From NCBI GenBank assembly GCA_037039925.1, contig JAXRKP010000082.1, forward strand, positions 72,501 through 136,500: DNA of 64,000 nucleotides. The letters run 5' to 3'. Positions 1 through 64,000 of the stretch are shown piece by piece. The translations under genes were made by a program, and so were the position numbers. Position 1 is the stretch's first letter. Every line of letters begins with the position of its first letter. The notes beneath the pieces were generated by a model. It was not told the origin of the DNA, ran no database searches, and worked only from the letters and a program-made list of their open reading frames with translations. Origin of the DNA: Doris montereyensis (taxonomy: Eukaryota; Mollusca; Gastropoda; Nudibranchia; Dorididae).

Positions 1-2200
1 AACATCACATGACGACAACAGTAGAAAACATTACTAATACAAACACCCAACGCATTATTTATATCACTTTCCAATAGCAATCAAAGGAAAAAATTTATTC
101 AAATCATATTCAGTTTAAATCTGACACTGACAAAGAAAATTTACATATTATTGTACACAAAAATCATCAACAACAACAAAAAGCCCACAAACAGCAACCG
201 TAGAATGACAGCAAACCACAATACATAGGACTTGAATGACAAAGACAAAGCAAGCCATGGAAAGACGTTAGGGAGCCTGCATATGTGCAGGTATAGTTTT
301 ACTGGGTTCACACTCATTTTCACAAAAATAATTCAAGAGTTTTCAAAGATTTTCCCATGCAAACATCAAATTTTCCAAGTGAGGAGAGCAGGAATTTCTA
401 GCCTGAGCATGCTTTAATGACGGCGTGAAATCGGGTGAAAGCACAACAAATGTAGAACTAAACGTAAAATCGTAAATGAGACAAAATTCTAAAGCGATAT
501 TACGTTTGAATGGTAACGATCGGCAGGTCTTAGGATGTCTGACAAATTGAAAGTCCAGTTGTTCAGGAGACTATTTGAGAATGAACGAATAAAGACATAT
601 AACAGCATCATTAAATGGCCACATCAGTTGTGCCCAGTGTGAAATCTCATCCAATTCCGAGATGGAAAAAATACGTTTGCAATATTTCATAAAAATTCCA
701 CCAAGACCAGGAATTTTTAAATTCCAAGACTTTTCGAAGTCTTACTTTCTTCCAACCAAATTCTAAAACTTTTCCAGTTTTCCAAGATGAGTGGGAACCC
801 CTATACAGTCGATAAAATAAATCCATATTCATATTTTAAGTGGAGAGAGCAGGTCAGGTGGTGATGTTTCATTTTCATAGCGACTTTGCATTCATTAGGT
901 GAAACATGAAATGCTTTTTCAAAATCCTTGGAAAAATTTGTCTTCATCCATCATAATATTGAAACTCTTCATAAACTCATCACTCCTCTGTCCATTTACA
1001 AAGGCAATCACTCCATTAATCGTATTGTTGTATCGCTATTTAAAGCTTCCACCTTGACTTTTTACAAAAATGATAATTAAGAACTTATGTTGAAATCTTT
1101 GAATACTTAACTCTCCATATTGTGGCATTTAAAAACAGATGAATATTTGTGGATGAATGTAAGACAGAAAACAAAGCAATGAAAAAAAAAAAAAACACAC
1201 ATTAGAAGTGTGATGTTTATAAACAATATTTTCACTTCTTATGGATATCAACATTACACTGAAAAAAAAAAAGAGTCAGTCTTTTAAAATCTGAATCAAA
1301 TGCTAGAATAAACATATAACATATACATGTATTCATACGGTAATTCTTGAAAAGCATTCAATGTTCATAAATAATGATAAATAAGGGAAAATACTGACGC
1401 TAAAATGCATTATTTTATTCATGAGACATCAATGCTACTCTCTGCCATCTGACAACAAATTCCAGGTGTAGACAGCAACGATTTCAAAATTCCAGAAATT
1501 CATATAATGATAAAAACTGAGCACACACACATATATCCACGATGAAAGTCACAAATCTTGTAAGTGTTAAATAAGTAACATCTTTTTTCCTCCTTTTTTA
1601 ACACCAGGAACCCCTATGCTTCGTCTAGTTAGGATTCAGTGGCACAAGAGCCCATTAAAAACCTGTACACTAAATATATGAGCAATCTGTGTATCTCTAT
1701 CTGAGCTATTGTTTGACACTTGCAAAGCGTGTATGTCTCTGAAAATAGATTAAAAAGTGCAGCATCATTTTCTTCGATTTTCTCAAAACATCCCAAAATT
1801 GGACGTACACACGTTTGTGACTTTCACTTTCATGTAGATATAATAGAGGCTTCTAAGAGCTCCACCATTTTAGCGGTGGTGTTGTGGTCTCGTAGTAGGG
1901 TTAAATTTAAGAAACCCCTGCCTGTCGGGAAAATGCTGTCCAGTCTGACATCCATTCGCCATTCACAGACTTTACACGACACACTAATGATAACGTGTGG
2001 AGATGTATAAGGGTTTAAACACACAGATTGATTTATGTTCTAGAACATAAAGACGGGATGTGACAAAAATCTTGGCAGTAGGTTTTACATGGTCAGATGG
2101 TTACAAATAAAAATTATAAAACACAAGAAAACTGCTGCTTTCATGGAAAGCAATAATTTGGCACCAACACAAATATTTAAATAAAACAACCGTCACTGCA
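1..2200. other. No gene recognised; 3' flank of USP30-like gene
   Basis: AT-rich sequence with only short ORFs and no protein family that I recognise. A stretch around 690-800 (repeated 'ttccaagactttt'-like wording) resembles degraded ends of dispersed DNA elements, but no partner end was found. Several A-runs of 10-13 bases occur near 1170-1275. Confidence 0.5.
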
Positions 2201-2204
2201 AATA

Positions 2205-3172
2205 TACACTATTTCCATACAAAAATGAACATAAATTATCAACACAAATATTCAGAATAACAGTTCACTGCAAATACAGTGGATGCCACATAAGTCGATG
2301 TTCAAGGGATCTATTAAAAAAGATTTACTTGTGTAAAAAATCGACTTAAGCAATTGCTCAGCGGCGATGATGGGAGTAGTATTAGTAAGAGTAAGACTGC
2401 GCATGCTGTTAAATCTCTAGCTTCAATTTTAAGCCAATCGCATGTTTTGTCAAATGCTTCGCGGAGATAGATCTATAGACTAATAATATTAATGCCGATG
2501 GCCGGTACACAATGATTGGGTAAAGAGCAAGTTCAATGGCAACTCCACCTTATTTCTACCTTCCCCCCCCCCCCCTACCTTACTACCTGCAAAGTGCAAG
2601 TTGTACTGCATCAACATCACGATGTGTTACATACTGTATTACATAGCGTGTTGAACAAAAAGTGAGAGCAAGTGGAAGAGCGTTTAATAATCACTAGTAG
2701 TACAAGTGGATCTACATAATTTGTATTGATGGTATTCTTTAGCTGTGAGGTCAACGGCTGTGGATGTCATTAAAATTGAAACATCGACTTAGGCAATCGT
2801 ATTTTCATTCATTTTACCGTTTGCAGACCGTGATAAAGATGGGGACTTGAAAGGCATGTTATTTAAGTCGATGTCGACTGTAACAGTTTTTTTTATTAAC
2901 TAAAAAAATGTGGGGATTGGACCGTAAAAAAAAACATCGACTTACATAAAAATCGACTTATGCAGCATCCAATGTATACACTATTTCCATACAAAAATGA
3001 ACATAAAATATCAACACAAATATTCAAAATAACAGTTCACTGCAAATGTACACTATTTCCATACAAAAATTTACATAAAGTTTCAACACAAATATTAAAA
3101 ACTGCAACAAATGTTCACTGCAAACATACAATATGTTCATACAAAACTAAATATAAAGTTTTATGTTCTTAA
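2205..3172. repeat. Tandem ~72-bp repeat, about four copies, split by a MITE
   Basis: The unit begins 'tacactatttccatac' and ends 'gttcactgcaaa'. One copy lies at 2205-2276, and three more follow the inserted element from 2977, progressively diverged. The copies left and right of the insertion are nearly identical, so the array predates the insertion. Confidence 0.85.
2277..2974. mobile_element. Non-autonomous TIR element (pogo/Tigger-like MITE), TA target duplication
   Basis: The left end reads CAGTGGATGCC followed by 'acataagtcga'. The reverse complement of the right end reads CATTGGATGCTGCATAAGTC, an imperfect terminal inverted repeat. TA lies on both sides (2275-2276 and 2975-2976), and the uninterrupted site 'caaatatacact' is visible in the neighbouring repeat copy at about 2200. 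It is about 698 bp with no transposase ORF. Internal 'cgacttaagtcga'-type wording and TA duplication fit the Tc1/mariner-pogo group; that assignment is inference. Confidence 0.8.
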
Positions 3173-3793
3173 ACGTAAAACCTTGGCTGATGAATCTAGC
3201 TTTGACTAGAAAGAACCAGATGAAATGGTTTACATGACAACAAGCTCTACAGTATAACAGGTAAACATTTGACGCCCTATGGTCCTCTATGGAGATATGA
3301 GACGCATAAAAAACATTTGATTGAATGGAACCAACAACAAAGAACACTCTTTAAATGATCAGGCGTCAAAGAGTGAAAGGCAGGAAGCAAGACAGACCAG
3401 TAATGCCCGGCACCCCCCTCCCCCCCCCTTCACTTGAACAAATACTGTCTTAACATGATAAAGAGATACAGCAGATATAAAATTTTAAACAAAAAGAAAT
3501 TACCCCATTTGTGCACAGATAAAAAAAAGTGCTTTAATGTACACCAAAAATTACTATACTGTTCGCATAAAGAAATGCATACCATCTCTCAAAACCTAAT
3601 GCACAAAAAGGTCAAAATCACGGAAATGAAATCTTCATACCTTGATTAGGTATTGACTGCATGCAACAGAATTAAAGTAAAAATGAGTTGAAAAGAACTC
3701 ACTCACAATAACAAAACAAAATATGAGCGATACTTCATAGAAAGGATTTTAAGTCATAAAGACATAATATGAGTTTCTTTTTGTGATCTTCTT

Positions 3794-4097
3794 TTTGATT
3801 TGATTTGATTTACCCACATCTACAACTTAAAAGATCTCAGGATTTTTGATTTTGCCTGGACTGCCCTGTAAACAGCCACAGGATCTTTAATATGCACAGA
3901 GTGTTGTGATCTGCACACGGAACCTCCTTTTATTGTCCGTCTCCGATGGGACTAGGTGTCGATCCACCTACCTGGACAGAGGGGTAATTTTGCTTGAAAA
4001 AACTCAAGAAAATTGTTCAACTGTTGGCATGGATCGAACCCAATACCTTGTGGTTGAGAGGCCAACACCTTGCCTCTGGACTATCAAGTCACCCCTT
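3794..4097 (-). mobile_element. SINE, family A, full length
   Basis: On the minus strand it has a tRNA-like head with an A-box-like 'tagtccagaggcaa' region and a B-box 'gttcgatcc'-type motif. A conserved core 'ccaggtaggtggatc' follows, then the AATC-repeat tail 'aaatcaaatcaaatc'. It lies downstream of the USP30-like stop codon. The same unit recurs at about 6.2, 10.0, 17.6 and 18.7 kb. Confidence 0.85.
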
Positions 4098-4522
4098 TTT
4101 TATGTGTGAACAGTATAACATTTGTTTGATTCACAAGTACCATTAATCGCACCAGAAGAGAATGTGCAGAGATCACAGTTACCGTACATATTTTCTTATA
4201 ACAGCCAGATTTTCACTACGGAACAAATTCTAGTAACAAGCCCAGGGCACCAAGTAACTTTTCACGAAATAGTTCAGATGAACGTTCGTTTTGTCTATTG
4301 TATTGTGTGTGAATGGTCAAGTGTGAGATGAGGGGTTGCCGGCTGCTAGAACAAGCAGGGAAAGGAAAGACTTTACAACAACAAAAAAACAAAAAACAAC
4401 CCAACGACTGAAAACAAATTTCATAAATTTCACAAATTTCACAGTGATTAAAATAAAAAACAAACAAAAATAACAGCCCCAGCAAAATGTCAATGAAAAT
4501 CGTACAGAAAATATCACATCAA

Positions 4523-4934
4523 TCACACTCGCTCATAAAAGAGCATATAAGCTTCAGATGACAAGACCTGATGTTTGGAAACACGCCTGACCGACACATC
4601 GGAGGTCAACCACCATTTGGAGGAAATGTCCAATCCGCCGCGTTTATCCGCAGAGACAGAGGAATGCGGCCCAGCGATAGCTGACAAAGTGCCCCAGCTG
4701 AGCATCACCGAGGTGGCAGATGACAGCCGCTAGTTTGTAAGTAAAGTGGCGCCACCACACTTGAGGACGTCTGGCGGGGCATTATGGTTAATGTCGCTTA
4801 GCTCGCTCGGGATTTGCGGAGACTGCTGAGGTGAAGAAAGAATCCGGTTTTGGGTTATCTGTTGATCAAAGTTCAAGGTCCTCAACAGGTTGACTGGGCC
4901 TGAATTTGTGGCACTGATGGGTCTCCTCGTCTGG
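4523..4934 (-). CDS. USP30: USP30-like exon 8: catalytic His and Ser boxes, C-terminus
   Basis: The acceptor is 'ccccaacag' before position 4934 and the stop TGA is at 4523-4525. The first half encodes a variable linker (TLNFDQQITQNRIL and on). Then comes LAAVICHLGD...GHFVSYR, with the catalytic His codon at 4689-4691 (complement). The last part, WWLTSDVSVRRVSKHQV then SSEAYMLFYERV, aligns closely with the end of vertebrate USP30. At least two frame changes are needed: one between the linker and YKLAAV, and one just after GHFVSYRW. Confidence 0.92.
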
Positions 4935-7900
4935 CTGTTGGGGGTAAAATGTACGGAAAACGTGATAAACGATAATCATAATCAATCAAATACCGTAGAG
5001 ATGGTATAATTAACAAATACATTTTCATTGCTGTTGACTGACATCAAAAACATTTAGCAAATTATGGGAAACACAGCAACAACCAATAAAAGATGTATTT
5101 CAAATACCATAGTCCCAATAATTAGGAAACTACAGCTGAGTCGGATATCAAAACTTTTCAGAATTATTTAAAAAATAAAGGCCATGTTTGAAATGAGACC
5201 CAAGTAAAACTGGTGAAAAACACAAAACAAACACCCAAATCAAACAAATGAATTTTGTTTTAGTTAGAAATATGTGTGATCCTGTCTCTTCATTCCTGTT
5301 CACTTTTTGGGGTTTTTTTTTGTCAATGATAAAACCACATTATAAGACAAAGCATAGGTTTGGGAGACGTGTTTTTCTCATTCATGTTAAAAGTATATCA
5401 AAATTGTAACACAGCAACACAATTAATCAAGACAGGAGAAAAAAAGATCATCTGAGAAAAGATCAAAAGAAAATTTTAAATTAGAAGAAAGATAAAATAC
5501 AATAACAGAAGTATGGTCACGTTTGTGATAAAAAAATGTCTCACCCCAACATGTGCATCATGTCAGCGTCCTCCCATCAAACCCGGTACAGAATCATCGT
5601 TACCATTTTTCACCTGCTGATTGTACAAGAATTCGTCCATGCCCTAGCTTTTCAGGAAACTGACATGATCGTAATCGGCTTGATCATTGCTCCGTTGTTC
5701 ATCCACTGATTGCGGGAGAGGTGCAAACACAGGACCTGAGGCAACTGGAAAGATACAGAAAGAAAAATTTCCATTGAATTTACTCAATGCGCCATATTAT
5801 GTTAAACATTATGCATGATACTAGCCTGAATTATTATTGTAATAAAGCATTGTCGTTGAAGAAGGTGATACTGTCAAGGGGTTGTAACTATTAATACCTT
5901 ATTGGATAACTTGGGGAACAAGTTTTCCTGGTCCTCGATATTGGCGTTGGATAAAGTAATTTCTGTAATTGAACTTTCAGAGCTCCTTCCAAACGTCTCT
6001 GTCTTCTCATAGATCTAGATCTAGTATTTGAGATATTGGATATGGAAAAGGCAATATAAATGTTATTTATTTTAATAAGTCATTTGAAAAATTACATTCA
6101 GATAATTTTTCATACACTCATCTGGTTCATAGCTCTAGCATTCCCAACAATTTTCAAATTCCAATTTCAAAACAATTATTGAATATAACATTCATACTAT
6201 AATCATGTGTTTTAAAATTTGATTTGATTTACCCACATCCACAACTAAGGTGATTTCAGGGGTTATGGTAGAGTTTTTAATTCTGCCTGGACCGCCCTGT
6301 ATCTTTACCATGCTGAGGTGGTGTGATCCGCACAGGGCCTCCTTTTTATCGTCCATCTCGATGAGACTAGGTGTCGATCCACCTACCGGATCAGTAGATT
6401 TTTTGCTTGAAAACAAGACGAGAACATTTTCAGCCGTCAGCAGGGCTCGAACCCACTCCTTTTGGTTGAGACACTTTGCCTGTGAACTAACGAGTCCCCC
6501 CTATAATCGTGATCACCATGAAATGTATGATGTACAAGTATGGAAGTCTAACAACAGGACTTGGTGTAAGACAGGTCTTTGATATATTACTCGGCCGTCT
6601 TTCAGATCAAATTTGAATCAATCAACCAATCGAAATCTACTCAAAAATCAATATTTTCACCTTCCAACTCCCGTCCAGCTGAATAAACCTAGATCACAGA
6701 AATGCAAAATGGAGAAGAAGCAAAGCCTGATGATACTAACCTTTCCAATGGAAACACGTTTCTGAAACGTTGATTTGGCCTTCTGCTTTCCAAGCATTTT
6801 GGCACAGCCTTTGCACTCAACGTCTTCAACGATTTCATAGGAGATAAACTTTTTCAACAAGCCATTCAAGCTCCATGATCCCTACTCACGGTGATCAATG
6901 ATAAAAAAATTGAATACATGATCATAACTATGTATATATGTGTGTGCACATGTATGTCATATATATATATATATGCACCATGATGTAATTTCTAACTGGA
7001 GGCTTATTTCAGTACGGGACAAACTTTTAAAAAAAAGGCCACCAGGAAGAATACACATTATGAGGAAAAAACAAAATAAAAGATACCAGAAAGAGTAAAA
7101 AGGAAATTGGACCTAGCAGGAGTGCCACCCCCCCCCCCACCATCCCCATAGAAATAACAACTTCTAAAGAATGGTTAAAAACTAAATGTCATCTCTTAAT
7201 TTTTCAAAAGTGCCGTCTCACCCAAAAGTTTTGGAGGCAGGTTCAGAGTGAGGCTGTCAAAGACGTCGTACTTGACCGGACAGCGGGCACCACAGGCCAT
7301 GCAGTGTAGCTGGCTAGCAGGCCCTGGTTGGCTGCTCTGTGGTTGAATTAAAAGCCTTGGGTAGCAGGCTCCTACTGCAGTCACAGCCTCAGTCTTAGTC
7401 TGGTACACATTTTCTGGATCCTTCAACCACAAATGTGTGAGATTTGTATAAAATTATATGAAGAATTCTTATAAAAGTGTTACAAGTTCACATACTCATA
7501 AATGTATATAACAAGTTCATATACCTATAAGTAAATAACAAGTTTTCAGAAATATATTAAAGGTAAATAGATTGATGAAGAGTTCGATATCTTTTTGTGT
7601 GTATCTTATCTATCTATCTATACTTATAAGTCATTTATATATAAAAATTACATCACAAGTGACAATTCATGTTGTGAGTAACCTGAATATTTCTGACATC
7701 GAATAGGGAGACAACACGAGGGTAGCGGGACGTTTCTTCATCCAGCGTTTCTGTCAGTCGTGAAACAGCTCCATGGGCATCCTGAATGAGAAATGAAGAC
7801 AATTTGACTTTACTGTGACACTTAACTCGGATTACCATTGTCGCACGAGTGCGATCCGCTATGCTTACGCCATAGTACAATCGTCAGCACATGTGCGATC

Positions 7901-10900
7901 ATATGTCGGGCCATATAATATAGAATTATCGCATATATATGCGATTGTGGTATAGAGCATCTTCCTCGAATGAGCTCTCTAACGTCAACGGTTTTATGTT
8001 TTTGTACTGCTGGCAGTGCAAGCCTTTCAATGTATCTCGTTTTCTGGCGGTCCTAGCACCACAAGCAGATCTACAAGTCAGAAACAGCTTAGGGCGCAAT
8101 GTTTTCAATTAGCTTACTGGCTCATCGTTTTCCAATCATTGTTTTATCTATTTATTGATGAAAGTAGTCGGGGGCGTGTTCTGCTTGGTTTTTGGTGCCA
8201 GGAACTACCTGTAAAATATTGCAATATACCAAAAGGTACCACGATTTCTTTATAGATACACCATCACATCGACTTGCTTTACCCAACACACACACACACC
8301 AGTCTCACACTACACTTCTCTGCAGAGCCTTTCACTATCATGTTTTGCCGCTGGTGACATCCTGCTCAGCCTGTAGTCATTTCTCCTACCCCCTCACTTT
8401 CTCCTGTAGTGCCCTCTCGCAATGGGAACCAAGAAATCTTAGTTAACTGTACAAAAATATGCCCGGAATAGGGTCAAAGGTCATGTACAAAAATAATAAT
8501 TTTGAGCCAGGCACCAATCTATTTCCATCCTCGAACTAGTGTGACGCATGCGTGCCCGCTGACCGACGAATTCTATTTCTATCTATAGCCTTGCCATCAG
8601 ACTTAGCCAAAGACCAGCTCTCTGTGCTGTGGGTACACACTAATGCGTGTTGTGCGCTCGCTCTCTCTTTCTACGCCTCCCTCTTTCTCTCTCTCCCCTC
8701 TCTCTCTCTCTGTTTGTATCCATTTCCCTGTCTCTCTTTCTTTTATCCTCTCCCTCCCTGGCTCTTTTTTCTTTCTCCTCCCTCATAATCTTGTGTCAGA
8801 CCTTGGGTAGTCTATGAGTTAATGTCAGCACTCCTGTATTGGTGGAACACATCTTATATAATCCTAGCAAGCCAAAAAACCCCACAAAACAACAACAGAC
8901 ATGTGAAAACAAAATCTGGAACGTTCTTTTCAGTATAGAAGACAACTGAATGATAAACAACTAATGGGAAAAAGAAAACAATTTCTTAACTTAGCGGTTA
9001 AAGTCTTGACAAGAGAACAAAACAAAAACACCTTGTTGTCAAACACCACACAACGAATTATGATCAGAAATAAAGTCTAAAGCTCATTAGTCAAAGTGTC
9101 ATCACATCTTAAATGTTACATACTTCAGGAAAAAGACAACAAAATTCTAATACGACTAGAAAAGCTCATCATATACACCTAAATCTGTCCAATGTTCGCA
9201 TCACATTTATTTACTTCTCTACATAATATCTTTTTTCGCTAACACTTAATATTTTACCTTATTGAAAACATTTACAAAAATCCAACTAATGAAATAATAC
9301 TGAAAGTTATAAATACAATCAAACAAATAAAAAATAAATAAAAAGCAACCCAAAAAAAAAAAAAAAAAAAATAGAAAGAAATGTCAACAAAATGAAACAA
9401 TAAGAAAACATTATAATACATCCAAGCCAGACAGATGAATATTCCGATTTTTAACCCAAAACACACACCTGCTCTTCTCCAGTGATTCCATCCCCTTGTC
9501 CGCAGCGCATACAAGACTTTACTAGGGTTGTAGAGTCAGGGATTCATCTCATCCTCATTGTTTAAAACTGCAATTAATAAAAAACGAAATTGAAATAAGA
9601 ATGGGTTTGTCATGTTTACATTATAAAGCAAATGTACATGAAATGATCAAGAGACAACAATGTCTAGTCGCTTATCTTATCATATCAAGGAAACAATCAC
9701 TCTTTATTGTTTTAAACTACACCTCTGTTAAAGTTTATCACATATCTCCAAAACATAAAAGACAGCTTTTCTTTTGAAATTCATGAGTCGATCTACTACT
9801 TTTGGGCACAGCCCTAATATATTAGTAACAATTTAGGAAGAGATATTACTGAGTACCTAAGTCTTAGGTACAAAGGTTAATATCAATAAAATAAATGCCT
9901 GAATTAGATCAATTTGGAGAGCGTGGAAAAAGTGTTCTTTTGGTTTGATGTTTTGTTTGTTTGTTGTTCATTTTGTCTTTTTTTTCCAGAGATTGGTTTT
10001 TGATTTGATATACCCACATCCACATCTAAGGTGATCTAGGGGTTTTTTGGTAGGAATTTTTTAGTTGTGTCAGTTGCCTGTAAACAGCCAAGGGATTTTT
10101 AACATGCACAGAGTGTTGTGATCTGCACATCGGGACCTTTTTATCATCCGTCCAATGGGACTAGGTGTTGATCCATCTACCTGGACCAGGGGTGGGGGGG
10201 CAGGGGATTTTGCTTTCGACAAACTAAATTATTTAACAAATACCTTTCAATATATCAAAAATAGTTCTCGTCAGTAGGTTACTTCCCCTTGGGCCATCTG
10301 TGGTGAGTGAAGATTTCAGCCATCTGTACAAAGAGGGACATGCAGCCCAGCCTCTGAAGTAATGAGTTTAGAAGCAAGAGTTGCCAATGTTTTCAAGGCC
10401 TGGACACTGATCTGAAAAGCCACAAAATGTCAAGTGAAGAGTCATCATTTGGTTTGTTGGAGCAAATCATAAAAATCAAAGAGTGTTTGTTTAGCTCCAT
10501 CAATTTTGTTTCCAGTAATTTAACAAAAACAGGTGTAGGCTATATAGGTCTCTCACAGTGTCATACAGTCATGAAATCCGCTGCCACTGAAAGCAGCCTC
10601 TCAAAAAGCATGCTCATCTCTTTCCCCCAAAAAGCCAAAGCCCAAACTTTTGTTCTCAATGAGTCATGTCCATTGATGTGTCCAACTACGGAAATCATTC
10701 CTCTGATGTACAGTCTACTGCCGTTAATCGGACACAATAGTTGGGAACAAAATAAATCTCTTTGTTCTCTAAGAGATCTAACAATTCATAAGTCCGACTC
10801 TGACTGACTTCTTACAACAATTTTAATACTTTGTGAGCATCAAAGTGTCTGTTATTTGGCCATACCGTGTGCCCAAGAGATTTCAGAGCAATCAGAAACT

Positions 10901-13900
10901 TTCAAACAGCAACGAAGTACTACCATGGCCCCAGGTGTCAATTTTGTGCTCCTTGACCCATGAAAGACCATCTACAACAAAGGAACATCACTTCTTGTTT
11001 GAACTCAACTCATCAGTGTTCTGTTTTCCACCTTTCATCTCTGAAGATGGGCTGAGACAGCCTGACTGCTCTCTCTACCTCTTCCTCCACCCCTTCTTTT
11101 TCCTCCTCCTCTCTCTCTCTATTTCTCCACCCCTTCTCTCTCTCCTCCACCCCTTCTCTCTATATTCTTCAATCCCTTCTCTCTCTCTACTCTCCCTCCA
11201 CCCTTCTCTCTCTATTCTTCAACCCCCTCTCTCTCTACCTCTCCCTTCATCCTCCTCTCTTGTCCCTCTCTCCTTTCCTCCACCCCTTTTCTCTGTCTCT
11301 ACCTCCCTTCATCCCTGTCACACACTCTCTCTCCAATAACTATAACTATCAAAAATTTGTTGTCATCATATTCTCTCTTTATAAATAGTAGGTGGTTTTG
11401 CTATATATTTAAGTGTTGCTATGGTGATGTTACAGTAGCCGTGTTGATGTTATTTAGGGAAATTTGGGACATTCCTTGCATCAAAATGTACAGTGTATGT
11501 TATATCTATAGATCTAGATCTAGACTATAATTATCTATAATACAAAATGGGTAAATAATTCACTATTTATACTCCACAAGATTGTCTATTTTTAGATTCT
11601 GCAAATGCCATATATAGGATGATTTATTGACAAATCAGTCCCCTTTCTTTACATAATGACATTATACCAGGTCCTTGCCTGTTTTAGCCTTAGTAGGTCC
11701 AAAGACCATTTACAACTACAGACATGAAACTCGATGCGAAACGTGTAATTAGGTCAACCCTTGCCAACCCTTGCCAACAATGCGCGTTAAACAATTGTTC
11801 AAAATGGCGCCGTGGGCTAAACGCCTAACTCCTCAAACGTCTCAATTCTCGTCAAACAAGACCAGACCTTGGCTACTTTAGATTTCCTATGCAACATGAA
11901 AGGTAAAGTTCGTCAAAGTTTGTATCTCCCACCACAAGCATGCAAATTTTATTGATAAAGAATGATTGAAAGAGATCTTTTGCTTGTTTCATTGACATTT
12001 ACCAAGGCTCACAATTGCGGTGATTTGAGGGTGATTTAAGAGGAAACAGCAAGATGAAAGATAAGTGAAAGAAGGAAAGGAAAGATTTAGGACCTACCAG
12101 TAGCTTCCCATCAACTGCCCACGTTTGAAAGAGATAAGATTAGATGAAGTATAACGGATGGACATCAATGACTAGTATAGAAGATAGCATTAGTAGGTCT
12201 ACCACTGGTGCCTGCTACACAGAGGAAGAGGGCTCCAGGTACGGCCTGGAACTACCTTTACTGGGGTTTCCTAGGGGACGGCCGTTTAAGATGTGGAATG
12301 TGTGATAACGTAACCAGATAACGGAGGAGAAATAGATGCAGTAGCAGTTGATGCATAAAACACTAGAGATATTTTTGGACCACGCTAACAATCATATCCC
12401 CCTAGAGCTGCTATGGACGCCAATGTGTCATGCCAGCGACGCCTCTGTTATCTGCATTTCTTTACCAATTTAAAACAAGTACGACCAACTTTTGTCGATT
12501 AAAGTCAATATTGTATATCTACTAATATACCTTGTTCTAACCCTACGTTGGGTATTAGTTTAACCAAATAAAATACAGTGAATAATCGACAAAGGTGCAC
12601 AAAATTAAATCAAGCTTCGCTCAAGTCAATTCAAGATGGGCGTGGCTGGCTGTGTCAAACACGTTGTAGTAGTAGTTTCAATGACTGACATTTATTTATT
12701 TTGGTTAAGTCGATCGTTTCATCATCACATCTAATTAGAACAATCGGCCGACGCAAATACTACAGAGAATGTTCAATAGCCTCTCATTAATCCTGTGACC
12801 ACAGCTCAAGATGAAAGAAACCAGGTCTCTCTGTTTTATTGCTTTCACAAGTGCCTACCACCCCAGTTGCGGCGGCGCTGTCAATTCCAGACCCTGATAC
12901 CCCTCCTCAGCAAACGCTTTTCACTCTTTTCAACACTCCCTCTACCCTTTGACTGCCGCCTTCTGTCTCCTTTAAAAATCACAAATGTTCCAATGTGTTG
13001 AGTGACCATCATTCTAATTTGTGCAGTTCCCTTCCTACAGTTCAAATCAAAAGTCCTCCTCTTTCTCCTAAACAGCCCAAACTCCTTGTAAACGCAATAC
13101 AGTGGTTTTTCATCCTCCTCCCATCTCTCAAAGTCAGCCTCTCATCAATGTCCATCCATAAAGTAGTAAGGACTGCTGCAGTCTAATACACTTCAGACAC
13201 TGACTTTCTCTTTGGTCACAAACCACATGTCATCATGGATGTGTGAAATGATCTCCTTGAGAGATCAAAGTCTCTTTGTAGCTCGTCATAGTTCATTATT
13301 GACTTTACTCAGGGTATGATGCGAAATGAAATAGATGAGTGTTAAACATGGAGTACACCTCACAATTAGAAGATTTAAGGAAATGATTGCTCTTTGAATT
13401 TAGGAAAGTTATAGTATGAAGCTATGAAAAATGATACATGACATATATATGTACAAGAAGACAAATCATCAAGAAGGAAATTAAAAGTAAGACAAATCAT
13501 CAAGCTAACAATTCAGCTTTATGAATTTCTTGGTTTACTTTCTTGTCTCAATGCAAATCATCAACATATATCTTGTCAATGGGTCCAAAACAGTCGACGT
13601 GAGGATCTCATCTTTAAGTCCACACAGACTTTATACAATGGGAACGTTACCACTCAATAATATTATATATTATTACACAACAAAAATGCATTGCTGCTCT
13701 CTCTCTCTCTTTGTGTGTCTCTCTCTCCCTCTGTCTGTCTTTCTCTCTCTCTGTGTCTGTCTCTCTCACTCTATCTGTCTTTTCTCACCCTCTCTCACAA
13801 CTCAATATCATCATGACTTCACTTACTATCAATATAAAACAATTATCATTCTTGTAATATTACAATTATTATTACTGTATTTACCCATGATATTATTATT

Positions 13901-14816
13901 GCTATTAAACTATTAGAACTTTATAATGCTGTCAGTGTCTTGCTTTGTCATAAAAGGGTCGATGTACAAATAAGGACTAATTGAGTTCCTTTCTTAAATA
14001 AAGTGAAATCAAATTAATCAACTCTGTCTCCTGTTCTCTCTCACTCTCTTGTTCTCTCTGTTTGTCTCTCTTTCTCATAAAGGCAAAGGGCTGTTCAATA
14101 ATTCTAAAAAACATAGCAGTACCCTATAGGCTACATTCAAATTTACAATATATATATATATAAACTAATGAATTTACACGGGCAATCACAACGCGTAAGC
14201 ATATAAAACTCTAACTTAAGCGTGGGCATGTTTTACTTTCTGCCTTGCAGTGGCAACACACACACAGGTCCCTTTCACCCAACCCATGGCGATAAACACT
14301 CTCTGTGCATTGTTGTTCAAGATGGCCCGAGGCGAGTTTCATGTCTTGGAATGGTATTTGGTAGATCTAACTAGTCTCTAGACTGAGTAGACTGACTAGA
14401 GTCACTACAGACTGGAGATCATTATCATCTAGATCTAGATATATCTTCTAGTACTTAGATCTAGATTCTCTTATATCTAGAGATTTAAGATCTAAATCTA
14501 GATTAGATCTAAATTCTAGATCTATCGAGAGTTAAATATTGTTGAAGATGAAATAATACAATATAGACTCTAGTAAATAGATTTATCAGAGGAAAAACTA
14601 GATTCTAGCTCTAGATGCACATTTACATCTAGATGTAGATCTAAATCCATTATATTTATCTGGTCTTCGTGTATGATTTCATCATGAAAATAAAAATAAT
14701 AATATTCAGCATTCACCGACCTTTTTGTCGTTTTTTGGAAGGCCCCAGAGCAGATAAGCTCCAGCAGCAGCGGTTATCAGAGTACCACCCAAACCAAAAA
14801 CAAATCTGGACAGCAT
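4523..14816 (-). CDS. USP30: USP30-like ubiquitin carboxyl-terminal hydrolase (8 exons)
   Basis: This is a deubiquitinase of the USP (C19) family. Known USP30 is anchored in the mitochondrial outer membrane, where it trims ubiquitin and opposes PINK1-Parkin mitophagy. Exons (minus): 14721-14816, 10244-10411, 9469-9567, 7683-7781, 7222-7420, 6741-6881, 5545-5744, 4523-4934, about 470 codons against 517 residues in the human protein. Visible in order: an N-terminal hydrophobic anchor ending YLLWG; Cys box GLENIGNSCF; EEQ-DAH block; CxxC pairs LHCMACG and VECKGCAK; LCLHL block; GHFVSYR His box; and a C-terminus ending SSEAYMLFYERV. The human catalytic Ser (as I recall, a Cys-His-Ser triad) is matched by Ser in WLTSD. 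GT/AG boundaries are present throughout. Frame slips and one in-frame TGA (9536-9538) interrupt exons 2-8, so either the consensus contains indels or this is a young pseudogene. Identity is strong; functionality is unproven. Confidence 0.93.
5545..5744 (-). CDS. USP30: USP30-like exon 7: LPQxLCLHL block
   Basis: The acceptor is 'tatctttccag' and the donor 'gtgagac'. It encodes LPQVLCLHLSRNQWMNNG, the conserved USP segment after the second CxxC, then DYDHVSF and MDEFLYN in shifted frames. At least two single-base slips separate these blocks, and the last ~20 codons before the donor are also out of frame. Confidence 0.88.
6218..6503 (-). mobile_element. SINE, family A, in USP30-like intron 6
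   Basis: Same layout as the copy at 3794-4097. The AATC-type tail is at 6218, the core 'gtaggtggatcgacacc' (minus strand) lies in the middle, and a tRNA-like head with 'ggttcgagcc' ends near 6500. It lies between exons 6 and 7. Confidence 0.85.
6741..6881 (-). CDS. USP30: USP30-like exon 6: second CxxC of the finger region
   Basis: It encodes MELEWLVEK, then, after a frame change in the A-run 'gaaaaag', FISYEIVEDVECKGCAK and FQKRVSIGK. The donor is 'gttagtatc'. The C-x2-C pair (CKGC) pairs with CMAC of exon 5 in the USP zinc-ribbon fingers. One A fewer in the run would restore a single frame and would also match the phase of exon 5, a strong hint of a homopolymer length error. Confidence 0.9.
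7222..7420 (-). CDS. USP30: USP30-like exon 5: first CxxC and VKYDVFDSL block
   Basis: The acceptor is 'gtggttgaag' before 7420 and the donor 'gtgagac' after LPPKLL. It starts with a linker (DPENVYQTKTEAV) in phase 0 with exon 4. It continues to LHCMACGARCPVKYDVFDSL and TLNLPPKLL, the most recognisable USP30 block in the window. A frame slip just before QLHC is likely, because an alternative frame reads NQGLLAS there. Confidence 0.92.
7683..7781 (-). CDS. USP30: USP30-like exon 4: DAHE..FH / LFDV block
   Basis: The acceptor is 'tttctcattcag' and the donor 'gttactc'. It is 33 codons in phase 0. It reads DAH, then a locally garbled GAVSR where USP proteins have ELFH-like residues, then LTETLDEETSRYPRVVSLFD. 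A one-base insertion after DAH compensated by a one-base loss about 12 bases later explains the block; read in the shifted frame it is ELFH. Confidence 0.9.
8640..8790. repeat. CT-rich low-complexity tract in USP30-like intron 3
   Basis: Pyrimidine-rich imperfect (CT)n and CCCT tracts. A plus-strand 78-codon ORF through it is a low-complexity artefact. Confidence 0.8.
9469..9567 (-). CDS. USP30: USP30-like exon 3: VLNNEDE...LRxxGW...EEQ
   Basis: The acceptor is 'tattaattgcag' and the donor 'gtgtgtg'. It reads VLNNEDEMNP, an in-frame TGA (9536-9538), LYNPSKVLYALRTRGWN, then after a one-base slip TGEEQ, which joins DAH of exon 4 as in other USP30 proteins. Phase matches exon 2 (ILK + V). The stop and the slip are the clearest lesions in the gene. 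Confidence 0.85.
9997..10240 (-). mobile_element. SINE, family A, 5'-truncated
   Basis: Tail-side sequence ('ttgatttgatatacccacatcc') and core ('gactaggtgttgatcc') are present. The tRNA-like head is missing, and homology ends shortly after a G-run at about 10200. It abuts exon 2 of the USP30-like gene on its 3' side. Confidence 0.75.
10244..10411 (-). CDS. USP30: USP30-like exon 2: catalytic Cys box
   Basis: The acceptor is 'ggcttttcag' and the donor 'gtatttg'. It reads KISV, then after one missing base (probably a CCC run reduced to CC) GLENIGNSCF, with the nucleophile Cys codon at 10374-10376 on the complement. NSLLQRL follows in the next frame, then ACPSLYRWLKSS. Three slips in 168 bp, yet each block matches the GLVNLGNTCFMNSLLQ region of USP30. 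Confidence 0.9.
11066..11335. repeat. Homopyrimidine imperfect minisatellite
   Basis: About 270 bp of almost pure C/T on the plus strand, built of loose units like 'ctccaccccttctctctctattcttcaa'. It is the source of a spurious 168-codon plus ORF. It lies in intron 1 of the USP30-like gene. Confidence 0.85.
11985..12125 (-). mobile_element. SINE, family C, partial
   Basis: On the minus strand the core reads 'ggtaggtcc...ctttcctttc...catcttgctgtttcctctt' and the tail 'gtaaatgtcaatgaaac'. The same block recurs at 26.8, 31.45, 33.57, 34.64 and 47.04 kb. Confidence 0.7.
12130..13690. other. No gene recognised (USP30-like intron 1)
   Basis: Mixed intronic sequence without recognisable coding blocks. 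Short ORFs on the plus strand (12795-13186) show no family motif and oppose the host gene. Confidence 0.5.
13697..13795. repeat. (CT)n/(GTCT)n microsatellite
   Basis: An imperfect pyrimidine-rich array of about 100 bp. A second short one follows at 14020-14075. Confidence 0.85.
14345..14660. repeat. Cluster of AGATCT/TCTAGA palindromic hexamers
   Basis: Repeated, irregularly spaced 'tctagatctagat' words on both strands by self-complementarity. Similar clusters lie at about 6000, 11505, 19515, 55020-55870 and 59480. This one is just inside intron 1, about 60 bp from exon 1 of the USP30-like gene. Confidence 0.8.
14721..14816 (-). CDS. USP30: USP30-like exon 1: N-terminal membrane anchor
   Basis: The start ATG is at 14814-14816 and the donor 'gtcggtg'. 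It encodes MLSRFVFGLGGTLITAAAG then AYLLWGLPKNDKK. It has one hydrophobic, Gly/Ala-rich helix followed by a basic stretch, as in the USP30 outer-membrane anchor (human pattern ...AAALAAGIYVIWG). This exon has no lesion. The start was chosen because it is the only Met upstream of the helix in this frame. Confidence 0.85.
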
Positions 14817-15011
14817 TATTAAGCACACAATACGAGGTAATCACTGTAATCAAACTAAAACATAGATAGTCCTCAGTGTGAAAGTCAGTTCAGACATCTT
14901 TATCTAAGACTCTTTTACGTGAGACACTGCACAAACGAAGATCACTGAGGGCGGTTTCACTTTGTTTATTTTCTAAATGGGGAGAGTTACCGTTGCGACA
15001 CTCCTTCTCCC

Positions 15012-15175
<164 letters not shown>

Positions 15176-15249
15176 ACGCATGCACATTCACACTAATACA
15201 TTCAAAGAAAGACTTAACGCAATGCCTCAAACCTGAGTACTCGAGTCCC

Positions 15250-16350
15250 ATGAATGTGGCAGTCGTGGTGGTTTGGGAGGGGGTGGACATGACGGTGGGT
15301 ACAAGAAGCTGACAGTCTGTGTCAGTCGTGGCGGTGATGGTTTGGGGTAGGGGGCATGACGGTGGGTACAAGAAGCTGACGATCTGTGTCAGTCATGGTG
15401 GTGGTGGTGGGGGGTAGGGCGGCATGACGGTGGGTACAACAAGCTGACAGTCTGTGTCAGTCGTGGTGATGCGAGTTTGGGTTGGGGGGGGGTTCCTTGG
15501 CGGTGAGTATGAGAAGCTGACGATCTGTGTCAGTCATGGTGGTGGTGTTGGTTGGGGGTAGGGGGCATGACGATGGGTACAACAAGCTGACAGTCTGTGT
15601 CAGTCGTGGTGATGCGAGTTTGGGGTGGGGGGGGGGGGGGGGGGGGGTTCCTTGGCGGTGAGTATGAGAAGCTGACAGTCTGTGTCAGTCTGGATGGGGG
15701 TGGGCATGACGATGGGCACAAGAAGCTAACAGTCTGTGTCAGTCTAGATGGGGGGGTAGGCATGACGGTTGGTACAAGAAGCTGACAGTCTGTGTCAGTC
15801 GTGGTAGGGGGGTAGGCATGACGGGTGGGTACAAGAAGCTGACAATTTGTATCAGTCTAGGTGGGGTGGGCATGGCGGTGGGCACAAGAAGCTAACAGTC
15901 TGTGTCAGTCGTGGTGGGGTGGGGTAGGCATGACGGTGGGTACAAGGAGCTGACAGTCTGTGTCAGTCTGGGTGGGGTGGGAGTAGGCATGACGGTGGGT
16001 CCAAGAAGCTGACAGTCTGTGTCAGTCGTGGTGGGGGGGGGGGCATGACGGTGGGTCCAAGAAGCTGACAGTCTGTGTCAGTCTGGCTGGGGAGGGTGAA
16101 GCATGACGGTGAGTACAAGAAGCTGACAGTCTGTGTCAGTCGTGCGCGGGGGCGGGGGGGAGGGGGGTCCAAGAAGCTGACAGGAGCAATGGCGGAGTGG
16201 GTGACAAGAAGCTGACAGTCTGTGTCAGTTGTGCGGGGGGTGGGGGGAGTGGAGCATGATGGTGGGTTCAAGAAGCCGACAGTCTGTGTCAGTTGTGGTG
16301 GTGTGGGGGTGGGGCATGACGATGGGTTCAAGAAGCTTACAGTCTGTGTC
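15250..16350. repeat. G-rich minisatellite with hairpin core, about 15+ copies
   Basis: Units of roughly 55-75 bp have a nearly invariant core 'caagaagctgacagtctg' followed by 'tgtcagtc', then a variable G-rich spacer ('gtggtgggggtaggcatgacggtgggta'). The core holds the inverted repeat CTGACA-GTCTG-TGTCAG. G-runs reach about 20 bases near 15627-15647. Confidence 0.93.
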
Positions 16351-17616
16351 AGGCGCTTCTGTTTACGGCAGTCTATAAAATTGAAATGTCTGAAAAAGTC
16401 AACTCTATTGACTCTTTGGCTCTTGTGTTGTCTTCCACGTCTGTGCCCCTCCCTCAACCGTTCGTCCCTTGTAGGAGGCAGATCGTTTTGGAGAGGGTGT
16501 TGAGTCTCACTGAATGTCCCAAACAATACCAGTCTTCATCGTCTGACTTGACTGTTGCCAGGAGAGATTCTTGAGGGCCCAAGAGATCAGTCACCATGCT
16601 CATACATAATTGTTTGTTTTGTGCTTTCCGTACGATATGTGAAGCAGTCTCCGCAGGCAGTTGGTTTCGAAAGCCTGTATTCATCTCTCCTGGTCAGCTT
16701 TCAAGGGCACAGGTCTCACATCAGTATAGCGTGATTGAGACTACCATTCTTAACCTGTTATGTAGAGCTTGAGTTTCGATCGGAATCTGATGGTGCTCTT
16801 TCCTTCACTTTCACACCCTGTTCGATCTGGCCATCGTAGCCATGGATGCAGCAAATGGGAATCCGAATTTCTGCTGAGTGTATACAATGCACCATCTTGG
16901 GTCAATGTGGCTCCCAGGTACATGCATTTTAAATTGGCCAATTCTTCCAATGGTTCGCCATTTGTGATGATTTTAGCACTGGTAGTGGTGGCCAGTTTAT
17001 TCACCATGACCTTGGATTATTCTGTGCTGACCTTCACCTCATTTGCTGCTGCTCTTGTAACAAGTCTTTTCGTGGTCTTAGAACTCGTTGTGAGTTGTTC
17101 CTACCCCCTCTCCCTCCCCCATTAGATCGATGTCATCTGCAAATTGACGGTCGTAGATTGACCTGCAACCAAAGGCCATTGTGGTTTTGGAGGGTTTCTT
17201 GTATTAAGATTCTTTCTAGGAATAGGTTGAACAATAATGAGGAAAGGATGCAACCTTGTCTGACGCCGACTGCTGTTTTGGAATAATTCTCCTAGTTGCA
17301 AGAATGATCGATGAGGGCTTTGATAAGTACATCCTCTATGTTGAAATATTTGAGGGTATGCCATAGACTGTTGTGCCGAATTCTATCAAATTTTTTCTTC
17401 AAAAAGTCAATTAAGTTGTGAAATAAGTCTTGATGATGCGTGTTTTTCCATAAGGGCCCTGCGGTTGAAAATGTGTTCCACTGTGCTCCAGTCTACTTCT
17501 AAACTCTGTCTGTTCTTCGGCAAGTAATTCCTCAGCCTCTGTTTCTGGTCGGTTGAGGATCACTAGGAGCATAACTTTGTTTGGGTGACCGATAAGGCTT
17601 ATGGTTATGTAATCAT

Positions 17617-17901
17617 GAGGGGGCTCGGTAGTCCAAAGGTAGTGGGTTCGAGCCCCACTAACGGTTGAAAAAACTTCATGAAATTTTTCGAGTAAAATTT
17701 ACCCCCCCCCCCACCTGGTCCAGGTAGGTGGATCGACACCTAGTCCCAAGATAAAAAGGAGGTCCCGTGTGATATCACAACACTATGTGCACGTTAAAGA
17801 TCCCTTGGCTGTTTACAGGACAGTCAAGGCAAAATTAAAATTCCTACCAAAAACCACGAGATCACCTCAGTTAAGGATGTGGGTAAATCAAATCAAATCA
17901 A
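17617..17901 (+). mobile_element. SINE, family A, full length with 10-bp target duplication
   Basis: It has a tRNA-like head 'gggggctcggtagtcc' with B-box 'ggttcgagcccc', core 'ccaggtaggtggatcgacac' and tail 'gtaaatcaaatcaaatcaa'. ATGTAATCAT is directly repeated at 17607-17616 and 17902-17911, which proves retroposition into the LINE relic. It is the best reference copy of family A here. Confidence 0.95.
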
Positions 17902-18207
17902 ATGTAATCATAGACATTGTCTAAGAATTCATTTTTGGGGGGAGGGGTATACATATAAATAGAGATTGTGTCCATTCTCTGTGCCTTCTCGTTTGTTCCA
18001 AATCCTCTGGCAAATGGCTGTGGTGAAAGCTTGGGTTGCTCCATCACCTCCCAATTTCAGCTTTTCTGAAGGAACATTGTCAATTCCAGGTAATTTGCCT
18101 ACTCTAAGGCTTTTTGCAGCTGTTTCCACTTCCTCCTTTCACAGTCTTCAGTGTTCTGGACCGTTTACAGTATGGAGTTAATTGGGTGTAGTTTGTGGCT
18201 GTAAATG

Positions 18208-18515
18208 ACACGTCGATGGCCGAGTGATTATGCTGCCGCACTAGGGATGAATTGAGGTCCCGGGTTTGAATCCTATAAAAGCTAGGTATGACGTTGTGTT
18301 TCTTGGGGAAAACACTTTACACACATTGTCATATTCCCCACTCGACCCAGGCGCAAAAAAAAAAATGGGTACAAGCTCTAGCTTGAAGTAAAAACCTTGT
18401 GCAAGTTAACGTTCTGTCCAGGCGGTGAAATTCATCACATGTTCCGCTTCACGCTATAGAAACCAGGATAATCTCCAGCTCTATGGGCTGTAATGGCCTT
18501 GAAGGAAATATCCTT
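18208..18515 (+). mobile_element. SINE, family B, full length
   Basis: A tRNA-Ser/Leu-like head ('gatggccgagtgatta', B-box 'gggtttgaatcc') is followed by a body ending 'tggccttgaaggaaa'. It is inserted in the LINE relic between blocks TEYCNDLY and SHKLHP, and imperfect TGTAAA(T/G)G words flank it. Minus-strand copies lie at 24.1/25.3, 26.6, 30.4, 43.4 and 48.0 kb. Confidence 0.88.
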
Positions 18516-18664
18516 TTTTTGTGATTGTAAAGGTCGTTGCAGTATTCTGTCAACCTCTTCAGGACCATTTCATGTTCGGCCAAAAAGCCTTCTGTTCGTA
18601 TCGTCAATGACAACAACACTGCTCTTGTCTGGCTAGTGTTGGTGAAAGCTTTGAGAATGTTTCA

Positions 18665-18949
18665 GGCACACAGTAGTCCACAGGCAAGGTGTCGGCCTCT
18701 CAACCAAAAGGCAGTGGGTTCGAACTCCGCCAACAGTTGAGCAATTTTCTCGAGTCGTTTCGAGCAAATGTATCCCCCCCCTCCTGGTCCAGGTAGGTGG
18801 ATCCACATCTAGTCCCATCGGAGACGAACGATACAAATATCCCTTGGCTGTTTTCAGGGCAGTCCGGGCAAAATTAAAATCCTCCAAAAAAAAAACAACA
18901 ACAAACTGAGATCATCTTAGTTGTGGATGTGGGTAAATCAAATCAAATT
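18665..18949 (+). mobile_element. SINE, family A, full length
   Basis: The head has 'gggttcgaactcc', the core 'ccaggtaggtggatcc' and the tail 'gtaaatcaaatcaaat'. It lies immediately beyond the recognisable 5' part of the LINE relic. No clear target duplication was found. Confidence 0.85.
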
Positions 18950-19196
18950 GCATCCCTGTCTCAGTGGCATGGCATTGATCCTCCTCTATCCATTCTGTTT
19001 TGGCTGTTCTCATTTTCTTTCTGACCTCACTGTGGACATGTTGATTATTGAATCCTTGCGTCTTCACATGCAAGTTTCCTCCCCTCTCTGGTTTCAGACT
19101 TGTCGCATAGGTCTAAGACTTCATTTATCACCCAGACAGGATCTTCTTGCCTTGGCTCCCTTAGACTACTCTACTGTTGTGAGTAGCACACCTCTG

Positions 19197-19199
<3 letters not shown>

Positions 19200-19292
<93 letters not shown>
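19200..19292. repeat. (AT)n microsatellite, about 90 bp
   Basis: A pure alternating TA/AT tract. Confidence 0.97.
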
Positions 19293-19294
<2 letters not shown>

Positions 19295-19299
19295 CATTC

Positions 19300-19660
19300 T
19301 CTCTATCTCGTTTTCGCCTTTTATCTCGTTTTCGCCTTTTTACTTACTTATTTTCATATTTTTTATTTCATTCTATATCTGAACCTTCCATCTCGCTCCT
19401 ATATATTCTTCATTTTTCCTTCTACTCATTCTTGTTATCATCACCGTCTTTTTCTTTCTTTCTTCTTCCTTTCTGGTTTTCTTCTGACATCACATTGTGT
19501 GGTGCCTTAGTGTTTAGATCTAGATCTAGATATTATTTATGTCTCGTTTGTTGTCTGACGAAGGGTTATACCCGAAATACCACGTGTTTGTTCTGTCTTT
19601 ATTGGTGGACTTGTCACTTCTAGTTATTGTCGTTTGTCCCTTTTTAGAAATACATTTCAA
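19300..19660 (+). repeat. Dispersed repeat P, 5'-truncated copy
   Basis: It shares 'cgccttttacttacttatt', a pyrimidine-rich stretch, 'cttctgacatcaca', then 'ctgacgaagggttatacccg' and 'gtttgttctgtctttattgg' with copies at 22385-23185 (plus) and 35385-35880 (minus), and with a short minus copy at 22216-22312. Its 5' side is replaced by the (AT)n tract. It may be a 3' end of a Penelope-like or LINE element; no protein is seen. Confidence 0.75.
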
Positions 19661-22080
19661 ATTTCTGTAATTAGTGTCACTGAGAAAAATACCTTCAAGT
19701 CGTGCTAGATCTTATCATACGGTAGAGGTATGAGCAATGTGCCAGTTTTACTATCAGTATCAGAAAAAAATGTATTGAAATGCTTTAATGGGAACTGATT
19801 TTTCCGTAACTAGATCGATCAATATGAGAGACAATTTTGTTGTATTGAAATGTTTTAATTGGAACTAATTTTTCTGCAACTGGATCTAATCTAGTAGTGA
19901 CTGGTATAATTTATGGACACATTTAAGCATTACGTGATTAAAGTATTATAAGATAACGTACAGCCCTCACATTTTTTTTCTGATACATGTAAACGTATCT
20001 GGATGAATGAACGTGCTCTCCCATTGATGTAGTTGTAGCGTAATTGGGTCATTTTGTAACCAGTGGCGTAGCTAAGTGTAAAGGCTTAGCCCCAACCTTA
20101 AAAATAATTTGAGTACAAGCCATATAAAAAAAGTTATCATTTTTAATTCTATTGTAATTTTCTACGTTCATTCCGAAAACATTGCGCTAGACTCTAGATC
20201 TCTAGGCCTAGCTCTATATACGTATGCAAATGGCCAATCGGTAGAGAGAGACCACTCTAAACACTACCAAACTTGGAAGAATACTATTATTCTTCCAAGC
20301 TACCAAACCATTAGATCTAGCCAATAAAATGAAAGGAAGGTTTGTATGCATAAAGCCTTTTCCACGCGGGTCTTCGCATACGGCTAAAAAATCTGACGTC
20401 ACTTCCCGTGACAACCTCGACCTCTGGTTCTAAACAGTGAACCAAAATGGCGGCCATCCTGTTTCTCTATATATGCTTTTACTTGCTTTAGTTCAATGCT
20501 TTGTACCAGGTAGCAATCGTCAGTCAACGTCTATACTGACTTATGCCTTCCTGTCCATTGCAGTATCATCTACGTGATGAATTAATGAACCCAAATGAAT
20601 TTATATTGACATTTTGCAAAGTCTTCTACGGAACCGGTGCATGATCAATTATTGAATTGATAGACCGCGACTGCGCCTTGTTCTGCATACTGTATCTCAA
20701 TATACCAATAACTGGTGTTGTGTTCTCATATAATACATTCTGCTTTTAACAATGCCACCCTGAATAAGTTTTATTTTAAGGAATTCATCCTTATGGTATC
20801 GTTCTAGATAGTGTACATGAACTAGAGAGAAGATCATCATCGATACCATGGCTAAACATGCTGGTATTGAGGCTGACGCACTGCCAATGGGTCCCTGGGG
20901 AACTCGCAGCTTTCACACGCTTTCGATGATGTGATGAGGCTGACGCACCTCCGGTCTCAAATGTTTTTCAAATGGGTGCTGGGTACCCTTGAGTAATCAA
21001 CGCTTTTCATCGTGGTATCGTGCATTTAGGCCGAATTTAGGCCGATACGCCAATGACAGCGAGAAGCTTTCAAGGTTGGCCCAGTGACCAAGATATACTA
21101 ACGTCCGGCCTTGGCTCAACGAATGCGAACTCTTGGCGAGCGAGACAGTTAGGCGATGTAATATTAAACAGAAGAAGAATAAATGTGTTTCGGCCTCTCG
21201 CACATGATACATTATAAGTATAGTCAATACGTGTGTCTTATCATAAAATGTGTGTCGTGTGTAGGCAAGTTAGAAATAATAATTGTGATTTCCTTCTGTA
21301 CATTACGAGCGGTCAACGGGAAATACAATGTAGTTATGGTAGTAGTAACAATATTATACACAATACGTGTACTTCAATAACGCCACCCACCCCCCCCCCC
21401 CATCCCCAAAAGAAATAAGTCAATTTACCGGTACTAGGGTGTATGCCTAGCTCAAGGTCTAGTTTTCCTCATTTGTGTATGAGTATGAGCCATGAATTAC
21501 ACTGACAACCTCTTAAGTTAGTCTTAAGTATAAATTTGAACTCTCTCAGTTAGAGATGAAAAGTTTGAGATGACGAGTGCAATATTTTGTAGAGCTTATA
21601 GATCTACATTGTATAAACAGTTGTTTGCATTATTATGAGACAACAACTGACAAGGTCATGAAAATCAGCTACATGTCTCTGACAAGTCTAGCTTCGACTC
21701 TGTGTAATACATTATGTACCGGTAGTTTGCAATCCTCTGTCTTCTTCTTTTCCCCCCTTTTGTATTAAACAATAGGCTATCATCCGCGGGAAAAAAAAAA
21801 AGGTTTTAATTTGGTACCCATTGATATACAATTAAACCTTGCTATGCCGCCAACTTACTGCTATGCGATTGGTGTTTTAAAAGAAATGGCGTGAAAACGA
21901 AAGCACCCTCAGTCAGTATCAAGGGAGATAATTAATGCCGATGTAAAGTACACACGTGTAGATCAACAAGAAATGGAGGAGGGGGGGGGGGGGGTTAATC
22001 CGACAATGCATGTAGCCCCACTGCATGTGAAAATGCTACTATAGTATTAGATATGATCGTTTATTATAGACGATCTTTGG
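19661..22080. other. No gene recognised
   Basis: Intergenic sequence. At 20061 'cagtggcgtagctaag' resembles a hAT-type end, but no partner was found. At 20437-20475 'accaaaatggcggcc' looks like a translation start, but its frame closes after 13 codons. A ~65-bp imperfect duplication around 'gaggctgacgca' occurs at 20868 and 20937. Confidence 0.4.
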
Positions 22081-22104
22081 TAGTGAAAGCAGTAGTTATC
22101 AGTA

Positions 22105-22215
<111 letters not shown>

Positions 22216-22384
22216 GCAGCAATAGTACGTGAAAAACGCCAATAGATGACAACCTCACCAATAGAGACAGAACAAACACGTGACGTTTCGGGTATAATAT
22301 ATCTATTGCCATTTCAGATAAATCGTTTGCAGTATCCCCTTGGATCTAATTGAAACAACGCATTTGTACACATTCGCATCTTTA

Positions 22385-23185
<801 letters not shown>

Positions 23186-23191
23186 AGTACT

Positions 23192-23560
<369 letters not shown>

Positions 23561-23689
23561 GTGCTGTAGTAGTGGTAATTCTTTGTTGTGTAGGTCCTGG
23601 TAGGCTGATGGCAGTATATTGAGTTATTTCATTGCTTTTGTATAATACTCTCTGAATACTCTGATCCATACTTACAAAGGGTTGAATGA

Positions 23690-23850
23690 AAGCGGGTGGC
23701 GGTATGGCGAGGTTTGAGTGAGTGGACTAAGAAAACTAGTGGATCCAAGACAGTCCCTTGGGTGATCCCTGAAACTGAAAGACAAAGTACCTTCAACGAG
23801 CCACTGAGCATTTCATTTTCATTTTGTGAATTCCTGACCGACACTGAGGT
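23690..23850 (-). pseudogene. Fragment of non-LTR reverse transcriptase (CR1/Jockey-like)
   Basis: The minus strand reads SGITQGTVLDPLVFLVHSL, which matches the GVPQGSVLGPLLFLLYIND box (RT motif B) of CR1/Jockey-type LINEs. No catalytic FADD box follows. Short relic. Confidence 0.75.
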
Positions 23851-24049
23851 GAAGGCACTTGCTACATGGACTAAAGACTAGAGTAGAGGTCTGTGTTCAA
23901 TTAACTTACATACGATAACAGTAAACAGCATGTCTTTGTGAGCTTTCTACCTATCGTTCACTAATAGTTACTGTTGGGGAGAACAATCTTAGAAGTTGAA
24001 TCACACCACATACGTGAGCTAGGGCATCAGCTGGTAGTAGTGGTAGTGC

Positions 24050-24240
24050 CTGATGTCTCTTCGTGTAAAGTTCCTCATTTCAAGGCCATTACAGCTCAAA
24101 GAGCCGGAGCTTATCCTGGTTTCTATAGCGTGTAAGGGAACAGGTGATAATAAATACCTCCTGGACAGGACGCAAGTCTGACGCAGATTTTTTACTACCA
24201 AGCATTTTCACCTGGGTAGAGTGGGGACAATGCGTGTTAA
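24050..24240 (-). mobile_element. SINE, family B, tail-side part (split by a TTAA element)
   Basis: It matches the family B body ('ttcaaggccattacagc', 'ctcctggacaggacgc', 'cacctgggtagagtgggg') and stops exactly at 'gcgtgTTAA'. The continuation 'gtatctttcccaagaaacac' resumes at 25283 after the inserted element and ends near 25345 at the tRNA-like head remnant. Confidence 0.9.
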
Positions 24241-25278
24241 AGGGGTAGGGGGGGGGTTCTGGAATGCCATTTTCGCCGAAAATGGGACAAATCTAGTCTA
24301 TCATACTAGTGGATAGAGCAGTTCATTCTCGTCATAATGATATCATAAAAGAAGCTCAGTATCGATTCTTTGAATTTATATGAATTTTTCGAAACAATAC
24401 AGGCCTATCTTTCAACACAGCTATTATACAATAAAAGCCAGAAATATTATCTTAAGTACAGCAAGTTGGTACTTATTGTGATCGCCACAATAAACGCTAT
24501 TCAAAACAACCTTATTTGTGGATCTATTATGAATATTGCCTTAGATCGGCCGGAAGTTACGGAAAATATTCCGCACACCTATTATCAAAAGGCACCATCT
24601 CAAAATGAGTAATAAGGTGCTGGTGCACTTGAAACAGTGTCAATAAGAAGTAGTTGAGAGCCTCTCAAGGTTTTATGATGTTTCAAAGTATTATCCTACT
24701 CTTTTGTTTAGGTTTATGGGAGAAAAATGTATTCAAATAACAGAAAATAAGAGAAAAAATACGAACATCTCAAAATGTCATTTTTGGACCGTTTTTTTCT
24801 AATTTAGCTCGCATTTTTTATCCGATTGACTTGAAATTTGGCACAAACCTTGTTTTTGATGCATGGAATAAAAGTACGCATGCGTTATATGTTAGTTTGT
24901 ATACTTTCCGAAAAATGAATTTTTAGTTGAATAAAATTGTTGTAAATTGTAAACATTTTATATGCAACTTTTAACACACCATAAAACTAAAAGTTTGATA
25001 GATTCGTCCAAACCCATGCAAATTTTTGTTCTATAAAAGTAAATGAAGGAGTGTACCAATCTTGAGATACATCCCAAAATAATTGATGCAGTTTTTACGT
25101 TTTGAAAATGCATGTTATTTTTAGCTTCATAAATCCAATATGGCGGCGTTGCCATGGCAACACCCGACAAAATTTAAGTTTCTCATATTTTCTCCTCTAA
25201 TCTGTAGAACTAAAAAAATCGAGGACCTAGTTGGCTTACTCTATGGGTTTGCAAAAAAAAAAAAGGCTTTCAGAACCC
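24241..25278. mobile_element. TTAA-flanked non-autonomous DNA element (~1.04 kb) inside a SINE
   Basis: TTAA lies on both sides (24237-24240, 25279-25282). The right end, reverse complemented, begins GGGTTCTGAAAGCC. The left end has GGGTTCTGGAATGCC after a short G-rich extension, giving inverted ends. No transposase is encoded. TTAA duplication is the hallmark of piggyBac-type transposition. A partial relative lies at 32238-32620 ('aaaatgggacaaa...agtggatagagcag'). Confidence 0.82.
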
Positions 25279-25282
25279 TTAA

Positions 25283-25345
25283 GTATCTTTCCCAAGAAAC
25301 ACAAGGTCGGGCCTAACCGAGTTGACCACCGATGCCATGAGGTGT
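25283..25345 (-). mobile_element. SINE, family B, head-side remainder
   Basis: It continues the SINE interrupted at 24240 ('atctttcccaagaaacaca') and ends in a degraded tRNA-like head ('ctaaccgagttgaccacc'). Confidence 0.75.
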
Positions 25346-26033
25346 GTCTTAAGGGATGTGTTGAAATTGCCACACGCGTCAATGGGCGTCAAATGGTCAA
25401 GTTTGAACACACGTGGTGACAACTTATCGGCTAAATGTTAGAATAACAGGCTTTTGAAGCGCATTTAAAAAAAAAAATATCAATACAATAGCTGTATATC
25501 ATTTATCATATATATACATGTATAAATATGTATTTATAAATACTTAATTTCATATAATATATAATAGAAAGAGTAACACTTCACCATGTAATGTTCGTCA
25601 AAGCCAAAACATTAAAAAGTTAAAGAAAATCACGCTTTCTTCTTTATTCTTCATACCAACTGATTGATTGACTCAAATCTGAGTTTTACACTGTCAATTG
25701 AATCAAACTGCTGTTAATGAAATTTTTATATTAAGGTACTAATTGAGGTATGATATTCAGTTCCATTTTTTAAAGTCTTTGGTGCTACTCCTCACCTTAG
25801 TTTATAATGACATGCAATGTATTCCAAAGTTTTAGTTTTACTGTGCTGGGATCAAAAGAGTGCAGGAGACAATCGATGTTTAGAGATGAGACCTGTGTTT
25901 GACAATGTTCTCTAGTTCTTCTTCTTCTTCTAATAACAAGTTTAAGCTGAGATAAACGCAACCATTTGTAGCTCAAAAAAAGAAAATATTCATTTCATTT
26001 ATTTTTGACAAAAGCACATTTGAGCAAATCACA

Positions 26034-26475
26034 TAACATGTCAAGACTGAGATGAAACTAATACAAAGAGATAATACAAGGTATGTTTATTGTGTAATGT
26101 GGGTTATTACATCTCACATAACATGTCAAGACTGAGATGAAACTAATACAAAGAGATAATACAAGGCATGTTTATTGTGGCACGGAAGTGGGTTATTACA
26201 TCTTACATTACATAATATGTCAATGTCAAGACTGAGATGAAACTAATACAAAAAGATAATACAAGGTATGTTTATAGTGTAATCACATGGAAGTGGGTTA
26301 TTACATCTTACATAATATGTCAATGTCAAGACTGAGATGAAACTAATACAAAGAGATAATACAAGGTATGTTTATTGTGTAATCACATGGAAGTGGGTTA
26401 TTACATCTTACATAACATGTCAAGACTGAGATGAAACTAATACAAAGAGATAATACAAATCACATGGAAGTGGGT
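26034..26475. repeat. Tandem ~70-120-bp repeat, about 5 copies
   Basis: The unit contains 'tgtcaagactgagatgaaac', 'agataatacaaggtatg' and 'tggaagtgggttattacatc'. Copies differ by internal deletions. Confidence 0.9.
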
Positions 26476-26559
26476 AACAACAACAACTTCTATATTATTT
26501 TTTATTATGGTTAGGTTACAACAATGTAGTGTAATCACATGAAAGCTCGTTATGACCTA

Positions 26560-26760
26560 GTTTTAAGTTCCTTCAAGACCATCACTGCCCAATAGAAAGG
26601 GAGCTTGATCCGGTTACGAATAGTGTGAGTGAAGTGGAACAGGTGATAATATTAATAATTACCTCCTGGACAGGACGCTAGTCTGACGCAAGCTCTTACT
26701 GATTAAATGCAGTACCAGTGCCAGTGCCAGGCTGAACTGGGATAAAAATCTAACAGAGAG
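26560..26760 (-). mobile_element. SINE, family B, truncated
   Basis: Tail and body ('gttccttcaagaccat', 'cctcctggacaggacgctag') are present. The tRNA-like head is absent and replaced by unrelated sequence after about 26700. Confidence 0.75.
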
Positions 26761-26804
26761 CAGATAAAACCCGTCATGAAGGGGTAGTAGTACTAGGGTT
26801 TTCA

Positions 26805-26945
26805 TCGTCACTTACCCAAATCCACCATATGCCTTATGGTGAATGTAGAGGGAAAAAGCAAGATGATAGACGTGTGAAAGAGCGGAAGGAAAGATATAGG
26901 ACCTACCAATCGTTCACACCCTCCACCCACTGCCCACAAGAGGGG
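26805..26945 (-). mobile_element. SINE, family C, partial
   Basis: It contains the family C core ('aaaaagcaagatgatag', 'ggaaagatataggaccta'). Confidence 0.65.
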
Positions 26946-27177
26946 GGGGGTAGGGTAAGGTAGGGTAGTGTCCACACAACAAAATCTATTTGAATTACAT
27001 TTTATTTATTTTGTCCTTGCGGTTGAGATTTCTATGATGGCAAGGAGCTTTCCTCTTTTAAGAAATGACTTCTTTTTGGCAACAATTTGACTGAATTTAA
27101 TAACAAAAACAAAAAAAAACAACGGAAAACAACAATATTGATATGTGTAATAAATCTTCTATGATACATAAAGCTAC

Positions 27178-27712
27178 ATCATTCAAAGAACAATACAAAA
27201 AAATCCTGTATTATTCAAAGAACAAAAAGGCAATCCATCATTCAAAGAACAAACAAAAATAACCCTACATTACTCAAAGAACACAAAAGTCATCTACAGC
27301 TTTCAAAGAATTCAAAAATCATCCACCTCATTCCAATAACACAAAAGTTATCCACATCTTCCAAAGAACACAAAAATCATCCACATCATTCAAAGAATTC
27401 AAAAATCATCCACCTTATTCCAATAACACAAAAGTCATCCACATCATTCAAAGAACACAAAAGTTGTCCACATCATTCAAAGAACACAAAAAGTCATCCA
27501 CATCATTCAAAGAACACTAAAGTCATCCACATCATTCAAAGAACACAAAAGTCATCCACATCTTCAAAGAACACAAAAATCATCTACATCATTCAAAGAA
27601 CACAAATGTCATCCACATCATTCAAAGAACACAAAAGTCATCCACATCATTCAAAGAACACAAATGTCATCCACATCATTCAAAGAACACAAATGTCATC
27701 CATATCATTTGA
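27178..27712. repeat. Minisatellite, ~29-30-bp unit
   Basis: The repeated unit is 'cattcaaagaacacaaaag' + 'tcatccacat', nearly perfect from about 27420 to 27700 and more diverged upstream. The plus ORF through it is an artefact. Confidence 0.93.
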
Positions 27713-27719
27713 AGAGCAA

Positions 27720-29140
27720 AACAAAACAAAAAAAGAAAGAAAGACAAAAAACCAAACCAACAACAACAAAAAAAAACCCATGAGTATTTTAAGATAAAAA
27801 TCTACATCTCTCAAAGGACACAAAAACCCCTATATCATATGATGAGCACCAAAAAAAAAACCAACCCCAAAACCCACAAAAAAAACACCAAACCAGCCAA
27901 AAATAATAACTAAAAAAAAAAAAAAACCATGAGTATTTTATGGTAATAAACTTGCATTATTCAAGCACAAAACACATTGAAATCAATCAAGTCCAAAATT
28001 ACTATAAAAATCATTCAAGTCCAAGCTTAAAATTGATAGCGTCTAATCTAGAATGAAAAATATCTAAGGAAAGACTGTAAGTGTAAGTGGCTATCATTGT
28101 TTTGGCTATTTCTCTTTGCGATTACGCAATAATAGTTATGTGTAGATACATAACAACACGTGTGTTTTTTGGGTGATTGTCGGATTTGTTTGCTTTGTTT
28201 TGTTTTTCTTGTCACATTTTTGCAGTTTTCAGCGTGCAATTACGCAATAACTAACACCCATCTATAGATAGTTATTAAGTAGAAATAATTTGGTCGCCCA
28301 AATTTCACACACTTGTGCAAACCGTGCAGTTATGCAGCACAGCGTGTAATTATCCAGCAACTTCTGTACTAAAGTAGGAAGTCCTTTAAAAAAACAACCC
28401 AACCCAACCGCATAAGAATAATAACAACAGACAAATTTAAATCACACACAAAAAGAATAGAAGAAAACAAAACAAAACAATACTAAAATGCAAGAAAAAA
28501 GACAACAAAAAAAAACCCAACAAAAAAAAAATAAAATAAACCCAAAAGCACTTCTGTCAGTCTAATGAGAAACAACAATTTTGAGCCAAAATGAGGAGAG
28601 AACATGAGAAAGCATTTTTACATTTAAAAAAAAAAAGAATTAAAGGCTCATGACGTCAGCCATTATTAAGTCTCTATTCGGCTGCAAACCGTGATCAATA
28701 TCAGTGGTATTTATATCACAAATCACAGCTTCACACTTAATCAATATTCAACAGATCTCCTGTATCTGGTTTCAAACTAAGTTTCGACAGAACATCACAC
28801 AAGCAAGAAACAATTAGCTGGATCCAATGTAATTTAAATTAAATATTCTCACCTACAATGGAAACGACAGTAAACTATGTACACTGAAACTAAAAAAATA
28901 GACAAAATTTTAGTCTTATGTTAATTTCTCTTTTGTCTTCTGGTTAAATGCTATTTTTAGATATTGTTATAAACCATAGGGAATTTAACATAATGTTTTT
29001 TGCTGTTGTTGACATTTTATCTTATCTTATAAAGAAAAGGCAATGTCACAGTGCATTGCTGTTTTAAGACATTCTTTGAGCAATAAAGCAATTTCTACAG
29101 CATGTCAGACAAAGCTGCTCCTTCTTTTTCTTCTTCTCAA
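27720..29140. other. No gene recognised; A-rich
   Basis: Sequence dominated by A and AC runs (27720-27940, 28380-28560). No coding or element structure is visible. Confidence 0.5.
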
Positions 29141-29146
29141 TAATAT

Positions 29147-29310
29147 ATTAATAATAATAATTCATAATTTATATAGCGCCAATATCCATAAGAATATGCT
29201 CGAAGGCGCTTTACAATGACGTTATGATTCAAGCAGGGTGACAATGATAATAAAGTACATACCTAGATAATAGTAGACAATTAATAATACATCAAAAACA
29301 CAAGTATACA
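29147..29310 (-). repeat. Dispersed 'tatagcgcc...ggcgctttac' repeat
   Basis: An (AAT)n-like run followed by 'aatttatatagcgccaata' and 'ctcgaaggcgctttacaat'. This wording is widespread in invertebrate genomes as the end of a dispersed element; the orientation is inferred from the AT-rich tail on the left. Confidence 0.6.
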
Positions 29311-29604
29311 TAAGCTATTACAATCACGCATTCAACTTAGTGTATCGAATGCAGAACGAAAAAGTTCTTCCTCTTCTACTTTTTCTTCTTCATACTAACA
29401 CACACAGGTTATGTGCTTCACCACACATTGCTCTTTCTCTTTGCTGTTATTTCCACTGGCAATTTATTGTCCATTAATACTCCCTAGGCGTTTCTACTTT
29501 CACTTTCAATCAGTAAAAACCCAATAAATGCATGCTGAAAGTAAAAGTGCGGTGCTCCTCAAAACTGATTGTGTGTCATTACACTACAGTGAGAAGAATT
29601 CAGG

Positions 29605-29805
29605 TTATAGTAGCAAGGCAGTAACATTAACATCTGTCTTTGGCACTCTGGAATTTGCAAGAAAATCTGTAGTGTTTTCCGATTGAGAGACGTCCACATC
29701 AGAGCTCAGATCGGTCCACCTTAGAGTTTGAGGCCGTCTTTTGCATGCAGAGGATTTTCCCTCTTTAATTATCACGTCTAAGAGGCCACTTAAAAAAAAA
29801 CACAC
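29605..29805 (-). other. Possible coding exon or ORF, unrecognised
   Basis: A minus-strand open frame of 66 codons ending DVNVTALLL-stop. It is hydrophilic, of average composition and not made of simple repeat, preceded by an 'ag' after a T-run. I recognise no family. It lies downstream of the CYP4 gene and upstream of the USP30-like gene. Confidence 0.2.
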
Positions 29806-30237
29806 CCTACCTCAGTCTGGATAAAAGGCTGCTTTCTATTTCGCCAGAACGCTAAATGGTCTGCCAAATTAATTCAATGCAAAACAAAATAAACAGTAAC
29901 ACACAAAAATTCAAAATTCCTACTGAGTTGCCAAAGACATGCATTTTTTAAAAACATCACAGACAAAGCAAAATGGAATCGCAATCACAAAACAAGGACA
30001 CAGATCATAATCTCTTAAAACAAATATCAGTAATACCCTTCTGATCATACTGTCCAAAGGGATTGAAAGGAAACAAAAATGCAAATATAACTGTAAAACA
30101 ATGACACAAAGATAGTTAGTAGTTCCATAGACACAGTTAGCTCCAATCCCATGGCACCGGGTAGACATTTAAAACTTTGCCCAGGCAGCCCATGAAATTT
30201 TCACGGTGAAAATTGTGTGCACATTGAGCCTCCTTAA

Positions 30238-30378
30238 CATAAAATCCAAACATTGGCAATAAGGAAATTATTTCAAAAGACCACATAAAATCCAAACATT
30301 GGCAATAAGGAAATTATTTCAAAAGACCACATAAAATCCAAACATTGGCAATAAGGAAATTATTTCAAAAGACCACAT
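30238..30378. repeat. 46-bp tandem repeat, three identical copies
   Basis: The unit is 'ataaaatccaaacattggca' + 'ataaggaaattatttcaaaa' + 'gaccac'. Copies are essentially identical, so the amplification is recent. Confidence 0.97.
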
Positions 30379-30425
30379 AAAGCATCGAAGAAAAGAGAAT
30401 TTCTTAATCTTTGGTTGATTTGAAG

Positions 30426-30720
30426 TAAAGTTCCTTCAAGCCTGATACGGCCCATAGAGCCGGAGCTTATCCCGGTTTCCATTGCGTGAAGCTGAACAGG
30501 TGATAATAATCACCTCCTAGATAGGATGCTAGTCTGATGCAGGTTTTTATCACCAAGCTAGTCCTTGTACCCATTTTTGCCCCTGGGTCATGTGGGGAAA
30601 TGCGAGTTAAGCATCTTTCCCAAGGAACACAACGTTGGGCCTGGCTTTGCCAGGATTCAGAACCTGGGACCTCATGATCCCCAGTCATGCAGTCTAACCA
30701 CTCGGCCACCAACGCCACAT
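30426..30720 (-). mobile_element. SINE, family B, full length
   Basis: The tail-side 'gttccttcaagcctgata' runs to a tRNA-like head with 'ccactcggccaccaacgcc'. It contains 'gcgagttaagcatctttccc', the intact TTAA site that is interrupted in the copy at 24.2 kb. Confidence 0.9.
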
Positions 30721-30941
30721 ATCTCAAGCCAGACAATCTACTAAAATATCATAAATATCAAAATATCAAAGCAATAATGTCTTAAAGTAGCCCTACAAAT
30801 GACAAGAAAAAATATTCTTATAACTCATTTACACAATCACAAATCGCACTGAACATTTCACAGAATCAGATTTTCAAAATGAAAATGTTGGTAAAAAATG
30901 TTTTAAAAATGGATTTTTAAAAAACCCAATGCATCAGGATC

Positions 30942-50859
<19,918 letters not shown>

Positions 50860-51792
50860 TTCTTTGCCTGACCCTTTTAAGAATAAAGAAAAAAGATTTA
50901 TTGTTATTTTCCTCAACTCTTAGCGACAGTAAATGAATAAAGTTTCATGAAAACATGTGAGTCCTTATGACGTCATTTTTCATGGCAAGCAAAAACGTAA
51001 TAAATCATCAAATAGGGCTGCAAACACCATTTTATTTATTTTTTATATTAATTTACGATCTACTTTAGTCTTTAGAATGTAGCAAAGAGAAATTAATAAT
51101 CTGTTGTACACAAAATGGACATACACAGCTAGAGTTGAATATTTTAAAAGATCTAAACAAATAGATCCACTCATGAACTTACGAGAGAGTTTCAAGGAGG
51201 GAAGAAAAACAGACATCTTCATTTACATCATATGAGTAAAACGAGCTTTTCTATTGGTTTAAGGCTCCTAATATTTATAAGGACATGAAAGAACCATGCA
51301 TTTGATCATTTAAAGGACAAATCTTATATATAATGGACTTATGCGTTTAGACAGTTTCACCGACGATAATAGAAACTTTACATGGCACAGTTGAAGTGTC
51401 TTGATTTTTTACCGGATCTCAATACCAATTCTACTAAACTGCTTCCCACTTCAACTTAAACCTCAACAAAACCCGTCAATAGTATAAAAAAAACAACTCA
51501 TACAAGCCAGACTCAACAATAAAATTAAAGTGAAAGCAGTCCACACATAGGCCTACTACCCCATAGCTATCAACCTTTTCAAATGGAAAAACAGACTCTG
51601 ACCCGTGCAAACTAGATTTAACTTGCATGACTGCCCCTAATATTACAGAAAACATTGATAATTCAACTTAAATGTACCGCCTTGAGGTAAATAACAAAAA
51701 GTCTGCCAATCGCTAGCCTATCTGGAGAAATGCAATGGTAGTTTTGCGAACTCAGAATGGTGTCTCCGGATTGTTACCACCCAATATCTATG

Positions 51793-52160
51793 AGCCTCTG
51801 CCTTTGAATAAGGGTTTCTTTAAAAAAAATACAGTAAACCTTCATACATGCTTTTCAAGGTAAATACAAGACTCACAGACTCAAAGCCAAACAAGTATAC
51901 TACGAACTGGTTGGTAGCTGATACCCAATCCATGAACAGTAAGCAGTCTTGGCCCTTAGTGAGAGATTGAGAAATCTATAGCCTCTGTCTTTGAATAAGG
52001 GTTTCTTTTAAAAAAGATACAGTAAACCTTCCATGCTTTTCGGGTTGCAAATATAAGAACAATCCTTTTTACGAACTGCTGAGTAGCTATGCCCAATCAT
52101 CAACAGTAGGAGCAGTCTTAGAATATGCCCTTTGCCCTTAGTGAGAGATTGAGAAATCAT
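51793..52160. repeat. ~185-bp tandem duplication
   Basis: 'gaataagggtttcttt' ... 'gcccttagtgagagattgag' occurs twice, at 51793-51977 and 51978-52160, with small indels. It lies upstream of the CYP4 start. Confidence 0.9.
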
Positions 52161-54180
52161 GCTGGTAGGCAGGCCATGCTGGCAAGCAGGCAACGGAACT
52201 TTATGGTGTAGCCAATACACACCCATTTCTACCCAACAAGCAGGCAACAAATCAATGAAAGTTTCCTCTTTCACCAACACCACATTGGTTGGACACGCAT
52301 CTTTGATTTAATTGATAACGATAAACCTCAATTAATTTTCATAACGTATGCTTAAGCAATGACGAATTTCGAACATTGTTAGTTTTTTGTCTACACAAAA
52401 CGTTGTGCATCATGATGCTGCACTGTCTGATAGGTGGATGAAATGGGCCCCTTGCCATCTGGCACATAGAGAGAATTTGCAATTAGCATATTAGGCCTGG
52501 CCGTTACTCGATCCATTACTCGATACCAACGAATACAAGGCTTTGAGGCATTTTACTCTAATCCAACCAGTCTCGAGACCAGAGGTGATGAATACTAACC
52601 TGTTTTAATACCAACCTATGCTGTTATTACTAGCTACTCTGCCTTGATGAGACCAGATTGAAAGTGAGAGGCAGGGCTGACTGAAGCAGTCCCTTTGTCT
52701 CTTCATCGGCACCTTTCGCTTGCCCGTTACCCCTGCTCTAAATAATTCTTTGCAGCACCCCCATCCCATTCTTTTCACGCTAATCCTTTTGAGTATTAGC
52801 CTAGCTAACTTTCAGGCCACTGTCCCTACCCTCTTCTTCTACCACAGTGACGACAGTTTATTACTAATTACTACAGTATCTCAGTGGGTCTGTCATCTAT
52901 TGCGACATGGCGACATTTTGATCAGCGTGGAGGTCACATGAGACCCCTCCTCCCCCGCCTACATCCTCCGTAGCCATAAACGCATGAGGGCCAAGGCCCA
53001 AAGTGTTCATATTCCTTGCTCTGAATGCCATGAATGCACGAGACCTTCTCACTGTATTCTTCAAAGCGAGTACTGGAATAATGTAAGACCAAAGGAGACG
53101 GTAGTTGGTATCAACAAGAAATAGAAAAGCGAGTCTTGCCCAGGCCTAGAGCACACATCTTTTACAGCTGAGTGGCATTGCTCGATGATCTACACCTCTG
53201 GTTTAATTGAAACGCCTTCATTGTTGAAGTTTATGTACAATGACATTTAAAACACGTCATGACAACTTTGACAAGTAAATTGCCTGTTAAATATCGTGCT
53301 GTTAGTCAACCTGTGCATGCTGTCAAGGGACCAATTTACATAGAAAATTCTGTTTCCTCAGCCAGAATGCTGGTAGACGGATCCGCGGTGCTATGCGTTG
53401 TGTTCTTAGACGACATGCTACTACTGTAGTATGAAAACAGTCCACACATACCAAATCCACCAAATATTTTCAGAATTAGTATATATACAACCGACACATA
53501 TTGGACTCGCCAATATAGTATGAAAACAAAGCTGTGCATAAAAAGAATTTGAATACTAGTACTATCTGTGCTGGGGAAAAATAGGATAAATCACTCTATC
53601 AACTGCTATATATACCTTTTTCGTCTCTACTGTGATGACAAATATGTATAAACTTTGATGGAAGATTTGATTCTGTAATATGGCTGGATACACGTACATC
53701 TAAATCAAAGCCCTTGAATTTTCAAAGTCATTCCAAGGTCCTGTGTAAAAAAAAAGAAAAGAAAAGAAGAAAGGAAAATGATACTTTAGTGTACAAATTA
53801 TTTTCATAATTTTACTTAACTTCAACATCATTTTTGTAACAGAAATTAACCGAATCCTGTACCCTTCTTTTTGTTGTTGTTGCTCTTATACATATTTACA
53901 ATTACATCAAATAAATTATGTCCCCCTCAACCATTTTCTCCAAACAATGGATCGGGCTAGATCAATTCAAAGTTGTAGGAAAGAAATCTGATTGTAATAA
54001 TAACAAAGTATCATTTCTAATTTACATTATTTAGTTACCATAAAAATTCTCTGAAAAGTAGATTTACTCATACAATGATTACTATGTTGATTACGTCATT
54101 ACCTACCAAGAGAAGAGAGAACATTTCTAAAAAGAGAGAAAGTATTTTACTTTCAGATAGAGATAGAATATATATAGAGA
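52161..54180. other. No gene recognised; 5' flank of CYP4 gene
   Basis: Short ORFs only, without family motifs (the longest is about 73-90 codons). No promoter element can be named. Confidence 0.5.
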
Positions 54181-54189
54181 GAAAGAAAG

Positions 54190-54675
<486 letters not shown>

Positions 54676-55019
54676 TAGTAGTTTTAATCAAAATAAAAGT
54701 TTAAAGAATAAAAAATAAAGCTCTAGATTCAGATCTAGCTCTGGAGCTATGTCTATAAGAATCCTTGGAATACAGCTCTATTGTACCCGACCCCACCTAC
54801 AGAAAGATAAACAGAAGATAGAAAAAGTGCAACCCCAAGCTGCTTGCTTCATATCTTATTATATGGTATCCTGTCAGAGCCTAGGTAGATCGTTTGACCT
54901 TTATTAAATGTCTCATAAATCCTAATACAATGTCATTGTCATTGAGTTTTTAAAATGATTGAACCTGCAATAATCAATCAGGCAGGACAATGCACATTCA
55001 TTCATTATACAAGTATTTT

Positions 55020-55870
55020 AAATTAGATCTTGAGCCTAGATCTATAGAGCTCCTTATCAATGGCATTTAAAAAAAGAAATAATAGATCTAGTAGCCTATT
55101 TATATATATTATAATTAATGCTAATTAATAACACTAAGAACAGGAGACTGCATCACAAATCAAGACAGCCAAAATGCATCATAGGAAGCAGAATGCTAAA
55201 AAATCTTAACTTTCTTAACTTACATCTAGATCTAGATTCTAGCATCCCTTCGGGGATCTAAGAAAGACAACAATCGTCTGGTGCTTTTATATTAATATTA
55301 CAATACACGATGGTTGGGTGGGGGGGGGGTGGTGCTACCGCTGCCACCTCAAGATAAGACTACATTTAGATCTAATCTAGATCTAGATCTACTTGATACC
55401 GCTTCGTCCTAGGCATCTAGATTAAGATAGGCATAGAGTAGCCGTCAAAAAGTTGAATGACTTTCAGTAACTTTCACAGTAACAATATTTTAGAAACCTA
55501 TATTATATAATTCTAGATCTAGATCTAGATTTCTAGATCTAGATCTACAACTAAAAATCTAGATCTAGACTGTTTCATACCAGATGATGCCTAGACGACC
55601 TCATAGATCGCCTGTGACCTCATAGGTCGCGAGCTAGCTTTCAAGATCTAATCATATGACGAACTAGAGATAGATCTAAATCTGAACTTGTTACCGTTTC
55701 ATTCATATAGCCTGGATCTTAAATTACGACTACTCTAGATCTAGATCTAGATTGTTTGTAGAACAGTTCTGAGGATAGAATCAAGGCCGCTAATAGAAGG
55801 CCTAGCATTTCATCAGATCAAAGCCAACTAGATCTAGATCTAGCTCTGCTAACTCTGTTGTTAGAATCTG
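55020..55870. repeat. Dense AGATCT/TCTAGA palindrome cluster
   Basis: More than a dozen 'agatctagatct' type words, often in runs of 12-18 bases, scattered over 850 bp with unrelated sequence between. The densest such cluster in the window. Confidence 0.85.
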
Positions 55871-55984
55871 GACTGTCAGTTAGATCTTAAATCTACAAGA
55901 CTTTCTTGTACTACGCACATCACTATCATCACACACACACTAATTATTAAGATTGAATCCAACACTAGTTAATTGTTTTATTTT

Positions 55985-56088
55985 TATTTTCATGGTATAA
56001 AAATCAGATCAAAATATTTCCATTTTCAATCATGTTTCATAATTGTTCTGTCGGTCTATCTCTTTTCTCTTTTTCATTTTTTCTTCTT

Positions 56089-56134
<46 letters not shown>

Positions 56135-56640
56135 GATACAATGTAGATAGAGATACAAACTTATTGTTAATATTAAAATCACTGTATATATTTATAATCT
56201 GATACTAGAATGATTAAAATCATATCAAAATATTTCCATTTTCAATCATGTTTCATAAGGTCTCTCTCTCTCTCTCTCTCTCAGTCGGTCTGTCGGATAG
56301 ATTCCCTTATTGTTAATATTAAAATTGTATATATTTATAATGCAAAACGAGTACTGTACTGCGTTAAATGAAGATGGTATAAAATCAGTCATCAAAATAT
56401 TTCCATTTTCAATCATGTTTCATAAGGTCCCTCTTCTCTTCTGTCGGTCTGTCTCTCTCTCTCTCTCCCTCTCCCTCTCTCTTTCTCTCTTTTTTCTCTC
56501 TCTCTCTCTCTCTCTCACATACACACACACATTATACAATGTAGATAGAGATACAAAATCTTATTGTTAATATTAAAATCACTGTATATATTTATAATGC
56601 AAAAATCTGTACTGCGTTAAATGAAGATAAAGACAAGTCT
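55985..56640. repeat. ~200-bp tandem repeat, three copies, each with CT array
   Basis: The unit contains 'atcaaaatatttccattttc', 'aatcatgtttcata', a variable CT/CA array and 'ttattgttaatattaaaatc'. Copies start at about 56005, 56222 and 56390. Confidence 0.9.
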
Positions 56641-57219
56641 CATAGTAACACTAGTAACAGTAGTGAAACAAATTATTTAGTGATTTTCAATCAAATGGCC
56701 AAACAACAATATGAATTAGACCAAAAGCAAAAAAATAACAACATTGAGGATTACAAAGTAAACTTACTGAACTTATACACTAGTGTACAGTGCACAACAA
56801 CAGAAATTTGTGCACTTAGATAATAAATGAACCCTTGGTTTCCAAATTCAATTGATAAAAACAGTTTTACAGAAATATCTGTTTACTGATTCTAAAAATC
56901 TAGATCAGACATGAACTTGAGTGAGAAGAATGGACTGTAATATAAAATTAGGAGATGAAACAGGACAGGTCTGTCTTAAATCATCTGTATGGACTTGTAT
57001 CCTGTATGGGTGTTATAATTGTTACCCTGTGTGTATTCTTTATTGATAAACTAATCACTCCCAGTGTAGCTCTTCTACCCATAAAATGTATGAATTGGAT
57101 TATTGTTATTGTTGTAACCTGCTCTTCTTCCGGTTTCTCCTACAAAAATTGTAGATGTTTGTCCTTCGCTCAATAAAAATGAGATTTAGATCTCAACCCG
57201 TATCCATCAATTTCTAGGA

Positions 57220-57770
57220 TGGCGGCCCAGCCATCCTCAGGTTATGGGCCCAGGAACATCACCTTCAATGGTGATGAGAGATTAGTTATCCATGAGGATA
57301 TTTTATGTCCCGTCGACAATGACGATTGACGTTCAGAGAATCGATCTCCCAGCTGCTTGTTCCCTCTCTTTAATATTAAGTGCATCATTACGAATCCACG
57401 GTGAAAAGGCAAGAGTACAATGAGGCATCGCTTGTTAACCATCCAGATGAGTCAATCACCCTTCTGAGCAGAACGGAATCATCGGCTCTCAAGCAAGCTG
57501 AGAAATAAAACTCTTTTGCTATGGTGTTGAAAGGATCTAAGAATATACCATTTATTACACTGACAACTCAATGAGAGAAATCAGTCGTTCAGGGAATTCA
57601 AAGAAAGTCTTTCGAAATCAAGAGGAGAACGTTCAACTTCAAAGTCTTCCTCGACTTACAAACGCCCGTTACACCGGTACCAAAGTCACACAACACCAAA
57701 CAAATTCAACCATGATCGAAAGTGAAAAACGCAATTAGATTTCAAGATTCTTGAATGGATTGTCCGGAAT
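57220..57770 (+). pseudogene. Coding-like fragments of unknown gene(s)
   Basis: An ATG at 57220 opens MAAQPSSGYGPRNITFNGDE and closes after 36 codons. At about 57418 the frame reads YNEASLVNHPDESITLLSRT. At about 57589 a Ser/Arg/Lys-rich stretch reads SFREFKESLSKSRGERSTSK. These are protein-like but out of register with each other, as if joined from pieces. They precede the shrunken copies of the long-TIR element. I recognise no family with confidence. Confidence 0.35.
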
Positions 57771-58190
57771 TATAGAAAAATCGATGCAGAAATAAAACTC
57801 TTTTGCAGTTGACACATATGATTTCAAAAGAAGCGGGCAAGCAATTGTTACTTTAAAAAAAAAACCAACATGTATCCATGAAGTGAATGTAGGGTCGGCA
57901 TAAGGAGATGGTGAATGCCAAAATATTTTAATACGAGGGTTCAGAGAAAACCTGATTTAGCTCCCCCCTTCCATAAACGGAAATCAATTGAGAAAAAAAT
58001 ACAGATGATCGATAATTATATTTATACACCAAATGAACTGAAAACATCTTTCACTGATGCCTTTTCCAGCGGCTAGGCTTGAATAGACATATCATATACA
58101 TAAAAAAACTTCCACGAGTGAGCTTCACACTAGTCATACCCAAATTGGCTTATTTAGACTCGAGGTTGAAATGAAGAACAGCATAGGACT

Positions 58191-58238
<48 letters not shown>

Positions 58239-59050
58239 AGGGGGTGCCACTATACACCAACAACACATAGATGTATCATCAAGGCGAATCCAAAGATCGT
58301 TCTCATTCATGTTAATTACTAAAAATTCCATTTACTTTCCCGTCTTTGAATAGATATTTATACACCGAAATCCGAAAGTGAAAAAACATGTAATTCTAAA
58401 CAAAATAAAGGCAAAAAAATGTCATTTTTCCTACAGAATGAATTGAAAACATCTTCCATCTGGCCTTTTTAGAGACGGCAGTATGTTCAAGCCTATAGAG
58501 AAAGGTATTGCTAGTTGAATGCCAGATGGACGGAGGGTCAATCTTTCCTTACTACTCACATTATCAACATGGCCCTAAACATAGTTGTTTTCGCCTACAT
58601 GAATGCTCCACTACTGGACACCAGGAATTAGACTTTGTTTGATCTTTGACAGTTATGAAATCCGTGCAACAACCAAAGCGCCAAAAGAGACCGTTACACA
58701 CCACATCCAGTTGTTATTCTAACACAAATCGCTAAATGACGTCTTGAGAAAATCGTTAGTTGTCGATGCGGACACAATTATTATAAGAAAGACATTGCAG
58801 TTTGCAACAAATTTACAGATTTATAGGTGATATGTGCAGATGCATCCTGTTTGCACACAAACACAACGTCTTGTCTTCTTCCAGGCCTTCTATTAGAGAC
58901 GGCCTTGCTAGCAATCCAAAAAAGATCTTGATAATTGGATAGTGTCCCGACAAATTTACAGATTTATTGACATGCTCCGGCCCACGTGAAATCTGTCATA
59001 GATTTCAAGATTGCAGCATACATTGTCATTGCAGCGGATTGCTTCCGAAC
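57765..59050 (+). pseudogene. Shrunken, collinear copy of the 59.05-62.7 kb region
   Basis: Segments of 20-60 bases matching the later region appear in the same order, separated by deletions. Examples: 'gaacagca' plus GA array plus 'actatacaccaacaacacat' (58175-58275, like 60400-60580); 'gtatgttcaagcctatagag' (58482, like 61142); 'tactcacattatcaacatgg' (58553, like 61521); 'ggacaccaggaattagactt' (58617, like 61689); 'gatgcggacacaattatt' (58766, like 61939); 'gcagcatacattgtcattgc' (59015, like 62643). No ORF survives. Confidence 0.85.
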
Positions 59051-59759
59051 TATAGAAATAAAATTTGCATCGTTACCTGACACGGCATGGATTTAAAATA
59101 GAGCTAAGTGGATACGAGTTACTTTATGATAACATGTATCCATAGTGAAGTGTTTGTGGGTCGGCATATGAAGTTAGAACCTCTGATTTAGTTTTTTGGC
59201 CATAAGAAAAGGAATGCCACTGCCAAATATTTTTTAATACGAGGGTTCAGAGAAATTCGATCCCCAATATTTGATTAAAGTGCATCATCCATTTTTTAAA
59301 CGTTAAAAAAGAGTGAGGCAGGCAATTGACTATCCCCTTCTGGAAAAAACGGAAATCAATTGAGAAAAAAATACGGGAGTAGGAGGAGGGTCAAAGAACA
59401 AGTTGAGATCTTCCCGGAGTTGGTTTAATGGGTGTGCTGATAACTTCACCGAAAAATTACTAAAATTACTTAGGATAGATAGATCTCGAGAGCTAGATCT
59501 AGATCTATGCATTATTCCGAAGGAACTATGAACTAAAATTTGGACCCAAAGGTTAACAGGAAAATATATTCACCAAGCTGTAGATAATTATATTTATGTG
59601 AACTGAAAACATCTTTTCACGATGCCTTTTCCAGCGGCGAGTTTAACATGGTGGAGTTGCCAGATGAGACGACTGCATGAATTTCAAATAAAATTATTCT
59701 CATCGATCGTCTTGAGTTGTCAGTTGTAGGGCATGCCATAATAGCTGCTCTCTCTCTGG

Positions 59760-59990
59760 CAATTAGAAGCTCTCTCTAAGGAACTCTCTCTCTCTCTCTC
59801 TCTCTCTCTATGATCTTCTATATTTCTCTCTCTCTCTCTCTCATTTTTTTCTCTCTCTCTCTCTCTCTCTGATTCTCTCTCAATTTTCTCTCTCTACTCA
59901 GCCACACACCCTCCTCCTCTCCACACAGCTCTCCTTTCTTCTTCTGGGGACTCTCTAGTCCAGAGGCTCTTCAACAAAAGGGTCTCTTTC
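59760..59990. repeat. Interrupted (CT)n arrays
   Basis: Several short CT runs with T-rich interruptions. Confidence 0.85.
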
Positions 59991-60491
59991 TCTCTCTGAA
60001 AAATCTCTCGAGTTTTTCTTTCTCCTCTCATGGCCATCTGAGATAGAAGGCCGATATATCATATACATTAAAAGAAATGCTCATTTATATAACCCAATCG
60101 CCGATACAGTTACAATGTATTTGTATTTGGAATGTTAAGTGCACACGATATGCTACAATTAAAGTAGAACTACATGCAAGCTGACAACTGATAGCGATAA
60201 TAAAATTGGTTATCAAATATCAGTTTATGTTCCCACGAGTGGCGTTCACTGTTCACTCAGTGAGGTTGCAGACAGACACTCAGTCATACCATTATGATTG
60301 ACCCGGTTTCAGGGCGGCCAAAGAGAATGCCTACGACTAGATCTAGCTGGCTTATCCGTTGAAACCTAGGAGACAGGGGCCTAGACTCGAGGTTGAAAAT
60401 GAAGAACAGCACGTGTCAGTTCAAACGATGATAGTGATAGCTCTAGTAGTAAAGACGTCACGGAGAATGCATATTTAAAAGCACACCCGAT

Positions 60492-60496
<5 letters not shown>

Positions 60497-60541
<45 letters not shown>

Positions 60542-60553
60542 GGGGGGGGGGGC
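60497..60553. repeat. (GA)n followed by G-run
   Basis: About 42 bases of GA then G(12). A homologous, shorter array is at 58193-58245 in the shrunken copy. Confidence 0.95.
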
Positions 60554-60651
60554 TACTATACACCAACAACACATAGATGTATCAATCATCAGTCATAATA
60601 TCTAATAACCGTACTTGGTATCACTCGGGGTGTAACATTTTTAACATGCTA

Positions 60652-61079
60652 AACTTGTTCTTTAGGGTGTTTAGTATTACCAAAAAAAATCAACCAAAAT
60701 CGACCATGGGGAACATGTAATTTAAACAAAATAAAGGTAAAAAAAGTCATTTTTCAAATTCGTAAAAAAATAGTTTTGTTTGTACAGAATCAAAGAGATA
60801 GTCAAATGAAACACAAAAATGCTTTTATTTTTAAAATTGACCAAATAGTTATCATTTTATTAGCATTTTAAAATTTCAAAAGGTCAAGGTCATTGTCAAG
60901 GTCATCTTGAAAAATAGCTCAAATATTGCCGTGTTTGGTATCAAATTAAACGTCTTGACAAGACAAACACAAATTTTATGTTGTTTATGCAATTTACTGA
61001 CATTTAGGTGACCTATGGCGGTAAAATACTATTGAGATAATAAAAAATATGCCTTTTTAAAGAAAAAAAAGATATGGTC
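60652..61079 (+). repeat. Left inverted arm (~428 bp)
   Basis: It contains 'gtgtttagtattaccaaaa', 'cagaatcaaagagatagtca', 'aggtcattgtcaaggtcatc' and 'atggcggtaaaatactattg', all found inverted in the right arm. Confidence 0.93.
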
Positions 61080-62705
61080 GGGCTTATCGAAGCCGCGACA
61101 CCGATGACCTGAGGAAGTTTGTGTCATTTCTGGAGGCCCACAGTATGTTCAAGCCTATAGAGAAAGGTATTATTATTAATATTGCTACAGGTGTAGTCGC
61201 CGATAGTAGGGTCAACGTTGATGATGCACTTATGATTGGCTGGAAAGTACATGCTAAAATAACTGGTATGTGCTATGGCAAGGTTTCCATTTTAAAAAAA
61301 GTGACCAAGCTGTGACATTCAAGGTGATGCGTAAACCCGTGCGAATCCTGAACGACAACATCTTTATGTCATCTTCTGAGATGTACCAGCGACTGCTTTC
61401 CATGGTTTGCGTCCGTGGTCCCCTTGAATCTTCTGTGTTCAAGTATGAGCTAGCACCTGTGGCTCCTGCCTTATTTCATGACGACGGGAGTATGAGGAAA
61501 ACAGACAAATCTTTCCTTGCTACTCACATTATCAACATGGCCCCAAACATTGTTGTAGACGACGTCAACGAGAAACCTCATTTTCTAGTGTATGATGGCG
61601 CCTACATGCTTCATCGCCTAAGCTGGCCAAAGGTTGGAACAGTGGAAACACTATGTCAGCAATTCGTCAACTGTTTGCTCCACAACTGGACACCAGGAAT
61701 TAGACTTTGTTTGGTCTTTGACAGTTATGAAACTGTAACAACCAAAGCGCCTGAACAAAAGAGAAGAAAGACTGTATACACACCACATCCAGTTGTTCAT
61801 CTTGATTATAACACAAATCTGCTAAATGACAAAGAGTCGTTCCTTGCCAATCTTCAGAACAAGCAAGCCTTGGTGCGACTGTTAGGGTCTTCAGCAGAAG
61901 AATCTGGCATTTGTGTTGTTCATGCCGAAGAAGAAGGGGATGCGGACACAATTATTGTAAGAAAGACATTGCAGTTTGCAACTGAAGGTTTACCTGTGGT
62001 TGTTATGGCTAATGATACAGATATACTGGTAATGCTTCTGTACCATGTAAGCAAGGACATGGAAGTCTACATGAAATGTAATAATGTCCAAATGATTTCA
62101 ATTCAAGCAGCCAAAATGGCCATAGGTGAGGAAATGTGCAGCTGCATCCTGTTTGCACATGCCGTGTCAGGATGTGACACAACGTCTGCTGTCTTCGGCA
62201 TGGGTAAGCTGAAGGCTTTCAAGCTGTTGCAGAAGTTAGCTATTTTTGGGCAAACAGATACAAATAAAAAGGACATCACCAAAACAGGAGTCGAATTCCT
62301 GTCATTCCTCTACTGCAGTGGACCACAAAACCTGAGCCTTACTGATCTTCGATATCAGCAGTTTATCTCCCAAAATACGTGCCACTTGAACGGATGGCTC
62401 CAACAGAGAGAGCCGCACAATTCCATGCCCTTAGAGTGCACCACCAGGTTAGTACATGGCTAAATCTGCGCACAGTCCTTGACTTAGTTGACTATGGCTT
62501 TACTGTGAGTGACAACATTGTGAGCTCAGTGATAACTGACAATGCTCCGGCCCCAGATGAACTGCTACGTGAAATCCGCTGTTCATGTAAGAGCAGTACT
62601 CCACTATGCAAATCTTGCACTTGCTGCAAGTACAACATCCCTTGCAGCATACATTGTCATTGCAGCGGACAGTGTGAAAATGCTTCACAAACGGATACAG
62701 TATAA
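61055..62705 (+). CDS. FEN1/PIN-like nuclease-like protein with CXC-type tail (two frame slips)
   Basis: Three consecutive frames form one protein of about 545 codons: 61055-61302 (RDTDDLRKFVSFLEAHSMF ... IATGVVADSRVNVDDAL), 61303-62367 (AVTFKVMRKPVRILN ...) and 62368-62705 (PLERMAPTERAAQFHALRVH ... C-terminus). The changes fall in an A7 run and an A4 run. Acidic blocks in order: HFLVYDGAYML, LCLVFDSYE, AEEEGDADTIIV, VMANDTDILVMLL and SGCDTTSAVFGMGKLKAF. Their order and spacing resemble the FEN1/XPG PIN fold (EAEA, DxD, GCDY + helix-turn-helix GxGxxxA), an inference from motifs. The end has about 11 Cys in CxC/CxxxxC spacing (CSCKSSTPLCKSCTCCKYN), like tesmin/CXC repeats. No start Met precedes the first block; the frame opens at a stop inside the left arm, so the 5' end may be truncated. 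Similar hypothetical proteins are, as I recall, common in mollusc and cnidarian proteomes. Confidence 0.78.
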
Positions 62706-63085
62706 ATTAATTTGCCCCACCAAATACAATTGAAAGCAGTCAGAACTTGAATTGTTTGACGGTAAAATAACGGTGAATACCTCATTAGTAGTTTTGATTG
62801 TGGACACTTTTGTTTCATGCAAATTTTATTGTTTTTCGTGGTTGATTATTTATGTTTGCCTTTGAACTTTTTGGTTATTTGGATATGAGCATAACTGTGG
62901 TTAGGAATGGGGGGGGGGGGGGGGGGGGGGTCCACATCTGAAATCAGGAAAAGAGCTTATTTCGACCTAATTTTACTCTTTTTACTAATCTTCCAAAGTT
63001 TACAATTGAATTTTGATGAAATTTGGCATAAACATGTCAAGGCAGCATGTTATGTCAGAACCCTGATTTATTTTCGTGTTTTTGT

Positions 63086-63523
63086 GTGACCATATTTTTT
63101 TCTTTAAAAAAGGCATATTTTTTATTATCTCAATAGTATTTTTACCGCCATAGGTCATCTAAATGTCAGTAAATTGCATAAACAACATAAATTCTGTGTT
63201 TGTCTTGTCAAGACGTTTAATTTGATACCAAACACGGCAATATTTGAACTATTTTTCAAGATGACCTTGACAATGACCATGACCTTTTGAAATTTTTAAA
63301 CGCTAATAAAATGATAACTATTTGGTCAATTTTAAAAAATAAAAGCATTTTTGTGTTTCATTTGACTATCTCTTTGATTCTGTACAAACAAAAATATTTT
63401 TTACGAATTTGAAAAATGACCTTTTTAAAAAAAAATCTTTATTTTGTTTAAATTACATGTTCCCCGTGGTCGATTTTGGTTGAATTTTTTTTGGTAATAC
63501 TAAACACTCCTAAAGAACAAGTT
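63086..63523 (-). repeat. Right inverted arm (~438 bp)
   Basis: The inverted counterpart of 60652-61079, with small differences mainly in A/T runs. Confidence 0.93.
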
Positions 63524-63882
63524 GACACAAAAATTTGGTTGTTATCTTTGCCTGTTGAAAAGTGGAACACATTCCAAGAGACTGGCCATAGCAATCTGGG
63601 TTTTTGAAAAGCACTTCACAAACAAAATATGTTTGAATATAAAATTAACTCAGGCAATAATACTAATACCAAAAAGTGTCTATAACTTTTGGAAAAAGCG
63701 CAGGAAGTAGACATTAATATCATTGTTACCACATTCTTAAGTTTTCCCTCCACTCTGACCCAATAATTTGTTGAAACTATGTTTTAATTATCTTTTTTTT
63801 TCATAGCTGCCTGTTTATAAAATACATGATGTGCTAAACTAGCGTACCAGATAGATGTGCAGAAGAGACAAAAGAGTCAAAA

Positions 63883-63885
<3 letters not shown>

Positions 63886-63972
<87 letters not shown>

Positions 63973-64000
63973 TACTACTACTACTTCACTACTACTACTA
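63886..64000. repeat. (AT)n then (CTA)n microsatellites at window end
   Basis: About 85 bases of alternating AT with one GT interruption, then CTA/TAC units running to the last base. Confidence 0.96.

What the first reader, a model, noticed from the sequence alone, without database searches (positions are those of the whole stretch)
60652..63523. Candidate undescribed mobile element: ~430-bp inverted arms around a FEN1/PIN-like + Cys-rich gene
Seen: long near-perfect inverted arms with exactly one gene between them, whose reading frame starts at the arm border. The protein carries D/E-rich blocks in FEN1-like order (EEEGDAD, NDTD, GCDTT..FGMGK) and a CXC-like tail, with no recognised transposase. 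Inference: a flap-endonuclease-type protein could be the mobility enzyme or an accessory of a new long-TIR element class.
Basis: partly seen in the sequence, partly recalled or inferred. Interest (0 to 1): 0.82.

Follow-up and report, generated by a model that had tools for sequence, protein, structure and literature searches.

The report
Defective AcademX-like DNA transposon copy
This is a dead, shortened copy of a cut-and-paste DNA transposon in an animal-type genome; it still carries the flap-endonuclease-like end of the transposon's protein but has lost the transposase part, and it most likely belongs to a transposon lineage that is already described.

Summary

It is not a new element class. 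The genome holds dozens of copies. True ends (TAGGCCAGTAAAA..., 70 and 47 bp beyond what survives here) are flanked by 3-4 bp target duplications in 8 of 10 copies with both ends. The longest relatives are ~1,600 aa: DUF6589/DDE-type region with invariant acids, FEN1/EXO1-like nuclease, CXC tail. The window gene begins behind the last of those transposase acids, and 38 of 38 fetched loci of this arm family lack the transposase part inside the element.

Codon positions diverge alike, so the remnant looks like an unselected passenger. The window copy has two frameshifts, no start codon at the arm border, and both ends cut short.

Best reading: a non-autonomous, internally deleted family of AcademX type (nuclease, 3-4 bp duplications), spread in trans. 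Direct comparison with Academ reference sequences was not possible.

The parts
60652..61079 (+). Left terminal inverted repeat, outer 70 bp missing
61076..61303 (+). Gene remnant, first frame (matches P0001 residues 89-159); no start codon at the border
61291..62370 (+). Gene remnant, second frame (P0001 156-522): FEN1/EXO1-like nuclease with motifs VYDG, FDSY, EEEGDAD, NDTD, GCDTT
   Evidence: fold of relative P0014
62370..62705 (+). Gene remnant, third frame (P0001 523-628): end of nuclease part and Cys-rich CXC-like tail, stop TAA 62703-62705
62706..63087 (+). 3' non-coding part between gene and right repeat
63088..63547 (-). Right terminal inverted repeat, outer 47 bp missing; pairs with the left arm up to 63523
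58385..59038 (+). Gapped second copy: a piece of arm and short pieces of the gene in the same order; part of a degraded tandem duplication of the flank plus element

Best explanation
The feature is a truncated, pseudogenised copy of a non-autonomous DNA transposon family with terminal inverted repeats of about 0.5 kb. The family arose when an Academ-type element with a transposase-nuclease-CXC gene (AcademX) lost the stretch from the inner border of its left repeat to a point behind the last catalytic acid of the transposase. The shortened unit (about 2.9 kb in L011) then spread, cut and pasted in trans by a transposase made by another copy that recognises the TAGGCCAGTAAAA ends and leaves 3-4 bp target duplications. 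Shown: arms, dispersed copies, true ends, target duplications, shared structure, no sign of selection, FEN1/EXO1 fold, transposase-type region in long relatives. Inferred: the deletion from a parent with these same arms, mobilisation in trans, DDE catalysis, and the Academ name. The nuclease's job in the full-length protein is not shown; processing of strand ends or flaps during excision, joining or repair is my best guess.
Against: No copy with these arms and the missing transposase part was found, so the parent is hypothetical. 26 of the 33 long relatives have no DUF6589 match at E 0.01, among them P0085 whose structure was predicted. No transposase fold was listed for that model, and its Foldseek matches are weaker (best E 6.2e-3, FEN-1). 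With the wider profile A4 the EXO1 sequence match weakens to E 0.2. Two of ten loci (L009, L019) lack a 3-bp duplication. No Academ sequence was compared.
Confidence: 0.82

Rival explanations
1. An unrelated long-TIR transposon captured the 3' piece of an Academ-type gene and spread with it; the arms belong to another superfamily.
For: The parent with these arms and a full gene was not found; the four fetched N-terminally longer relatives in this genome do not share the arms (4 of 14 such places fetched).
Against: The 3-4 bp duplications fit AcademX; arm sequences of different families of one superfamily are expected to differ; the retained piece starts at the inner end of one repeat and keeps its own 3' flank up to the other, as a simple internal deletion would leave it.
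Confidence: 0.1
2. The DDE-FEN1-CXC elements are a transposon superfamily of their own and not Academ.
For: No Academ reference sequence could be aligned here and few defining features could be tested; the defining paper is not held.
Against: A nuclease together with 3 or 4 bp duplications is how AcademX is described in the passage seen; Academ is reported as abundant in bivalves (PMC10294476, passages).
Confidence: 0.07
3. The nuclease-CXC gene alone is the mobility or regulatory gene of a new, autonomous long-TIR element class.
For: Many copies share arms plus this gene piece; L010 keeps 469 residues of P0001 (160-628) in one frame without a stop in the aligned part, and L021 spans 89-523 in one frame with one stop.
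Against: No third-position excess; frame opens without a start codon at the border; long relatives have a transposase-type region upstream; 712-920 bp copies without the coding part moved too.
Confidence: 0.02

Closest known systems
AcademX lineage of the Academ superfamily (Kojima 2020, Mob DNA 11:15; not held, seen only through a passage of PMC10045372)
   Same: Terminal inverted repeats, nuclease encoded, 3-4 bp target duplications, DDE-type region in the long relatives.
   Different: This family has lost the transposase part and is not autonomous; no sequence comparison with an Academ reference was possible. That the AcademX nuclease is XPG-like is recalled, not read.
FEN1/EXO1/XPG nucleases (host DNA repair enzymes)
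   Different: About 15% identity in the structural alignment; part of a transposon protein with a transposase-type region before it and a CXC tail after it.
Tesmin/TSO1-like CXC domains (LIN-54)
   Same: Cys-rich tail; profile matches to LIN-54 at E 0.016 and 0.0054.
   Different: Pfam TCR match of the window piece is far below cut-off (E 0.58, 10.9 against 23.5 bits).
KolobokP and other Kolobok transposons with accessory nucleases (PMC9587614, passages)
   Same: DDD/E transposon that carries a nuclease, long terminal repeats in KolobokP.
   Different: Kolobok duplications are described as TTAA (KolobokP 3-5 bp), KolobokP repeats are direct and its nuclease is of His-Me type; here repeats are inverted and the nuclease is FEN1-like.

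Membership tests
AcademX | Target duplications of 3 or 4 bp | tested here: met
   8 of 10 loci with both true ends: six of 3 bp, two of 4 bp; null 6 of 182
AcademX | Terminal inverted repeats | tested here: met
   Complete repeat of 494 bp in L018; 43 matches, 40 of 62 candidates scored
AcademX | Encodes a nuclease | tested here: met
   FEN1/EXO1 fold of relative P0014; acidic motifs in the window piece
AcademX | Encodes a DDD/E transposase | tested here: inconclusive
   Window family: absent. Long relatives: invariant D35/D38, D222, E481 and DUF6589 in 7 of 33, but no transposase fold was tested on its own
AcademX | Sequence homology to reference Academ transposases | not testable with these tools
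   No Academ reference sequence in the tools; defining paper not held
AcademH | Target duplications of 9 or 10 bp | tested here: not met
   Longest exact duplication 4 bp in 10 loci
Kolobok (TTAA-specific) | TTAA target duplication | tested here: not met
   Duplications TAT, TTA, AGA, CTA, AAA, TAA, GGCA, AACA
FEN1/EXO1/XPG nuclease fold | Fold and acidic active-site residues | tested here: met
   seven nuclease acids invariant in 33 of 33 long relatives
FEN1/EXO1/XPG nuclease fold | Cleaves flap or 5' ends of DNA | not testable with these tools
   Needs a bench assay

The most novel reading that the evidence does not exclude
The deleted family carrying only the nuclease-CXC end spread because the short protein acted in trans, as a partner or repressor of the full-length transposase, so that the nuclease module became a separately amplified regulator of its parent.
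Probability: 0.04. Interest if true: 0.55.

Novelty: new member of a known kind. Interest (0 to 1): 0.3.

Why it matters
It turns an apparently new element class into a dead derivative of a lineage that is most likely known, and it lays out that lineage's anatomy: ends, duplication length, and a ~1,600-aa protein with a DDE-type region, a FEN1/EXO1-like nuclease and a CXC tail. Why a transposase should carry a flap-type nuclease, and whether that sets the short duplication length (as PMC10045372 suggests, passage), is open and testable with full-length relatives; the window copy itself cannot answer it.

Tried and rejected
L009 (C1230), about 6.9 kb between arms, looked like a complete copy; tblastn shows that the extra ~3.7 kb lies inside the nuclease part and gave no transposase match.

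L044/L048 (C2168) has transposase-type pieces near an arm, but they lie outside that arm's terminus, about 600 bp away: a neighbour, not the parent.

Viral contigs, phage records and prokaryote contigs: no relative. Rfam: nothing at gathering score.

Fold search of the 1,160-aa relative P0085: FEN1/XRN-type rows first; Argonaute rows at E 0.06-0.5 with probability 0.06-0.21, which I do not use. No transposase was listed by VIA-align; one domain filled the list, so this tests nothing.

Target-duplication count: one search printed 14 pairs. I dropped 6 whose one end is an inner or chance match and not a terminus (second rows of L021 and L022; L024; L036; both L038 rows). I added L011 and L009, whose mutated right ends the strict rule missed but one search shows; L011 has a 4-bp duplication, L009 none. 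The null (6 of 182) was computed on the 14 printed pairs, dropped ones included.

Paper searches for XPG with Academ or with DDE transposase gave nothing relevant in the held library; DUF6589 with transpos gave no paper.

Full report
WHAT IS THERE. The arms are real and long: 60652-61079 against 63088-63523, 412 of 440 alignment columns identical. Between them lies one coding remnant. Against the metagenome protein P0001 (640 aa) it runs through three frames that join without gaps: 61088-61303 (P0001 89-159), 61291-62370 (156-522) and 62370-62687 (523-628), so this copy has two frameshifts. In the first frame a stop sits inside the left arm at 61058-61060 and the first ATG is at 61145. The frame therefore opens at the arm border most simply because a longer gene was cut there.

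A REPEAT FAMILY. The own genome (513 Mb, 3,500 contigs) gives 136 matching stretches; 40 of 105 candidates were scored, so this is a lower bound. I fetched 38 loci with flanks (L009-L046). Of the 38, 13 cover at least 92% of the window's interior, 22 (these 13 included) at least 38%, 10 a smaller part and 6 none of it. They show the same arrangement with deletions, not arms around unrelated contents. L041 has interior pieces but no arm. L010 is nearly identical to the window copy (interior differences 0.4-0.8%).

TRUE ENDS AND TARGET DUPLICATIONS. In other copies the repeat runs on to a terminus TAGGCCAGTAAAA. With the complete repeat of L018 (494 bp) as yardstick the window lacks the outer 70 bp on the left and 47 bp on the right. 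Ten loci have both true ends. Eight have exact 3-4 bp direct repeats next to them: L018 TAT, L021 TTA, L022 AGA, L023 CTA, L033 AAA, L037 TAA, L039 AACA and L011 GGCA. L009 and L019 do not. Among flanks taken from different rows 6 of 182 agree over 3 bp or more (rows dropped from the ten are told under Tried and rejected). L039, L037 and L033 are short elements of 712, 736 and 920 bp that lack the coding part, so these ends move without it.

WHAT IS MISSING. The protein search with P0034 lists 103 relatives, the longest about 1,600 aa, from metagenomes and named animals such as Nematostella, Branchiostoma, Diabrotica and Pinctada. In 33 long members D35, D38, D222, D477 and E481 (P0085 numbering) are invariant, followed by the nuclease acids D726, D769, E871, D874, D896, D898 and D955. 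DUF6589 is matched by 7 of 33 at E 0.01 or better; in six members picked because they carried that label, it reaches 1.7e-12 (P0142) and 4.9e-12 (P0090). The model of P0085 (mean pLDDT 85) has D35 and D38 in a strand, D222 right after a strand and E481 in a helix, the order of a DDE transposase; this is my reading of the secondary structure, not a fold match. The window remnant starts at P0001 residue 89, well behind the matching E26. In the own-genome protein search (55 of 185 candidates scored) places of this family start at about P0014 residue 269-275 or later, while 14 other places reach further N-terminal. tblastn of nine family proteins against the 38 loci finds that part only in L044, outside the element.

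NO SIGN OF SELECTION ON THE REMNANT. Against the window copy, differences at codon positions 1, 2 and 3 are 522 of 9,900, 436 of 9,901 and 377 of 9,849; arms 1,095 of 16,312; 3' non-coding 409 of 8,338. A protein under selection would show a third-position excess; there is none. Frameshift positions differ between copies in 21 loci looked at, though several, the window copy included, have one near P0001 148-161, close to a run of A in the window.

HOW IT MOST LIKELY WORKED. An autonomous element with a transposase-nuclease-CXC gene between ~0.5-kb repeats lost its 5' coding part. The short form kept both ends, was cut and pasted in trans, and spread; copies now differ from the window copy by about 4-5% in the interior. 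Shown: ends, duplications, shared structure, no selection. Inferred: the parent, the enzyme in trans and its chemistry. N-terminally longer relatives exist in this genome, but the four of 14 that I fetched share no arm sequence, and a search for the first catalytic acid's region in these four found nothing convincing.

ASYMMETRIC ENDS. The terminus on the gene's 3' side carries a small palindrome (CGACAT-GAAA-ATGTCG) that the 5' terminus lacks. Among loci with at least 25% of the interior, 14 of 14 3' termini have it (L009 in a form one base shorter, which the script scored as absent) and 9 of 9 5' termini do not; one further L011 row is a chance match. Among low-coverage loci L028, L033 and L037 go the other way. 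As single-stranded DNA the stem folds at -5.4 kcal/mol, z -1.96, which is modest.

NAME. PMC10045372 (passage) states that AcademH makes 9 or 10 bp and AcademX 3 or 4 bp target duplications and relates this to the helicase and nuclease they encode. Nuclease and duplication length fit AcademX; that its nuclease is XPG-like I recall and did not read. PMC10294476 (passages) reports Academ as abundant in bivalves; the host here is unnamed. No Academ reference was compared.

VERDICT. A sound observation and a correct fold guess. The element is an ordinary, decayed, non-autonomous member of a transposon lineage that is most likely AcademX.

Noticed in passing
window 57736-59038 against 59226-62669: Degraded tandem duplication: short collinear pieces of the left flank, an arm piece and the gene recur in order in the upstream copy with many small deletions between them.
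   Followed up: partly
L018:957-1016 and other termini: The two ends of the element differ: the gene's 3' end carries a small palindrome, the 5' end does not; some short copies have it the other way round.
   Followed up: partly
L023:2280-2534: A 132-bp interior piece of the element repeated in tandem.
   Followed up: no
L060:2269-6006 and L062:858-4796: Another family of the same protein kind in this genome, between degenerate inverted repeats of ~230 bp that start GGAAATTT; its gene also seems to lack the first part of the transposase region.
   Followed up: partly
L048:1046-3143: Remnant of a relative with N-terminal part and the first catalytic acid's region, about 600 bp outside an arm of the window's family.
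   Followed up: partly
L009:3100-6840: About 3.7 kb of other DNA inserted inside the nuclease part of a copy; not identified.
   Followed up: no
P0077: A 1,467-aa member of this animal-type protein family is listed under a Sedimenticola metagenome-assembled genome; probably host DNA in the bacterial bin.
   Followed up: no
window 63883-63971, 60500-60538, 58193-58231, 59779-59894: Long AT, AG and CT microsatellites around the element.
   Followed up: no
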